Source: Oscillospiraceae bacterium (GTDB lineage Bacteria > Bacillota > Clostridia > Oscillospirales > CAG-272). From it: DNA of 64,000 nt. Shown in pieces: positions 1 to 64,000 of this stretch (the stretch's first letter is position 1; each line of letters begins with the position of its first letter). The translations under genes and the position numbers were made by a program. The notes beneath the pieces are model-generated. The model ran no database searches and was not told the origin of the DNA. It worked only from the letters and a program-made list of their open reading frames with translations. Location: contig SVTK01000006.1 of NCBI GenBank assembly GCA_015063805.1, positions 1-64,000 of the forward strand, written 5' to 3'.

Positions 1-177
1 GCAATGCTTCTGCTGTTTCTGTATCTTTATCAACTTTTTGGATTGTTATGATCAAACTATCTTCCGTCATCACAATCACCTCGTCAAATTCTTATTTATC
101 CTTCTGTTTATCGCAAGTTTCGCCTTTGTATTACAAAGGCATAGGGCAAAGCCCATCCCCCTAAGGATGCACTCAAC

Positions 178-322
178 CATTGGCTCCCTCCGGGAGGGAG
201 CTCCCGACGAAGTCGGGTGAGGGAGAGCGCGTTACCATGAAGTTAGTACAAATCTAAAGTCACGCAGGCTCCTTCCGTCTCGTGCTGCGCACTCGCCACC
301 TCCCTCTCGGAGGGAGGCTTTT
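178..322. repeat. Dispersed palindromic (MITE-like) intergenic element with inverted ends ggctccctccgggagg / cctccctctcggagggaggc
   Basis: Complementary outer ends and internal small hairpins; no ORF; resembles short repeats common in Oscillospiraceae intergenic DNA. Confidence 0.45.
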
Positions 323-388
323 CGTTAGCCCCATTATATCATCAATCGGCAGAGAAAACAACATCTCTGCCGAAATTTATGTGTATCC

Positions 389-436
389 GTAGGGGAGACC
401 TGCGGTCTCCCGCGGGCGAACACAGTTCGCCCCTAC
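389..436. repeat. REP-like double-hairpin element gtaggggagacctgcggtctcccgcgggcgaacacagttcgcccctac
   Basis: Two adjacent perfect hairpins (gggagacc/ggtctccc and gggcgaac/gttcgccc) with outer complement gtaggg/cccctac. Confidence 0.6.
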
Positions 437-642
437 CATATTCCCAAAACATCCTTATGAGAAGGAGCGTAACGCGGCCTGCTTTTTGGCTTCGGTTCAA
501 TGAACAGGCAAAAACGGTGCATCGGCAAAACTCTCCCGCAGAGAGAGTTTTGCCCGACCACGCGGGGGTTGTGCTCTTTGGGGGAATATGCTATACTATA
601 ACCGAAGCAAGGCCGAGCTTACTAATTTTTGCGAGGTGTACG

Positions 643-1746
643 ATGAACAACATTGGACAACGGATCAAGGCGCTGAGAAAAAAGAACGGCATGACGCAGG
701 AGCGTTTGGCGGATCATCTCGGTGTGACCGATAAAGCGGTATCAAAATGGGAGTGCGGGCTCACGGCCCCCGATCTTGCGCTGATCATGCCGCTGGCAAG
801 AGTCCTGCAGGTGTCGGCGGATGAGCTGCTGGGGGGAAACCCGGCGGAGATCGATGAGCGGCGCGCGGAATTTGACGAGCGCTGTGACAATCATCTGAAG
901 TACGACACAAAAGAAAACTATGCGATGGCGCGCATGGCGGTAAATGAGTATCCTGCGGATTACAAGTACCTTTCGTGGTTGGCGCTGTGCGAGATGTATG
1001 TGGCATACTGCAGTGAGTACAAGGCGGATTCGACGGAGCCTTTTTCTGCAGAAATGATGGAGTGTGCAATTAAGCACAATAACACCGTAATTGCGGAGTG
1101 TGAGGACACAAAAATCAGAGAAAAAGCCATTTGGAATGCCATGGTTTGCTATGCCAATATGGGGCGGCATGATGAGGCCTTGAAATATGCCGAAATGTTT
1201 CCGCGGGAAGCTCCGTTGACGCGGGATAAAGCCATGGAGCTTTGCCTGCAGGGGGATCGGCTGACCGAGTACCGAAAGTGGAGTGCTTACCGGCAGTTGC
1301 GCAATTTGTGTGCTGCGTTTTCGCGGATTTACTGGTTTGCGGAGTCTGGAGAACAGTACGCGATTGCTGCGCTGGACGCCGAAGAAATGATGATTGAAAC
1401 GGCATTTCCGGATGGAAATTATCTTGATTTTCACAAGAATTTATGCTGCATCTATCAAAAACGGGCAGAATTTGCGACCCGGGCGGGCGATTGCGGCAAG
1501 GCGGTGGAATGTTTGCGCAGGATGATGGAGCACGCCCAAAAGATCCCCGGCGGAGAGATGTGCTTCACCTCCGGGGCCTTGGCGGGGCTGTCCGTGAAGT
1601 TTGAGCAGGACAATATGCTGCCCTATGTCATCAACGGGGTGGATGATGTGAACCGGCCGATTCCCGAGCAGCTGAAAAACAGGCTGAAGCTGGAGATTTT
1701 CGACCCGCTTCGGGGGAGAGAGGATTTTGCGGCACTGCTGGGATAG
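643..1746 (+). CDS. XRE-family HTH regulator with long C-terminal helical/TPR-like region
   Basis: MNNIGQRIKALRKKNGMTQERLADHLGVTDKAVSKWECG; start moved to 643 from the longer ORF. Confidence 0.85.
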   Translation: MNNIGQRIKALRKKNGMTQERLADHLGVTDKAVSKWECGLTAPDLALIMPLARVLQVSADELLGGNPAEIDERRAEFDERCDNHLKYDTKENYAMARMAVNEYPADYKYLSWLALCEMYVAYCSEYKADSTEPFSAEMMECAIKHNNTVIAECEDTKIREKAIWNAMVCYANMGRHDEALKYAEMFPREAPLTRDKAMELCLQGDRLTEYRKWSAYRQLRNLCAAFSRIYWFAESGEQYAIAALDAEEMMIETAFPDGNYLDFHKNLCCIYQKRAEFATRAGDCGKAVECLRRMMEHAQKIPGGEMCFTSGALAGLSVKFEQDNMLPYVINGVDDVNRPIPEQLKNRLKLEIFDPLRGREDFAALLG

Positions 1747-1869
1747 TTGAGGCTCTGCATGCCTGTCCTCTTTGGGTTGAGCATCTTCGCGGTTGACATT
1801 GTTTTCTTTTCATGATATGATATAAATCGAAGAAAGACATTTGCGCGATGCTGGCGGAGGAGGGCTGCG

Positions 1870-3456
1870 ATGAAAAAAATACTTTTGCTTGGATTGGCTT
1901 TGGCCATGATCTTTGCCGTGTCCTGTGGCGGAGCGGTGCCTTCAGCAGAGAATGCCACCACGGCAGCCGGAGAAGCCGTACCTCGGCCGACAGATACCGA
2001 TCCCGCAGCAGGTGATGCACGGCTCCGGCAGCTTGCGGTCAATGGGATGCCCCTGCCCGACTTTGATCCGGATAAAACTGCGTACACCGTTTCGGTGGAA
2101 AATGCCGATTCCATGACGGTGGAGGCGGTGGCTGCGCAGGAAGGCGCGGCGGTAGCGGCGGCGCGGGACGGTGCATCCGTGACGGTTACGGTGACGAGCA
2201 AAAACGGCGAAAATCAAAGGGTATATACCCTCGATGCCCGTGTGGCATTGGATGCCCGTGTGATCAATCACAATGGTGCCAATGCTACGGTGACCTATGT
2301 CATCGACGACGGCGACCAGCAAACGGCGGTTACGGTGATGGGGAGCATGGCTGCAAAGTATCCTTCTCTTGCCGCCAGCTTTGCTCTGATCACGGAAAGG
2401 CTTGCTGCCTTCCAAACGGTGGAGGGGGCCGACGGCGTTCTCGAATATCTCAAGGATGAAAACGGGAACTATGTGTATTCCAAGAACAATGCCAACTGGA
2501 ATTTTTGGGACAAGATGCTGCACCGGGACGGCAGCGACGGTTTTGAGGCGGTCAGTCACTCCCACACCCACAAATACTGGGGGGAGAGCGACGTGGGCGG
2601 GACGTTTGATTTCCGCCTGTCCAACGGAAAGACGGTGACCTCGGAGGCCTTCCCCCGGGGCAATGTGTCCAAGGAATTTTGGGGCTCCAATCAAATCATT
2701 CGCGAGCTGGGACAGCGCGGGCTGGTGTTTGTCCGCCCGGGTTTAACCCACGAGGGGCAGGGGCTGACCGCATCCCCCGGATTTTGGGACAGCATGGTGA
2801 ACTCCGGGGCGTTTATCGGTGCGCGGGGAACCTATACCCATCCCGACAAGCCCGAGACCATGCTCAATTCCTTTACCGCCTTCGGGGACACGGATGCGCG
2901 GTTTTTCCTCAAATCCTACATGGTTCAGCATTATAACACCAGTCCCGGGGTGAAGACCGAAAAGGGGAAATCCACCCCCGAGGAATGCCTGGCGGCGGGG
3001 ATCGGGTATTGGACCGATTACATCGACGCGGCGGTGGAGAACAACGCCTGGGCGGCGTTCTGTATCCACACCATCCGTCCCGACACCCATGTGGGGAGCG
3101 GACACTACATCTTTACCTCCCAGGCTGATGCGCTGTTCGCTTATACCGAGCAGCTTTCGGCGGAAAACAAGGTTTGGGTGGCCAATCTCACCGATGCCTT
3201 CCTCTATGCCATCGAATGGTCCACCTCTGCGGTGGAGGCGTATCAAATAGGGAACGACCGGGTCATGGTTTCGCTGTTCTGCCGTGAGGATGCGGAGATC
3301 TACTGCCTGCCGCTGACAGTGCGGGTTCAGCTTCCCGCCGGGAAGACGACTGCCTCACTTGAGGGCAGAGCGCTGCCCACCGTGGAGGAGGATGGCTACG
3401 TTTATGCCTGCCTTGACCTGGCCCCCGGCAGCGAAGTGACCCTTGACCTGCAGTAA
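1870..3456 (+). CDS. Polysaccharide deacetylase (NodB-like) lipoprotein with N-terminal cadherin-like beta-sandwich
   Basis: Lipobox signal MKKILLLGLALAMIFAVSCGG; TYVIDDGDQ and SHSHTH deacetylase-type motifs. Confidence 0.7.
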   Translation: MKKILLLGLALAMIFAVSCGGAVPSAENATTAAGEAVPRPTDTDPAAGDARLRQLAVNGMPLPDFDPDKTAYTVSVENADSMTVEAVAAQEGAAVAAARDGASVTVTVTSKNGENQRVYTLDARVALDARVINHNGANATVTYVIDDGDQQTAVTVMGSMAAKYPSLAASFALITERLAAFQTVEGADGVLEYLKDENGNYVYSKNNANWNFWDKMLHRDGSDGFEAVSHSHTHKYWGESDVGGTFDFRLSNGKTVTSEAFPRGNVSKEFWGSNQIIRELGQRGLVFVRPGLTHEGQGLTASPGFWDSMVNSGAFIGARGTYTHPDKPETMLNSFTAFGDTDARFFLKSYMVQHYNTSPGVKTEKGKSTPEECLAAGIGYWTDYIDAAVENNAWAAFCIHTIRPDTHVGSGHYIFTSQADALFAYTEQLSAENKVWVANLTDAFLYAIEWSTSAVEAYQIGNDRVMVSLFCREDAEIYCLPLTVRVQLPAGKTTASLEGRALPTVEEDGYVYACLDLAPGSEVTLDLQ

Positions 3457-3498
3457 ACTGCCGATGCATCGAAGTATTTGTCTGAAAGGAAGTGCGCC

Positions 3499-4827
3499 AT
3501 GAGAAGATATATCACACCGCTGAATATTCTTTATTTTGCCTTGATCAGTGCGGTGTTCAACAGCTATTTGCTTATCCGGGCGTGCCCGTATCTGCTTATT
3601 TTGATTCTGCCGCTTTTCCTTGCGCTGAATGTCCTGCCGGGCATGCGCCCGGCCGGCACGCGGCAGCTGCGCCTCAAGCTGTGCAATCACGGCACGGTGT
3701 TGCTTGCTCTTTTTGCCTTTTCGCTTGTTCCATCCCTTGTCTGGCACGGGATTTTGGCGTTTTGCCTGCTTCCCGCGGGGTATGCCGACCTGTTGTTCAG
3801 TATGCTGTTCTGCGTGGTTTCGTCGGCGCTGTTCTTTTGGAACGGCATTTTGTGCGTGTATTTGACCTCCACGCAAATGGGAATCAAATGGCGGGTGGCA
3901 GGGGCGATGTGCGGTATGATTCCGATTCTGAACCTGCTCATTCTGACCCGCATCATCGGCATCACGTCGGAGGAGGTGGAGTTTGAGATTGAGCGGGAGC
4001 GCATTGCCTCCGATCCCGCCCTGGCGGATATCTGTCGGACGAAATATCCCATCATTCTGGTGCACGGGGTGTTTTTCCGGGATAGCCGGCTGTTCAACTA
4101 TTGGGGCAGGGTGCCCCACACCCTGGAATTGCACGGTGCCACCATCCATTACGGGAAGCACCAGTCGGCGCTGACGGTGAAGGAAAGTGCAAGGGAGCTG
4201 GCCGCGCGGATCAAGCTGATTGTGGAGCGGTCGAGGTGTGAGAAGGTCAATATTATTGCCCACTCCAAGGGCGGACTGGACTGCCGCTATGCCATCTCGG
4301 AATTTGGGAGTGCTCCCTATGTGGCGTCCCTGACCACAGTGAACACCCCTCACAGAGGATGCCTGTTTGCCGAAAAGCTGCTGTATGCCATTCCCGAGAA
4401 GATCAAGCTGAAGGTGGCAGATGCTTACAATACAACACTGCGGGCACTGGGGGATGAAACTCCCGATTTCCTGGCGGCGGTGCGGGATCTCACGGCGGAG
4501 GAATGCCGAAAGCGCAACGAGATGCTGACCTTCCCCGAGGGGATATATGCGCAAAGCGTGGGCTCGGTGATGGACCATCCCCGGAAAGGGCAGTTTCCGC
4601 TGAACCTGTCCTATCGCTATGTCAAAAATTTCGACGGAGAAAACGACGGGCTGGTGGGGGAGGCCTCCTTTGCCTGGGGAGAGAAATATACGCTTCTCCG
4701 CACCGAGGGGGAGAGGGGTATCTCCCATGGAGATGTGATCGACCTCAACCGCGAAAATCTGCCGGACTTCGATGTCCGCGCATTCTATACCGACCTGGTC
4801 AGCGACCTGCGGGAGCGCGGACTTTGA
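3499..4827 (+). CDS. Membrane-anchored alpha/beta hydrolase (lipase-like)
   Basis: N-terminal TM helices; PIILVHGVFFRD oxyanion motif; IIAHSKGGLDCRY nucleophile elbow. Confidence 0.75.
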   Translation: MRRYITPLNILYFALISAVFNSYLLIRACPYLLILILPLFLALNVLPGMRPAGTRQLRLKLCNHGTVLLALFAFSLVPSLVWHGILAFCLLPAGYADLLFSMLFCVVSSALFFWNGILCVYLTSTQMGIKWRVAGAMCGMIPILNLLILTRIIGITSEEVEFEIERERIASDPALADICRTKYPIILVHGVFFRDSRLFNYWGRVPHTLELHGATIHYGKHQSALTVKESARELAARIKLIVERSRCEKVNIIAHSKGGLDCRYAISEFGSAPYVASLTTVNTPHRGCLFAEKLLYAIPEKIKLKVADAYNTTLRALGDETPDFLAAVRDLTAEECRKRNEMLTFPEGIYAQSVGSVMDHPRKGQFPLNLSYRYVKNFDGENDGLVGEASFAWGEKYTLLRTEGERGISHGDVIDLNRENLPDFDVRAFYTDLVSDLRERGL

Positions 4828-4871
4828 TGTCCGCGGGGCAAAAAAGCTCCCGTCCGGGGTGAGAACTTTTC

Positions 4872-4900
4872 TTGACATTATTTGGCTTGTGTGATACAAT
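4872..4900 (+). promoter_or_regulatory. Sigma-A-type promoter TTGACA-17-TACAAT
   Basis: Consensus -35/-10 boxes with 17 bp spacing upstream of 4961. Confidence 0.65.
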
Positions 4901-4960
4901 ACAGGTGTCAAAGCACCAGAAGGCTTGTTCTGGATTTTTGCGCAATACGGGAGGAATATT

Positions 4961-5884
4961 ATGAAAATCGCAACAACAACCGGTGATTTTGGATTTTTCT
5001 GCAGAACGGATGAAGAACGCATCAGAGAACTGCACCGTGCGGGCTTCCGATACATTGACATGAGCCTGTACGGGTTCAGCCCCACCTGCGTATATATGCA
5101 GGACAATTGGAAGGACGAGGTCCTGAAGCTGCAGGAGCTGGCCGACCAGCTGGGCATGACCTTCGCACAGGCACATTCCCAGGGCGGCAACCCCCTCTCC
5201 CCCGATCCGGCTCATGTGGATTTCCTGCTGCAGGCAACTCTGCGCTCTATTGAGATCTGCGAAGTGCTGGGCATCAAGAACACCGTTGTACATAACGGGA
5301 TGGCGAACGGCCTGTCCAAAGAGGAATGGTTCGTGCAGAATAAGGCGTTCTACGAAAAGCTCTTCCCCACCATGGAGCGCTGCGGCGTGAACGTACTCTG
5401 CGAAAACTCCACCAAGGCCAATATGGGTGAGCGTTATTTCATCAACAGCGGCAAGGATATGCGGGAGTTCATCGAATTTGTGAACCATCCTCTGATCCAC
5501 GGCTGCTGGGATACCGGTCACGCAAACTGCGAAGGCAACCAGTATGAGGATATCCTGGCGGTGGGTGACGAGCTCTACGCCATCCACTATAACGATAACC
5601 GCTGCGCCAAGGACGAGCACATTGCGCCCTTCTGCGGCCGGATGAACCATGATGAAATCATGCATGCCCTCATCGATGTGGGCTTCAAGGGCTACTTTAC
5701 CCTGGAATGCAGCTCTACCCTCACCTGCTATAACCAGTGGACGGGGAAGAGAAGACGCTTTGAGGCCAAGGACGTTCCCCTGAAGCTCAGCGAGCCCCAG
5801 CTGTTCATGCAGCGGCACATGGAGGCGATGCTGTACGATACCGCCAAGTGGATCCTGGAGAGTTACGATCTCTTCGAGGAATAA
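4961..5884 (+). CDS. Sugar phosphate isomerase/epimerase (xylose isomerase-like TIM barrel)
   Basis: MKIATTTGDFGFFCRTDEERI...; GGAGG RBS; family-typical GCWDTGHAN and HYNDN motifs. Confidence 0.8.
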   Translation: MKIATTTGDFGFFCRTDEERIRELHRAGFRYIDMSLYGFSPTCVYMQDNWKDEVLKLQELADQLGMTFAQAHSQGGNPLSPDPAHVDFLLQATLRSIEICEVLGIKNTVVHNGMANGLSKEEWFVQNKAFYEKLFPTMERCGVNVLCENSTKANMGERYFINSGKDMREFIEFVNHPLIHGCWDTGHANCEGNQYEDILAVGDELYAIHYNDNRCAKDEHIAPFCGRMNHDEIMHALIDVGFKGYFTLECSSTLTCYNQWTGKRRRFEAKDVPLKLSEPQLFMQRHMEAMLYDTAKWILESYDLFEE

Positions 5885-5909
5885 TCGGGCGGAAGGCTTG
5901 ACCTGCATA

Positions 5910-5943
5910 AAAATTCCGCACACTTTTGTGTGCGGAATTTTTA
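5910..5943 (+). terminator. Rho-independent terminator
   Basis: aaaattccgcacac-tttt-gtgtgcggaatttttat. Confidence 0.75.
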
Positions 5944-6084
5944 TGTTCTTTGGGGTCTGTGTGACCGAAAAATTCAACCGGAAGTAGAAATTCGTTCAAG
6001 GATCAAGTTATTGCATCCCGGGCGTGGGCGTGATATAATACAGTCACAGCAGGCGCCGCTGAATAAAATTGATGAGAGGTTACG

Positions 6085-7149
6085 ATGAATCTGAAAATCG
6101 GAGAAAATATCAGAAGATACCGACGGGAAAAGTCGCTTTCCCAGGAGATGCTGGCGGAGCGGCTTGGGGTGAGCTTCCAGGCGGTCAGCAAATGGGAGCG
6201 GAGTGAAACCTATCCGGACGTGACCCTGCTGCCGGCCATTGCCAGTTTCTTTCACATTTCGGTGGATGAGCTGCTGGGGACGGAGGGGATCCGAGAGAGC
6301 GAGGAGGTAGACGCTATCGTTGCGGAGTGTGCAGCCCATGATGTCCACTATGCTGCCGAGAAGCTGATCGAAACGGTGGAGGCGGGGTTGAAACGTTTCC
6401 CCAACAATTTTACGCTGCTGTCCTGGTATGTGTACGCCATCCAGAACAAGGATCCGAAAAAGTGCGTGGAAACCTGCCGCTATATTTTGGACAACTGCAC
6501 CGATCAGGGAATCCGCAATTGGGTGCAGACAACTCTATGCTACGGCTATTTCAAAAGCGGGAACCGGGAGAAGGCGGTTGCCTGCGCCAGGGAGCTGCCC
6601 AGCTATTACGGCACGATGGAGGACACCCTCCGTCATTTCCTGGAAGGTGATGCGCTGAAGGAGCACATCCAGGATCAGATCGTGGTGAAGCTTGCCTATG
6701 AATTCTGGCTCTCGGTGCGCCGACTGAAGGAGTTTTACGGGCCGGCCGAGCAGATCGCGCTGTTTGAGAAGAGCAATGCGGTTTACGATGCCATCTATGA
6801 AACAAACGATGTTCCCTTTGTGCTGACCCGCAAGATGCGGAATTATCAGGGCATGGCGGAGATTTGCCTGAAAAACGGCATGGAGCAGGATGCCTTCGAC
6901 TATATGCGGGAGGCTGCGGCCTGTGCAGTGGCCCACGATGCTCTGCCGGAGACGGTCAGCTCCCGGGCGATGCTCTTTGACGTGCATCCCTACGACCGAA
7001 GGTGGGAGAGCAAGGAAAATCTGAATTTGTGCGGGGAGCTTCTCCGGGATTTTGAAACGGAGGACGAATTCTACGGCGATATCCGCGGCACCGCGGCATA
7101 TGGGGAGATCGTCGGACAGCTGAAGGGAGAAAAGCGTTCGGCACGATAA
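6085..7149 (+). CDS. XRE-family HTH regulator with C-terminal helical region
   Basis: [41 protein letters not shown]. Confidence 0.87.
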   Translation: MNLKIGENIRRYRREKSLSQEMLAERLGVSFQAVSKWERSETYPDVTLLPAIASFFHISVDELLGTEGIRESEEVDAIVAECAAHDVHYAAEKLIETVEAGLKRFPNNFTLLSWYVYAIQNKDPKKCVETCRYILDNCTDQGIRNWVQTTLCYGYFKSGNREKAVACARELPSYYGTMEDTLRHFLEGDALKEHIQDQIVVKLAYEFWLSVRRLKEFYGPAEQIALFEKSNAVYDAIYETNDVPFVLTRKMRNYQGMAEICLKNGMEQDAFDYMREAAACAVAHDALPETVSSRAMLFDVHPYDRRWESKENLNLCGELLRDFETEDEFYGDIRGTAAYGEIVGQLKGEKRSAR

Positions 7150-7328
7150 ATAAGCGGGGGCTGCCGCGCAGGGATTGCGCGGCAGTCCTTTTTGAGGTGA
7201 ATGGGTAAACCAGACGTAGAGCGGAAAGGAATTGACCGTTTATGGGAAATATGCTATAATCGAGCACGGGACTAAACACATTTGGGACCTGTGAGTCTGA
7301 GCGAGGGGTGGAAAAGGGGGGGATATTT

Positions 7329-7558
7329 ATGGTGGGCAGAATGATCATCACAGATCTTGACCATACATTATTGCGAGACGACAAGTGTTGTTTCGCGATT
7401 TCCTCCGCGCTCATCCGGAATACGCCCGGGAATATGAAAATTTGAAGTTGGAATTGTATCAAAAATATCCCAACGACCGAAAACGCTACACCGCCGGGAA
7501 GCAGGAATTTTTCGATCGAATCGGGCTTTTGGCCAAAGCTTGGAGAAGTGGTGGCTGA
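7329..7558 (+). pseudogene. Composite remnant: HAD-phosphatase-like N-terminus (MIITDLDHTLLRDDK) abutting a GrpB-family C-terminal fragment
   Basis: Hand translation: frame 1 MIITDLDHTLLRDDK; shifted frame VLFRDFLRAHPEYAREYENLKLELYQKYPNDRKRYTAGKQEFFDRI then stop. Confidence 0.55.
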
Positions 7559-7721
7559 TATCGTCCGGCTGCATGGGTACAGATCAGGTTTGGTGTCCTT
7601 CTCACAACTACTCGTTGAAAAAATCAACCGAACATCAACACTGCGGTTATTGTAATCCTCCCTGCGTTTTGCTATAATATAGACAGAACAAGCGCTTGTT
7701 ACTCTGTTTGGGAGGAACGAA

Positions 7722-8795
7722 ATGAATATCTATCTTAATGAACAACTGAAGAAGCTGCGCCGGGAAAAGGGCAATACCCAGGAGGCGCTGGCGGAGCATC
7801 TGGGCATCACCATGCAGGCGGTGTCCAAGTGGGAGCGGGGAGAGGGCTATCCCGACATCACTCTGCTGCCGGCCATTGCGTCCTACTACAATGTCACCAT
7901 TGACGATCTGCTGGGCGTGGGCGCCATCGAAAAAGAGAAAAAACTGAATGCATACCGCGACCGGAACAGTGAGCTTTTCCGTGACGGCAAGAATGCGGAG
8001 CGCGTGGCACTTTGGCGGGAGGCAAAACAGGAATTTCCCAACGAGCTCTCGGTGCTCTATGACCTGATGTACGCCCTGAGCGCCGAGGATCGGAAGGGAA
8101 ACGCCGAGGAGATCATCGAATACGGCGAGCGAATCCTGGCCGAGTCCACCGATTCCGGACTCCGGGGCGGGGCGATCCAATGCCTGAGCTTCACCCATTA
8201 TTACGCCCTGGGAGACGCCGAGTCAGCGATAAAATACGCCAATATGGCGGATATCTATGCCGTGACGCGGAATGAAATGATGCCTCGCTTCCTTGAGGGG
8301 GAGGAGGCGGTGGAATACTGCCAGAGCAATATCCAGTATCTGGTGGAGATGATCGGGCAGAACACGAGTATTATGATGTGGAAGGGGAAATATTCCCCCG
8401 AGGATTCGGTCCGCGCCTGCCAATTTGTCATCGATTGCTTCCGGCTGCTCTATCCTGACGACAACTGCGGTTTCTACCATTGCCGCTTCTCGGAATGGTA
8501 TGAAACCATGGCAATGCAGTACCTCAAGCTGGGGCGGGAGGAGGAGATGTTCACCAGCCTGGCGCAGGCGGTGGAGCACGCCGTGAAATTTGATACCCCG
8601 AAGGATGGAATGTTTACTTCCTTTATGGTGAATCGCGTCAAAATGTCCTCCATCGATGCGGTGAAGGATCACACCGAAAACCAGTCTGGATTGCTGCTCA
8701 AAAAGCTGCAGAAAGAAAAATTCGCACCCTGGCAGCAGGATGAGCGGATGCATCGGCTGATCCGCACCCTTGAACCGGTGGCGTTCTTAGGATGA
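7722..8795 (+). CDS. XRE-family HTH regulator with C-terminal helical region
   Basis: [41 protein letters not shown]. Confidence 0.87.
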
Positions 8796-8815
8796 GTGCC
8801 GCAGCATAATGGAGA

Positions 8816-8849
8816 GGGCACCGCGCAGTTTTGCGCGGTGCCCTTTTTT
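8816..8849 (+). terminator. Terminator gggcaccgcgca-gttt-tgcgcggtgccctttttt
   Basis: Perfect GC-rich hairpin plus T-run. Confidence 0.8.
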
Positions 8850-9186
8850 AAGGTTTGCTCTTTCTTTTGTTGAGATGATCCACCAAAGCTTCTACCATGG
8901 CAAAATCATCCTCGGACAGGGATGCCAGTTTCAAAGAAAGGCCATCCAACTGCTTCGCAGTTCGCTGGCCTTTAAGGATATAGTCCGCGGAGACGTCGAG
9001 ACACTGACAGAGTTTGAGAAGATTTTCAGGACGAATTCCTTTTTTGCCGAGTTCAATGCATGAGATTGACTGTAGGCTTAAATCCATTTTTTCTGCTAAT
9101 TGTTCTTGGGTCATTTGTTGTTTTTTTCTGCATTGTGCAATTCGGCTGCCCATTGCGACTAAACATTGTTTATCTGTCATCTGCAT
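8848..9186 (-). CDS. Small XRE-family HTH regulator
   Basis: MGSRIAQCRKKQQMTQEQLAEKMDLSLQSISCIELGKKGIRPENLLKLCQCLDVSADYIL. Confidence 0.85.
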   Translation of the reverse strand: MQMTDKQCLVAMGSRIAQCRKKQQMTQEQLAEKMDLSLQSISCIELGKKGIRPENLLKLCQCLDVSADYILKGQRTAKQLDGLSLKLASLSEDDFAMVEALVDHLNKRKSKP

Positions 9187-9258
9187 TTTCTCCCATCGTT
9201 ATTATCACTATTATATTGAAAAAACTGGAAATTTATAATAAACCATAAAATGAAAGTA

Positions 9259-9287
9259 TTGACAAATTACAATTATGATTGTATAAT
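9259..9287 (+). promoter_or_regulatory. Sigma-A-type promoter TTGACA-17-TATAAT
   Basis: Perfect consensus boxes. Confidence 0.8.
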
Positions 9288-9408
9288 GGTATAGCCAGTT
9301 GAAGACAAGAAAAGCAATTTTCTGTGAATACGGGATGTAAAATCTGTCTGATGCGGTTTTTGACACCTTCCTGTGCCGGAATTTTTTATCGATGATGAGA
9401 AAGGAAGA

Positions 9409-10857
9409 ATGACTGTGAAGATAAAAGAATTACTTCTTTGTTCTGCGTGTTTTGTCGTGATGGCCTTTACGGCAATCGGGGGAAGTTTTGCATACTTTCA
9501 GGATTCTGACGACAGTGTGAATGTGTTGACGGTTGGAAATGTCTACATTGAGCAGGAGGAATACGAACGCGATGCAACCGGAAGTCTGAAAAGCGGAATT
9601 ACCCATGCGAAGTTTGCCATTCCCGTTGTCGGCCCCATGGCGTGGGATGAGACCGGACTGGAAATAAACGGTGCGTCGTGCAGAGTATTGACCGATGAAC
9701 TGAAAAATGTGGTGGATCACATTGTTACGGTGGAGAATACCGGTAAGTGCGATGCCTTTGTACGCAGTGTGATTGCCGTTGAAGCGCCCGGTTACGATGC
9801 GGAAAAGTGGATTCACGTCAACCTTAACCCCGACGGGGTGGCATATACGGAGTGGTTCCCTCTCCAGATCGACGGAAAAGAGTATATCTGCTGTACCGCG
9901 ACTTATACAGAAGAAATTGCGTCCGGCGTCAAGGCTCAGCCTTCTATGGTGCAGATCTTTCTGGATTGGGCAGCAGATAACGATTATTGCGCAAAATTCG
10001 GTGGGAGCTGGGAGATCCTTGTGAAGTCTCAGGCGGTGCAGGCCGACGGTTTTCCGGATGCTGTCACTGCCCTGAATACGGTATTCGGGGAGGTCAGCCA
10101 AAGCAACAATCCCTGGGAGGATCTTGTGATTATCACCGGAAACGAGCCGGAGAGACTCATTGAGGCATTGAACAGTGGAAAAGAAATTGTGTTTGTGACG
10201 GATATTGTGGAAATCCCGAACATATTTGATGGAAAGGGCGGCAAGGTTACCATGAAGGGTGTGGGGCAGGGCTCCTATGCTTATCTGGGTTTTGTTCCGC
10301 CCATAGGTGAGGCAACCACGGTGGAAAATCTTACCGTCAGCGGCTATGGGTTTGTGGAGGTTGGCCACTACAAGAAGGGCGGGGGAGATTACACCGTCAA
10401 CCGGCTTGTGCTGGATAAAGTAATCGGTACCCTGACCATCAATGATCACGCCGGGAAGGTTACTTCCGGATTTACGCAGTATGGCAACGCGGTCCTCAAT
10501 GACTGTATCATGACCGGTACTACCGCCTTTGCGGAGAATTCGGATATCACCACCGACATTGGGTGTGTAAATAAGACCAATACTGTGGTTAATCGCGGAA
10601 AATACGGAAGTATGTATCTGCAGGCGCAGGCCCATGTTAAGCTTTATGATACCGAGATTGGGGAAATCTATTCTGCCGCCATTACCACAAGCAATTTGGG
10701 TATGCTGACCATTGGGGCTGGGACCCATGTTGGTACCCTTCATCTCATTCCACCCGGAAAATATCCGTATGCCCTGACCATTGAGGAGGGGGCAACGGTA
10801 GACGCCATTGTTTACAAGGGGGTTACCTATACCCAGGAAGAATGGCTTGAGAGGTAA
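9409..10857 (+). CDS. SipW-dependent-type signal peptide protein (TasA/camelysin-like N-terminus) with repetitive beta-type C-terminus
   Basis: MTVKIKELLLCSACFVVMAFTAIGGSFAYFQDSDDSVNVLTVGNV; start assigned at ATG 9409 after aaaggaag. Confidence 0.65.
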   Translation: MTVKIKELLLCSACFVVMAFTAIGGSFAYFQDSDDSVNVLTVGNVYIEQEEYERDATGSLKSGITHAKFAIPVVGPMAWDETGLEINGASCRVLTDELKNVVDHIVTVENTGKCDAFVRSVIAVEAPGYDAEKWIHVNLNPDGVAYTEWFPLQIDGKEYICCTATYTEEIASGVKAQPSMVQIFLDWAADNDYCAKFGGSWEILVKSQAVQADGFPDAVTALNTVFGEVSQSNNPWEDLVIITGNEPERLIEALNSGKEIVFVTDIVEIPNIFDGKGGKVTMKGVGQGSYAYLGFVPPIGEATTVENLTVSGYGFVEVGHYKKGGGDYTVNRLVLDKVIGTLTINDHAGKVTSGFTQYGNAVLNDCIMTGTTAFAENSDITTDIGCVNKTNTVVNRGKYGSMYLQAQAHVKLYDTEIGEIYSAAITTSNLGMLTIGAGTHVGTLHLIPPGKYPYALTIEEGATVDAIVYKGVTYTQEEWLER

Positions 10858-10881
10858 AAGCGGCATTTGACCGATATATGT

Positions 10882-10917
10882 GCAGCCCCGTTTTTGCAAT
10901 TTGCAGAGACGGGGCTG
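10882..10917 (+). terminator. Terminator-like hairpin cagccccgt...acggggctg
   Basis: Inverted repeat after the 10857 stop; T-run weak. Confidence 0.45.
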
Positions 10918-10968
10918 ATGTGTGGAGCGGTGCTTTGGTAAAAAAATCTGATAATTTTAAAAAATCTC

Positions 10969-10997
10969 TTGACTTTATTGCATTAAAGTGGTATGAT
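10969..10997 (+). promoter_or_regulatory. Promoter TTGACT-17-TATGAT of T-box leader 1
   Basis: Near-consensus boxes with 17 bp spacing. Confidence 0.7.
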
Positions 10998-11013
10998 GTA
11001 TACATTAAATGCA

Positions 11014-11288
11014 GTGAGCAGAAACAAGTAGACCTGGAAAAACCCTGGAGAGAGTTGCCGGTTGGTGCGAGGCAATGGGGGAGGCCTTGTCGAATTCCTT
11101 CTGTTAGCAGTGCGCTGAACGAAAGAAATTTCCAGTAGGATGCAACGGGTGTTCCCGTCACAGAACTAAGGTATGAAAGTACCTGATAAGGCCGCGGTCG
11201 TGAGATTGCGGCGAATTGAGGTGGTACCACGGGATTGTTGAATTCTCGTCCTCTGTATTCTTTGTGGGAATGCGGGGGCGTTTTTATT
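11014..11288 (+). promoter_or_regulatory. T-box leader 1 (candidate specifier TTC, Phe, at 11095-11097)
   Basis: Stem I features AGTA, AGAGAG, GGTGCGA; loop-E-like GAC-flanked AGTA opposite GTC-GAA-TTC; antiterminator gaggTGGTaccacggg; terminator before tttttatttt. Confidence 0.9.
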
Positions 11289-11369
11289 TTCTCTTCCCAT
11301 TCCGGCGGCAGCATACTCCAAAATACGGTTCGGGCAGGAGTCCGGACAAAAACGGAAAGGATGAATACC

Positions 11370-12677
11370 ATGGCACAGCAATACTACCAGAAAGAAATCG
11401 AAACCATGTCGGCTGAAGAGATGCGAAAGCTCCAGTCCGAAAAGCTGGTGAAGCAGGTTAAGCATGTCTATGACAATGTTCCGTATTATCGGAATCTCAT
11501 GGACGAAAAGGGGGTTCGACCGGAGGATATTCATGGGATCGAGGATCTGCATAAGCTGCCCTTTTTGAGCAAGGCCGATCTGCGGGACGCTTATCCCTAC
11601 GGTCTCCTGGCAAAGCCTCTGGAGGACTGCGTGCGTATCCAGTCTACCTCGGGCACAACAGGACGCCGTGTGGTTGCGTTTTACACGCAGAAGGATATTG
11701 ATCTTTGGGAGGACTGCTGTGCCCGTGCCATTATGGCGGCAGGCGGCACCAAGGCGGATGTTTGCCAGGTTGCTTACGGCTACGGTCTGTTCACCGGCGG
11801 TCCCGGTTTGAACGGCGGTTCCCATCGGGTTGGCTGTCTTACCCTGCCCATGTCTTCGGGTAACACCGAGCGACAGATCCAGTTCATGATGGATCTCAAG
11901 GCCTCCATTCTTTGCTGCACCCCCTCTTATGCTGCCTATATCGGCGAGACGCTGAAGGAGCAGGGGTACGGTCCCGATGATATTCCGCTGAAGGCCGGTA
12001 TTTTCGGTGCAGAGCCCTGGACCGAGGAGATGCGCCGCGGAATTGAAGAAACCCTTGGCATCAAGGCGTATGATATTTACGGTCTGACCGAGACCTCCGG
12101 TCCCGGTGTGGCCTTTGAATGCAGCGAACAGACCGGTATGCACATCAACGAGGACCATTTCTACGCGGAGATTATTGACCCCGAAACCGGTGAGGTGCTG
12201 CCCGAGGGCTCCAAGGGTGAGCTTGTCTTCACCTCTTTGGACAAGGAGGCGTTCCCGCTGCTCCGTTACCGCACCCGTGATATTTGTGTACTGTCCCGCA
12301 AGAAGTGTTCCTGCGGCCGTACTCTGGTTAAGATGGCAAAGCCCATGGGCCGTACCGATGATATGCTGATCATCCGCGGTGTGAATGTCTTCCCCAGCCA
12401 GATTGAGACGGTTCTGCTGAACGAAGGCTATCAGCCCAACTATCAGATTGTGGTTGACCGCGTGAAGAATACCGATACCTTTGAAGTAAATGTGGAAATG
12501 CCCCCCGAAAAGTTTACCGACAAGGTCAGCGACATCCTGACCATGGAAAAATCCCTTGCCAATGCACTGAAGGCAATGCTGGGCATTAACCCCGCAGTTC
12601 ACCTGGTTGCCCCCAAGACCATCGCCAGAAGCGAAGGCAAGGCGGTGCGTGTGGTTGACAAGAGAAAACTGGTATAA
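11370..12677 (+). CDS. Phenylacetate--CoA ligase family protein
   Basis: AMP-binding family; QSTSGTTGRRVV; YGLTETSGPGVAFEC; IIRGVNVFPSQIE. Confidence 0.9.
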   Translation: MAQQYYQKEIETMSAEEMRKLQSEKLVKQVKHVYDNVPYYRNLMDEKGVRPEDIHGIEDLHKLPFLSKADLRDAYPYGLLAKPLEDCVRIQSTSGTTGRRVVAFYTQKDIDLWEDCCARAIMAAGGTKADVCQVAYGYGLFTGGPGLNGGSHRVGCLTLPMSSGNTERQIQFMMDLKASILCCTPSYAAYIGETLKEQGYGPDDIPLKAGIFGAEPWTEEMRRGIEETLGIKAYDIYGLTETSGPGVAFECSEQTGMHINEDHFYAEIIDPETGEVLPEGSKGELVFTSLDKEAFPLLRYRTRDICVLSRKKCSCGRTLVKMAKPMGRTDDMLIIRGVNVFPSQIETVLLNEGYQPNYQIVVDRVKNTDTFEVNVEMPPEKFTDKVSDILTMEKSLANALKAMLGINPAVHLVAPKTIARSEGKAVRVVDKRKLV

Positions 12678-12698
12678 TCACAGAAGGGAGTAAGCATT

Positions 12699-13130
12699 AT
12701 GGCAATCAAGCAATTAACGGTATTTGTGGAAAACAAGCAGGGTACGGTAGTTTCGGTAACCGACACCCTCTCCCGGCACAACATCAACCTTCGGGCACTC
12801 TCCATTGCCGAAACGCCGGATTTCGGTATCCTCCGTCTGATTGTCAACGATGAAGAGACGGCGGAAAAGATCCTGGCCGAGGAAGGGTATCTGATCAAGG
12901 TCACCGATGTGGTGGGCGTGAAGATCGGCGATGCCCCTGGCAAGCTTTCGGCGGCATTGGCGGTTCTGCACGAGAATTGCATCAACATGGAGTACCTCTA
13001 TGCATTCATGGCCCGCACCGAGAAGCACGCGTATGTAGTAATCCGCGTGGAAGACAACGGCGCAGCCGAGGCCGCGCTGACTGCGGCGGGCTTCAAGCTG
13101 ATCACCGAGGCGGACATCAACAAACTCTGA
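12699..13130 (+). CDS. Tandem ACT-domain protein
   Basis: IKQLTVFVENKQGTVVSVTDTLSRHNINLRALSIAET plus second ACT unit; immediately downstream of the ligase. Confidence 0.88.
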   Translation: MAIKQLTVFVENKQGTVVSVTDTLSRHNINLRALSIAETPDFGILRLIVNDEETAEKILAEEGYLIKVTDVVGVKIGDAPGKLSAALAVLHENCINMEYLYAFMARTEKHAYVVIRVEDNGAAEAALTAAGFKLITEADINKL

Positions 13131-13140
13131 CCCATACCGT

Positions 13141-13180
13141 CAGGAAGGAAGATGCCGGGGCATCTTCCTTCCTGATTTTT
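13141..13180 (+). terminator. Terminator caggaaggaagatgcc-gggg...cttccttcctgattttt
   Basis: Long perfect hairpin plus T-run. Confidence 0.8.
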
Positions 13181-13223
13181 GTTTCCGAAAGCAGGGAAAA
13201 ATGCAAAAAATTCAAAAAAACTC

Positions 13224-13252
13224 TTGACATTGGGACACAGAAGGAGTATAAT
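13224..13252 (+). promoter_or_regulatory. Promoter TTGACA-17-TATAAT of T-box leader 2
   Basis: Perfect consensus boxes with 17 bp spacing. Confidence 0.8.
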
Positions 13253-13267
13253 GTAGGAAATTTCATA

Positions 13268-13546
13268 TGATAAAGGCTATGATGAAGAATGGCCACGGAG
13301 AGATGCAATGCAGAGAGCTGATGGACGGTGCGAATCAGTATGCGGTAACTCCTTGTCCTCTCACTTCTGAGCCGGGCGCCTGAAGCCTTGGTGTGTAGGG
13401 TTCCCCGTGTTTGCTACGTCAGTGTATAGAGGTTGACCGACCTCGAAGAGGTGGCGGATTTTTATCCGCAATTTGAGTGGTACCGCGAGTGATAAATTTT
13501 GTTTACACCCGTCTCAAAGTTGGATTATACTTTGAGGCGGTTTTTG
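13268..13546 (+). promoter_or_regulatory. T-box leader 2 (candidate specifier CTC, Leu, at 13358-13360)
   Basis: Stem I GCAGAGAG...GGTGCGA, antiterminator ttgagTGGTaccgcgagtg, terminator cgtctcaaagt...actttgaggcggttttt. Confidence 0.9.
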
Positions 13547-13566
13547 TTTTTTACAGAGGTGATACA

Positions 13567-13998
13567 ATGTACTTTGATGACATCCGGATCGGGATGACGG
13601 CGGAGATTGCACCGGCGGTGATCGAGAAAGAAAAAATGCTGGATTTCGCCCGGACATATGACAATATCCCACTTCACACCGATGAGGAGTATGCCAAAAC
13701 CACGCCATTCGGCAGGCTGATTGCCCCTGGGGTGATGTCGTTCATGACGCTATGGGCGAGATACCTGGAGGTGGATTTCTTCGGCGGCGAGCTGCTGGCA
13801 GGCCGTTCCACCAAGATCGAGTGGCTGAAGCCTGTGTTTGCGGACGATGTCCTGCGCGGAACAGCCACGGTAACCAATGCAGTCAGGCGAAATTCCAGAA
13901 ACGGCTTGGTGGAGATTGCCATTGATGCATACAATCAAGCCGGGGAACTGGTGCTGACAAACGTGACAGAAGCCATTGTGAAGTGCAGAGTCTTATAA
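13567..13998 (+). CDS. MaoC-like hot-dog dehydratase
   Basis: MYFDDIRIGMTAEIAPAVIEKEKMLDFARTYDNIPLHTDEEYAKTTPFGRLIAPGVMS. Confidence 0.85.
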   Translation: MYFDDIRIGMTAEIAPAVIEKEKMLDFARTYDNIPLHTDEEYAKTTPFGRLIAPGVMSFMTLWARYLEVDFFGGELLAGRSTKIEWLKPVFADDVLRGTATVTNAVRRNSRNGLVEIAIDAYNQAGELVLTNVTEAIVKCRVL

Positions 13999-14084
13999 AA
14001 AGAAACAATCTCCGGGCGCCGTTTGCCCGGCAACCCAATATTCACTATAATTTCACTTACGTATGATTTGAAAGGAGTTTTTCC

Positions 14085-15473
14085 ATGAAAAAGATAAACA
14101 TTGCTGACATTACCCTCAAGAAGCTTTCGGAGGACCGTGCGGTATCTCTGCTTTTCCGTGAAAAATCCGCCATCGCCAACTGCGCCGATGCGCTGGGTGC
14201 TGATACGGTGGAGCTGCCCGGGGTGAAGTCGCCCCGCGAGGATGCCATTATCTGCAAGACCATTGCACAGAATATACAGAATGCCGTTCTGGCCATTCCG
14301 GTGGGCTTCTCCCGTGAGGATGTTGCCTTTGCCTGGTCCTGCGTGCAGGCGGCGAAAAAGCCCCGTCTGCAGGTTGAATTGCCCGTGTCCACCATTCAGA
14401 TGGAGTACACCTACCACATTAAGCAGAACAAGATGCTGGAGAAGATCGCCGAGCTCACTGCAGAGGCCAAGGCCCTGTGCGCCGATGTGGAATTTTCGGC
14501 CCTGGATGCTACCAGAGCCGATGAGGATTTTCTCCTTGCCGCGGTGAAGGAAGCCGAGGCGAAAGGGGCCAATATGATCACCGTCTGCGATCATGCCGGT
14601 GCTTCCACGCCCGAGGAAATTGCGGCACTGGTGGCGAAGATCAAGGCTGCGGTGGACATCCCGGTGTACGTCCAGGTCTCTGACCGAGTGAACATGGCGG
14701 TTGCCTCTGCATTTGCCGCCGTGGCAGCGGGGGCTGACGGGCTGAAGTGCGCCATGGTGGGTGAGGATGTTCTGCTCACCGGGGAGATCTCCGATGCCAT
14801 GCAGGCCTGCGGTGTACGGATCGGCGCGGAAGTTGCGCTGAATCAGACGAAGATTCATGCAAGCATTGAAGATATGCTGGCCAGTATCAACCACGAGGCT
14901 TATGAAACCGAAAAAACGGTAAGTGACAAGAAAAAGATCCTGCTGGATGCCGACGCCACGGTGGCCCAGGTGACCCAGGTGGCTGCTGTGCTGGGCTACG
15001 CCCTCTCCGACTCGGACATCGGCAATGTGCACAAGGCCCTCAAGCAGGTGTGCGCCAAGAAGGGTGCCGTCGGTACCAAGGAATTCGAGGCACTGATCGC
15101 AAGCTCGGCTATGCAGGCTCCCTCCACCTACCATTTTGAGGCCTACACCACCACCAGCAGCAATGTGGCAAGCTCCATGTCCCAGGTGACCCTGACCTGC
15201 AACGGCGAGGTGATCTGCGGCGTCAGCGCGGGCGAGGGTCCCATTGACTCGGCATTCCGCGCCATTGAGCAGTGCATCGGTCATCACTATGAGCTGGACG
15301 ATTTCCAGGTGCAGTCGGTGACTGAGGGCAAGGAGGCGCTGGGCTCTGCCCTGGTGCGGCTGCGCAACAACGGCAAGCTCTATTCGGGGAACGGCACCTC
15401 CACCGACATCATTGCGGCCAGCATCAGAGCGTATATCAACGCACTCAACAAGATTGTATTCGAGGAGGCATAA
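14085..15473 (+). CDS. 2-isopropylmalate synthase/homocitrate synthase-like (HMGL-like TIM barrel plus LeuA dimerisation-like C-terminus)
   Basis: VCDHAGASTPEEIAALV; C-terminal GEGPIDSAFRAIEQ...VRLRNNGKLYSGNGTSTDIIAASIRAYINALNK. Confidence 0.8.
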   Translation: MKKINIADITLKKLSEDRAVSLLFREKSAIANCADALGADTVELPGVKSPREDAIICKTIAQNIQNAVLAIPVGFSREDVAFAWSCVQAAKKPRLQVELPVSTIQMEYTYHIKQNKMLEKIAELTAEAKALCADVEFSALDATRADEDFLLAAVKEAEAKGANMITVCDHAGASTPEEIAALVAKIKAAVDIPVYVQVSDRVNMAVASAFAAVAAGADGLKCAMVGEDVLLTGEISDAMQACGVRIGAEVALNQTKIHASIEDMLASINHEAYETEKTVSDKKKILLDADATVAQVTQVAAVLGYALSDSDIGNVHKALKQVCAKKGAVGTKEFEALIASSAMQAPSTYHFEAYTTTSSNVASSMSQVTLTCNGEVICGVSAGEGPIDSAFRAIEQCIGHHYELDDFQVQSVTEGKEALGSALVRLRNNGKLYSGNGTSTDIIAASIRAYINALNKIVFEEA

Positions 15474-15474
15474 G

Positions 15475-17931
15475 ATGAAACTTGTATTTTCTACCAAGAA
15501 CGTCAGCCGTGCTTCCTTCCTGGACACCTGCCGTTATGCCTACGATTACGGCTTCGGCGGCTTTGAGATTTACGATGCCGTCAAGGCCCGGAGCGGACAT
15601 CATGACAGCATTCTGCGGAGGGACCGCGTCGCCGACGCCAAGCGGAAGCTGGTGAATCGGAATCTGGCGATCCCGGCACTTCGGATGCCTGCTTCCCTGG
15701 AGGACGGGGAGACCGATGCCGAGCTGGTGCTGAAATATGTGGACATGGCGGCCATGGCCGGCATCCCCTATGTGATCGTCCGGGCCGAGCAGGAGGTTTC
15801 CTTTGATCAGCTGAACAGCAAGCTGTCTGCCGCCATCAAGCGCGCTGAAGCGTCGGATGTCAGCATTCTCTTTGAGACGGTGGGGTATCTTGCCAACACC
15901 GAGCACGTGATCGGCATCATCAACCACTTTGCCTCTGCCGCCGTTGGTGTGTCCTGGAATGTGAGAGGGACCTATTTCGCCGCCGGAGAAACGGCTGAGG
16001 CCACCATCAAGACCCTGGGTGCGTACATCAAGTATGTGCGCCTGGGGGATATGAAGGACGGCAGAACCGTTCTCATCGGTGAGGGTGATCTTGAAGTCGG
16101 GAAGCTGCTCAACGCGCTGTCCTCCCTGAACTACGAGGGCTATATCTGCGCGGCCTGGAATGAAGAGATCAGCGATGCGGATATTGTGCTCACCCACTTC
16201 ACCAACTATCTCTCGGCCCTTAACCGGGAGAAAAAGAGCTATGACCATGCCTACACCAACCGTTCCAGGACCGGCACCTTTGTGTGGAAGAAATATGATG
16301 TAATTGAGGCCACCTTCTCCGACGTGCTGGACACCATGGCCGAGACCTATCCCGACCAGTATGCCTTCAAGTATCCCACCCTGGATTACACGAGAACCTA
16401 TGCCCAGTTCCGCCGGGATGTGGATGAGTGCGCCGCCGCCCTCATTTCCCTGGGGGTCAAGGCGGGGGATCATGTGGCGGTTTGGGCCACCAATGTGCCC
16501 CAGTGGTTTATCACCTTCTGGGCCACCACGAAGATCGGTGCGGTGCTGGTAACCGTGAATACTGCGTACAAGATCCACGAGATTGAGTATCTGCTGAAGC
16601 AGTCGGACACCCACACCCTGGTGATGATCGAGGACTGCAAGGACATCAACTACCGGGAAATCATCGAGGAGCTTTGCCCCGAGCTGAAGTCCCTTGCCCC
16701 CGGCAAGCCTCTCTATTCCAAGAATCTTCCCTTCCTGCGCAATGTGGTAACGGTGGGCTTCTCCATGGAGGGCTGTCTGACCTGGGAGCAGATGCTGTCC
16801 CGTTCCCAGCTGGTGCCCAGAGAAGAGGTGCGCAGACGCGCTTCCCTGGTCAAGCCGGATGACGTGTGCAATATGCAGTACACCTCGGGAACCACGGGCT
16901 TCCCCAAGGGGGTTATGCTGACCCACCGCAACATTATCAATAACGGAAAAACCATCGGCGACAGAATGGATTTGTCCACGGCGGACCGCATGATGATTCA
17001 GGTGCCCATGTTCCATTGCTTCGGCATGGTGCTGTCCATGACCTCCATGATGACCCACGGCGGCACGCTGTGCCCCATCCCCTATTTCTCCCCCAAATCC
17101 TCGCTGTCCTGCGTGAACGATGAGAAGATCACCTGCTTTAACGGGGTACCCACCATGTTCATCGCCATGTTCAACCATCCCGATTTTGCCAAGACCGATT
17201 TCTCCTATATGCGGACCGGTATTATGGCGGGGGCAAACTGCCCGGCTGATCTGATGCGCCGCGCTTCGGTTGAGATGAATATGCGGGAGATCATTTCGGT
17301 TTACGGACAGACTGAGGCTTCCCCCGGCTGCACCATGGGCGAGGTAAACGAAGACCTGGACCACCGTGTGGAAACGGTGGGCAGTGCTTTCCCCGGCGTG
17401 GAGTGCAAGATCATCGATCCCGAAACCGGTGATGAGCTTCCCGACGGACAGAGCGGAGAATTTGTTGCCCGGGGTTTCAACATCATGAAGGGCTACTACA
17501 AGATGCCTGAGGCGACGGCGCAGGCCATTGACACCGACGGGTGGCTCCACTCGGGAGATATCTGCATGAGAACGGCGGACGGCTACTACAAGGTGACCGG
17601 CCGGCTCAAGGATATGATCATCCGCGGCGGCGAGAACCTCTACCCCCGTGAGATCGAGGAGTTCTACCTCACCAACCCCAAGGTGCGTGATGTACAGGTG
17701 GTGGGCGTTCCCGACGAGAAATACGGCGAGGAATGCTGCGCCTGGATCATTCTCCACAAGGGAGAAACTGCGGATGAGGCCGAGATGCGGGAGTACGGAA
17801 ACGCATCCATCGCAAGACATAAGGTGCCGAGGTACTTTATGTTCGTGAGCGAATTTCCCATGAACGCCGCAGGAAAGATCCTGAAGTACAAAATGCGCGA
17901 AGAGTCCGCAGAGAAGCTGGGCTTGAAGTGA
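15475..17931 (+). CDS. Fusion: xylose-isomerase-like TIM barrel (N-term ~270 aa) + AMP-dependent acyl-CoA synthetase (C-term)
   Basis: Single ORF; N-term MKLVFSTKNVSRASFLDTCRYAYDYGFGGFEIYDAV; C-term MQYTSGTTGFPKGVMLTHRN, YGQTEASPG, GRLKDMIIRGGENLYPREIEEF. Confidence 0.88.
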   Translation: MKLVFSTKNVSRASFLDTCRYAYDYGFGGFEIYDAVKARSGHHDSILRRDRVADAKRKLVNRNLAIPALRMPASLEDGETDAELVLKYVDMAAMAGIPYVIVRAEQEVSFDQLNSKLSAAIKRAEASDVSILFETVGYLANTEHVIGIINHFASAAVGVSWNVRGTYFAAGETAEATIKTLGAYIKYVRLGDMKDGRTVLIGEGDLEVGKLLNALSSLNYEGYICAAWNEEISDADIVLTHFTNYLSALNREKKSYDHAYTNRSRTGTFVWKKYDVIEATFSDVLDTMAETYPDQYAFKYPTLDYTRTYAQFRRDVDECAAALISLGVKAGDHVAVWATNVPQWFITFWATTKIGAVLVTVNTAYKIHEIEYLLKQSDTHTLVMIEDCKDINYREIIEELCPELKSLAPGKPLYSKNLPFLRNVVTVGFSMEGCLTWEQMLSRSQLVPREEVRRRASLVKPDDVCNMQYTSGTTGFPKGVMLTHRNIINNGKTIGDRMDLSTADRMMIQVPMFHCFGMVLSMTSMMTHGGTLCPIPYFSPKSSLSCVNDEKITCFNGVPTMFIAMFNHPDFAKTDFSYMRTGIMAGANCPADLMRRASVEMNMREIISVYGQTEASPGCTMGEVNEDLDHRVETVGSAFPGVECKIIDPETGDELPDGQSGEFVARGFNIMKGYYKMPEATAQAIDTDGWLHSGDICMRTADGYYKVTGRLKDMIIRGGENLYPREIEEFYLTNPKVRDVQVVGVPDEKYGEECCAWIILHKGETADEAEMREYGNASIARHKVPRYFMFVSEFPMNAAGKILKYKMREESAEKLGLK

Positions 17932-17945
17932 TGAAGTCGAAGAAG

Positions 17946-17976
17946 AAAGGTGCCGCGCGCTGCGCGGCACCTTTTT
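17946..17976 (+). terminator. Terminator aaaggtgccgcgc-gctgcgcggcaccttttt
   Basis: Perfect hairpin plus T-run. Confidence 0.8.
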
Positions 17977-18056
17977 GACGTGAAAAGGGGGCCTGATTTC
18001 ATGTTGAATTTGATCGGCAGCGGTGATATAATGATAAAAAAAGGAGGTTTTGCGCG

Positions 18057-18479
18057 ATGTATAAATTAACCGACATAGCCCTGATCACCGGTCTGACCGA
18101 GCGAACGCTGCGAAGCTATTTGAAAAAGGGTCTGCTGAAGGGGGAAAAGAAGGACGGAGTATGGTTTTTCGACGAAGAGGCGGTGAAGGACTTTTTGTCG
18201 GCTCAACCTGTCCGGGCGGCGATGAAGGCCAACCGGAATGCCCTCTTCCTGGATTTTTTGCATGGAGCCGGCCGATCCAAAAATGCCGCGTGTGTGGTAC
18301 TCCACTTGCCGGAGGATAATTCGGCGGATGTGGCGGAGTTTTTCTGCCGGGCGGTCAATGAACGAAAGGGACTCGAGATGCGATTCGACACCATGCGGAG
18401 GCTCAATCGCGTTATCCTGACGGGAGATGTGGAGACGGTCAGCGAGATCCTCGTCGAGTATCGGGCAGAGAAAAAATGA
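18057..18479 (+). CDS. MerR-like/HTH DNA-binding protein
   Basis: MYKLTDIALITGLTERTLRSYLKKGLLKGEKKDGVWFFDEEAVKDFL. Confidence 0.75.
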   Translation: MYKLTDIALITGLTERTLRSYLKKGLLKGEKKDGVWFFDEEAVKDFLSAQPVRAAMKANRNALFLDFLHGAGRSKNAACVVLHLPEDNSADVAEFFCRAVNERKGLEMRFDTMRRLNRVILTGDVETVSEILVEYRAEKK

Positions 18480-18546
18480 CCGCCGGTCAAGCAGAGAAAT
18501 GAGTACCTTGACGAGGTGGGGATTTTGTCCGCTGAATGGTTGACCC

Positions 18547-18578
18547 AAAAGGTGCCGCGCAATGCGCGGCACCTTTTT
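18547..18578 (+). terminator. Terminator aaaaggtgccgcgc-aat-gcgcggcaccttttt
   Basis: Perfect hairpin plus T-run; probably bidirectional. Confidence 0.8.
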
Positions 18579-18589
18579 ATGGTATGGCT

Positions 18590-18778
18590 TTATTTTTGAA
18601 TTTCTGCGACGGGGGTAATGACCACCTTGCCATCCTGATCGAGCAGGGGCGTCAGGCCGCCGGAGTATCCGCTCTGGTGATAGATGTAGTTGACGCCGGT
18701 GAGTCTGTCCACCCAGATCTCGGTGGTGGTCAGTGTTCCCTGGGCGTAGATTTTGATGAATCTTTCGGTTTTGGCCAT
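18590..18778 (-). CDS. Small DUF6440-like protein
   Basis: TTTEIWVDRLTGVNYIYHQSGYSGGLTPLLDQDGKVVI. Confidence 0.65.
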   Translation of the reverse strand: MAKTERFIKIYAQGTLTTTEIWVDRLTGVNYIYHQSGYSGGLTPLLDQDGKVVITPVAEIQK

Positions 18779-18811
18779 GATATGTTCTCCTTGATGGTTT
18801 GGTTTGTGGCG

Positions 18812-19747
18812 TTATGCTTCCCGCTCACGGAGGGGCAGGGCAAGGATCTCTTCTTTGCGGCTCAGCAGATTGCCGGCATCCAGGGCCGCTTCCAGGGTGT
18901 TGGCCCCCAGGCGGTCGATGGCGGCGCCGAGACGCTCACCGCGGTAGCCGTTTTCCTTGTACCACAGCATGACGCTCTCCACCACATCGGGAATTTCCTC
19001 CGGGGTAAAGACGCGGTTCAGGCGGGTGCCCATGCGCTGGGTCTTGCCCCATGTGCCGCCTACGAAGACGCGGCAGACCGAGCCGGCTTCCTTCGGTACG
19101 GCACCGAAGGGACATTTGCCCACGCAGACACCGCAGTGGGTGCATTTGTCGGCATCAATGACGGCACGGCCGCTTGTGAGGGTGACGGCGCGGGAGGGGC
19201 AGGCAGCCTGGACAGCGCAGGTCTTGCAGCCGCGGCAGAGGGCGGCGTCAAAGGAGAAGGCACGGGCGCCCTCGATGCCCACGTCGTTGAGGCTGGGCTT
19301 CATGCAGCTGTTGGGACAGCCGCCGACACCAATTTTGAATTTATGGGGTAGCTTGACATCCCGCATCCCGATATAGAAGCGGTCGAACAGGGTTTTGGCC
19401 ATGGCGCGGGTGTCAATATTGCCGTAGACACAGGTGGTACCCTTGCAGGCGGTGATGGGGCGGACCCTGGCGCCGGTCCCGCCGAAGTAGAGGCCGCGCT
19501 CTGCCATGAAGGCCTCGGCGGCGGGGATCTGCTCGAAGGGAATGCCGGGAATCTCGGCAGCCAGGCGGGCGGTGAAGATCACCTCTCCGCTGCCGAACGT
19601 TTCGGCGCACTCGGCAATGGTATGAAGCTGATCGGGGGTGAACAGGCCGGCGACGGTGACGACTCTGCCCGAGAAGCACTCGGTACCCCGATTGCGGAGA
19701 AATCCTCTTCCCTTAACTGTGGCGATCTGTTCTGCACAAAGACTCAT
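18812..19747 (-). CDS. Sulfite/nitrite reductase-like protein with 4Fe-4S ferredoxin domain
   Basis: ACKGTTCVYGNIDT...GVGGCPNSC siroheme/4Fe-4S motif; CRGCKTCAVQAACP and CTHCGVCVGKCPFGA ferredoxin motifs. Confidence 0.85.
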   Translation of the reverse strand: MSLCAEQIATVKGRGFLRNRGTECFSGRVVTVAGLFTPDQLHTIAECAETFGSGEVIFTARLAAEIPGIPFEQIPAAEAFMAERGLYFGGTGARVRPITACKGTTCVYGNIDTRAMAKTLFDRFYIGMRDVKLPHKFKIGVGGCPNSCMKPSLNDVGIEGARAFSFDAALCRGCKTCAVQAACPSRAVTLTSGRAVIDADKCTHCGVCVGKCPFGAVPKEAGSVCRVFVGGTWGKTQRMGTRLNRVFTPEEIPDVVESVMLWYKENGYRGERLGAAIDRLGANTLEAALDAGNLLSRKEEILALPLREREA

Positions 19748-19763
19748 GTTTACCTCCGTTTGG

Positions 19764-19792
19764 TTGACATGGAAATGGATGTATGTTATAAT
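19764..19792 (+). promoter_or_regulatory. Promoter TTGACA-17-TATAAT
   Basis: Perfect consensus boxes in the divergent intergenic region. Confidence 0.75.
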
Positions 19793-19849
19793 ATTTTAAC
19801 ATTTTATGCCTGCGTTGTCAATGATTTCGCGGGATTTGGAGGTGGAGCC

Positions 19850-20806
19850 GTGGGGCAGAATCGAATGTGCCGTTTTGGCGTGGTGATGATCTTATGGGTG
19901 CTTGTCCTGTTCCTTTTGGCTTCCTGCGGCGGTGAGCCGGCCGGGCCCGGGGAGGGGTGGACAGAGTTCACCGATGCCCTGGGGCGGCAGGTTGTCCTTG
20001 CCGAGCGGCCAACGCGGGTGGCGGCGCTTCTGGGCAGCTTTGCCGACGTGTGGCTGCTGGCGGGGGGCGAGATCTGCGCCGCACCGGAGGACGCTGCCGC
20101 CGATTTCGGCCTTGATCTTTCCGGTGCCGTGCATCTTGGAGGAGCCCATTCCCCCAATCTTGAGGCGCTGCTGTCCGCTGAGCCCGAGTTTGTGTTGGCC
20201 AGCGCTTCCACCGCCGCTCATGTGGAGATGCGGTCGGTGCTCGAGGGGATGGGGATCCCCGTGGCCTATTTTGATGTGGACTGCTTTGGGGACTACCTGG
20301 ATATGCTGAAGATCTGCACCGAAATCACGGGCAGGGACGATTTGTACGAGCAGAACGGCCTGGCCCTTCAGGCGCAGATCGATGCGGTGCGCGACGCAGT
20401 GGAGGCAGGCCTTCCCGGAGAGGAAAAACGAACGGTGCTTCTGCTTCGCGCTTCTTCCGGCTTTGTGAAGGCGAAGGGAAGCGAGGGCACGATCCTGGGG
20501 GAGATGCTGGCAGACCTTGGCTGCATCAACATTGCCGACCGCGATGGGACGCTGCTGGAGTCACTGAGTGTAGAGAGTATTATACGTCGGAATCCCTACC
20601 GCATTTTTGTGGTGACCATGGGAAGCGACACCGCCCAGGCCATGGAAAACCTCTCCCGGATGATGGATGAGAACCCCGCGTGGGGACAGCTGGATGCGGT
20701 GAAAAACGGCCGGCTTCATGTAATGGATCGGCGGCTGTTCAATATCAAACCGAATGGGAAATGGGCGGAGGCTTATGAAACAATCAAAGATATCTTGCTG
20801 GGATAA
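19850..20806 (+). CDS. ABC transporter substrate-binding lipoprotein (iron/siderophore/cobalamin type)
   Basis: Lipobox FLLASCGG; FTDALGRQVVLAERPTRVAALLGSFADVWLLAGG; probable GTG start after ggaggtggagcc. Confidence 0.82.
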   Translation: MGQNRMCRFGVVMILWVLVLFLLASCGGEPAGPGEGWTEFTDALGRQVVLAERPTRVAALLGSFADVWLLAGGEICAAPEDAAADFGLDLSGAVHLGGAHSPNLEALLSAEPEFVLASASTAAHVEMRSVLEGMGIPVAYFDVDCFGDYLDMLKICTEITGRDDLYEQNGLALQAQIDAVRDAVEAGLPGEEKRTVLLLRASSGFVKAKGSEGTILGEMLADLGCINIADRDGTLLESLSVESIIRRNPYRIFVVTMGSDTAQAMENLSRMMDENPAWGQLDAVKNGRLHVMDRRLFNIKPNGKWAEAYETIKDILLG

Positions 20807-21794
20807 GGGGCGGATCGGTCGGCTGTATTTGATCGGCGGGCTTGGGTTTACCGCCGCGCTGATCCTGGGTGTTTTGCTGGGAAGCACCCCCCTCTCCCCG
20901 GGCGAGGTGATCGGTGCCTTTCGGGAGGGATTTGACTCCTCGGCGGGGGCGCGGATCTTCGCCTATGTCCGCCTGCCCCGCACCCTTGCCGCCCTGATCT
21001 GCGGCGGTGCGCTGGCGGCGGCGGGGGCGGTGATCCAGAATGTGCTGGCCAATCCGCTGGCCTCCCCGGGGATCATTGGCGTAAATGCGGGGGCGGGGCT
21101 GGCGGTGACGGTATGCACGGCCATGGGCCTTTTCGGCGGATGGCAGATGTCCCTCTTTGCCTTTGTCGGTGCGTTTGCGGCGGTGATGGCGGTGAGCCTG
21201 GGGGCGAAACGCTGGGGCGGCACCCGGGGGACGCTGATTTTGATGGGAGTTGCCCTCAACAGCCTTTTCGGGGCCATGTCGGACACGGTGGTTACCCTGA
21301 TGCCCGAGGTAGGAGTCATGCGCAATGATTTTCGCGTGGGGGAATTCTCCGCCGTGACCTACGGTCGGCTGATTCCTGCTGCGGCGATGATCATCCTTGC
21401 CCTGGCGGCTCTGCTGACCTTGCACAATGGGCTGGATGTGCTGACCCTGGGGGAGGAAACTGCCGCGGGGCTGGGGATGAACACCGGCCTGATGCGGACG
21501 GTGTTTCTGCTTCTTGCGGCTCTGCTGGCGGGCTGTGCTGTCAGCCTGGCGGGGCTGTTGTCCTTTGTGGGGCTGATGGTTCCCCACGCGGTGCGTCGGC
21601 TGTCGGGAGGCGGTGGACTTCATTTGCTGGGGCTCAGCGCCCTGTTCGGCGGGGCCTTCGTTTGCCTGTGCGATACGGCGGCGCGGACGGCCTTCTCCCC
21701 CTATGAGATTCCGGTGGGGATCATCATGGCCTTCCTTGGCGCGCCCTTCTTTTTGTGGATTCTGTTCCGCCGAAAGGGGGAGTCGGAGATATGA
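20775..21794 (+). CDS. FecCD-family ABC transporter permease
   Basis: VRLPRTLAALICGGALAAAGAVIQNVLANPLASPGIIGVNAGAGLAV. Confidence 0.9.
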   Translation: MKQSKISCWDKGRIGRLYLIGGLGFTAALILGVLLGSTPLSPGEVIGAFREGFDSSAGARIFAYVRLPRTLAALICGGALAAAGAVIQNVLANPLASPGIIGVNAGAGLAVTVCTAMGLFGGWQMSLFAFVGAFAAVMAVSLGAKRWGGTRGTLILMGVALNSLFGAMSDTVVTLMPEVGVMRNDFRVGEFSAVTYGRLIPAAAMIILALAALLTLHNGLDVLTLGEETAAGLGMNTGLMRTVFLLLAALLAGCAVSLAGLLSFVGLMVPHAVRRLSGGGGLHLLGLSALFGGAFVCLCDTAARTAFSPYEIPVGIIMAFLGAPFFLWILFRRKGESEI

Positions 21795-22546
21795 TCGAGA
21801 CCAAAAATCTGTCGGCGGGCTACGGCGGGACCCCTGTGATCCGTGGAATTTCGGCCGCCTTTGCTCCCGGCGAGGTGGTGGGGGTCATCGGCCCCAACGG
21901 CGCGGGGAAGAGCACTCTGCTCAAAGCTGTCCGCGGGATGATTCCGGCCCTTGGCGGTGCGGTTTGCCTGGACGGGGAGAGTATTGCCGGCATGAGCCGG
22001 GGCGAGCTGGCGCGGCGGGCGGCATATCTGCCCCAGACCCGGCGCTGTCCCGACATGACGGTGGAGCAGACGGTGCTTCACGGCCGCTTTCCACATTTGC
22101 GCTATCCCCATACCTATCGGGATACCGATCGGGATATGGCTCGCGCGGCCATGGAGAAGATGGATATCCTTGCCCTGGCCGGGCGGCCCATGTCCACCCT
22201 CTCGGGGGGGATGCGGCAGAAGGTATACATTGCCATGGTGCTTGCCCAGGATACGCCGTACATTTTGTTCGACGAGCCTACGGTTCACCTGGATATTACC
22301 TATCAGCTTGCCCTGATGCGGATGATGCGGACCCTCGCCCGAGAGGGGCGGGGGATCATTGCGGTGATGCACGATTTGCCCATGGCCATGACCTTCTCGG
22401 ATCGGATCTTGGTGATGCGTGAGGGGGAGGCGGTGTGCATGGGTCGGCCGGAGGAGATCTGTCGGGGTGATGTGATTCCCCGGGTGTTTGGGGTAACGGT
22501 GGACCGTTTCCCCGACGGAAAAAACTACCACTGCCGCATGGAATAA
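21791..22546 (+). CDS. ABC transporter ATP-binding protein (FecE-like)
   Basis: GPNGAGKST Walker A; LSGGMRQ signature; ILFDEPTVHLD. Confidence 0.9.
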   Translation: MIETKNLSAGYGGTPVIRGISAAFAPGEVVGVIGPNGAGKSTLLKAVRGMIPALGGAVCLDGESIAGMSRGELARRAAYLPQTRRCPDMTVEQTVLHGRFPHLRYPHTYRDTDRDMARAAMEKMDILALAGRPMSTLSGGMRQKVYIAMVLAQDTPYILFDEPTVHLDITYQLALMRMMRTLAREGRGIIAVMHDLPMAMTFSDRILVMREGEAVCMGRPEEICRGDVIPRVFGVTVDRFPDGKNYHCRME

Positions 22547-22559
22547 GGAGAAGATTATT

Positions 22560-23135
22560 TTGAAACAACTGGGAAAACTGTTTTTGACGATGCTCAAAAT
22601 CGGGCTGTTTACCTTTGGCGGGGGATATGCCATGCTGGCCCTGCTGGAGAATGAATTTGTGGCAAAGAAAAAATGGGTCGACGGGGAGGAATTCCTGGAC
22701 ATGGTGGCCATTGCCGAGTCCACCCCCGGTCCCATTGCCATCAATGCGGCTACTTATATCGGCTATCGGCTGGCGGGATTTTGGGGCTCCCTTGCGGCCA
22801 CGGTGGGGGTGTGCATTCCGTCTTTTGTGATTATTTTCGTAATATCTCTGTTTTTTGACGCCTTTTTGGCGCTGGCACCGGTGGCCAATGCTTTCCGGGG
22901 GATCCAGGTCTGTGTCATCTACCTGATTCTCTCGGCGGGGCTGAAGATGTTCCGCGGCATCAAAAAGACCCCCTTCAACCTGGCCGTTTTCTTCGGCACG
23001 GTGGGGGTCATGGTGGCGGTGTCGGTGTTTGCCGTAGGGTTCTCTGCTGTTTGGTGCGTCCTGCTGTGCGGTGCCCTTGGGGTGATGATCTATCTGATTG
23101 GCCTACTGCGTCGGAGAAAGGGGGAGGGGAAGTGA
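22560..23135 (+). CDS. Chromate transporter family protein (half 1)
   Basis: FTFGGGYAMLALLENEFVAKKKWVDGEEFLDMVAIAESTPGPIAINAATYIGYR. Confidence 0.9.
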   Translation: MKQLGKLFLTMLKIGLFTFGGGYAMLALLENEFVAKKKWVDGEEFLDMVAIAESTPGPIAINAATYIGYRLAGFWGSLAATVGVCIPSFVIIFVISLFFDAFLALAPVANAFRGIQVCVIYLILSAGLKMFRGIKKTPFNLAVFFGTVGVMVAVSVFAVGFSAVWCVLLCGALGVMIYLIGLLRRRKGEGK

Positions 23136-23701
23136 TCTATCTTCGCCTTTTTCTCACTTTCCTGCAGATTGGCGCTGTTTCCTTCGGCGGGGGGTATGCC
23201 ATGATTTCCCTCATTCGGGAGAAGGTGCTGATGTATGATTGGATCACCGAGTCTGAGCTGTTGAACATGATTGCCATTGCTGAATCCACCCCCGGTCCCA
23301 TTGCGGTGAATATGGCCACCTTTGTGGGGGCCAAGCAGGGGGGCGTTCTCGGCTCACTGCTGGCTACGCTTGGGGTGGTGCTGCCCTCCTTTGTGATCAT
23401 TCTGCTGATCACGGCGGCGATCCGGGGGCTTCTCCGTTACCGGGGCGTGCAGGCCTTTTTGGGGGGCGTTCGTCCCTGTGCCGTCGGTTTGATTTTCACC
23501 GCCGCGGTAACCCTGGCGCTGAGCGTTCTGCTGGGCTGGCAGGGCGTGGGGACAGTTCCTGCTCCCGATGTGCGGGGATTGGTGATCCTCGCTGTCCTTG
23601 TGCTGGCGGGCATTGCGGGAAAGAAGCTCCTGCGCAAAAAAATATCACCCATATTGATGATCCTCCTGTCCGCGGGGCTGGGGATGCTTCTTTATGGGTA
23701 A
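23132..23701 (+). CDS. Chromate transporter family protein (half 2)
   Basis: VSFGGGYAMISLIREKVLMYDWITESELLNMIAIAESTPGPIAVNMATFVG; GTG start overlapping upstream stop. Confidence 0.9.
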   Translation: MIYLRLFLTFLQIGAVSFGGGYAMISLIREKVLMYDWITESELLNMIAIAESTPGPIAVNMATFVGAKQGGVLGSLLATLGVVLPSFVIILLITAAIRGLLRYRGVQAFLGGVRPCAVGLIFTAAVTLALSVLLGWQGVGTVPAPDVRGLVILAVLVLAGIAGKKLLRKKISPILMILLSAGLGMLLYG

Positions 23702-23750
23702 TCCAATGCCGAGCGGGCAGTCATGTATCCCATGACTGCCCGCCCGGTAT

Positions 23751-25196
23751 TTATGCGGGGGAGATGCGGTAATCTGCGCCCATGCGGTATACCGCGGCTT
23801 CTTTAGAGGAGAGCATGGCGGGCAGTCCCGTGAGGTGGGATACCAGGATCCAGCGGATACCGCAGGCCCCGAAGTGCCGCAGAATGGGGCAAAGCCCCTC
23901 GGCCCCTTCGGTGTAGGCGGTGCTTTGGAAGGTTTCGTTGAGGAAAACCATGGCGCCCTCCTCCAGGCCCTCCACCATGTCGGCCAGTTCCCGCACCTCC
24001 TGCTCGAAACGGCCGGCGGCATTGTCCTCGCGCTCCTCACGGTGGGAGAACTGCAGGGCCAGGGCGGTGCAAGGGTTGAGGTTGGCGCGGGTACAGGGGA
24101 GGGGGAGTCCCGCCTGGGCCAGAAGCTGGAGTGTGGCCAACGACCGCAGGAAAACAGTCTTGCCGCTGCCGTTCTCGCCCAATACCAGCAGTCCCCCCTC
24201 GGCTGGGAGGCTGACGGTGTGGGGGATCACCCGGTCGCGGTTGGAAAATTCGGTCAGGAGCAAGAGGTCGTATAGCCCTTCGGCGGTGGTAGGGGTTTGG
24301 GGTGTAATCTCGGGAAAGCAGAGGGGGACACCCTTTTCCCGGAGTGCCGCGGCATAGGTAAGGGCGGCGGTGTAAAAGCGCAGTTCATGGGTGAGGGGAA
24401 CGAGGGTTTGCAGAAGCTCCCGGGTGACGGAGGAAAAGTGTGCCGCAAGAGCCGCAAAAGCCGAGGCGATGAGGCTGTCATAGTCTTCTCTGTCCTGTAT
24501 TTCCACGGGAACACCGGGTCGGGTCGGCGTTTTGGTACGAAGGGGGAAGCCCTTCTTTTTTTGTGTCTCGGCGGGAAGATGGCGGAGGTCGGTGAGGCTG
24601 TATTCGGCCATGCGGCCGTCGGGGGCCAGGGTGAAGCGGTAGGCCAGGAGATCTCTTTCGCTGAATTCGCTGTACTTGCGGCAGAGATGCAGAAGGCGGG
24701 AATGGGCGGGATTTTCTGCCATGGCGCGGCAGATGTCCCGCAGGTTGACCAAGCCTTCGGCGGCAAGGGGATATTGATCCAGCAGGTCGGCCAGATTGGT
24801 CACCGAGAGCAGCGTGCGCTGACAGCAGATCGCCTGGGTTTGGAGGAGATTTTTTGCGCTGGTGACGGTGGCGGTGCGGGAGGCACCGATCCCCCGCGCC
24901 TCCCGCTCGGCATCCTTTTGCGCGGTCTGCAGGGCGGAAAAGTGGGCAATGCAGGCACTCAGCGCTTCCGCCAGCGCAGGGGTACGGAGAAACTCGGCCA
25001 GGATCTGCTGGCGGTAGTTGATCTCGGCCGGATCGGCGGTGATTTGGGTGATCACCGCGAAAAGCACTTTGCGGCTCGCCTCATCGGGGCAGAGTCGGGC
25101 GAGGCTCCGGTCCAGGGAGAGATGATAGAGAAGATCGGGCTTGACCGGGGTGGCGGGGGAGGGCTTCTCTACGGGGTGAAGCAGACTAATGTGCAC
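23751..25196 (-). CDS. MutS-family ATPase (domain V-type; second of pair)
   Basis: GGLLVLGENGSGKTVFLRSLATLQLLAQAG Walker A; NETFQSTAYTEG; GTG start with AGGAGG RBS. Confidence 0.82.
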   Translation of the reverse strand: MHISLLHPVEKPSPATPVKPDLLYHLSLDRSLARLCPDEASRKVLFAVITQITADPAEINYRQQILAEFLRTPALAEALSACIAHFSALQTAQKDAEREARGIGASRTATVTSAKNLLQTQAICCQRTLLSVTNLADLLDQYPLAAEGLVNLRDICRAMAENPAHSRLLHLCRKYSEFSERDLLAYRFTLAPDGRMAEYSLTDLRHLPAETQKKKGFPLRTKTPTRPGVPVEIQDREDYDSLIASAFAALAAHFSSVTRELLQTLVPLTHELRFYTAALTYAAALREKGVPLCFPEITPQTPTTAEGLYDLLLLTEFSNRDRVIPHTVSLPAEGGLLVLGENGSGKTVFLRSLATLQLLAQAGLPLPCTRANLNPCTALALQFSHREEREDNAAGRFEQEVRELADMVEGLEEGAMVFLNETFQSTAYTEGAEGLCPILRHFGACGIRWILVSHLTGLPAMLSSKEAAVYRMGADYRISPA

Positions 25197-26628
25197 GGTT
25201 TGTCCTCCTTTTCTCCAGGGAATCGGCATCCAGCCCATGACGGCGGAGGATGTGGTTGGCGTGAGAGGTGGCTGATCCGCGAAAACGGACAATGCGGAAG
25301 GTACGGTGCTCTCCTTCGGTTACCCCGGCGGTGAGAATGGGGTAAGCGGAGTCGGTGACCCGGTGGAAGTGGGTGACAAAAAGGCAGAAATGTCCCGCTG
25401 CAGTCAGATCGGCGGCAAGGCGCTCAAGGTGAGCAAAACCGATCTCTCCGTCGGCTCCGCTGAAGGTTTCATTGAAGAGCAGGAAGGCGGTCATCCCGCT
25501 GCATTCCGCCAGCATGGCATCGACACGGCGGACCTCGTCCTCCAGCCGACCGGTGTGGGTGAAGCGTTCATCGGCGGGGAAGTGGGCATCCACGCGGGGG
25601 AAGGGATAGATACGGGCGGAGCGGGCGAAGATGGGGCAGCCCGCGCCGAAGAGGAGGAGGTTGATGCCCAGCGCCCGGAGATAGGTGGTCTTTCCCCCGC
25701 CGTTGGCACCGATGAGGAAGAAAAAGGGATCTTTTTCGGTGAAGCGGGCATCATTGGGGATGATGGAGCGATCTGCGGTGAGGAGGGAGATGTCGATGAG
25801 CGCCTCGGCGCAGTATTCGGGCGTGGGGGCGATGGCGGGGAGAGTATGAGGAATGCCCTTCGCTTCTGCCCGTGCGGTGAGAGCGTGGATCTCAAGGAAG
25901 AATTTCAGGGCGGGGATATGGCCGGCGGGGGCGAGAAAATCGATGCCTGTCTGCTGTGCGAGGATTTCCTCAATCTCGGCGGCCTCCGTGGGATAGAGGG
26001 AGAGAATGGCGTTCGAGAGAGAGGGGGGAAGCGGGACTGCGGCGGAACGGACGGCAGGGGGAGTCAGCCCAAGGGCGGTGATGCAGGCGGCAAGGTCTTC
26101 CTCCTCGCTTATCGCTTCGCGGTCGGGATAGAGGCGGTACCGATCCCCCACCGCCAGGAGGCCCCGGCGCAGGGGGAGAAGGAGCGCCTCCAGGCGGCGC
26201 AGGTCTTCGCGGAGGGTGCTCAGGGCTTGCTCGGTTTCGGGATGGGCAAAATAGGCCGATGTTTCGGCGAAAAGTTCGCCCCACGCTCCGGTGCGGGAGA
26301 GGTGATCACAGGCCTGCAGGTAGGCGGCCATCCGCCCGGCATGGAGACAGTACTGCGTGAGGGCGGGGGCAGAGGTGTTCAGCCGAAGGCAGGCGGATTC
26401 CAGTGTTTCCAGGGCGGCGAGACATTCGGTCATGGCGCAGCAGACGGATGGCTCCTCCATGCGGGCAAAGATCTGCTGTCGGCGGCGGATCTCGCCTTCG
26501 CCGCAGGGGCGGCAGAGCAGGGAGAGGGCGTTTTCGCTCAAAAGTCCCTCCATACGCAGGTCCGAGAGAAGTCGGCGGGGGAGGGGAGGATGAGGAGTGG
26601 GCGTGAGGAGCGGGGGAAGTGTCATCAT
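25186..26628 (-). CDS. MutS-family ATPase (domain V-type; first of pair)
   Basis: FFFLIGANGGGKTTYLRALGINLLLFGAGCPIFA; LLFNETFSGADGEIG; ATGA overlap with upstream gene. Confidence 0.82.
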   Translation of the reverse strand: MMTLPPLLTPTPHPPLPRRLLSDLRMEGLLSENALSLLCRPCGEGEIRRRQQIFARMEEPSVCCAMTECLAALETLESACLRLNTSAPALTQYCLHAGRMAAYLQACDHLSRTGAWGELFAETSAYFAHPETEQALSTLREDLRRLEALLLPLRRGLLAVGDRYRLYPDREAISEEEDLAACITALGLTPPAVRSAAVPLPPSLSNAILSLYPTEAAEIEEILAQQTGIDFLAPAGHIPALKFFLEIHALTARAEAKGIPHTLPAIAPTPEYCAEALIDISLLTADRSIIPNDARFTEKDPFFFLIGANGGGKTTYLRALGINLLLFGAGCPIFARSARIYPFPRVDAHFPADERFTHTGRLEDEVRRVDAMLAECSGMTAFLLFNETFSGADGEIGFAHLERLAADLTAAGHFCLFVTHFHRVTDSAYPILTAGVTEGEHRTFRIVRFRGSATSHANHILRRHGLDADSLEKRRTNRAH

Positions 26629-27182
26629 AAGGCGGCCTCCAATCGGCCCAACAGACGGGACAGGGATTGGATCTCCATGCCGCAGACTATATCTCCCGCG
26701 CCCAGGATTTCCTCGGTTCCGTTGGATGCGCGGCGGCGGATATCCACGGGGATGGGGTGGATGAGCAGGATGTGATGGGGCGTTTTCCGTGCCCATTCGT
26801 CCCGGTCGTGCAGGTGGAATCGATAGGCGGGGAGGGGACGCGGTTTGCCGTCAAAGTGGAAGTTGGCCAGGCCCATGAGGGTGAGAAAACTGCGGAAACA
26901 GTAGGTGTCGTGTGCGGTGAAGATCAGGGTGCGGCGGCGGTGGGGGACGCCGAAGAACTTGAGAGCAAAGATCTCCCCCGGCGTTTCGATGTAGCAGTCA
27001 CATCCTTCTCCCCGGCGGTGGCCGAAGAACCAAAGCCGGTGGGCGGGATGTAGAAGGAAGCCCCTCTCCCGGCAGAAGCGGGTGAGCCTGCGGGCGCAGA
27101 GCAGCCGTTTAATCAAACAGCGAAGTGTGGGAAAGAGGAGGATGGCAAGAAGGATGAGCAGCAGAAATAGGCCGAAGGTCAT
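26625..27182 (-). CDS. Hypothetical protein with one N-terminal TM helix, operonic with MutS-like pair
   Basis: MTFGLFLLLILLAILLFPTLRCLIKR...; translationally coupled (ATGA) to 26628. Confidence 0.7.
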   Translation of the reverse strand: MTFGLFLLLILLAILLFPTLRCLIKRLLCARRLTRFCRERGFLLHPAHRLWFFGHRRGEGCDCYIETPGEIFALKFFGVPHRRRTLIFTAHDTYCFRSFLTLMGLANFHFDGKPRPLPAYRFHLHDRDEWARKTPHHILLIHPIPVDIRRRASNGTEEILGAGDIVCGMEIQSLSRLLGRLEAAL

Positions 27183-27406
27183 GGGGTGCTCCTTTCGTTT
27201 GGGTGTTGGGTTCATTATAGCATTCCCCAAAATCGCTGTCAAGGGAAGCAAACCGGAGGGATACCCATTCTCCGAATCTGCGATAATTGGGGTGGGCGAA
27301 ATATCCAAAGACAAGGGGACATTTTTGTGAAAAATGTGAATTGCGAAATTTCGCCTCCTGCGGTATAATGAAACCAACGATAAACCCACAGGAGGTTGAC
27401 AGCATA

Positions 27407-28723
27407 ATGGAAAAGAAATTGAAGATTGGTGTATTCGGCGGCGGACGGGGAAGATCGCTGGTCCGTACCCTTTGGAATCACCCCCGGGCTGAGCTGGTTG
27501 CGGTTTGTGAGGCGTCCCCTGCCATGACCGAAAAGGTGAAGGCTGCGGCAGAAGAATACAACGGCAATATGCCTGCCTTCTATACCGACTTTGATGAATT
27601 TTTGAAGCACGATATGGATGCGGTTATCCTGGCCAACTACGCCCATGAGCACGCAACCTATGCCATTCGCTGCATGGAGGCGGGGCTCCATGTGCTGTCC
27701 GAGGTGCTGCCCATGGCCACCATCGGTCAGGGTGTTGCGCTGATTGAGGCGGTGGAGCGGACGGGAATGGTCTACGCCTACGCCGAAAACTATTGCTACA
27801 TGGCAAACTCCTTTGAGATGTGGCGGCGCATCCGTGCGGGCGAGCTGGGCAAGATCACCTATGCCGAGGGCGAGTATGTCCATGACTGCACCAAGAATCT
27901 GCCCTCCATTTCCCGCGGCCGCCGTGATCACTGGCGTCTGCAGTCCCCCAGTGCATTCTACTGCACCCACAGCGTAGGGCCCATGCTGGCCGCCATCGGC
28001 GAGCGCCCCGTGCGGGTTGTGGGCTTTGAGCTGCCCAACGACGGCCGCGGCGGTGAGCTGCCCTGTTTCCGCGGCAACGGTGCCATTGAGATGATCACTC
28101 TGGAGAGCGGCGCAGTCTGCCGCAGTCTCCACGGCTGGCTCCGTCGTCAGGGGGCGAACAACTACAACTATATGTTCTACGGCGAGAAGGGCATGATCGA
28201 AAACTCCCGCTTTGAGGACCGCTCCAACATCAGCTTCTACCGCGAGGGTGATGCTTATTGCAGCGGTGAGTGGGAAAAGTATGTATCCGAGCCCTTCATC
28301 GAGACCGATCTCTCCAGCGACACGGTACAGGGTACTGCCCACGGCGGCAGTGACTACTATGCGCTGTATTTCTTCTTTGAGCGGATTCTCGGCAACAAGG
28401 AAGCCGAGGCCTGGAGCATTGACGTGTACCAGGCGGTGGAGATGGGTATGTGCGGTCTGCTGGCACACCGCTCCATCCTCAACGGCAATGCACCCCAGGA
28501 GATTCCCAATCTGCGGGATCCCGCCCAGCGTGATGCATGGCGCAACGACCACGAGACCACCTTCCCCGATGTGGAGGGGGGCCAACTGGTGCCCATCACT
28601 TCCTTTGATTTCCCGAAGAAGCCCGATGAGGAGTTCTACGATCATCTGAAGCGCCTCAACGCGGCTGGATTGCCCCTGACCTGCTATCCGCCCAGCTATG
28701 AGAAGCCTGAGCCGAAAGAATGA
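27407..28723 (+). CDS. Gfo/Idh/MocA-family oxidoreductase
   Basis: LKIGVFGGGRGRSLV nucleotide-binding motif; EVLPMATIGQGVALIEAVERTGMVYAYAENYCY. Confidence 0.87.
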   Translation: MEKKLKIGVFGGGRGRSLVRTLWNHPRAELVAVCEASPAMTEKVKAAAEEYNGNMPAFYTDFDEFLKHDMDAVILANYAHEHATYAIRCMEAGLHVLSEVLPMATIGQGVALIEAVERTGMVYAYAENYCYMANSFEMWRRIRAGELGKITYAEGEYVHDCTKNLPSISRGRRDHWRLQSPSAFYCTHSVGPMLAAIGERPVRVVGFELPNDGRGGELPCFRGNGAIEMITLESGAVCRSLHGWLRRQGANNYNYMFYGEKGMIENSRFEDRSNISFYREGDAYCSGEWEKYVSEPFIETDLSSDTVQGTAHGGSDYYALYFFFERILGNKEAEAWSIDVYQAVEMGMCGLLAHRSILNGNAPQEIPNLRDPAQRDAWRNDHETTFPDVEGGQLVPITSFDFPKKPDEEFYDHLKRLNAAGLPLTCYPPSYEKPEPKE

Positions 28724-29169
28724 TTGACTACGGTGCGCTGATCGAACAGCTTTCGGCTCTGACCGAAGGCGTTCCCCATCCTGTGGCCAATCTGGCCAAC
28801 GCGGCGGCCCTGCTGTGGCAGTCGCTTAAGAACATCAACTGGGCAGGATTCTATCTGCTGGAGGGAGAGGTGCTGGTGCTGGGTCCCTTCCAGGGCAAGC
28901 CGGCCTGCATCGAGATTCCCATGGGGCGTGGGGTCTGCGGCACTGCTGCAGCCCGGGACTGCACCCTGGTGGTGCCGGATGTCCATGCCTTCCCGGGGCA
29001 TATCGCCTGCGATTCTGCCTCCGCCTCCGAGATCGTGATTCCCCTGCACCGGGACGGGCGGGTGATCGGGGTGCTTGACATTGACAGCCCACTGCGCGGA
29101 CGGTTTACCGAGGAAGATCGGGCGGGGCTGGAGGCCTTCGCCGCCTGTCTTGAGCGGGCAATGAAATGA
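28720..29169 (+). CDS. GAF-domain free-methionine-(R)-sulfoxide reductase-like protein
   Basis: NINWAGFYLLEGEVLVLGPFQGKPACIEIPMGRGVCGTAAARDCTLVVPDVHAFPGHIACDSASASEIVIPL. Confidence 0.87.
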   Translation: MIDYGALIEQLSALTEGVPHPVANLANAAALLWQSLKNINWAGFYLLEGEVLVLGPFQGKPACIEIPMGRGVCGTAAARDCTLVVPDVHAFPGHIACDSASASEIVIPLHRDGRVIGVLDIDSPLRGRFTEEDRAGLEAFAACLERAMK

Positions 29170-29194
29170 AGAATTATATACGGAGAAACAGAGC

Positions 29195-29674
29195 ATGATT
29201 CGTTTGGAAAAAATTGACGCGGAAAACGTATGGGACATCCTTGATCTTAAAGTAGCAGAGTCGCAGAAGCAGTTCGTTGCCCCCAACAGCGAAAGCATCA
29301 TTGAGGCGTACACCACCCTCGGAACCGAATGCGCCGCATTCCCCTTCGGCGTGTTCGACGACGATAAGCCGGTTGGCTTTGTGATGGTGGGATACAATCT
29401 TGCCGCGCTGTATGAAGCGCTTGATGTCACCGAAAACAACTATCTCATCTGGCGTCTGATGATCGATCAGAAGTATCAGAAGCACGGATACGGCAGAGAG
29501 GCCGCCCGACTTGCCCTGGAATTCATCAAGACCTGGCCCTGCGGAAAAGCTGAATACTGCATTACCTCCTACCAGGAGGAGAACGAGGCGGGCAAAAAGA
29601 TGTACCGCTCTCTCGGCTTTGCGGAGACCGGTGAGATCCTGGAAGGCGAGTATGTGATGACCTTGAAGCTGTAA
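29195..29674 (+). CDS. GNAT-family N-acetyltransferase
   Basis: LIWRLMIDQKYQKHGYGREAARLALEFI; SLGFAETGEI. Confidence 0.87.
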   Translation: MIRLEKIDAENVWDILDLKVAESQKQFVAPNSESIIEAYTTLGTECAAFPFGVFDDDKPVGFVMVGYNLAALYEALDVTENNYLIWRLMIDQKYQKHGYGREAARLALEFIKTWPCGKAEYCITSYQEENEAGKKMYRSLGFAETGEILEGEYVMTLKL

Positions 29675-29706
29675 GCGGGACCTGAATGCTCTATGGATCA
29701 AACCAA

Positions 29707-29748
29707 CATGCTCCGGCAGATGACAGCATTTGCCGGAGCGTGTTTTTG
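29707..29748 (+). terminator. Terminator-like hairpin atgctccggca...tgccggagcgtgttttt
   Basis: Inverted repeat plus T-run. Confidence 0.65.
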
Positions 29749-29790
29749 CTTGGTAAATGACCAAAAATTTGACCGGGGAAATTAAACGGA

Positions 29791-30126
29791 ATGAAAAAAC
29801 GATTCGTTATCAACATGATTATTGTTGCTGCGTTTTTCCTCTTGGAGCCGTTATTGGAATTTTGTGGGGATTGGGCGAATACATACAATCTTGGTGCGGA
29901 GCTGGTTTTGGGTATGTTTGTGCCGTTTCTTTTTGCTTCGCTTGTCATTGCGGCGTTGGGATCTGCCTTATGTTCCATTGCAGGAAGTTGTCGAAGTAAG
30001 GACATAAAACAAATTCTTCCGATTCTTGTTTTGGTGATTGGCGTGATTGTTTATATTTGGACTTCGGATTCCGACAGCTTTTGGATCAGAATTGTCGATT
30101 TTTACACCGATGTTGAAAACTGGTGA
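29791..30126 (+). CDS. Small membrane protein, hypothetical
   Basis: Three predicted TM segments; in-frame ATG. Confidence 0.55.
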   Translation: MKKRFVINMIIVAAFFLLEPLLEFCGDWANTYNLGAELVLGMFVPFLFASLVIAALGSALCSIAGSCRSKDIKQILPILVLVIGVIVYIWTSDSDSFWIRIVDFYTDVENW

Positions 30127-30218
30127 GAGGAAAAAGTGAACAGGAATTAACAGTTTGGTTCCTATTCACCAAACAAAAGAAAGCCCCGGCAGATGGTATC
30201 ATCTGTCGGGGCTTCTGC

Positions 30219-31523
30219 TTATGCGGTGGGCGCGGGTTCTTCCGCGGGAGTCTTCTTTCTGCGGTGCTTTGCCCGGTGATGGGCGTAGATCTCCTCGGCG
30301 GCGATGCGGGTGCGGGCCACCACGTCCTTCTGCTTGGGGAAGCAGTAGTAGAGGCAGTCTTTGTTGCCGATGCAGATCACGTCCCCCAGCTCATACCAGA
30401 AGTAGTCGGAGTAGACGCTGTGGGCGGCGAGAGGAGCGTGGTGATATTCCAGCTGGCCGTCGCAGCCCGTGAGAGTGAAGCCCTCCCGGTTGTGGATCAG
30501 TCTGCCTTCCCCCACCATATAGATGGCGCGGTAATTCACCATCATGCCGATTTCCACCTCGGTGTCCAGCGCATAGCTGTCCTCGGCCACGGCGGCGGCA
30601 ATCTGCTCCCGCTGCCAGGCGTACCAGTCGGGGATGTGGGTAAAGGTTTCCTCTCCGTCCTCGGCCTTGAGCTGGCCCAGGGGAGTGAGCTCATGAGTTT
30701 TGCCGCAATGCCGGCAGGTGAGGTGGATTCCGCTGCCCTCCATCTCTCCCTCGGTGCCGCAGGAGGCACATTGGTAGAGGATGCGGTTGAGGCCGTCGGC
30801 ACGGAATTTTTCATTGATCTCGATGCCCTTCTCCCGCTGCCAGGCAAAATGGTCGAAGGTGAAGACCTCCTTCAGCATTGCATCCAGCTCGTCCACCGAT
30901 CGCTCGGCGATCTCCTCGGGGGTGAGCAGGCACCGCACATGGGCGCTCACCGGAACCTTGCGCTTCTGCAGATTATTGTAGAGGGGATCATGGGAGAAGG
31001 CGCCCTCGGTGCGGATGGTAACCACCGGCACCTTCAGCTGTTTGAGCAGGAGGCCGAACTTTTGGGGCAGGGGGGTGGCACAGCCGTTGAAGCTGTAGCT
31101 GGCCTCAGGAAAGAGCAGGATGTTGGATTTCCGGCAGAAGAGGGCATGGCGCATATCCTTCAGCAGAGAAATATCGGTGACGAATTTCTGGGTGGGGATG
31201 CAGCCGAGAAAATGCATGAGGTTGGGCTTGCCCACGAAGCCGTCGGAGGTGCAGATGATGCTCAGGGGGCGGGGGTAAAAAATGCGGAAAGCGATTTTCA
31301 GGTCGATGAAGCTGGAGTGGTTCATCAGGATGAGGCAGGGGGATTTCCCCACGGCATCCATCCGTTCTTCGGTATAGTGAAATTTGGTCTGCATCAGCTC
31401 CGGGATGGAGAGAAGACGAACCAGGGAGGCCAGGAGCAGGCTGGGATGCATGGGCTTGCGGTGGGCAGGTCGGGGCAGAGCCATGACCTCTGCATAGGAG
31501 AGCCGCTTGGTTTTGATCTTCAT
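30219..31523 (-). CDS. Lysophospholipid (1-acyl-glycerol-3-phosphate-type) acyltransferase with C-terminal zinc-ribbon-like CxxC pair
   Basis: NHSSFID (HX4D) and FPEASYSFNG acyltransferase motifs; CASCGTEGEMEGSGIHLTCRHCGK. Confidence 0.82.
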   Translation of the reverse strand: MKIKTKRLSYAEVMALPRPAHRKPMHPSLLLASLVRLLSIPELMQTKFHYTEERMDAVGKSPCLILMNHSSFIDLKIAFRIFYPRPLSIICTSDGFVGKPNLMHFLGCIPTQKFVTDISLLKDMRHALFCRKSNILLFPEASYSFNGCATPLPQKFGLLLKQLKVPVVTIRTEGAFSHDPLYNNLQKRKVPVSAHVRCLLTPEEIAERSVDELDAMLKEVFTFDHFAWQREKGIEINEKFRADGLNRILYQCASCGTEGEMEGSGIHLTCRHCGKTHELTPLGQLKAEDGEETFTHIPDWYAWQREQIAAAVAEDSYALDTEVEIGMMVNYRAIYMVGEGRLIHNREGFTLTGCDGQLEYHHAPLAAHSVYSDYFWYELGDVICIGNKDCLYYCFPKQKDVVARTRIAAEEIYAHHRAKHRRKKTPAEEPAPTA

Positions 31524-31696
31524 GTGAAGCCGCCTTTCTGCCCGAACTGCGGTTCGGACGGGTATATTGTACTATAATTCTGCCGAAAAAGCAAGAGCGG
31601 GAGGAAATATCCGTATTTTTACGGGAAATGCTTGATTTTTACGGAAGAGTGGAGTATAATGATGTATGAATATTTTTCATCCTTTGAGGTGTATCT

Positions 31697-32590
31697 ATGG
31701 AATTGCGCAATATTATGACCTTTCTGAAAATTGCCGAGACGGGCAGCTTTACCCGCGCTGCCGCTCAGCTGGGATATAATCAATCCACCGTGACGGTGCA
31801 GATCCAGCAGCTGGAGCAGGAGCTGGGAGTTAAGCTGTTTGATCGGGTGGGGCGCCACATTAACCTGACTGAGAAGGGATATGAGTTTTTGGGCTGCGCC
31901 AACGAGATCGCGCGGGCAACTCAGAAGGCCAAGGCCATTGCGCAGAAGGACAGAGAGGCCAGCGGCCTGCTTCGCGTGGGCACAGTGGAGGAGTTTCTGA
32001 CCCCTACCTTCAATCAGATGCTCAAGCTCTACTACACCCGTTTCCCCGGGGTTGAGATTGAGATGCACATCCGCCGTCCCGAGGCCCAGCTTGCCGCGCT
32101 GAAGGCGGGAGAGCTGGACATGGCGCTGATCCTGGACCGGCCCATTGAGGGAGACGATTTCATTCACGCCTGGGAGCGGCGGGATCGCGCTATCTTCGTG
32201 ACTGCCCCCACCGAGTCGTCCGCTTCGGCAACCCCCCTCTCCCTGGAGGCCCTTTGTGCCCTTCCCCTGGTCCTGCCCTGTCGGGGCAGCGGCTTCCGCG
32301 ATCTGTTTGAACGGGTGGCGGAGGAGGCTGGCTGTCGTATCAATGTGACGGTGAGCAGCAATCATCTGCCCACGGTGAAGTATCTTTTGGAAGAGGGCGA
32401 TGTGATTGCCCTGATGCCCGAGTATGCCGTGCGGGAGGAACTGCGGGCGGGGACACTGAGAGAGCTTGCGGTGAACTGCCCCGAGATGACCCTGCGAGCG
32501 CAGATGCTCTATCACCGAAGCAAGTGGGTGACGCCCCCTATGCAGGAGCTGATCGATCTCATGGCCTGCTACCGTGGGTTGAACCTGTAA
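31697..32590 (+). CDS. LysR-family transcriptional regulator
   Basis: MELRNIMTFLKIAETGSFTRAAAQLGYNQSTVTVQIQQLEQELGVKLFDRVGRHINLTEKG. Confidence 0.93.
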   Translation: MELRNIMTFLKIAETGSFTRAAAQLGYNQSTVTVQIQQLEQELGVKLFDRVGRHINLTEKGYEFLGCANEIARATQKAKAIAQKDREASGLLRVGTVEEFLTPTFNQMLKLYYTRFPGVEIEMHIRRPEAQLAALKAGELDMALILDRPIEGDDFIHAWERRDRAIFVTAPTESSASATPLSLEALCALPLVLPCRGSGFRDLFERVAEEAGCRINVTVSSNHLPTVKYLLEEGDVIALMPEYAVREELRAGTLRELAVNCPEMTLRAQMLYHRSKWVTPPMQELIDLMACYRGLNL

Positions 32591-32776
32591 GGGTATAAAT
32601 TTCCCCCAGGCAGGGAAATCTACGGATATCTCTGCGAAATTGTAAACAAATTGTAAAGTGCAGAAAAGTGCGGAACTTTTTCGGCACACCTGCGTCTATT
32701 TATCTCGTGCTTGGCCGCGGACGGTTGTCCGACGGTTGACAAATAAAAAAACAAACAAAAAACGGAGGATTTTCCC

Positions 32777-33340
32777 ATGAAGAAATTTACTGCTTTGCTT
32801 GCTGCCATGATGGCACTTCTGATGTTGTTCACCGCTTGTGCAAAGACCCCTGCTGAGCCTGTCAACACCATTGAAGGTGCTCCCATGGATCTGCTGGGCG
32901 GTCTGGTGACCGATGCCAAGATCGAGATCATGTGCGAGAACGCCGAGCTGTCTGCTGACAATGTGGAGTGGCTGCTTGGTCTGTCCGCTGACGACTACAC
33001 CGCAAATGTTGCCAACGGTGCCATCTCCATGGCGATGATGAGCGCTCAGGCACACATGGTTGCTCTGCTGGAGTGCAAGGACTTCGAGACCGCTAAGGCT
33101 GTGAAGGAAAAGCTGCACACCCAGTTTGACATCCGTCGTTGGGTTTGCGTCATTCCCGAGATGTGCTACGTCATCGATTCCGGCAAGTATGTCTTCTTTG
33201 TTGCTTCCGGCGTGGAGTACGGTGAGGCTCTGCTGAACGGCTTCAAGGCTCTGGCACAGGACAACGTTGGCGAGCGCCTGGATGTTGAGGGCGCTACCGG
33301 CGGCATGGACGACGGTATCATGGACGACATGGCCGAGTAA
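32777..33340 (+). CDS. DUF4358-like lipoprotein
   Basis: Lipobox MLLMLFTACAK; size and position upstream of MBOAT/DHHW genes. Confidence 0.6.
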   Translation: MKKFTALLAAMMALLMLFTACAKTPAEPVNTIEGAPMDLLGGLVTDAKIEIMCENAELSADNVEWLLGLSADDYTANVANGAISMAMMSAQAHMVALLECKDFETAKAVKEKLHTQFDIRRWVCVIPEMCYVIDSGKYVFFVASGVEYGEALLNGFKALAQDNVGERLDVEGATGGMDDGIMDDMAE

Positions 33341-33358
33341 TTATCGCAGATTGCCGAT

Positions 33359-34762
33359 ATGCTGTTTTCCAGTATCACATTTCTGTACGCCTTTCTGCCC
33401 ATCCTGCTGGCACTTTATTTCATCGTGCCGAAGGGATGGCGGAACGGCGTTCTGCTTGCCGCGAGCCTTCTGTTCTACGCTTGGGGCGAGCCTGTGTATC
33501 TGATTCTGATGATCGCATCCATCACGGTGGGCTATGTGTTCGGTCTGCTGATCGACCGCTACCGTGAGCGGCCCCGTTTGGCCAATCTGCTGACGGCGGC
33601 TTCGGTTTGCGTTTGCCTTTCTTCCCTGATCCTGTTCAAATACAGCGACTTTTTCCTCTCCACCGTCAATGCCCTGGCGGGGACGAAGTTTGCGCTGTTG
33701 AGACTGGCTCTTCCGGTGGGGATCAGTTTCTACACCTTCCAGATCCTTTCCTACACGGTTGACGTGCGGCGTGGGGATGCACCGGTGCAGAAAAATCCCT
33801 TTACCTTTGCCACCTATGTGGCGCTTTTCCCCCAGCTGATCGCCGGTCCCATCGTCCGTTATGTGACGGTGGCCGAGGAGCTGAATCATCGCAGTACTAC
33901 CCGCGAGGATGTGGCCTACGGGATGGCGCGCTTTGTGGTGGGCCTGGGCAAGAAGGTGATGCTGGCCAATGTGCTGGGTGAGGTGTGCAAGATCTACCGC
34001 GAGACCGATGAGTCCAGCGTGCTCTTTACCTGGCTCTATCTGATCTCCTATGCCCTGCACATTTACTTCGACTTCTCGGGCTATTCGGATATGGCCATCG
34101 GCCTGGGACGCATTTTCGGCTTCCACTTCCTGGAGAACTTCAACTATCCCTACATTTCCCGCTCCATTACCGAGTTCTGGCGGCGCTGGCATATGTCCCT
34201 GGGCACCTGGTTCCGTGACTATGTGTATATTCCGCTGGGCGGAAACCGGGTTTCCCGCCTGCGCTGGGTCTTCAACCTCAGCGTGGTGTGGATGCTCACC
34301 GGCTTTTGGCACGGTGCGGGCTGGACCTTCATTCTGTGGGGTGTCTGGTTCGGTATCTGGCTGATTATTGAGAAGCTTTGGCTGGGCAAGTGGCTGGCGA
34401 AAATTCCCGCACCTCTGTCCTGGATCTGGTCCACCCTGCTGGTGCTGTTGGGCTTTGTGCTCTTCGATGCGGAGAGCCTGACGGTGGCCGTTTCCCGCAT
34501 GGGCAATCTCTTTGGCGTGGGGCTTCCTCTGGTCACCGATACCGCGCTCTACTATCTGCGCAGCTATGGGGTGGTTTTGATCGTGGGCATCATCGGTGCC
34601 ACGCCGCTGCCCAAGCTGGTGTGGTCCCGCCTGCGGGAGAAGAAGTGGGGACTGAATGTCTCTGCTTTCCTTGAGCCGGCGGCTTTGGCCGTCCTGCTGG
34701 TCCTCATCAGCGCATATCTGATCGACGGATCCTACAACCCCTTTATCTATTTCCGTTTCTGA
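33359..34762 (+). CDS. MBOAT-family O-acyltransferase (AlgI-like)
   Basis: ALHIYFDFSGYSDMAIGLGRIFGFHFLENFNYPYISRSITEFWRRWHMSLGTWFRDYVYIPLGGNR; FWHGAGWTFILWG. Confidence 0.95.
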   Translation: MLFSSITFLYAFLPILLALYFIVPKGWRNGVLLAASLLFYAWGEPVYLILMIASITVGYVFGLLIDRYRERPRLANLLTAASVCVCLSSLILFKYSDFFLSTVNALAGTKFALLRLALPVGISFYTFQILSYTVDVRRGDAPVQKNPFTFATYVALFPQLIAGPIVRYVTVAEELNHRSTTREDVAYGMARFVVGLGKKVMLANVLGEVCKIYRETDESSVLFTWLYLISYALHIYFDFSGYSDMAIGLGRIFGFHFLENFNYPYISRSITEFWRRWHMSLGTWFRDYVYIPLGGNRVSRLRWVFNLSVVWMLTGFWHGAGWTFILWGVWFGIWLIIEKLWLGKWLAKIPAPLSWIWSTLLVLLGFVLFDAESLTVAVSRMGNLFGVGLPLVTDTALYYLRSYGVVLIVGIIGATPLPKLVWSRLREKKWGLNVSAFLEPAALAVLLVLISAYLIDGSYNPFIYFRF

Positions 34763-34775
34763 GGAGGTGCAGCTG

Positions 34776-35900
34776 ATGATGAAAAAACTTCGCGACTGGC
34801 TGACGGTTGGCGTTTTCGTGCTGCTGATCGGCGGCTTTGCTGTGGTTAACCTCTTCTACGATGCCGGCACCGTTTCCACCAGTGAACGGCGCAAGCTGGC
34901 GGAATTTCCCCAGTTTACCTGGCAGACCGTGAAAACGGCCAAGTTCATGAACGGACTTGAGGACTATCTCTCGGATCACTTTATCGGCCGTGACGATTTC
35001 CGCCGGCTGAAGGCTAACTTCCTGTTCAATGTTCTGCAGCAGAAGGATAACCACGAGATCTATGTGGTGGACGGCAGTGCGTCGGAATACAGCGCATCCC
35101 TGCCCGAGAAGTCCCTGCAGCAGGCGGGGGAGAAGTTCGGCATTCTGCGGGACAAGTACCTGACCGGCTGTAATCTCTATTACAGCGTGATCCCCGACAA
35201 AAACTATTTCCTGGCGGAGGCCAACGGCTATCCCGCCTACGACTATGACAAGTTCATGCAGCTTCTGCGGGAGCACATGGACGGATACACCGAAATCGAC
35301 CTGTTCTCGGCCCTGACGGTAGAGGACTATTACCGCACCGACCTGCACTGGGATCAGTCCCGTCTGCAGGCTGCGGTGAATGCCCTGTGCGGTGGACTGG
35401 GGGCTGCGACACCCGATCTGTCGGCCATGACGGCCACCCGCCTGGATCCCTTCTGGGGTGTGTATTACGGGCAGTCGGCCCTTTCCCTGGCCCCCGACAC
35501 CCTGACTTATCTCACTTCCCCGGTACTGGAGGGATGCACCTACGAGGTGCTCAACGACAAGACCATGGCCTTTGAGGAGAAGCCCATCTACAATGAGGCG
35601 CATTTCACGGGGATCGACCCCTACAGCGTTTTCCTTGAGGGGCCTGTATCCTTGGGGAAGATTATCAACCCCAATGCCACCTCCGACCGTCGGCTGATTA
35701 TCTTCCGCGACTCCTTTGGCAGTGCCATTGCACCGCTGATGGCCGCTGCGGGAGAATATGCCGAGATCGTGCTGGTTGACCTGCGCTATATCTATGCCGA
35801 GCTCCTCCCGCAGTTTGTGGAGATCAGCGAGGGCGACGATGTGCTTCTGCTGTACAATACTCAGATTCTGGGGAACAGCACTTTGTTCAACATCAAATAA
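34776..35900 (+). CDS. DHHW-family protein (AlgX/AlgJ-related)
   Basis: YYRTDLHWDQSRLQAA; IFRDSFGSAIAPL; signal anchor. Confidence 0.87.
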   Translation: MMKKLRDWLTVGVFVLLIGGFAVVNLFYDAGTVSTSERRKLAEFPQFTWQTVKTAKFMNGLEDYLSDHFIGRDDFRRLKANFLFNVLQQKDNHEIYVVDGSASEYSASLPEKSLQQAGEKFGILRDKYLTGCNLYYSVIPDKNYFLAEANGYPAYDYDKFMQLLREHMDGYTEIDLFSALTVEDYYRTDLHWDQSRLQAAVNALCGGLGAATPDLSAMTATRLDPFWGVYYGQSALSLAPDTLTYLTSPVLEGCTYEVLNDKTMAFEEKPIYNEAHFTGIDPYSVFLEGPVSLGKIINPNATSDRRLIIFRDSFGSAIAPLMAAAGEYAEIVLVDLRYIYAELLPQFVEISEGDDVLLLYNTQILGNSTLFNIK

Positions 35901-35929
35901 TTTTCCTCTGTGCGAGGTGGGGGTGCCGC

Positions 35930-35955
35930 GCTGGCTGGCGCGGCACCCCTTTTTC
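35930..35955 (+). terminator. Terminator ggggtgccgcgc-tggct-ggcgcggcacccctttttc
   Basis: Hairpin plus T-run. Confidence 0.75.
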
Positions 35956-36105
35956 TTTTGTCCAGCACCAGCGGAGCGCGGGGGCATATGCTGACGATAG
36001 TCCCCCAAATGTAACATTTCTGCGACAGGACGAAAGCCCTTGCCTTTTGCCCAAAAATATGATATACTATTTAGTGAATTTCCATGGGAAGGAGGTGAGA
36101 AATTC

Positions 36106-36771
36106 ATGCGAAATATGACGGTATCTGCTCTGTTTGATCTGACCCGAACCTGTGCCGGCGAGCTGTTTGCCGGGAAGACCTACCCCTGGGAGGTGCTGGA
36201 TGAGCTGAAGGCGTTTATTCTGACGCTGGGGGAAAAGCTGCCCGAGGATCGGTTTGCGCAGGTGTCTGAGGGGGTTTGGATCGCCCGCTCGGCCAAGGTT
36301 GCACCTACGGCTTACATCGGTGCACCCTGCATCATTGATGAGGATGCGGAGGTGCGGCACTGTGCCTACATTCGCGGCTCTGCCATTGTGGGACGGGGCG
36401 CGGTGGTGGGCAATTCTTCGGAACTGAAGAACTGCATTCTCTTCGATGGTGTGCAGGTGCCCCACTTCAACTATGTGGGGGACTCTGTCCTCGGCTACCG
36501 TGCCCATCTCGGGGCGGGCGCGGTGACATCCAATGTCAAGGGCGACCGGACCAACGTGACGGTGAAGGGAGAGGAACCCATTCCCACGGGCCGGCGCAAG
36601 CTGGGGGCCATGGTGGGGGATCTCGCCGAAATCGGCTGCGGTGCGGTGCTGAATCCGGGCAGTGTCATCGGCCGGCGTGCACAGGTCTATCCGCTGGTGA
36701 GTGTGCGCGGCGTGATCCCGGCCGACAGCATTGTGAAGACCGCCGATTGCGTGGTCATGCGAAAAAGCTGA
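36106..36771 (+). CDS. Left-handed beta-helix (LbetaH) acyl/nucleotidyltransferase-like protein, GlmU C-terminal-like
   Basis: KVAPTAYIGAPCIIDEDAEVRHCAYIRGSAIVGRGAVVGNSSELKNCILFDGVQVPHFNYVGDSVLG hexapeptide repeats. Confidence 0.82.
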   Translation: MRNMTVSALFDLTRTCAGELFAGKTYPWEVLDELKAFILTLGEKLPEDRFAQVSEGVWIARSAKVAPTAYIGAPCIIDEDAEVRHCAYIRGSAIVGRGAVVGNSSELKNCILFDGVQVPHFNYVGDSVLGYRAHLGAGAVTSNVKGDRTNVTVKGEEPIPTGRRKLGAMVGDLAEIGCGAVLNPGSVIGRRAQVYPLVSVRGVIPADSIVKTADCVVMRKS

Positions 36772-36809
36772 ACATCCCCAAAATTGAAAACGAAAAAGGA
36801 GTGAACAGA

Positions 36810-38162
36810 TTGGGAAGATTATTCGGAACAGACGGTGTGCGCGGCATTGCCAACACTGAGCTGACCTGCGAGCGTGCCATGGCCATCGGCCGTGCGGCAG
36901 CAATGGTCTTCGCAGACGGATGCAGACGGCGTCCGATTGTGGCAGTGGGCAGTGATACCCGTATCTCCTCCGATATGCTGGGCTGTGCCGTGATGGCGGG
37001 CCTTTGCTCGGTGGGTGCGGATGTCATTGACCTGGGCGTGATCCCCACCCCTGCTGTGGCTTATCTGGTGGGGAAGTACAAGGCGGATGCGGGAATCATG
37101 ATCTCGGCATCCCACAACCCTGCGGCGTACAACGGAATCAAGATCTTCAGCGGCGACGGCTACAAGCTGCCCGATGCCCTGGAGGAGCAGATTGAGACGC
37201 TGGTGCTGGAGCGCGATGCGGAATGGCCGACGCCTGTGGACAGCGGGGTGGGTAAGATCACCCGTGCTACAAACGCGGCAAGCGATTACGCGGTGCACGT
37301 GCGCAGCTCGGTGCTGTACTCGCTGGACGGCCTGCACGTGGCCATTGACTGTGCCAACGGCGCATCCAGTGTGACGGCAAAGCAGATTTTTGAGGGCCTG
37401 GGCGCTGAGGTGGACATCCTCTTCGACAGCCCCAACGGAACCAACATCAATGACGGCTGCGGCTCCACCCACATGGATAAGCTGGCAGACTATGTCAGAG
37501 AACACGGCCTGGATGCGGGAATTGCCTTTGACGGTGATGCCGACCGCTGCCTGGCGGTGGACGAGAAGGGCAACTTCATCGACGGTGACCAGATCATGGC
37601 CATCTGTGCGGCCGACCTCAACGAGCGCGGGCGACTCTCCCGCAAGACGGTGGTGGGCACGGTGATGACCAACCTGGGCTTCCAGCGCTTCTGTGCCGAC
37701 AACGGGATGCGTTTCCTGGCAACCCGCGTAGGCGACCGCTTCGTGCTGGAGGAAATGATTCTGGAGGATGCCACCTTCGGCGGCGAGCAGTCGGGACACA
37801 TTATCTTCCGCGACTTTGCTACCACCGGTGACGGTCAGCTCACGGCGGCACAGCTGCTTTCCCTGATGCGCCGCTGCGGGAAACCGCTCTCTGAACTGGC
37901 ATCGATCATGACCAAATATCCTCAGGTGATGCTCAACCTTACCGTGACCCCCGAAGGCAAGCTGCACTTCCATACCGACGCCCAGGTGCGCGAAGCCATC
38001 GAGCGAGCCAAGTCTGCTCTGGGTGAGCGCGGACGTGTTGTGGTTCGTCCCTCGGGAACTGAACCGTATCTCCGTGTCATGGTAGAGGGTGAGGACGAGG
38101 ACGAGATCAGTCGCATCGCAAACGAAGTCGCAGAGGTCATTCTTGCGCGGCTCGGAAGTTAA
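36810..38162 (+). CDS. glmM: Phosphoglucosamine mutase
   Basis: GRLFGTDGVRGIAN; ISASHNPAAYNGIKIFSGDGYKL; FDGDADRC; probable TTG start. Confidence 0.92.
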   Translation: MGRLFGTDGVRGIANTELTCERAMAIGRAAAMVFADGCRRRPIVAVGSDTRISSDMLGCAVMAGLCSVGADVIDLGVIPTPAVAYLVGKYKADAGIMISASHNPAAYNGIKIFSGDGYKLPDALEEQIETLVLERDAEWPTPVDSGVGKITRATNAASDYAVHVRSSVLYSLDGLHVAIDCANGASSVTAKQIFEGLGAEVDILFDSPNGTNINDGCGSTHMDKLADYVREHGLDAGIAFDGDADRCLAVDEKGNFIDGDQIMAICAADLNERGRLSRKTVVGTVMTNLGFQRFCADNGMRFLATRVGDRFVLEEMILEDATFGGEQSGHIIFRDFATTGDGQLTAAQLLSLMRRCGKPLSELASIMTKYPQVMLNLTVTPEGKLHFHTDAQVREAIERAKSALGERGRVVVRPSGTEPYLRVMVEGEDEDEISRIANEVAEVILARLGS

Positions 38163-38165
38163 TTC

Positions 38166-38335
38166 AGCGCCAGAACTGCATCGCAGGGTGCAGTTGACGA
38201 GGTGGGAGATGAATCGAAATTTCGGCGGATATCTCCCCGGCAGAACCACCTGCCGAAGGCTGTCACAAATATACGGGTGACCGTAAAACAAAGGACAGTG
38301 CAAAGGGGACCTTCCCGCATGACGGGAAGCAAATT
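38166..38335 (+). ncRNA. glmS ribozyme (glucosamine-6-phosphate-activated)
   Basis: AGCGCCAGAACTGCATCGCAGG..GTGCAGTTGACGAGG..ATCGAAATTTCGGCGGATATCTCCCCGG..GAAGGCTGTCACAA..ACAGTGCAAAGGGGACCTTCCCG matches the conserved core. Confidence 0.94.
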
Positions 38336-38396
38336 ATACAGGCAGATACTGCCTGTAGGCAGTATCTGTACTCTTGGCAAAAGGATACTGATTACT

Positions 38397-40238
38397 ATGT
38401 GTGGAATTATTGGATATACCGGGACAAAGCCTGTTTGTCCCATTCTGATCGACGGCCTGCGGGCACTGGAGTACCGCGGCTATGACTCGGCCGGTGTTGC
38501 GCTCTCGGGCAAGACGCTGACCACGGTGAAGCGTGCCGGGCGCATTTCGGTACTGGAAGAGGCACTGGCGGCAGGTGAGGCAGGTGCAGATCTGCAAGCC
38601 CCCTGCGGTATTGCCCACACCCGCTGGGCGACCCACGGTGCCCCCACCGATGCCAATGCTCACCCCCATGCCACCGATCGCCTAGCCCTGGTGCACAACG
38701 GCATCATTGAAAATGACCGCGCCCTGCGCCGTGAGTTGGAGGAGAAGGGGTATGTGTTCAACTCTGAGACCGATACCGAGGCGGCTGCCAAGCTGATCGA
38801 CAGCATTTACGCTGAGACACCCGATCCCATCGCGGCCATCCGCGCTGCTGCCAAGCGCCTGGAGGGCGCTTATGCTCTGGCGGTGGTCTTCGCTGACCGT
38901 CCCAAGCAGATCTACGCCATTCGCCGCGACAATCCCCTGATCGTTGCGGCAACGGCTGAGGGGGCATTCCTTGCCTCCGACATTCCTGCGCTGCTGCCTC
39001 ACACCAAGGACTACTACCGTCCCGACGAGAACGAGATCGTGGTGCTGGATGCTGAGGGCGAGGCTCCCTCGGTGCGCTTCTTCGGCGCAGAGGGTGAGCT
39101 GACCCATCCCGTCTGCACCGTCAACTGGAACGTGGAGCAGGCAGAGAAGGGTGGTTACGATCACTTCATGCGCAAGGAGCTGGGCGAGGGCCCCGAGGGT
39201 GTTCGCCGCACCCTGACGCCTCTGGTGCGCGACGGCCTGCCCGCCTTCGGTCTTCCTCTGATGGACGGCCTGGGCAAGATGCGCAGTATGCGCATTGTCG
39301 CCTGCGGCACGGCCATGCACGCAGGTTTGATGGGCCGTGCCTTCATTGAGCGGCTGGCACGGATGCCGGTGACGGTGGAGATCGCCTCCGAGTTCCGTTA
39401 CCGCAACCCCATCCTCTCCCCCGACGAGCCCATTCTCCTGCTCTCCCAGTCGGGCGAGACGGCCGATACCTTGGCTGCCCTCCGCCTGGCGCGGGCCAAC
39501 GGCATTCCTACCGCTGCCATTGTCAATGTCATTGGTTCCTCGGTGGCTCGGGAAGCGGATGCGGTGCTTGCCACCCATGCCGGCCCCGAGATCGCGGTGG
39601 CCAGCACCAAGGCTTATGCAACCCAGGCTTCCATGATGGCGCTGATCGCTGTGGCCATTGCCCATCAGCGCGGGCTGATCACCGACGAGAAGGCAAAAGA
39701 GATGACGGCGGCGCTTGCCGACCGTCTGCCTGCCGCTCTGGAGGAGACCATTGCCCTTGAGGAGCAGATGATCGAGCAGGCCAAGCGCCTGTCCTCGGCA
39801 GAGCACGTCTTCTACATCGGCCGCGGTACCGACTACGACGGCAGTGTTGAGGGTGCGCTGAAGCTGAAGGAGATCAGCTACATCCACAGCGAGGCTTATG
39901 CTGCCGGCGAGCTGAAGCACGGCACCATCTCGCTGATCACCGACGGCGTGCCGGTGGTTGCCCTGTCCACCGATGCGAACACGGCCTCCAAGATGGCCTC
40001 CAATATGCGCGAGGTTCGGGCAAGAGGCGGCTATGTGCTGCTGATCTGCACCGAGGCTACCCGTGCGGAGGTTGAGCCTTGCTCCGATGCCTGCATCGTT
40101 CTCCCCGAGTCCGATCCCATGCTTGCACCCATTTGCGGCGTGCTGACCGAGCATATGATTGCTTACCACACGGCGCGGGTGATGGGCTGCGACGTCGACA
40201 AGCCCAGAAACCTGGCGAAGTCGGTGACCGTAGAATAA
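38397..40238 (+). CDS. glmS: Glutamine--fructose-6-phosphate aminotransferase
   Basis: MCGIIGYTGTKPVCPILIDGLRALEYRGYDSAGVAL; two SIS domains; C-term DKPRNLAKSVTVE. Confidence 0.97.
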   Translation: MCGIIGYTGTKPVCPILIDGLRALEYRGYDSAGVALSGKTLTTVKRAGRISVLEEALAAGEAGADLQAPCGIAHTRWATHGAPTDANAHPHATDRLALVHNGIIENDRALRRELEEKGYVFNSETDTEAAAKLIDSIYAETPDPIAAIRAAAKRLEGAYALAVVFADRPKQIYAIRRDNPLIVAATAEGAFLASDIPALLPHTKDYYRPDENEIVVLDAEGEAPSVRFFGAEGELTHPVCTVNWNVEQAEKGGYDHFMRKELGEGPEGVRRTLTPLVRDGLPAFGLPLMDGLGKMRSMRIVACGTAMHAGLMGRAFIERLARMPVTVEIASEFRYRNPILSPDEPILLLSQSGETADTLAALRLARANGIPTAAIVNVIGSSVAREADAVLATHAGPEIAVASTKAYATQASMMALIAVAIAHQRGLITDEKAKEMTAALADRLPAALEETIALEEQMIEQAKRLSSAEHVFYIGRGTDYDGSVEGALKLKEISYIHSEAYAAGELKHGTISLITDGVPVVALSTDANTASKMASNMREVRARGGYVLLICTEATRAEVEPCSDACIVLPESDPMLAPICGVLTEHMIAYHTARVMGCDVDKPRNLAKSVTVE

Positions 40239-40243
40239 GCACC

Positions 40244-40283
40244 TGCCCCCACGGCCCATATGGGCTGTGGGGGCATTTTTTTG
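40244..40283 (+). terminator. Terminator tgcccccacggccca-ta-tgggctgtgggggcattttttt
   Basis: Strong hairpin plus T-run. Confidence 0.85.
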
Positions 40284-40330
40284 TTCTGCGGCGCATATAT
40301 TGCCATACCAAATGGGAAGGCGGTGCAAAA

Positions 40331-42946
40331 ATGCAGGGACTGACAAGGGCGCAGGTCGAGGCGGCCCGGGCGGCGCACGGGGAGAACAAGCTGACACAGA
40401 AAAAAAGCCGGGGCTTTTGGCGGCAGTTTGTGGGGAATTTGGGAGATCCCGTAATCCGCATTCTGCTGTGTGCCCTGGGGGTGAATCTGCTTTTTTTGTT
40501 CCAGGGGGGCGATTGGGTGGAGACGGTGGGGGTGGCTGTGTCGGTTTTCCTTGCTACCTTGATCTCCACCTTGTCCGAGTACAGCAGCGAGGCGGCCTTT
40601 GCCCGGCTCAATGCCGAGGAGGCGAACCGTCGGTGCCGCGTTCTGCGGGCCGAGGGGCTGGTGGAGCTTCCTGCCGCTGAATTGGTGGTGGGGGATACGG
40701 TGTGCATCGGGGCGGGGGAGGGCGTTCCCGCTGACGGACGGATCCTGCGGGGGCGGCTGGGGGTGGATCAGTCGGCCATGACGGGAGAGAGCAGGGAAGT
40801 GGAGAAGCACCCCGGTCGGGCAGGGGACGGCTCCCCTGCAGACCCCACGCTGCTGCTTTCGGGGACGGTGGTGCTGACGGGGGAGGCGGAATATGTGGTG
40901 ACGGCGGTGGGGGATTCCACCGTACTGGGTGGCATCTCCCGGGAGGTGCAGAGCGACACCCGTACCTCGCCCCTTAAGCTGAGGCTGACTCGTCTGGCCG
41001 CTACCATCAGCCGAATTGGGTATGCCGCGGCGGTACTGGTGGCCTTGGCGTATCTCTGCAACACCTTTCTCATGGACAGCGGTTTTCAGTGGACGGTGAT
41101 TCGCATGAAGCTGGCCGATCTGCCCTATTTGGGCTATCACCTGCTTCATGCCTTCACTCTGGCCCTGACGGTGATCGTCATGGCGGTGCCGGAGGGGCTG
41201 CCCATGATGATCGCGGTGGTGCTGTCGGCCAACATCCGGCGAATGCTCCGGGGACAGGTGCTGGTGCGCAAGCCCATGGGCATCGAAGCGGCGGGGAGCA
41301 TGAACCTGCTCTTTACCGACAAAACAGGTACCCTGACCGAGGGCAAGATGCGGGTGACTGCGCTGCTGACAGCGGAGGGGGAGAGCCGAAGTCTGCCCCG
41401 CGGGGCGGTGGGGGAGGCGGTTTCCCTCCATGCGGCCTGCAACTGTGATGCGGCCTGGGGGGCGCGGGAGCTGCTTGGGGGCAATGCCACCGATCGCGCT
41501 CTGGGGCTTTTTGTGGGACGGCGCAGGCAGGCGCTTCTCCCCATCGGGGAGAAACTGCCCTTTGACAGTCGCCGAAAGTTCTCTGCCGCCACGGTTCGCC
41601 GGGGCGGGGAGCTTTGCACCCTGGTGAAGGGGGCCCCCGATCTGCTTTTGCCCTATGTGCAGCGGGCGCTGAACCGGGAGGGACAGGCGGTGTTCTTTTC
41701 GACTGCCGGTTTTGGTTCGGTACTTCGGGAAGCTGCCGCCGGGGGCGGGCGGCTGCTTCTTTTGGGGGAGGCGGAGGGGGACTGCATTGCCGCACTGCGG
41801 AGGGGGGAGATTCCACCCTTGATCCTTCATGGCGTACTGGTGCTTCGCGACCGACTTCGCCCCGAGGCGAGGCGGGCGGTGCAGGATCTGCAGGGTGCGG
41901 GAATCGGTGTGGTGATGATCACCGGGGACAGCCCCGAAACGGGGGAGGCCATTGCCCGGGCCTGTGGGATCATCACGGGCGAGCGGCGTGAGGTGCTCAC
42001 CGGGGCGGCGCTGGAGAGAATGTCCGATGAAGCGGTGGCGGCAATTCTGCCGCGGCTGGCGGTGGTGGCCCGCGCCATGCCGGGCCACAAGAGCCGCCTG
42101 GTGCGGGTGGCTCAGGAGCAGGATCTGGTGGTGGGCATGACGGGGGACGGCATCAACGATGCGCCCGCCCTTCGGCTGGCGGATGTGGGTTTCGCCCAGG
42201 GCAGCGGCACGCAGGTCGCCCGTGAGGCGGGGGACATCATCATTTTGGACGATAATCTTGCCTCGGTGGCCCGGGCGGTGCTGTACGGGCGAAATATTTT
42301 CAAGAGCATCCGCAAGTTTATTGTGCTCCAGCTGACCATGAATTTCAGCGCGGTGGGGGTGTCCATGATCTGTCCCTTCCTCGGCATTGATGCCCCGGTG
42401 ACGGTGGTGCAGATGCTGTGGATCAATCTGATCATGGACACCCTGGGGGGGCTTGCTTTTGCGGGAGAGGCCGCCGATCCACGGCAGATGCGGGAGCCTC
42501 CCAAGCGGCGGGATGAGCCCATCCTGTGCGGGTACATGGTCAATCAGATCGCGTTGCTTGGGGGCTTTACGGTGGGGATGTGCCTTGCTTTTCTCAAATT
42601 GCCTGGGGTGGTGGCGCGGTTCCGGGAGGCCGAGGATGATATTTACCTGCTGACGGCATTTTTTGCCTTGTTCATTTTTGCCGGGGTGTTCAACTGCTTC
42701 AACGCCCGCACCGATCGGCTGAATCTTTTCGCGGGGCTTGGGAAAAATCCCGCGTTTATGGGGATCATGCTGGCGGTGGCGGTGGTGCAGATTCTCTTCG
42801 TCTATCTCGGCGGAAGCGTGCTGCGCACCGCCCCGCTGACCCCGTCGGAGTTGTCCGTTCCCCTTTGGGCGGCGTTGACGGTGATCCCCGCGGAGTTTCT
42901 GCGCAAGCTGATCTGGCGTGCGTGGAAGGGGAAGCAGGGGTATTGA
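40331..42946 (+). CDS. P-type ATPase, Ca2+-transporting type
   Basis: LLFTDKTGTLTEGKM phosphorylation motif; MTGDGINDAPALRLADVGFAQGSGTQVAREAGDIIILDDN. Confidence 0.92.
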   Translation: MQGLTRAQVEAARAAHGENKLTQKKSRGFWRQFVGNLGDPVIRILLCALGVNLLFLFQGGDWVETVGVAVSVFLATLISTLSEYSSEAAFARLNAEEANRRCRVLRAEGLVELPAAELVVGDTVCIGAGEGVPADGRILRGRLGVDQSAMTGESREVEKHPGRAGDGSPADPTLLLSGTVVLTGEAEYVVTAVGDSTVLGGISREVQSDTRTSPLKLRLTRLAATISRIGYAAAVLVALAYLCNTFLMDSGFQWTVIRMKLADLPYLGYHLLHAFTLALTVIVMAVPEGLPMMIAVVLSANIRRMLRGQVLVRKPMGIEAAGSMNLLFTDKTGTLTEGKMRVTALLTAEGESRSLPRGAVGEAVSLHAACNCDAAWGARELLGGNATDRALGLFVGRRRQALLPIGEKLPFDSRRKFSAATVRRGGELCTLVKGAPDLLLPYVQRALNREGQAVFFSTAGFGSVLREAAAGGGRLLLLGEAEGDCIAALRRGEIPPLILHGVLVLRDRLRPEARRAVQDLQGAGIGVVMITGDSPETGEAIARACGIITGERREVLTGAALERMSDEAVAAILPRLAVVARAMPGHKSRLVRVAQEQDLVVGMTGDGINDAPALRLADVGFAQGSGTQVAREAGDIIILDDNLASVARAVLYGRNIFKSIRKFIVLQLTMNFSAVGVSMICPFLGIDAPVTVVQMLWINLIMDTLGGLAFAGEAADPRQMREPPKRRDEPILCGYMVNQIALLGGFTVGMCLAFLKLPGVVARFREAEDDIYLLTAFFALFIFAGVFNCFNARTDRLNLFAGLGKNPAFMGIMLAVAVVQILFVYLGGSVLRTAPLTPSELSVPLWAALTVIPAEFLRKLIWRAWKGKQGY

Positions 42947-43007
42947 GTGGGGGAAGACAGTCAAAAAGGGGCAAATATCCGCTTGGCTGTGCCAAGCGGA
43001 TGTTTGC

Positions 43008-44153
43008 TTAAAGCGAGTTCGCTTTTGCGAGGATGACCCGGAAACGCTTGCTTCCCCGCAGAGGATCGAAAACGCTCCATTGGAGAGAGTTGGTGATCTG
43101 TTTTGCCGGGGGAACCGATGTGAGGTGGGCTGAGAAATCGATGCCATAAAAATACGGCAGCTGACTGGTTTTGTGATGATGTTTCTCGGCGGAACGCTGT
43201 CCAAAGCAGACTAGTTTTTCCAGCCAATCCATGGCCTCTTCGGTGCGGCCCAGCTTCATGCAGATCGAGGCGCACCGATCATAGGACAGATTGAGGGATA
43301 GGTTGGGGTGATATGGTTCATCGGCGTTTTTGCTCTGGAGGATCCTTTCGAACAGATCAATGCGGAGACGGTAACAGGTATAGGCTTCTTCCCACTTGCC
43401 TTGCTTCTCATATAAATATCCCAGCGCGGGTAAAATGGGCTCAATCTGGATCAGTTTGGTGTACAGAGCGTTGATGTACTGCACTTTTGCATCCTCGGTG
43501 CGGCCCATGGCCTCATAGACTACGGCAAGCTGAAATCCGCTTTGATCAACCACCTGTTTGGCATGTTCTTCAGCTTTGGCCAGGTCTCCTGCCATCCGAT
43601 AAATGCTGACCAATCTGCGATGTGCCAGGTCGAGATATTCCATATCGCTGCAATGGTGCAAAATTACATTGGCTTGACGGATGCCCTCCTGCATCATGGC
43701 GTGCATTTCATCGCCTCTGCCCGTTTCTTCTCCCTGTATTGTTTCCCGGTGATTTGCCCAAAGCAGACTCACGATGCTCCCCAGTGAGCAAGCGAGCAGC
43801 TTGTAGTTGTTGGGATATACAGCCAGTATTTTTTGCACATCTGCACAGCATGCCCGGCAATGGGCGAGGTCGCTTATTCCTTCGGGCTTGCTGCACCGTT
43901 TTTGATGGTATTCCCGAAGGAAGGCCTCTGTTTGTTCGTCGTCTGCATCCCCTGCAATGCCAAACAGAACGTCGGTGGATACGCCGAACACATGGGCCAG
44001 GGGGACGATCTGTGCGATATCCGGAAGGCTGGCTTCGGTTTCCCAGCGGCTGACGGCCTGGCAGGTGACATTTAGCTGTTCCGCCAGCTCTTCCTGGGTG
44101 AGGTTTCGCTCTTTGCGCAGCCCGCGAATGATTTTTCCCATAGTTTCGTGCAT
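43008..44153 (-). CDS. XRE-family HTH regulator with TPR-like C-terminus
   Basis: MGKIIRGLRKERNLTQEELAEQLNVTCQAVSRWETEASLPDIAQIVPLAHVFGVSTDVLFG. Confidence 0.87.
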   Translation of the reverse strand: MHETMGKIIRGLRKERNLTQEELAEQLNVTCQAVSRWETEASLPDIAQIVPLAHVFGVSTDVLFGIAGDADDEQTEAFLREYHQKRCSKPEGISDLAHCRACCADVQKILAVYPNNYKLLACSLGSIVSLLWANHRETIQGEETGRGDEMHAMMQEGIRQANVILHHCSDMEYLDLAHRRLVSIYRMAGDLAKAEEHAKQVVDQSGFQLAVVYEAMGRTEDAKVQYINALYTKLIQIEPILPALGYLYEKQGKWEEAYTCYRLRIDLFERILQSKNADEPYHPNLSLNLSYDRCASICMKLGRTEEAMDWLEKLVCFGQRSAEKHHHKTSQLPYFYGIDFSAHLTSVPPAKQITNSLQWSVFDPLRGSKRFRVILAKANSL

Positions 44154-44274
44154 GATATTTCTCCTTTGGACAATTTGTTGATTTGCTTCCGCCGAATACA
44201 GTATAACAGAGAATTTCCCTTATGTACAGCGACGCGAACAGGAATCGGACTCAACGGAGACTTGAATTTTGGCC

Positions 44275-44316
44275 AAAAAAGAGGAAGAGACGGGAACCGT
44301 CTCTTCCTCTTTTTTA
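44275..44316 (-). terminator. Terminator downstream of rplA
   Basis: aaaaaagaggaagagacgg-gaa-ccgtctcttcctctttttt symmetrical hairpin. Confidence 0.85.
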
Positions 44317-44326
44317 CCGGTCAAAA

Positions 44327-45022
44327 TTAGCCAAGCTTAGCCTGGTTGATCTTGATGCCGGGGCCCATGGTAGATGCAAGGACACAGGACTTAATGTACT
44401 GACCCTTTGCAGCTGCGGGACGAGCCTTGATGATTGCGCCCATCAGGGTCTCAAAGTTCTCTTGGAGCTTCTCAGCACCGAAGGAAGCCTTGCCGATGGG
44501 GCAGTGGATGATGTTGGTCTTGTCCAGACGGTACTCGATCTTACCGGCCTTAGCCTCGGTAACAGCGCGAGCAACATCGGGGGTAACGGTGCCTGCCTTG
44601 GGGTTAGGCATCAGGCCCTTAGGACCGAGAACCTTACCCAGACGGCCGATCACGCCCATCATGTCGGGGCTTGCGATAACCACGTCGAACTCGAACCAGT
44701 TCTCCTGCTGAATCTTGGCAACCATGTCCTCAGCACCAACGTAGTCGGCACCTGCAGCCTTGGCAGCGTCAGCCTTGTCGCCCTTCGCGAAAACGAGGGT
44801 GCGGACGGTCTTACCGGTACCGTTCGGCAGAACTACGGCACCGCGGACCTGCTGGTCAGCGTGGCGGGAGTCAACGCCCAGACGGACGTGCAGCTCGATG
44901 GTCTCATCGAACTTTGCCTTAGAGGTCTGGCAAACCAGAGCCAGTGCCTCTGCGGGATCATACATCTTGTTCTTTTCAAGCAGCTTTACGCTGTCGGAAT
45001 ACTTCTTGCCCATTTTAGCCAT
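44327..45022 (-). CDS. rplA: 50S ribosomal protein L1
   Basis: [30 protein letters not shown]...[15 protein letters not shown]. Confidence 0.97.
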
Positions 45023-45036
45023 TGTTCTTTACCTCC

Positions 45037-45462
45037 TTAGTCCTCGACCACAACACCCATGGAACGGGCGGTGCCGGCGATCATGCTCATAGCGGTCTCA
45101 ACAGAGGCAGCATTGAGGTCGGGCATCTTGGTCTCAGCGATCTTCTTAACCTGCTCGCGGGTGATGGTTGCAACCTTGGTCTTGTTCGGGGTAGCCGAAC
45201 CGGACTCGATGCCTGCAGCCTTCTTGATCAGCACGGGAGCGGGAGGAGTCTTGGTGATAAAGGTGAAGGAACGGTCTGCGTAAACGGTGATGACAACGGG
45301 GATGATCAGACCGATGTCATTCTTGGTGCGCTCGTTGAATTCCTTGGTGAAGTTGGGGATTGCAACGCCGTACTGACCGAGTGCGGGACCAACGGGGGGC
45401 TGGGGAGTAGCCTTGCCTGCAGGAAGCTGCAGCTTGATATAACCAATAATCTTCTTTGCCAT
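45037..45462 (-). CDS. rplK: 50S ribosomal protein L11
   Basis: [46 protein letters not shown]. Confidence 0.97.
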
Positions 45463-45541
45463 AATGAAAAATTACACCTCCAAATGTGGTACCATATACG
45501 GGAGAAATGAAGAATTTTTCTCCCTCCCACGAATGCGGACA

Positions 45542-46087
45542 TCAGAGCTCGTTGTCGGCCTGAATATCCTTGGTTTCCAGACGGATGGGCATATCGCGGC
45601 GCTCGGTTTTGACCAGCACCGTGACTTCCTTTCTGTCGTCCGAGAATTCCTGAACGGTTCCGCGGTAACCCTCGAAGAGGCCCGCGCAGATTTTGACTTT
45701 GCTTCCAACGTCGAAGCTGACGTTGACGGTGCGCGTCTCCACAGCCAGTGCCTCAACCTCTTCTTCGGTGAGGGGGGTGGGACGTGAACCGGGGCCGACG
45801 AAGCCTGTGACGCCGCGGATGTTGCGGACGACGTGCCAGCTTTCATCAGTCATGGTCATTTTGATGAGCACGTAGGAGGGGAAGATCTTCTCCTCGGTCT
45901 CGCGCTCAACATCGCCGTCGCTTTCCACAACCAGCTCGGTGGGAATGCGGACGTCGTAGATCAGATGGGAGAGGTTTCGGTTCTCCACGATCTTCTCCAG
46001 GTTTGCCTTGACCTTATTCTCGTATCCCGAATAGGTGTGCGCCACATACCAACGCGGGCCGAGGTTCATTTCATTGATATCACTCAT
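45542..46087 (-). CDS. nusG: Transcription termination/antitermination protein NusG
   Basis: RWYVAHTYSGYENKVKANLEKIVENRNL; NIRGVTGFVGPGSRPTPLTEEEV. Confidence 0.96.
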   Translation of the reverse strand: MSDINEMNLGPRWYVAHTYSGYENKVKANLEKIVENRNLSHLIYDVRIPTELVVESDGDVERETEEKIFPSYVLIKMTMTDESWHVVRNIRGVTGFVGPGSRPTPLTEEEVEALAVETRTVNVSFDVGSKVKICAGLFEGYRGTVQEFSDDRKEVTVLVKTERRDMPIRLETKDIQADNEL

Positions 46088-46106
46088 GATCTAACCGCAG
46101 TTCGGA

Positions 46107-46388
46107 TCAGAACAGGCCGCCCAGCAGGGAGATGGCCTGAGAGAAACCAAAGTCAAGCAGACCGATCAGTGCGCTGGTGAGCACGACGATGACAACAACC
46201 ACAACGGTGTTGTTCTTGACCTGCTTCCAGGGGCACCAAACGATTTTCTTCAGCTCGCTCTTGTAGTCACGCCAGAACTTGCCCAGACGTGCGGAGAGCT
46301 TTACCTTTTCTTTCTTTTTCTTCTCGGGCTTCTTTGCTGCGTCGTTCTTCTCGGGGGTAACTTCGGTATTCTTTTCGATGTCTGCCAT
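46107..46388 (-). CDS. secE: Preprotein translocase subunit SecE
   Basis: KFWRDYKSELKKIVWCPWKQVKNNTVVVVVIVVLTSALIGLLDFGFSQ. Confidence 0.93.
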   Translation of the reverse strand: MADIEKNTEVTPEKNDAAKKPEKKKKEKVKLSARLGKFWRDYKSELKKIVWCPWKQVKNNTVVVVVIVVLTSALIGLLDFGFSQAISLLGGLF

Positions 46389-46404
46389 GATTACCCTCCT
46401 GCCC

Positions 46405-46569
46405 TTACTTAGACTCTTTGTGAAGAGTGTGCTTGCGGCAGAACTTGCAGTACTTGTTCATCTCAAGTCTGTCCGGATCATTCTTCTTGTTCTTTTTGGT
46501 GTCATAGTTGCGCTGCTTGCACTCTGTGCAGACCAACGTAATTTTGACGCGCTGTTCATTCTTCGCCAT
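46405..46569 (-). CDS. rpmG: 50S ribosomal protein L33
   Basis: Hand translation [54 protein letters not shown]; below the length cut-off of the supplied ORF track. Confidence 0.95.
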
Positions 46570-46694
46570 GGATGTCGGCACCTCCGATTCATTGAATTTA
46601 CCGCGTGTGCGGCGATTTAGTGTACCTCCCTCAGAAAAGGGTCGTGCGGGCGCAAAATACGCACGAAAAAAAGCCCTCTTGCAGAGGTAGTATC

Positions 46695-46723
46695 ATTATA
46701 ACAGATACCCCTTGCTTTGTCAA
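46695..46723 (-). promoter_or_regulatory. Promoter TTGACA-17-TATAAT of the rpmG-secE-nusG-rplKA operon
   Basis: Perfect consensus on minus strand. Confidence 0.82.
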
Positions 46724-46756
46724 GGCTTTTTTTCTTTATTTTTCGGGATTTTGGGA

Positions 46757-47557
46757 TTATTTTTTGGTGGTTTGGCCGGCACTGGTGCAGGAAAGGCTGA
46801 TCCGCTCCACGGCGGTGACGCGGAAGCTGCTGTCCAGGGTGAAGAGCGCGCCGCTGAGGCGAAGGGGGCCATCCGCCGGCAGGAAGCGCTGGGGCATATG
46901 GGTGCGGAACTTGCGGATGACGGCATCGGCATCTGTGCCGAGGATGCCGTTGGCCGTGCCGCACATTCCCAGGTCGGTGATATAGCCGCTGCCCCGGGGC
47001 AAAATGCCTTCATCGGCGGTCTGTACATGGGTGTGAGTGCCGAAGATTACGGCAATCCGGCCGTCGAAGGCGCGGGCAAGGGCAAGTTTTTCGGCGGTAG
47101 CTTCGGCGTGGATATCCAGCATGGCAAAATCATAGCTGCCCGCATTGCGGTCGAGGATCTTTTCCACCGTATCAAATGGGTCGGCCAGGCTGTCCATGAA
47201 GACATTGCCCATGACATTGATGGCCAGCATCCGCCAGCTGCCGGCGGGGACGATGGCCCAGCCGCTGCCCGGTGCGGTGGGGGGATAATTGGCGGGGCGC
47301 AGGACGCGGGACTCCTCCTCCAGCAGGGGGATGAGGTCGCGTTTGCCCCAAACGTGGTTGCCGGTGGTGAGCAGATCCACCCCCGCATCCAGCAGGCGGT
47401 TGGCCTGTGTGGAGGAGAGACCGTGGATGTCGTCGGCGTTTTCGCCGTTGGCCACCACGCAGTCAGCGCCGAGGCGGCTGCGGAGGGACCACAGCTCCCG
47501 CTCCAGGTAATCTACGGTGCGGATGCCAACGATATCGCCCAGTGCAAGCAGTTTCAT
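46757..47557 (-). CDS. YmdB-family metallophosphoesterase
   Basis: MKLLALGDIVGIRTVDYLERELWSLRSRLGADCVVANGENADDIHGLS; FGTHTHVQTADEGILPRGSGYITDLGMCG. Confidence 0.9.
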   Translation of the reverse strand: MKLLALGDIVGIRTVDYLERELWSLRSRLGADCVVANGENADDIHGLSSTQANRLLDAGVDLLTTGNHVWGKRDLIPLLEEESRVLRPANYPPTAPGSGWAIVPAGSWRMLAINVMGNVFMDSLADPFDTVEKILDRNAGSYDFAMLDIHAEATAEKLALARAFDGRIAVIFGTHTHVQTADEGILPRGSGYITDLGMCGTANGILGTDADAVIRKFRTHMPQRFLPADGPLRLSGALFTLDSSFRVTAVERISLSCTSAGQTTKK

Positions 47558-47584
47558 GAGGGAGTTTTCCTTTTCTTTTGGATA

Positions 47585-48109
47585 TTATTTGGCATTGCGC
47601 TGACGGAGCGCGTGCAACGGAGAGGTTTTGTCAAAGACGAGGGCGAGGAGGATGTAGAAGATGCCGCTGATCACTGACTGCATGAGGTTGGGCAGGAGTT
47701 CAGCCAGAGGAGCAATCCAGCTGCCGCTGATGAAGAGGGCTGCCCAGATATAGTAGCCGCCGACACAGATGACAGCGGCGAAGGGAATCCCGAGGATGTT
47801 CCGCAGAGAGAGCATTTTCTTCCCCTTGACTGTGAAGCAGAAGGCGGTGGCACCCTTGATGAGCAGGGAGGCTGCGGCCCACATGGGATAGCCGGTCAGG
47901 AGGTCGGCCAGACATCCGCCGATGGCCGATGCGGCGATGGCATAGGGGAGGGGAAGCAGGGAAGCACAGAGAAAGACGAAGGTGTCACCCAGGTGGACAT
48001 AACCGTTGAGGGTAGGGATGCGGGGGAGGTATGCGGTGGCAACGAAAACCAGGGCGGCGAAGACCGCGGCAAGGCAAAGACGCTGCAGCGCAATGCGGGA
48101 GCGGGACAT
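47585..48109 (-). CDS. ECF transporter S component-like membrane protein
   Basis: NGYVHLGDTFVFLCASLLPLPYAIAASAIGGCLADLLTGYPMWAAASLLIKG. Confidence 0.75.
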   Translation of the reverse strand: MSRSRIALQRLCLAAVFAALVFVATAYLPRIPTLNGYVHLGDTFVFLCASLLPLPYAIAASAIGGCLADLLTGYPMWAAASLLIKGATAFCFTVKGKKMLSLRNILGIPFAAVICVGGYYIWAALFISGSWIAPLAELLPNLMQSVISGIFYILLALVFDKTSPLHALRQRNAK

Positions 48110-48293
48110 GGTAAACCTTCTTTCTTTGAGTCTGTTGAGACAGACGAATTATCATCATTATACATGACGCGATTTCATTTGTCAATCGGAAGACGTGACA
48201 AGATTTTTTGCGGGGAGAAATATTTTTTTGCTTTTTTTGAAAAATCCTCTTGCTTTTTTCGGAAGGGTGTGATATAATACCTGTGTTGTGAAT

Positions 48294-48369
48294 AGGGGTA
48301 TAGTTCAGTCGGTAGAACACCAGTCTCCAAAACTGGGTGTCGTGGGTTCAAATCCTCCTGCCCCTGCCA
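48294..48369 (+). tRNA. tRNA-Trp (anticodon CCA)
   Basis: AGGGGTATAGTTCAGTCGGTAGAACACCAGTCTCCAAAACTGGGTGTCGTGGGTTCAAATCCTCCTGCCCCTGCCA cloverleaf with encoded CCA. Confidence 0.97.
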
Positions 48370-48370
48370 A

Positions 48371-48700
48371 AAAATCCGCACACGCGAGTGTGCGGATTTT
48401 TTATTTTTTCGCTTTTCACTAAATCGGCGTGTACGGATTTTTCGGAAGGGAATAAGTAATCGTGAATAGTGAAGAAGTAAGGTAGCTTTTCGCCGAGGCG
48501 AAAAGCGTTTTTTTTACATGAAGTTGAAAAGTAATAGGTTTTATGATATGATGGGTTAAAGTCAGTAAGGAGGTATATAACATGTCAAAATCGCAATATG
48601 TTTATCACGGCAGCCAGTACTTCTTTGATGTGGTTTGCCCGCAGCAAGCGTGCGGTGCGAATGCACAGGAATCACAAAAGGCTATATATGCTGCGGAAAG
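48371..48700 (+). repeat. Copy A of ~330 bp near-duplicate segment flanking the thi cluster
   Basis: Strong line-by-line similarity to 54926-55262, including hairpin, intergenic region and N-terminal coding sequence. Confidence 0.85.
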
Positions 48701-48713
48701 TTGGGACGTCTGA
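48582..48713 (+). pseudogene. Truncated 5' copy of the 55145-55609 gene
   Basis: MSKSQYVYHGSQYFFDVVCPQQACGANAQESQKAIYAAESWDV* vs MEKPQYVYHGSQYLFDVVRPQQARGANAQESQKAIYAAETIDKV... Confidence 0.82.
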
Positions 48714-48759
48714 ACAACGGCTTACTTTTTCCTGTTGTGAAATTTTTGATGGAAACCTA

Positions 48760-48788
48760 TTGCAAAAATCTCTGCAAAGGTGTATAAT
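48760..48788 (+). promoter_or_regulatory. Promoter TTGCAA-17-TATAAT of thi operon
   Basis: Near-consensus boxes directly upstream of TPP riboswitch. Confidence 0.7.
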
Positions 48789-48805
48789 ATACCCACGACT
48801 GAACA

Positions 48806-48893
48806 AACGGGAGCTTGTATACAGGCTGAGAGGAAGGTGTGACCTTCGACCGAGAACCTGATTTGGATAATGCCAACGTAGGGATGCCTGATA
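48806..48893 (+). promoter_or_regulatory. TPP riboswitch (THI element)
   Basis: CAGGCTGAGAGGAAGGTGTGACCTTCGACCGAGAACCTGATTTGGATAATGCCAACGTAGGGA conserved core. Confidence 0.95.
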
Positions 48894-48924
48894 CGAGGAT
48901 ATTGGGAGGAACAAAAGATTTTTT

Positions 48925-48953
48925 GGAGTTACCGAATCGGTAGCTCCTTTTTT
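48925..48953 (+). terminator. Attenuator terminator following TPP riboswitch
   Basis: ggagttaccg-aat-cggtagctcctttttt. Confidence 0.8.
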
Positions 48954-48977
48954 GTTGCATTTTTTTGGAGGTGTGAA

Positions 48978-49172
48978 ATGGTAAAGGTAAACGGAGAACC
49001 CTTGGATATTGCAGGTAAGAGCATTGCCGAGTATCTTGCGACAACGGGTTATGACACGAAGCGGATTGCAACCGAGCTGAATGGCGACATTGTGCCGAAA
49101 GTTGCTTATGCTGACACCGTGCTGAAGGACGGAGACAGCATCGAGATTGTCAGCTTTGTGGGAGGTGGTTGA
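48978..49172 (+). CDS. thiS: Sulfur carrier protein ThiS
   Basis: MVKVNGEPLDIAGKSIAEYL...IEIVSFVGGG with terminal GG. Confidence 0.93.
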   Translation: MVKVNGEPLDIAGKSIAEYLATTGYDTKRIATELNGDIVPKVAYADTVLKDGDSIEIVSFVGGG

Positions 49173-49808
49173 GTGATCCCGACAAAAGAAGTGTGGAATA
49201 ATGCCTTGGCAGAACGCCACGGCAAAGAGCTTTGTCAGGCGTTCGCATCGGCTGCGGTTGCCGTGTGCGGCCTTGGCGGTCTTGGTTCCAATATTGCCAT
49301 AGCGCTTGCAAGGGCAGGCGTCGGGAAGCTGATCCTTTTTGACTTTGACCGCGTGGAGATTACCAATCTTCACCGTCAGCAGTACAAGGCGGATCAGATC
49401 GGGATGTATAAGACCGAGGCACTCGCAGCAAATCTGAGAGAGATTGCACCTTACATAGAAGTCGAAACTTACACCGAGCGTATTGCAGAAGATAACGCCG
49501 TAACGCTTTTAGGTGGTGCGGACATTGTCTGCGAAGCCTTTGACGGCGCGGAAGCTAAGGCGATGCTCGCGGAAATCATCCTCACAGAAATGCGGGACAA
49601 ATACCTGGTTGCGGCTTCGGGTATGGCGGGGCTTTACGATGCCAATCGCATTAAGACACGAAAAGTAACGAGCAAATTCTATCTGTGCGGGGATGAAGAA
49701 AGCGACGTCGCGGCTGGGATCGGGCTTATATCGTCCCGCGTGATGCTTTGCGCGGCACATCAGGCGCATACGGTACTGCGAATTTTAGCAAATAATTTTG
49801 AAGAATAA
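49173..49808 (+). CDS. thiF: ThiS adenylyltransferase ThiF
   Basis: [46 protein letters not shown] start. Confidence 0.92.
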
Positions 49809-49821
49809 AGAGGAAAAAACA

Positions 49822-50592
49822 ATGAATAACGACAAACTGATCATCGGCGGTCACGAATTTAACTCCCGTTTCATTCTCGGCTCGGGAAAATATTCCATGA
49901 AGCTCATTGAAGCGGCGGTGGAGGATGCGGGTGCGGAGATCATCACCTTGGCTGTTCGCCGTGCCAACACCAAGGAACACGAAAACATTCTCGACTATAT
50001 TCCCGAAGGTATTACGCTCCTTCCCAACACATCGGGTGCGAGAAATGCGGAGGAAGCGGTTCGTATTGCCCGCCTTGCCCGTGAGATCGGATGCGGGAAT
50101 TTTGTAAAGATTGAGATCATGCGCGATTCCAAATATTTGCTTCCCGATAATGTGGAAACGATCAAAGCGACCGAGATCCTTGCAAACGAGGGATTTGTGG
50201 TCATGCCGTATATGTATCCCGATCTGAACACCGCCCGTGACCTTGTAAACGCAGGCGCGGCAAGTGTGATGCCTCTGGCTTCTCCCATCGGCTCGAACAA
50301 AGGACTTGCAACCCGTGAGTTTATCCAGATCCTCATTGATGAGATCGATCTCCCCATCATCGTGGATGCAGGCATCGGCAGACCTTCGCAGGCTTGCGAA
50401 GCCATGGAGATGGGTGCGGCGGCCATTATGGCCAACACTGCGCTGGCAACTGCAGGTGATCTTCCTATGATGGCATCAGCATTCAGGCAGGCCATCAAGG
50501 CAGGTCGCAAGGCATACCTTTCGGGGCTTGGCAGGGTGCTGACCCGCGGTGCATCCGCTTCCGATCCCTTGACAGGATTCCTGCGAGATTGA
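49822..50592 (+). CDS. thiG: Thiazole synthase ThiG
   Basis: [54 protein letters not shown]. Confidence 0.96.
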
Positions 50593-50602
50593 GGGGCGAG
50601 CT

Positions 50603-51856
50603 ATGGAAAATCAATTTTTTGTGGATTCGGAGCATCTGTCCCCCGAAGCACTCGCCAAAAAGCATCGTATTGAAAGTGACCCCACCAGCCGTAAGCATCA
50701 CATGGAATATCTGCCTGGCATGGAGATCATTGAATCGGATGTTTGCTCACAGGTCATGGCACAGATGAAGTCCTATGATTACAGCAAATATACGGCGAGA
50801 GATGTAAGAGCTGCGTTGGAGCATACCAACTGTTCGATCGAAGATTTCAAGGCTTTCCTGTCACCTGCAGCAGAGCCGTTCCTCGAACAGATGGCCGAGC
50901 GTGCAAGACTGGAAACAAGTAAGCATTTCGGCAATACGGTGTATCTGTTCACGCCCCTTTATATTGCCAACTATTGCGAAAACTACTGTGTTTACTGCGG
51001 TTTCAACTGCTATAACCACATCAACCGCATGAAGCTCTCTATGGAGCAGATCGAAAAGGAAATGAAGGTCATTGCAGACAGCGGAATGGAGGAAATTCTG
51101 ATTCTGACCGGTGAGAGCCGCGCGCAGAGTAACGTGGAGTACATCGGTGAGGCTTGCAAGCTGGCAAGAAAGTATTTCCGAATGGTAGGGCTTGAGATCT
51201 ATCCCGTCAACACCGATGAATACAAATTTCTCCACGAATGCGGAGCAGACTACGTGACTGTATTCCAAGAAACCTATGACACCGACAAATACGAACAGCT
51301 CCACTTGCTTGGTCACAAGCGTGTGTGGCCGTACCGTTTTGATGCACAGGAAAGAGCCTTGCGCGGCGGTATGAGAGGTGTTGCGTTCTCGGCGTTGCTT
51401 GGACTTTCCGATTTTCGTAAGGATGCTTTGGCAAGCGCGTTGCACGTCTACTATTTACAGAGGAAATATCCTCACGCCGAAATGTCGCTGTCCTGTCCCC
51501 GACTTCGTCCCATCATCAACAATGACAAGATCAATTCCCTCGACGTTCACGAAAAACAGCTTTGTCAGATCATTTGCGCGTACCGTATTTTCCTTCCGTT
51601 CGTGGGGATTACCGTGTCCTCCCGTGAAAGTGCACAGTTCCGCAATGGCATCGTAAAAATTGCCGCCACCAAGGTTTCCGCAGGCGTTTCCACCGGTATC
51701 GGCGACCACGAAAGCAAATACAGTGGAAAAGAAACAGATGCGGTTCAGGGTGATGAGCAGTTTGAAATTGACGACAACCGAAGCCTTGAGCGGATGTACA
51801 AGGATATTGAGGGAGAGGGCCTTCAGCCCGTACTGAATGAGTATCTCTACGTATAA
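50603..51856 (+). CDS. thiH: 2-iminoacetate synthase ThiH (radical SAM tyrosine lyase)
   Basis: LYIANYCENYCVYCGFNCYNHINR radical SAM CX3CX2C motif. Confidence 0.96.
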   Translation: MENQFFVDSEHLSPEALAKKHRIESDPTSRKHHMEYLPGMEIIESDVCSQVMAQMKSYDYSKYTARDVRAALEHTNCSIEDFKAFLSPAAEPFLEQMAERARLETSKHFGNTVYLFTPLYIANYCENYCVYCGFNCYNHINRMKLSMEQIEKEMKVIADSGMEEILILTGESRAQSNVEYIGEACKLARKYFRMVGLEIYPVNTDEYKFLHECGADYVTVFQETYDTDKYEQLHLLGHKRVWPYRFDAQERALRGGMRGVAFSALLGLSDFRKDALASALHVYYLQRKYPHAEMSLSCPRLRPIINNDKINSLDVHEKQLCQIICAYRIFLPFVGITVSSRESAQFRNGIVKIAATKVSAGVSTGIGDHESKYSGKETDAVQGDEQFEIDDNRSLERMYKDIEGEGLQPVLNEYLYV

Positions 51857-51865
51857 GGAGCGAAT

Positions 51866-52501
51866 ATGAAAAACTTTGATACCACACTTTATTTTATCAC
51901 CGATTCCACGGGCTTTGGGGAAGATGAATTTCTCCACCGCGCAGAGGGAGCACTCGCAGGCGGTGCAACCATCCTTCAGCTTCGTGAAAAGAACAAATCC
52001 ACGATGGAATATATCAAGCTTGCGGAAAAGGTTCATGCGCTGACGAAGAAATACAGCGTACCGCTGATCATCGACGACCGGATCGATGTAGCTCTTGCCG
52101 TAGGTGCCGAGGGCGTACACCTTGGAAAAGAGGATATGCCGATTGCTACCGCACGCAGAATACTTGGCGATGACTTTATCATCGGAGCGACCGCTAAAAC
52201 TGTTCCGTGGGCTCTTGAAGCATACGAGGGTGGAGCGGACTACCTCGGTGTCGGCGCGATCTATCCGACCACGACCAAGGTGAAAACCGTTCTCACACCT
52301 ACCGATACGCTGCGGGATATCTGCAAAGCCGTACCGATTCCCGTCAATGCCATCGGTGGACTCAACAAAAATAATATTGATGTTCTCTCCGGTATTCCGA
52401 TTGCCGGAATTTGCGTTGTATCCGCGATTATGAAAGCGGACGATCCGAAGATGGCGGCCGTGGAACTGAAAGCAAGAGCACACGAACTTGCTCTGATCTA
52501 A
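51866..52501 (+). CDS. thiE: Thiamine phosphate synthase ThiE
   Basis: GGATILQLREKNKSTMEYIKLAEKVHALTKKYSVPLIIDDRIDVALAVGAEGVHLGKEDMP. Confidence 0.95.
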   Translation: MKNFDTTLYFITDSTGFGEDEFLHRAEGALAGGATILQLREKNKSTMEYIKLAEKVHALTKKYSVPLIIDDRIDVALAVGAEGVHLGKEDMPIATARRILGDDFIIGATAKTVPWALEAYEGGADYLGVGAIYPTTTKVKTVLTPTDTLRDICKAVPIPVNAIGGLNKNNIDVLSGIPIAGICVVSAIMKADDPKMAAVELKARAHELALI

Positions 52502-52578
52502 ACGAACAAAGCGGCCGATTGGGGGCACCACCTTATGCCGCTATAGAAAACGATGCTGAAAACGAAAGGAGTATAGCC

Positions 52579-53382
52579 ATGAAAATGAAAACAGCATTGA
52601 CCATTGCAGGAAGCGACTGCAGCGGAGGCGCCGGTATTGGGGCAGATATTAAGACTATGACAATGAATGGTGTTTATGCAATGAGTGCGATCACCGCGCT
52701 CACGGCACAGAACACTACCGGCGTAAGATCAATTTTTGAGTCCACTCCCGAATTTTTGAAGGATCAGATCGATGCGGTATTCGAGGATATCCGTCCCGAT
52801 GCCGTAAAAATTGGAATGGTCAGCTCGGCAGAGCTTATTGAGGTAATTGCCCACCGACTTGCTTATTACAAAGCGGAGAATATTGTAGTCGATCCTGTGA
52901 TGGTCGCAACCAGCGGCTCTGCGCTGATGAAAGCCAATGCGGTATCGGTGCTGACCAGGGAGCTTCTTCCTCTTGCCGCTCTTGTTACGCCCAATATCCC
53001 GGAAGCTGAGGTTTTGTCGGGCCAGACCGTTCGCACAAAGGATGATATGGAAGGTGTGGCGAAGCTGATTGGTGATACCTATGGATGTGCCGTTCTGCTC
53101 AAGGGGGGGCACAGCATCAACGATGCAAATGACCTTCTGTATGTAAACGGTGGCTATCAATGGTTCAGTGGCAAGCGTATCGACAATTCCAATACTCACG
53201 GTACGGGATGCACGCTCTCGTCTGCCATTGCATCGAATCTCGCGAAAGGTTATGATCTTGAGATCTCCGTACAAAGAGCTAAAGACTATATCTCGGGTGC
53301 ACTTGCGGCGATGCTGGATTTGGGGCAAGGCTCCGGACCCATGAACCACGCTTTTGATCTGAACGGAAGATTTGCTCAATAA
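52579..53382 (+). CDS. thiD: Hydroxymethylpyrimidine/phosphomethylpyrimidine kinase ThiD
   Basis: TALTIAGSDCSGGAGIGADIKTMTMNGVYAMSAITALTAQNT; GTGCTLSSAIASNLAKG. Confidence 0.95.
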   Translation: MKMKTALTIAGSDCSGGAGIGADIKTMTMNGVYAMSAITALTAQNTTGVRSIFESTPEFLKDQIDAVFEDIRPDAVKIGMVSSAELIEVIAHRLAYYKAENIVVDPVMVATSGSALMKANAVSVLTRELLPLAALVTPNIPEAEVLSGQTVRTKDDMEGVAKLIGDTYGCAVLLKGGHSINDANDLLYVNGGYQWFSGKRIDNSNTHGTGCTLSSAIASNLAKGYDLEISVQRAKDYISGALAAMLDLGQGSGPMNHAFDLNGRFAQ

Positions 53383-53407
53383 TCATGCTTGAGGAGAGCC
53401 AAAAAAA

Positions 53408-54712
53408 ATGAGAAACTATACAACACAAATGGATGCCGCAAGACATGGCATTATCACGCCCGAAATGAAGGCGGTTGCCGCCAAAGAATACAGAACCGAG
53501 GAGGAGATCCGAGCGCTTGTTGCGGGGGGACAGGTTGCGATCTGTGCGAACAAACTGCATACCTGCATTGACCCGAACGGCGTCGGCTCAATGCTTCGCA
53601 CTAAGATCAATGTCAACCTCGGCGTATCCCGTGATTGCAAGGACTACGATATTGAGATGGAAAAGGTAATGGCGGCGGTCAATATGGGTGCGGAGGCGAT
53701 TATGGATCTGTCCAGTCACGGCAACACCCAGCCCTTCCGCAGAAAGCTGACTGCCGAATGTCCCGCGATGATCGGCACGGTTCCCGTATATGATAGTGTG
53801 ATCCACTATCAGCGCGATCTTGCGACCCTCACGGCAAAGGACTTTATCGATGTGGTAAGACTTCACGCGGAGGACGGGGTGGACTTCGTTACGCTTCACT
53901 GCGGAATTACCCGCAAGACCATCGAGCAGATCAAAAAGCACAAGAGAAAGATGAACATCGTTTCCCGCGGCGGCTCTCTTGTGTTCGCGTGGATGTGCAT
54001 GACAGGTGAGGAGAATCCCTTCTACGAATACTACGATGAGATCCTTGACATTTGCCGCGAGTACGACGTGACCATCTCTCTCGGAGATGCCTGCCGTCCC
54101 GGTTGTCTTGCCGACGGAAGCGATGTGTGTCAGATTGAGGAGCTTGTGCGTCTCGGTGAGCTGACAAAGCGTGCCTGGGCGCGTGACGTACAGGTGATGG
54201 TGGAGGGCCCCGGACATATGCCGATGGATCAGATCGAGGCCAATATGAAGATGCAGCAGACCATCTGTATGGGTGCACCTTTCTATGTACTCGGCCCCAT
54301 CGTCACCGATATCGCTCCCGGCTACGACCATATCACATCTGCCATCGGTGGAGCAATCGCAGCGGCATCAGGCGCGGCATTCCTTTGCTATGTTACGCCT
54401 GCCGAGCATTTGGCTCTTCCCAATGTGGAGGATGTAAAACAAGGCATTATCGCCTCCAAAATTGCCGCTCATGCCGCTGATATTGCAAAGCAGATCCCTC
54501 ACGCAAGAGATATCGACGACCGGATGGGTGATGCCCGTCGCAGGCTCGATTGGGAAGAACAGTGGGCGTGTGCTCTTGATCCCGAAACCGCAAAGCGCAT
54601 CCGTGATGAGCGCAAGCCCGAGCATGAGGATACTTGCTCGATGTGCGGTAAGTTCTGCGCTGTGCGAAGCATGAATAAGGCGCTCAATCATGAAATGGTA
54701 GATATTCTGTAA
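53408..54712 (+). CDS. thiC: Phosphomethylpyrimidine synthase ThiC
   Basis: [21 protein letters not shown]...; C-term [12 protein letters not shown] 4Fe-4S motif. Confidence 0.97.
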
Positions 54713-54925
54713 TGGAAGGCAGATTCAGGCGCAAATTGTCAAATTCCAATTTGCCGGTTAGGTTATAATACATAGATTCGTTTGCAAGCATGGCGCAAAA
54801 AAACGAAGGACCTCGGATATCTTTTTGTTCCCGGCATAGCCAAGGGACAAGTGTGCTCTTATGGCAAAATTCATGGACCGTTTTTGTACGATAGTCTTAT
54901 ATGACCTATTTTGTAGTGGTATCAC

Positions 54926-55262
54926 AAAAATCCGTATACGTGAGTGTGCGGATTTTTTACTTATTCGCTTCTTATTCAATCGATGTGTACGGATTGTGAG
55001 GAGGGTAATCGTGAATAGTGAAGAAGTGAGGTAGCTTTTCGCCGAGACGAAAAGCTGTTTTTATTATACCATTTTTATTGTAAAAGGTGGAAAAGGAATA
55101 GGTTTTATGATATAATGGGTTAAAGCCAGTAAAGAGGTGTATATATGGAAAAACCGCAATATGTTTATCACGGCAGCCAGTACTTATTTGATGTAGTTCG
55201 CCCGCAGCAAGCGCGCGGTGCGAATGCACAGGAGTCACAAAAGGCCATATACGCTGCCGAAA
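54926..55262 (+). repeat. Copy B of ~330 bp near-duplicate segment flanking the thi cluster
   Basis: Aligns to 48371-48700. Confidence 0.85.
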
Positions 55263-55609
55263 CAATTGATAAAGTAATCCCGTTTGCTTTACCTATCCGT
55301 TGGTATCCCGATGATCCGACAGGTAAGCGGGATTTCTCCTGTGAAAATGGAAAAACATTTATCGAATACGGAAGTCTTGATCCCAACGGTGTGGGATATG
55401 TTTATAAGCTGAAAGCAGATAATTTTGAAAAGTTAGACGGGTGGCAATGGATTTCAAGACTTGATGTAGTTCCGGAAGAGGTGATATGTATTCGAGTCAG
55501 GGACTATATTGATACTGTTTCATTTTCCGAGAAGGCAATGGAAATTCAAAACGAATTATTCAAAAGACCGGAGATTGCCCGGATACCTGAAACGAATCGT
55601 TGTGTTTGA
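55145..55609 (+). CDS. Uncharacterised protein (YHGSQY N-terminus; possible ADP-ribosyltransferase-like fold)
   Basis: MEKPQYVYHGSQYLFDVVRPQQARGANAQESQKAIYAAETIDKVIPFALPIRW; intact ORF with RBS. Confidence 0.7.
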   Translation: MEKPQYVYHGSQYLFDVVRPQQARGANAQESQKAIYAAETIDKVIPFALPIRWYPDDPTGKRDFSCENGKTFIEYGSLDPNGVGYVYKLKADNFEKLDGWQWISRLDVVPEEVICIRVRDYIDTVSFSEKAMEIQNELFKRPEIARIPETNRCV

Positions 55610-55660
55610 GGAAGACGGATGTTTGACCGTTGTGCGGACTTTGCGGAAGGAGATTGCAGC

Positions 55661-56077
55661 ATGAAGATAGAAAAATTCTCCATGAGGAACAAGAGCGAAT
55701 TCTTTGATCGGGCAGATGCAATGCATGACTGCTTCTTTACTGTCGCTTTGCAGGATCGCACGCTTGTGTTAGTGTATGATCGGCTGGAGCAATATTGCGG
55801 TCCCGCCCCCGATTTGCCTTGGTTCGCGGGATTTCATCAACTGACGGTGCGGTATCACAGCATTGATTATCTGGATCTGCGTTTGAAGTGCAAAAGAAAA
55901 GAGATGGATTTTGACAATACCGTGGCAACTTTGGAGAACAGGAAATTGATCATGTACAAGTATTCCGTCGATTCGTTCGGGGCGCTGACGCTGTATTTTG
56001 GGGATACGGTTGGCAAAAAGCTATGGGGCGGTACGATTGAGATTATGCCCGATGAGATTGAATATATCTGGACGTGA
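55661..56077 (+). CDS. Uncharacterised protein
   Basis: MKIEKFSMRNKSEFFDRADAMHDCFFTVALQDRTLVLVYDRLEQYCG; followed by terminator. Confidence 0.65.
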   Translation: MKIEKFSMRNKSEFFDRADAMHDCFFTVALQDRTLVLVYDRLEQYCGPAPDLPWFAGFHQLTVRYHSIDYLDLRLKCKRKEMDFDNTVATLENRKLIMYKYSVDSFGALTLYFGDTVGKKLWGGTIEIMPDEIEYIWT

Positions 56078-56102
56078 CGCGGTTATCCCGCCCATGGAAA
56101 AA

Positions 56103-56136
56103 AGCTTTTCGCCGAGGCGAAAAGCTTTTTTATTGA
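56103..56136 (+). terminator. Terminator agcttttcgcc-gag-gcgaaaagctttttt
   Basis: Hairpin plus T-run; same stem recurs near 48487 and 55033. Confidence 0.8.
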
Positions 56137-56210
56137 AAAATTCACATTTTTATGCTACAATTAATTAGGTAAGGGCATAATCGCACCATATCTGACAGGA
56201 GGTCAGGCAG

Positions 56211-57182
56211 ATGAAAAACAAAACCTTCAGCGTTTATTGTCTTCTCTCGCTTCTTGGGGTGTTGCTTGCTTCGTGCTATCCCATTTACATGGGGGTATCG
56301 GTGGCGGGGGATATGATCCGGTTCGGCACGGTATATGCCGAGGATTATCCCAAGTACATCATCCCTTACACGCCCATTGCATTGGCGGTGTTGGCGGGGG
56401 TTGCGCTGATGCCGCTTGTCCTGCGGTGGTGTCGGCGGGGCGCACTGCTGATCGGAACGGCGATTTCCACGGCGGTGTTCTTTGCCGCTGAGCTTTTGCT
56501 GGAGCGTGCGGTTACGGTGACGCGGACGGTGACGGGAGTGTTCTCCACCCTGGAGGACTGGCAGATGTATATGTGCTACATTCCACCCAGCAGTTTTGAG
56601 GAGCGGACCTGGACTGAGGTTGATGTTTTGATGGGGGAATACAGCCCTGCCTTCAAGCTGCATTTTTACCTCATTTCGGTGGTTCTGATCATCTCGATCC
56701 TCAACTGCTTCTACGGTTTTGCCCGGATGATTCTGACGGGGGACACCCGCCGCCGCAGGGCGCTGATCCTGCAGGCGGTGTCGGCAGGTGCTTTTCTTGG
56801 GATGTGCATCTGGGCCTGCTTTACCGCCTTTTATCGGAACGGCGACATTCAGGTGTCGGCGCTGTCGGCGGTGCTGATGAGTGTATTCTTCCTTTTGTTT
56901 GGGGTGACTTGCGGCGTTTATGCAGCATCATTTTTGCTGGGATGCGGAAGGACGCTGGCGGTTTGGCTTCCGGCGGCGTCGGCGTCGGCGGTGACGCTTC
57001 TGATGTATGTGGGAGAGATGATTCTGCTGAGCGGAAACCTCTACCGCTTCGGAGAGGGGATTTTCTTCTGCGGGCTGCCCGGGATCGTATTGGCACCTGT
57101 GGATATTTTGATTGTAATGGCCGCCGGGGCTTTGGCCGGGGGGATTGCCGGGCTTGTGCGCTCGGGGAAGGAGACGATATGA
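56211..57182 (+). CDS. Multi-pass membrane protein, hypothetical
   Basis: Many hydrophobic segments; overlaps downstream start. Confidence 0.75.
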   Translation: MKNKTFSVYCLLSLLGVLLASCYPIYMGVSVAGDMIRFGTVYAEDYPKYIIPYTPIALAVLAGVALMPLVLRWCRRGALLIGTAISTAVFFAAELLLERAVTVTRTVTGVFSTLEDWQMYMCYIPPSSFEERTWTEVDVLMGEYSPAFKLHFYLISVVLIISILNCFYGFARMILTGDTRRRRALILQAVSAGAFLGMCIWACFTAFYRNGDIQVSALSAVLMSVFFLLFGVTCGVYAASFLLGCGRTLAVWLPAASASAVTLLMYVGEMILLSGNLYRFGEGIFFCGLPGIVLAPVDILIVMAAGALAGGIAGLVRSGKETI

Positions 57183-58990
57183 AACGATATTTATGTCGGG
57201 GACTTACGGTCCTGCTGTTGGCGGGGCTTTTGGCGGGCTGCGGCCCGGTGTCGAATGAAGGGCCCGCGCCCGGGCCGGTGACGCCCGGGGTATCTGCCGA
57301 GAGTGAGCAGCTGCCGTTTGTCTTCACCGAGGCTGACGGGGAGATGTTTACTGATCGGGATATGCGCAGTCAGTACGGCAGCGGTACCCGGGTGACCCTG
57401 GCGGGAAAAACTGCATCGGCCGACGGGGACGGTGTCCGCATCAGCGGCTCAACGGTGGTTGTGACAGGGGAAGGGACGTACATTTTCTCTGGTACGCTGG
57501 ATGACGGCATGATCGCGGTGGAGGCCGGCAGCTCGGACAAGGTGCAGATCGTGCTGGCGGGCGTGTCGGTGACCAGCTCGACTTCGGCGGCGCTGTATAT
57601 CCGAGAAGCGGACAAGGTGTTTGTGACCCTGGCTGAGGGGAGTGACAATCTGCTGGCAAATGGAGGCAAATTTGCCTCGGCGGAGGACAGTAAGATCGAC
57701 GGCGCGGTTTTCTCCCGACAGGATCTGACCTTCAACGGCACGGGGCGGCTTACCGTAACCTCTCCTGCCGGGCACGGCATTGTCTGCAAGGATGACCTGG
57801 TGCTCACCGGCGGGCTTTATGCCGTTACCGCCGCTTCCCACGGGCTGGATGCCAACGACAGCATCCGCATCGGCCCGGCGGACATGGTGATCACCTCGGG
57901 CAAGGACGGCATTCATGCCGAGAATTCCGATGATGCCGAGCTGGGCTTTGTATATCTTTCGGGAGCAAGGCTGAACATCACATCGGAGGGGGACGGCATC
58001 AGCGCCGGCTCCACCCTGCAGGTGATGCAGGGGGATATTACGGTACTGGCGGGGGGCGGTCACGGCAACGGAACCAAGGCCACCTCTTCCGGCTGGGGAA
58101 GCTTCCCCGGCGGCCGTCAGCCCGGTGGATTTTCTTCCCCCTCTTCCTCCTCGGACAGCACCAGCATGAAGGGGCTGAAATCCGGGGGCAATATGGGGAT
58201 CTTCGGGGGAACGGTTTCGGTGGATGCCGCCGACGATGCCCTCCATGCCAAGGCTTCTCTTATCGTCGCCGATGGCACGCTTGCCCTGGCTACGGGGGAT
58301 GACGGGCTTCACGCCGACGAAAATCTCGATGTGACGGGGGGGCAGATCTCCATTTCCCAAAGCTACGAGGGGATGGAGGCGACGCACGTCCATGTGACGG
58401 GGGGCGAGATCACCCTGTCCGCCGACGATGACGGCGTGAATGCGGCCGGGGGTACCGATGCCAGCGGCAGCTCCGGCGGGCGTGACGGTATGTTCGGTGC
58501 GCCTGCGGGCTTCGGCAAGCCCGGAGGCGGCAAGCCGGGGGGAGCCGGGGGAATGTCTGCTTCTACGGGAAGTGTGACCATCTCCGGCGGCAAGTTGTAT
58601 ATCAAATCCAAGGGAGACGGAATCGATGCCAACGGCACTTTGACCATTTCCGGCGGGCACACCACGGTGGTGGGGCCTGCAGTGGGAGATACGGCGACAT
58701 TGGACTATGATGTGAGCGGTATGATCACCGGCGGAACTTTTATCGGCACCGGCGGGCAGGGTATGGCCCAGTCCTTCAGCACTGCCGAACAGGGGGTCAT
58801 TGCCCTGCGGGTGGGCAACCGCGAGGCGGGGACGGAAATTGCCTTGACCGACGGAGCGGGGAATGTGCTGATCGCCCACGCCCCCGAACTGCCCTTTGCG
58901 GTGGTGATCCTCAGCAGTCCCGAGATTGTTTCGGGGCAGACCTACCGCCTGACGGTGGGAGATACTGCGGCGGAGGTCGCAGCCGAATAA
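57179..58990 (+). CDS. Carbohydrate-binding-domain-containing (DUF4353-like) lipoprotein
   Basis: Lipobox LLAGCGP; repeated ISGG/VTGG beta-helix-like turns; Gly/Pro-rich linker GFGKPGGGKPGGAGG. Confidence 0.82.
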   Translation: MKRYLCRGLTVLLLAGLLAGCGPVSNEGPAPGPVTPGVSAESEQLPFVFTEADGEMFTDRDMRSQYGSGTRVTLAGKTASADGDGVRISGSTVVVTGEGTYIFSGTLDDGMIAVEAGSSDKVQIVLAGVSVTSSTSAALYIREADKVFVTLAEGSDNLLANGGKFASAEDSKIDGAVFSRQDLTFNGTGRLTVTSPAGHGIVCKDDLVLTGGLYAVTAASHGLDANDSIRIGPADMVITSGKDGIHAENSDDAELGFVYLSGARLNITSEGDGISAGSTLQVMQGDITVLAGGGHGNGTKATSSGWGSFPGGRQPGGFSSPSSSSDSTSMKGLKSGGNMGIFGGTVSVDAADDALHAKASLIVADGTLALATGDDGLHADENLDVTGGQISISQSYEGMEATHVHVTGGEITLSADDDGVNAAGGTDASGSSGGRDGMFGAPAGFGKPGGGKPGGAGGMSASTGSVTISGGKLYIKSKGDGIDANGTLTISGGHTTVVGPAVGDTATLDYDVSGMITGGTFIGTGGQGMAQSFSTAEQGVIALRVGNREAGTEIALTDGAGNVLIAHAPELPFAVVILSSPEIVSGQTYRLTVGDTAAEVAAE

Positions 58991-59021
58991 AGGTGCGCTT
59001 GGCGTACCGAAGGAGAAGTGT

Positions 59022-59951
59022 ATGAAGAAATACCTCTGGGGCTTGCTTTACAGCCTTGGTTTGGCGGTATTTACTGTTTATCTGCTGCTGGATACCTTTG
59101 TGATTGCCCGGGTTTATGTGCCGGCACCCGAAGAGGTGCCCGAAACCAAGGTCACGGGGGAGATGCTGGACATCGGCATCGGGGATACGCCCGAAACCGA
59201 GGCTGAGCCGATTTCGGCGATGGTCACTGACAGCCTCTATGTGGACGAACAGATTGCCATTGAGATCACCCGGCACCGCTGGGACAATTCCGACGTGTAT
59301 GTGGCCGACATCCTGCTGATGTCGCCGGAATATCTCAAGACCGCCCTGGCCAAGGGCGTTTACGGCAAAAATGTGACCCAGACCACCTCCGAGATTGCCG
59401 AGGCAAACGGCGCGATTCTGGCGGTGAACGGCGACTACTACGGCTCCCGGGACAGCGGCTATGTTCTGCGCAACGGTGTGGTTTATCGCGCCGCCGGCAA
59501 ACGGGGGCGGGATGTACTGGTGATCGGGGAGGACGGTGTATTTTCTATCGGCCAGGAGGGGGCGGTTACGGTCAAAGCCATGCAGAGCGCAGGGGCGCGG
59601 CACGTACTGTCCTTCGGCCCGGTTTTGCTGAAGGACGGAGAGGTAGCTGTGCCCGCGCGGGGACTGAGCGGCCACGCCACCAAGCGCAATCCCCGCACCG
59701 CCATCGGCATGGTGGAGGAGCTGCACTATGTCTTCGTCACGGTGGACGGCAGAACCGCCAAAAGTGCGGGGCTGACGGTGCAGTCTCTGGCGAAGTTCAT
59801 GGCTACCCTTGGGGTACAGACCGCCTATAATCTGGACGGGGGCGGCTCGGCAGCCATGTTTTTCAACGGGCAGGTGGTCAATCGGCCCACCTATGACGGA
59901 AAGGTGATTGAGGAGAGGAAGGTGAGCGACATTGTCTACATCGGGTATTGA
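59022..59951 (+). CDS. Phosphodiester glycosidase (NAGPA-domain) family protein
   Basis: NGAILAVNGDYYGSRDSGYVLRNGVVYR; RTAIGMVEELHYVFVTVDGR; YNLDGGGSAAMFFNGQVVNRP. Confidence 0.9.
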   Translation: MKKYLWGLLYSLGLAVFTVYLLLDTFVIARVYVPAPEEVPETKVTGEMLDIGIGDTPETEAEPISAMVTDSLYVDEQIAIEITRHRWDNSDVYVADILLMSPEYLKTALAKGVYGKNVTQTTSEIAEANGAILAVNGDYYGSRDSGYVLRNGVVYRAAGKRGRDVLVIGEDGVFSIGQEGAVTVKAMQSAGARHVLSFGPVLLKDGEVAVPARGLSGHATKRNPRTAIGMVEELHYVFVTVDGRTAKSAGLTVQSLAKFMATLGVQTAYNLDGGGSAAMFFNGQVVNRPTYDGKVIEERKVSDIVYIGY

Positions 59952-60342
59952 TCGAGTGCGGCCCCGGGCGGCGGTGGTCGCCCGGCGGTATTTGTGTGCC
60001 GCGGCCTTTTCCCTGCTCTTGGGCGCAGTCTATACCTGCTTTGGCAATGGCGTTTACTCGGCTCATATGCTCCTTGCCTTTGTTTTCCCGCTGGCGGGAG
60101 GCGCGGCGGTGTTCGGTGTGCTGTCCCGCCTGGGGGAGAGGGCGTATCCGCCCCCGTGGGCAGAGCGGCTCTACCGCTGGGGGATCGCGGCGCTGACCCT
60201 GGGCAGCCATGTGCATGGGGCGCTGGAGATCTACGGCACCGAGAATACCATGACCGCATGGTACTGGTGGATCGGGGGGCTCTTGGCGGAGATCGGCGTG
60301 GCCATTTATGCGGTGCGGATGCTGACCCGCCGCGGGGACTGA
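59932..60342 (+). CDS. Hypothetical membrane protein (TTG start, overlaps NAGPA gene)
   Basis: Hydrophobic segments; operonic overlap. Confidence 0.55.
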   Translation: MSTSGIDRVRPRAAVVARRYLCAAAFSLLLGAVYTCFGNGVYSAHMLLAFVFPLAGGAAVFGVLSRLGERAYPPPWAERLYRWGIAALTLGSHVHGALEIYGTENTMTAWYWWIGGLLAEIGVAIYAVRMLTRRGD

Positions 60343-60349
60343 TAAGAGA

Positions 60350-60386
60350 AAGGAAGGATGTGCTGGCGCACATCCTTCCTTTTTCG
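60350..60386. terminator. Bidirectional terminator aaaggaaggatgtgc-tg-gcgcacatccttccttttt
   Basis: Strong inverted repeat between convergent genes. Confidence 0.82.
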
Positions 60387-60387
60387 T

Positions 60388-61527
60388 TTACTCCTCTCCG
60401 ATGCGGATGGGGAAGCCGTTGACCTCCACGCCGGCTTCGGCGCGGATCATGATGTATTTTTCCCCGTCGATGATGCGGGTCTGCACCAGGTCGCTGGCCT
60501 CGGGCTTGACCCGGATGACCACGTCGGGGGTGGTGACGTCGAACCGTTTTTTGTCTACCAGGTTAGCGGGGGGAAGTTCGGTGCCCACGCCGAAGGCGCG
60601 GTCGTAGTTTTCCCCGAAGGCGGTGACATGGGGCTCGTCCACGCCGCAGTCCTCGAGGAGGCCTGTGATCATGCGCTTGGACACCATGGGGCGCTCGTCC
60701 TCTTCGTCGCGTTTGGCGGGCTTGAACTCGGCCAGTACGCAGATCTGCTCATGGACGGTTTGTGCTACCTCATAGCTGCAGGCCTCTCCCACGCTCTCGG
60801 CTAGCACTGAGGCAAAGGTTTCCTTCTGCACGGCGGCAGGGGGAGGAAGCTCACCGTCAAGGACGGCCGACACGAAATCGGTGTGATTGTCGGCGGTGTC
60901 GCGGGTGTAGTAGAGGGCTTCGTAGATGTTGGCGGCACGGCGGTCAAAGGCGGGGAACATAAAGCCCAGGGCCGGCGCGCCGATGACCTGATCCCCGGTG
61001 AGGCTGCAGAAGCGGTTTTCCTCTGCCAGATATCCCAGGGCGGGGCGGGTCTGCTTGATGGGGCAGAGTGCGCAGACAAAGTAGCGGAAGGTTTTGGTGG
61101 AGTCTTCGTCCTTCTCGCCGTCGGCGCGATAGCCTGAGTAGTCATAGCTGTCGGCGGCTAAGAGGATCATGTAGCTGCCCTCGATGGCGGTATTGGCAAT
61201 CACTGCTTCGTAGAGGGCGGTGACGGCGGCCTCATCCTCAAGCGCTGTGTCCCGCAGGGCGGTAAGGCGGCGGTGATGCTCACCCTCCAGTACCTGTGCG
61301 GTGGAGAAGGCCACGGGGTGGAGGTTCTTGTTTTGGGTGCCTGAGAGGACCTTGCGCAGGATGGTGAGCAGTTCCTCGGTCTCCTCCTCACGCATCAGCC
61401 CAAGGGACTGATTGAAGGTGGCGGAGATCTGGTGGGCTTCGTTGACAAAGCAGCCGCGGATGCGGGAGATGCTGGTTTTCTCCGGGCGGAAGCGGCGGCG
61501 GATTTCGGCAATATCTTTGGTGGTCAT
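60388..61527 (-). CDS. DUF4317-family protein
   Basis: MTTKDIAEIRRRFRPEKTSISRIRGCFVNEAHQISATFNQSLGLM. Confidence 0.85.
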   Translation of the reverse strand: MTTKDIAEIRRRFRPEKTSISRIRGCFVNEAHQISATFNQSLGLMREEETEELLTILRKVLSGTQNKNLHPVAFSTAQVLEGEHHRRLTALRDTALEDEAAVTALYEAVIANTAIEGSYMILLAADSYDYSGYRADGEKDEDSTKTFRYFVCALCPIKQTRPALGYLAEENRFCSLTGDQVIGAPALGFMFPAFDRRAANIYEALYYTRDTADNHTDFVSAVLDGELPPPAAVQKETFASVLAESVGEACSYEVAQTVHEQICVLAEFKPAKRDEEDERPMVSKRMITGLLEDCGVDEPHVTAFGENYDRAFGVGTELPPANLVDKKRFDVTTPDVVIRVKPEASDLVQTRIIDGEKYIMIRAEAGVEVNGFPIRIGEE

Positions 61528-61654
61528 GAAATTCTCCTTGTGGATTGGTATGGCGGACTCTGTGAAATATGATAGCACAATTTTCTGCGGTTTGCAAGGG
61601 GGTGCGCGATTTTGCCCCGACTTGACAAATGGGGAAAAATATGATATTCTAATG

Positions 61655-61825
61655 TAGCCTTTGTTCCGTCCGTCGGGGAGCGGTCCTTTCTGTGTCGGGA
61701 TCGCTTGTCGAAACTGCGGGGCGGGGTCGTGACCCCGATTGCGGCGTCCTCCATTCCTGTGTTGGAGGCGGCGGGAGAGGGGAACGGTACGTTATATCTT
61801 CACCTTGTATTACTTGAACGGAAAC
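61655..61825 (+). other. Candidate structured 5' leader upstream of ABC exporter
   Basis: Promoter TTGACA(61622)-17-TATTCT followed by hairpins AGCGGTCC/GGATCGCT, CGGGGTC-gt-GACCCCG, CCTCCA/TGGAGG. Confidence 0.4.
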
Positions 61826-63640
61826 ATGAAAAAACAATCGAAATCACAACTTATTCTCACTTTCCTGCGGGGATGCCGGCGGTATTTTGCCCTGAGCATC
61901 TTCTGCGCGGTGGGGGTGACCCTGACCGACCTGCTCAGCCCGCAGATCGTCCGCTTTGCGGTGGACTCGGTCTTCGGCCGTGAGCCGGTGGATCTGCCTG
62001 TGCCTGCCCTGGCGCTGGTGGAGGCGGTGGGGGGCGTGCCCTACCTGCGGGAGCACCTGTGGCTGATTGCGGCGGCGGTGGTGACGGTATCTGTCTTCGC
62101 CCTGCTCTTTCAGTACGGCTTCCAGGTTTTCAACGCCATGGGGGCCGAGCATCTGGTGCGCTCCATGCGGGACACCATTTTTGCCCACATTGAGCGGCTT
62201 CCCTTTGCCTGGCACATGAAGCAGCAGACGGGTGACATCATCCAGCGCTGCACCTCTGACGTGGATATGCTCAAACGGTTCATGTCGGATCAGATGACCT
62301 CCCTGTTCAAAACCGTGCTTCTGTTGGTGCTGTCCCTGACCTTCATGTGCTCCATGAATCTCAAGCTTTCCATCATTGCCATGGTTTCCATTCCCCTGAT
62401 TCTCTGTGCATCGGTCTTCTTCCACCGGCGGATCCGTCGGGGCTTTACCGAGTGCGACGAAAACGAGGGCAAGCTGTCGGCCATCGCCCAGGAGAATCTC
62501 ACCGGGGTACGGGTGGTCCGCGCCTTCGGCCGTGAGGCCTACGAGCGTGAGCGCTTTTCCCAACAAAATCAGCATTACACCTCCCTGTGGATGAAGCTGA
62601 ATCTGGTCTTCTCTGGCTATTGGGGGGCGGCAGATCTGGTTTCGGGTCTGCAGGTGATGCTCATTGTGACCCTGGGGGCGGTGTTCTGCGTCAAGGGAGA
62701 GATGACGGCGGGAAATTACCTGGCCTTCATCTCCTACAATGCCATGCTGACCTGGCCGGTGCGCCACCTGGGACGGATGCTGTCCGAGATGAGCAAGGCC
62801 GGGGTGTCGCTGGGGCGCATTGCCGAGATCATGTCGGCCGAGCCCGAGCGGGATGTAGAAGGGGCGCAGGAGCCCCCGCTTGACGGGGACATTGTCTTTG
62901 AACACGTCAGCTTCGGCTATGACGGGACCCCCGAACTGCTCCACGATATTTCCTTCACCGTGCCCGCGGGGGGAACCCTGGGTATCCTCGGGGGCACCGG
63001 ATCGGGGAAATCCACCCTGGTCTATCTCCTCTGCCGCCTCTACGATCTCGCTCCCGACAGCGGGCGGATTACCATCGGCGGGGTGGACATTGCCGAAATG
63101 TCGGCGGCCCACCTGCGGCGGGGCATCGGCATGGTGATGCAGGAGCCCTTCCTCTTCGCCCGCACCCTGCGGGAAAACATCGGCATTGCCCTGGAGGAGG
63201 GGACGGACAAGGATTCCGTCATCCGTGCCGCCGCCGAGACCGCAAGCCTGCATGACACCATCGAGGGCTTCACCGACGGCTACGACACCCTGGTGGGTGA
63301 GCGGGGCGTGACCCTCTCCGGCGGACAGAAGCAGCGGGCGGCCATTGCCCGCGCCCTGGTACGGCCTACCCCGATCCTGGTGTTTGACGATGCCCTGTCT
63401 GCGGTGGACACCGAAACCGATGCCCGGATCACCGCCGCCCTGGCCGCGCGCAAGGATGACTCTACCCGGATCTACATCTCCCACCGCATCACTACCCTGA
63501 TGCACTGTGACCGCATCCTGGTGCTGGAGGGCGGGCGAATCGCCCAGTACGGCTCCCATGCCGAGCTGATTGCCCGAGAGGGGCTCTACCGCGATATTTA
63601 CCGCATTCAGACCGATCGCAGCGAGGAGGTGGAAGCATGA
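61826..63640 (+). CDS. ABC exporter (permease-ATPase), subunit 1
   Basis: TMD plus GGTGSGKSTLVYLLCRLYD Walker A; LSGGQKQRAAIARALVRPTPILVFDDALSAVD. Confidence 0.94.
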   Translation: MKKQSKSQLILTFLRGCRRYFALSIFCAVGVTLTDLLSPQIVRFAVDSVFGREPVDLPVPALALVEAVGGVPYLREHLWLIAAAVVTVSVFALLFQYGFQVFNAMGAEHLVRSMRDTIFAHIERLPFAWHMKQQTGDIIQRCTSDVDMLKRFMSDQMTSLFKTVLLLVLSLTFMCSMNLKLSIIAMVSIPLILCASVFFHRRIRRGFTECDENEGKLSAIAQENLTGVRVVRAFGREAYERERFSQQNQHYTSLWMKLNLVFSGYWGAADLVSGLQVMLIVTLGAVFCVKGEMTAGNYLAFISYNAMLTWPVRHLGRMLSEMSKAGVSLGRIAEIMSAEPERDVEGAQEPPLDGDIVFEHVSFGYDGTPELLHDISFTVPAGGTLGILGGTGSGKSTLVYLLCRLYDLAPDSGRITIGGVDIAEMSAAHLRRGIGMVMQEPFLFARTLRENIGIALEEGTDKDSVIRAAAETASLHDTIEGFTDGYDTLVGERGVTLSGGQKQRAAIARALVRPTPILVFDDALSAVDTETDARITAALAARKDDSTRIYISHRITTLMHCDRILVLEGGRIAQYGSHAELIAREGLYRDIYRIQTDRSEEVEA

Positions 63641-64000
63641 AAAAGCGCAACGAAACCAAGCACGTCTCCCTGCGCTGGTTCGGCCTGCCTCGGGTGTTCC
63701 CCTACCTGAAGGCCTACCGCTTCTACTACCCGGTGATGATTATCATGGCCCTGTGCGGAACGGTGGCCGATATTTGCCTGCCCCTGTTCCAGCGGTATGC
63801 TTTGGACAATTTCATCGGTCAGGGCGTGCTGGACACCCTGGGGATCTTCATCCTCTGCTATGTGCTGACGCTTCTGTTCCAGCTGACGGTGAACTTTATT
63901 TCCACCTACATCGGCAGCTGTGTGGAGATGTGGGTTGGCCGTGATCTGCGGCAGTCGGCTTTCAACCACCTGCAGACCCTGTCCTTCTCCTTCTTCAATC
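63637..64000 (+). CDS. ABC exporter subunit 2, N-terminal part (runs off window)
   Basis: MKKRNETKHVSLRWFGLPRVFPYLKAYRFYYPVMIIMALCGTVADICLPLFQRYALDNFI; coupled ATGA start. Confidence 0.85.
   Translation, partial: MKKRNETKHVSLRWFGLPRVFPYLKAYRFYYPVMIIMALCGTVADICLPLFQRYALDNFIGQGVLDTLGIFILCYVLTLLFQLTVNFISTYIGSCVEMWVGRDLRQSAFNHLQTLSFSFFN

Follow-up and report, generated by a model that had tools for sequence, protein, structure and literature searches.

Eukaryotic MSH proteins form obligate non-identical dimers, and MSH2-MSH3/MSH6 are MutS-fold ATPases, as are the two proteins described here. MutS1 possesses a mismatch-recognition domain (domain I) and a connector domain (domain II). MutS2 has a core made of domains III-V without I and II, forms a homodimer and carries a C-terminal KOW/Smr part, a DE Walker B motif and an STF signature. 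It binds junctions and splits collided ribosomes, to which the KOW/Smr part recruits it (PMC12292046). KamC, which is named in NCBIfam as an enzyme-reactivating MutS-like ATPase (lysine 5,6-aminomutase reactivase), is a short stand-alone protein of ~540 aa with DE in Walker B and the LSTF/LSxFG motif kept, and the gene next to its own encodes a different kind of P-loop protein instead of a second MutS. We found little on kamB/kamC or on short MutS subfamilies in the openly available literature. Lastly, a mutS gene behind the crcB motif was noted by Weinberg et al. (2010; PMC2864571), which is also the only place in the fluoride literature where we found mutS discussed, besides one mention of DNA repair proteins.

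Here we analyse a stretch of 64,000 nucleotides (the window) from a Clostridia genome of 2.1 Mb in 23 contigs, the nearest named relative of which is a metagenome-assembled genome (MAG) from roe-deer colon (L089, same locus as G262). On the minus strand of the window, a promoter is followed by the genes for a membrane protein (T31) and two short MutS-like ATPases (MutS-A and MutS-B, hereafter A and B), all three genes overlapping. What can be said most safely is that A and B probably make up a MutS-fold ATPase of two unlike subunits that works outside mismatch repair and, in the window's lineage, is linked to the membrane.

Layout of the operon and domains of the two ATPases

The features of the locus are the following, in the order of transcription:

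27214..27242, minus strand: sigma-70-type promoter, TTGACA-17-TATAAT (12/12 consensus, 17-nt spacer, TG before the -10)
26625..27182, minus strand: T31, 185 aa, ATG start, ribosome-binding site GGAG
27123..27179, minus strand: hydrophobic N-terminal helix of T31, about residues 2-20, followed by 8 Lys/Arg
26958..26999, minus strand: D62...K75 pair of T31, each residue kept in 34/35 sequences
25186..26628, minus strand: MutS-A, 480 aa, start overlapping the T31 stop (ATGA)
25687..25710, minus strand: Walker A of MutS-A, residues 307-314, GANGGGKT, invariant in 68 sequences
25468..25473, minus strand: Walker B N386-E387 of MutS-A, in LLFNETF, invariant in 68 sequences and aligning with DE of MSH2
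25198..25266, minus strand: C-terminal helix-turn-helix of MutS-A, residues 455-477, absent from MutS-B
23751..25196, minus strand: MutS-B, 481 aa, GTG start, ribosome-binding site GGAGG, 11-base overlap with the end of MutS-A
24156..24179, minus strand: Walker A of MutS-B, residues 340-347, GENGSGKT
23934..23939, minus strand: Walker B N420-E421 of MutS-B, in VFLNETF, invariant in 65 sequences and aligning with DE of MutS2

The positions, lengths and motifs in an earlier reading of the letters alone (the sequence-only reading) were thus borne out, as was the gene coupling that it described, with overlapping starts, an ATGA junction and an upstream gene with one transmembrane helix. The promoter sits just beyond the 23751-27182 range, T31 starting within 32 nt of it; two promoter-like sites occur in the region, compared with 0.7 in shuffled sequences. 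In G262 an ATG occupies the position of the MutS-B GTG, which supports this start codon. Two chromate-transporter genes (window 22560-23701) run convergently toward the end of MutS-B, preceded by an iron-siderophore-type ABC transporter (window 19622-22546), and Rfam matches in the window comprise a T-box leader (11005-11256), a glmS ribozyme (38155-38309) and a TPP riboswitch (48799-48902).

MutS_V was the sole Pfam model above cut-off (30.2 bits) in MutS-A (33 bits) and MutS-B (38 bits), and domains I, II and IV were matched in neither; both proteins end after the ATPase/helix-turn-helix region, with no KOW or Smr part. In a cross-species comparison, A and B are ~29% identical over ~190-210 residues. 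In A and B alike, conservation covers Walker A, the glutamate of Walker B and the H-loop. Their signature reads GR(F/L)xxE in place of STF, and asparagine replaces the Walker B aspartate in 68/68 A and 65/65 B sequences, at a position where the aligned residue of MSH2 and MutS2 is Asp. The AlphaFold model of MutS-A (pLDDT 90.5, pTM 0.85) begins with domain III-like helices, and Foldseek searches with this model found MSH2, MutS and MutS2 (best E 7e-17) along with the solved structure of the E. coli MutS D693N mutant (3k0s), D693 being, we presume, the same position as the Walker B Asn of the pair. The model also matches the fold of MutS2 in structure 7qv3 (collided disomes), and the MutS-A profile covers MutS2 residues 76-459 of that structure (E 1e-16) with almost no change in length, so that MutS-A resembles the MutS2 core without the KOW/Smr part. 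Since A keeps a helix-turn-helix that B lacks, the two proteins are not interchangeable. PADLOC models matched A and B over the P-loop only (20-70 residues, best E 4e-4). Net charge, considered as a clue to DNA binding, failed to discriminate between groups.

Relation to known MutS families and to fluoride-cluster pairs

The best NCBIfam match of both proteins was KamC (NF052383), at 42-49 bits against a cut-off of 300, with the MutS1 models scoring 19-34 bits (cut-offs 641.7 and 480) and the MutS2 model (TIGR01069) 26-37 bits (cut-off 400). In trees built by quick searches, with SH-aLRT support only, the pairs from gut bacteria, the fluoride-cluster pairs described below and a group of solitary genes were united (support 100), apart from MutS1, MutS2 and KamC. 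By profile and by tree, then, neither protein falls into a characterised MutS subfamily. Identity with KamB-KamC is ruled out by the score, by DE versus NE in Walker B, by the separate clade of KamC (support 100) and by the type of its neighbour. MutS2 is akin to A and B in the length and fold of its core and occupies a branch of its own in the tree; 139 of the 147 genomes of the order, the sister species included, encode full MutS2, which rules out the pair as its replacement. Unlike MutS1, A and B are without domains I and II; this, their short length and scores far below the MutS1 cut-offs lend support to the non-mismatch role proposed by the sequence-only reading.

A phylum-wide search revealed tandem pairs far outside the order, most of them of a sister type. 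Such sister pairs occur in Bacillota chromosomes, where several adjoin genes for a cation:proton antiporter and UspA, and also on plasmids of Klebsiella, Burkholderia, Rhodococcus and Alicyclobacillus, in clusters that variously include crcB, enolase, a CLC channel, a DHHA2 protein, UspA or DUF190, the gene set differing from cluster to cluster. A fluoride riboswitch lies at most about 420 nt upstream of A in six loci and elsewhere in the cluster in four others, and was not found in the cluster of L255. Like the window pair, the fluoride pairs consist of two adjacent ~500-aa genes in A-B order, here overlapping by 4 bp, with the Walker B Asn in both proteins and no mismatch domains. Unlike it, they have a GK(L/F) instead of a GR(L/F) signature, a riboswitch and fluoride genes and no T31, and their B keeps a longer tail. 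Fluoride A joins gut A in the tree (support 85), with no resolved grouping on the B side of the same tree. A-B order, gene overlap, NE in both Walker B motifs and a common clade, the marks of a family of paired short MutS proteins, were all found. Because the window pair shares this family with the 'mutS' of fluoride clusters, A and B probably have no part in mismatch repair. Searches for a fluoride riboswitch in the window (at the Rfam gathering threshold), in 15 loci from the order and in ten genomes, most of them with T31-A-B, found none, and fluoride control of the window operon is ruled out by the absence of this riboswitch from the window and those ten genomes.

A solitary ATPase of the same family (L035 6991-8607; contig C19 of G000, about 42990-44606) has DE in Walker B and keeps the helix-turn-helix. 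Its gene lies between one for a PHP-domain protein and a group encoding an AsnC-type regulator, an aminotransferase and DNA polymerase I.

Pairing, membrane partner and rate of change

Among 80 named loci from GTDB genomes, which are best matches and biased toward the window type, B lies directly downstream of A in 76; the exceptions are L137, L148 and L168, without a recognisable downstream B, and L127, where the contig ends inside B. (Duplicates between these named loci and those with G handles include L036/L105, L038/L104 and L222/L089.) A search of the 147 genomes of the order with a single protein showed that several families have tandem pairs, some genomes having two, and in the tree the first and the second genes of the pairs each make up a clade of their own. 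The A and B distances are strongly correlated (Mantel r 0.94 for 61 loci; maximum of 999 permutations 0.13), as are those of T31 with A (0.91; permutation maximum 0.44) and with B (0.92) for 27 loci; shared descent alone yields such correlations, and they therefore speak for long co-inheritance, not for contact. The A-B pair is ancient. Fixed order and pairing, separate clades, correlated divergence and loss of the helix-turn-helix in B only make the obligate heterodimer that the sequence-only reading had suggested a well-supported prediction from comparative sequence data. That reading would have been refuted had the triplet been confined to close strains or had both proteins belonged to a known characterised MutS subfamily; the triplet is conserved beyond close strains, and neither protein falls into such a subfamily.

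The surroundings of the pairs vary. Seven gut-type pairs without T31 lie directly after rpoD, which is itself often preceded by dnaG, as if in a macromolecular-synthesis operon, and at five loci an XRE-type regulator with a long C-terminal part is encoded directly upstream of A-B.

T31 is encoded directly upstream of A in 36 of the 80 loci (six more being cut at a contig edge), and A mostly starts at the T31 stop; all named genomes with T31-A-B are uncultured MAGs. Since about half of the gut pairs are without T31, a tether is not essential to the family. On the A tree, T31 is concentrated in one clade (support 97), having been lost or gained several times. A second lineage (G096, G053 and G034) has a different transmembrane protein upstream of A, of similar architecture and with a D-x12-K pattern. 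The overlap of T31 with A across genera and this second, divergent partner argue for the membrane tether suggested earlier. Of the 71 genera of the family, 41 have relatives of T31, and some of these relatives have no A-B in their vicinity. A wider set of T31-like membrane proteins with a conserved 'NPVP' motif (seven loci) is stand-alone or in tandem, has one to several transmembrane helices and often lacks the D...K pair.

The AlphaFold model of T31 (pLDDT 87.9) comprises a long N-terminal helix and a beta-rich domain, which the positive-inside rule places in the cytoplasm. T31 had no match in Pfam, NCBIfam or PADLOC, and Foldseek returned nothing significant, the top of the list being mostly Holliday-junction resolvases at E 0.13 and worse. 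All 35 T31 sequences lack the E/Q of (D/E)xK two residues before K75 (A/S/C in 34, K in one), which rules out T31 as an active PD-(D/E)xK nuclease and leaves at most a degenerate nuclease fold.

Three species of the genus share the locus in synteny. Relative to G262, nine flanking genes are 93-99.5% identical, A and B 82-83% and T31 91%; in A and B, dN amounts to ~7 times the median of the flanks and in T31 to ~3.5 times, with dS 2-3 times, and dN/dS is 0.15-0.25 in the operon compared with 0.02-0.13 in the flanks. At the same locus in G117, identity is 69-89% for the flanks and 40-50% for the three operon proteins A, B and T31, whereas the solitary MutS-like protein encoded on contig C19 shows 87% identity between the window genome and G117. 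T31-A-B is thus under purifying selection yet evolving several times faster than its flanks. A phage-borne element is ruled out, there being no relative on viral contigs and one weak match in phage records.

Proposed function and alternatives

As a best explanation, which as a whole we put forward tentatively and at somewhat short of even chances, T31, MutS-A and MutS-B would share a single promoter and assemble into a complex in which T31 tethers an obligate A-B heterodimer to the membrane's inner face and the heterodimer remodels a client in a stress response. A and B may build composite ATP sites across their interface. Replacement of the Mg-coordinating Asp by Asn would make hydrolysis slow, and the dimer may therefore act as a long-lived, ATP-locked clamp or switch and not as a fast motor. 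Its client would be a protein or protein-nucleic-acid complex that is bound and remodelled by A-B upon presentation by T31, the putative membrane adaptor. The parts of this proposal differ in strength: a heterodimeric, membrane-linked, non-repair ATPase is quite likely, and the role in remodelling proteins under stress, drawn by analogy, is a looser suggestion than the explanation as a whole. An ATP-driven clamp or switch for stress remodelling is favoured by the ribosome splitting of MutS2, the reactivase name of KamC and the fluoride setting of the sister pair, the first two being distant analogies since MutS2 and KamC both fall on the opposite side of the tree. While heterodimer, tether and non-mismatch role found support, the sequence-only reading's further guesses of recombination control, DNA defence or uptake gained no positive evidence, and the family contexts (fluoride regulons, ECF sigma) point to stress instead.

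We rank four other readings, from the most to the least probable, in the order given here. It is unlikely, though more plausible than the other three, that A-B embraces branched DNA at the membrane in the manner of MutS2 or MSH4-MSH5, in recombination control or DNA uptake, with T31 as a degenerate docking domain like that of a resolvase or restriction enzyme. Like the junction-binding MutS2 (PMC12292046), both proteins consist of a MutS core that lacks domains I and II, and T31 keeps D and K at nuclease-like spacing and retrieves mostly Holliday-junction resolvases; these matches are not significant, however, the E/Q is missing throughout, recombination or competence genes do not recur nearby and the sister pair, in its fluoride setting, is not placed among DNA functions. 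A role in transcription, in which T31 would be an unusual membrane anti-sigma factor that together with A-B holds and releases a long ECF-type sigma factor (~550 aa, sigma regions 2 and 4 and a C-terminal extension), we regard as rather improbable. The gene for such a sigma factor directly adjoins T31 or B at eight loci and T31 without A-B at three, but it is absent from most T31-A-B loci, including the window, and the closest long ECF elsewhere in the window genome is 29% identical. The T31 model is beta-rich, moreover, unlike known helical anti-sigma domains.

An anti-phage or anti-plasmid defence complex would account for the patchy presence within the family and for divergence several times above that of flanking genes. 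Against this stand the weak, P-loop-only PADLOC matches, the purifying selection (dN/dS as above), the synteny in three species, the near absence from viral and phage records and the want of a recurrent nuclease, toxin or defence neighbour, and we consider defence very unlikely. Least probable of all is a MutS2-like ribosome-rescue factor: the near-unchanged length over MutS2 residues 76-459 of the collided-disome structure is consistent with it, but the pair is without the KOW/Smr part that brings MutS2 to collided ribosomes (PMC12292046), and full MutS2 is already there in nearly all genomes of the order.

Returning to the stress-remodelling switch, its broadest form is possible but doubtful, and we hold it less firmly than the explanation for the window itself: A and B would belong to a distinct family of obligate MutS heterodimers with a natural Walker B Asp-to-Asn exchange, acting as non-repair, stress-linked protein-remodelling switches, with the fluoride 'mutS' as one branch and a membrane-anchored, fast-evolving T31 complex in gut Clostridia, sometimes with its own ECF sigma, as another. 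The 'mutS' behind fluoride riboswitches appears to be a branch of the pair family and not a mismatch-repair MutS, so that the puzzle of a repair gene in a fluoride regulon becomes testable through the target of the A-B ATPase. The invariant Walker B Asn predicts an unusual and measurable ATPase cycle. If true, the family would be a widespread bacterial counterpart of the eukaryotic MSH heterodimers, encoded by a conserved pair of genes that is joined here by one for a membrane partner.
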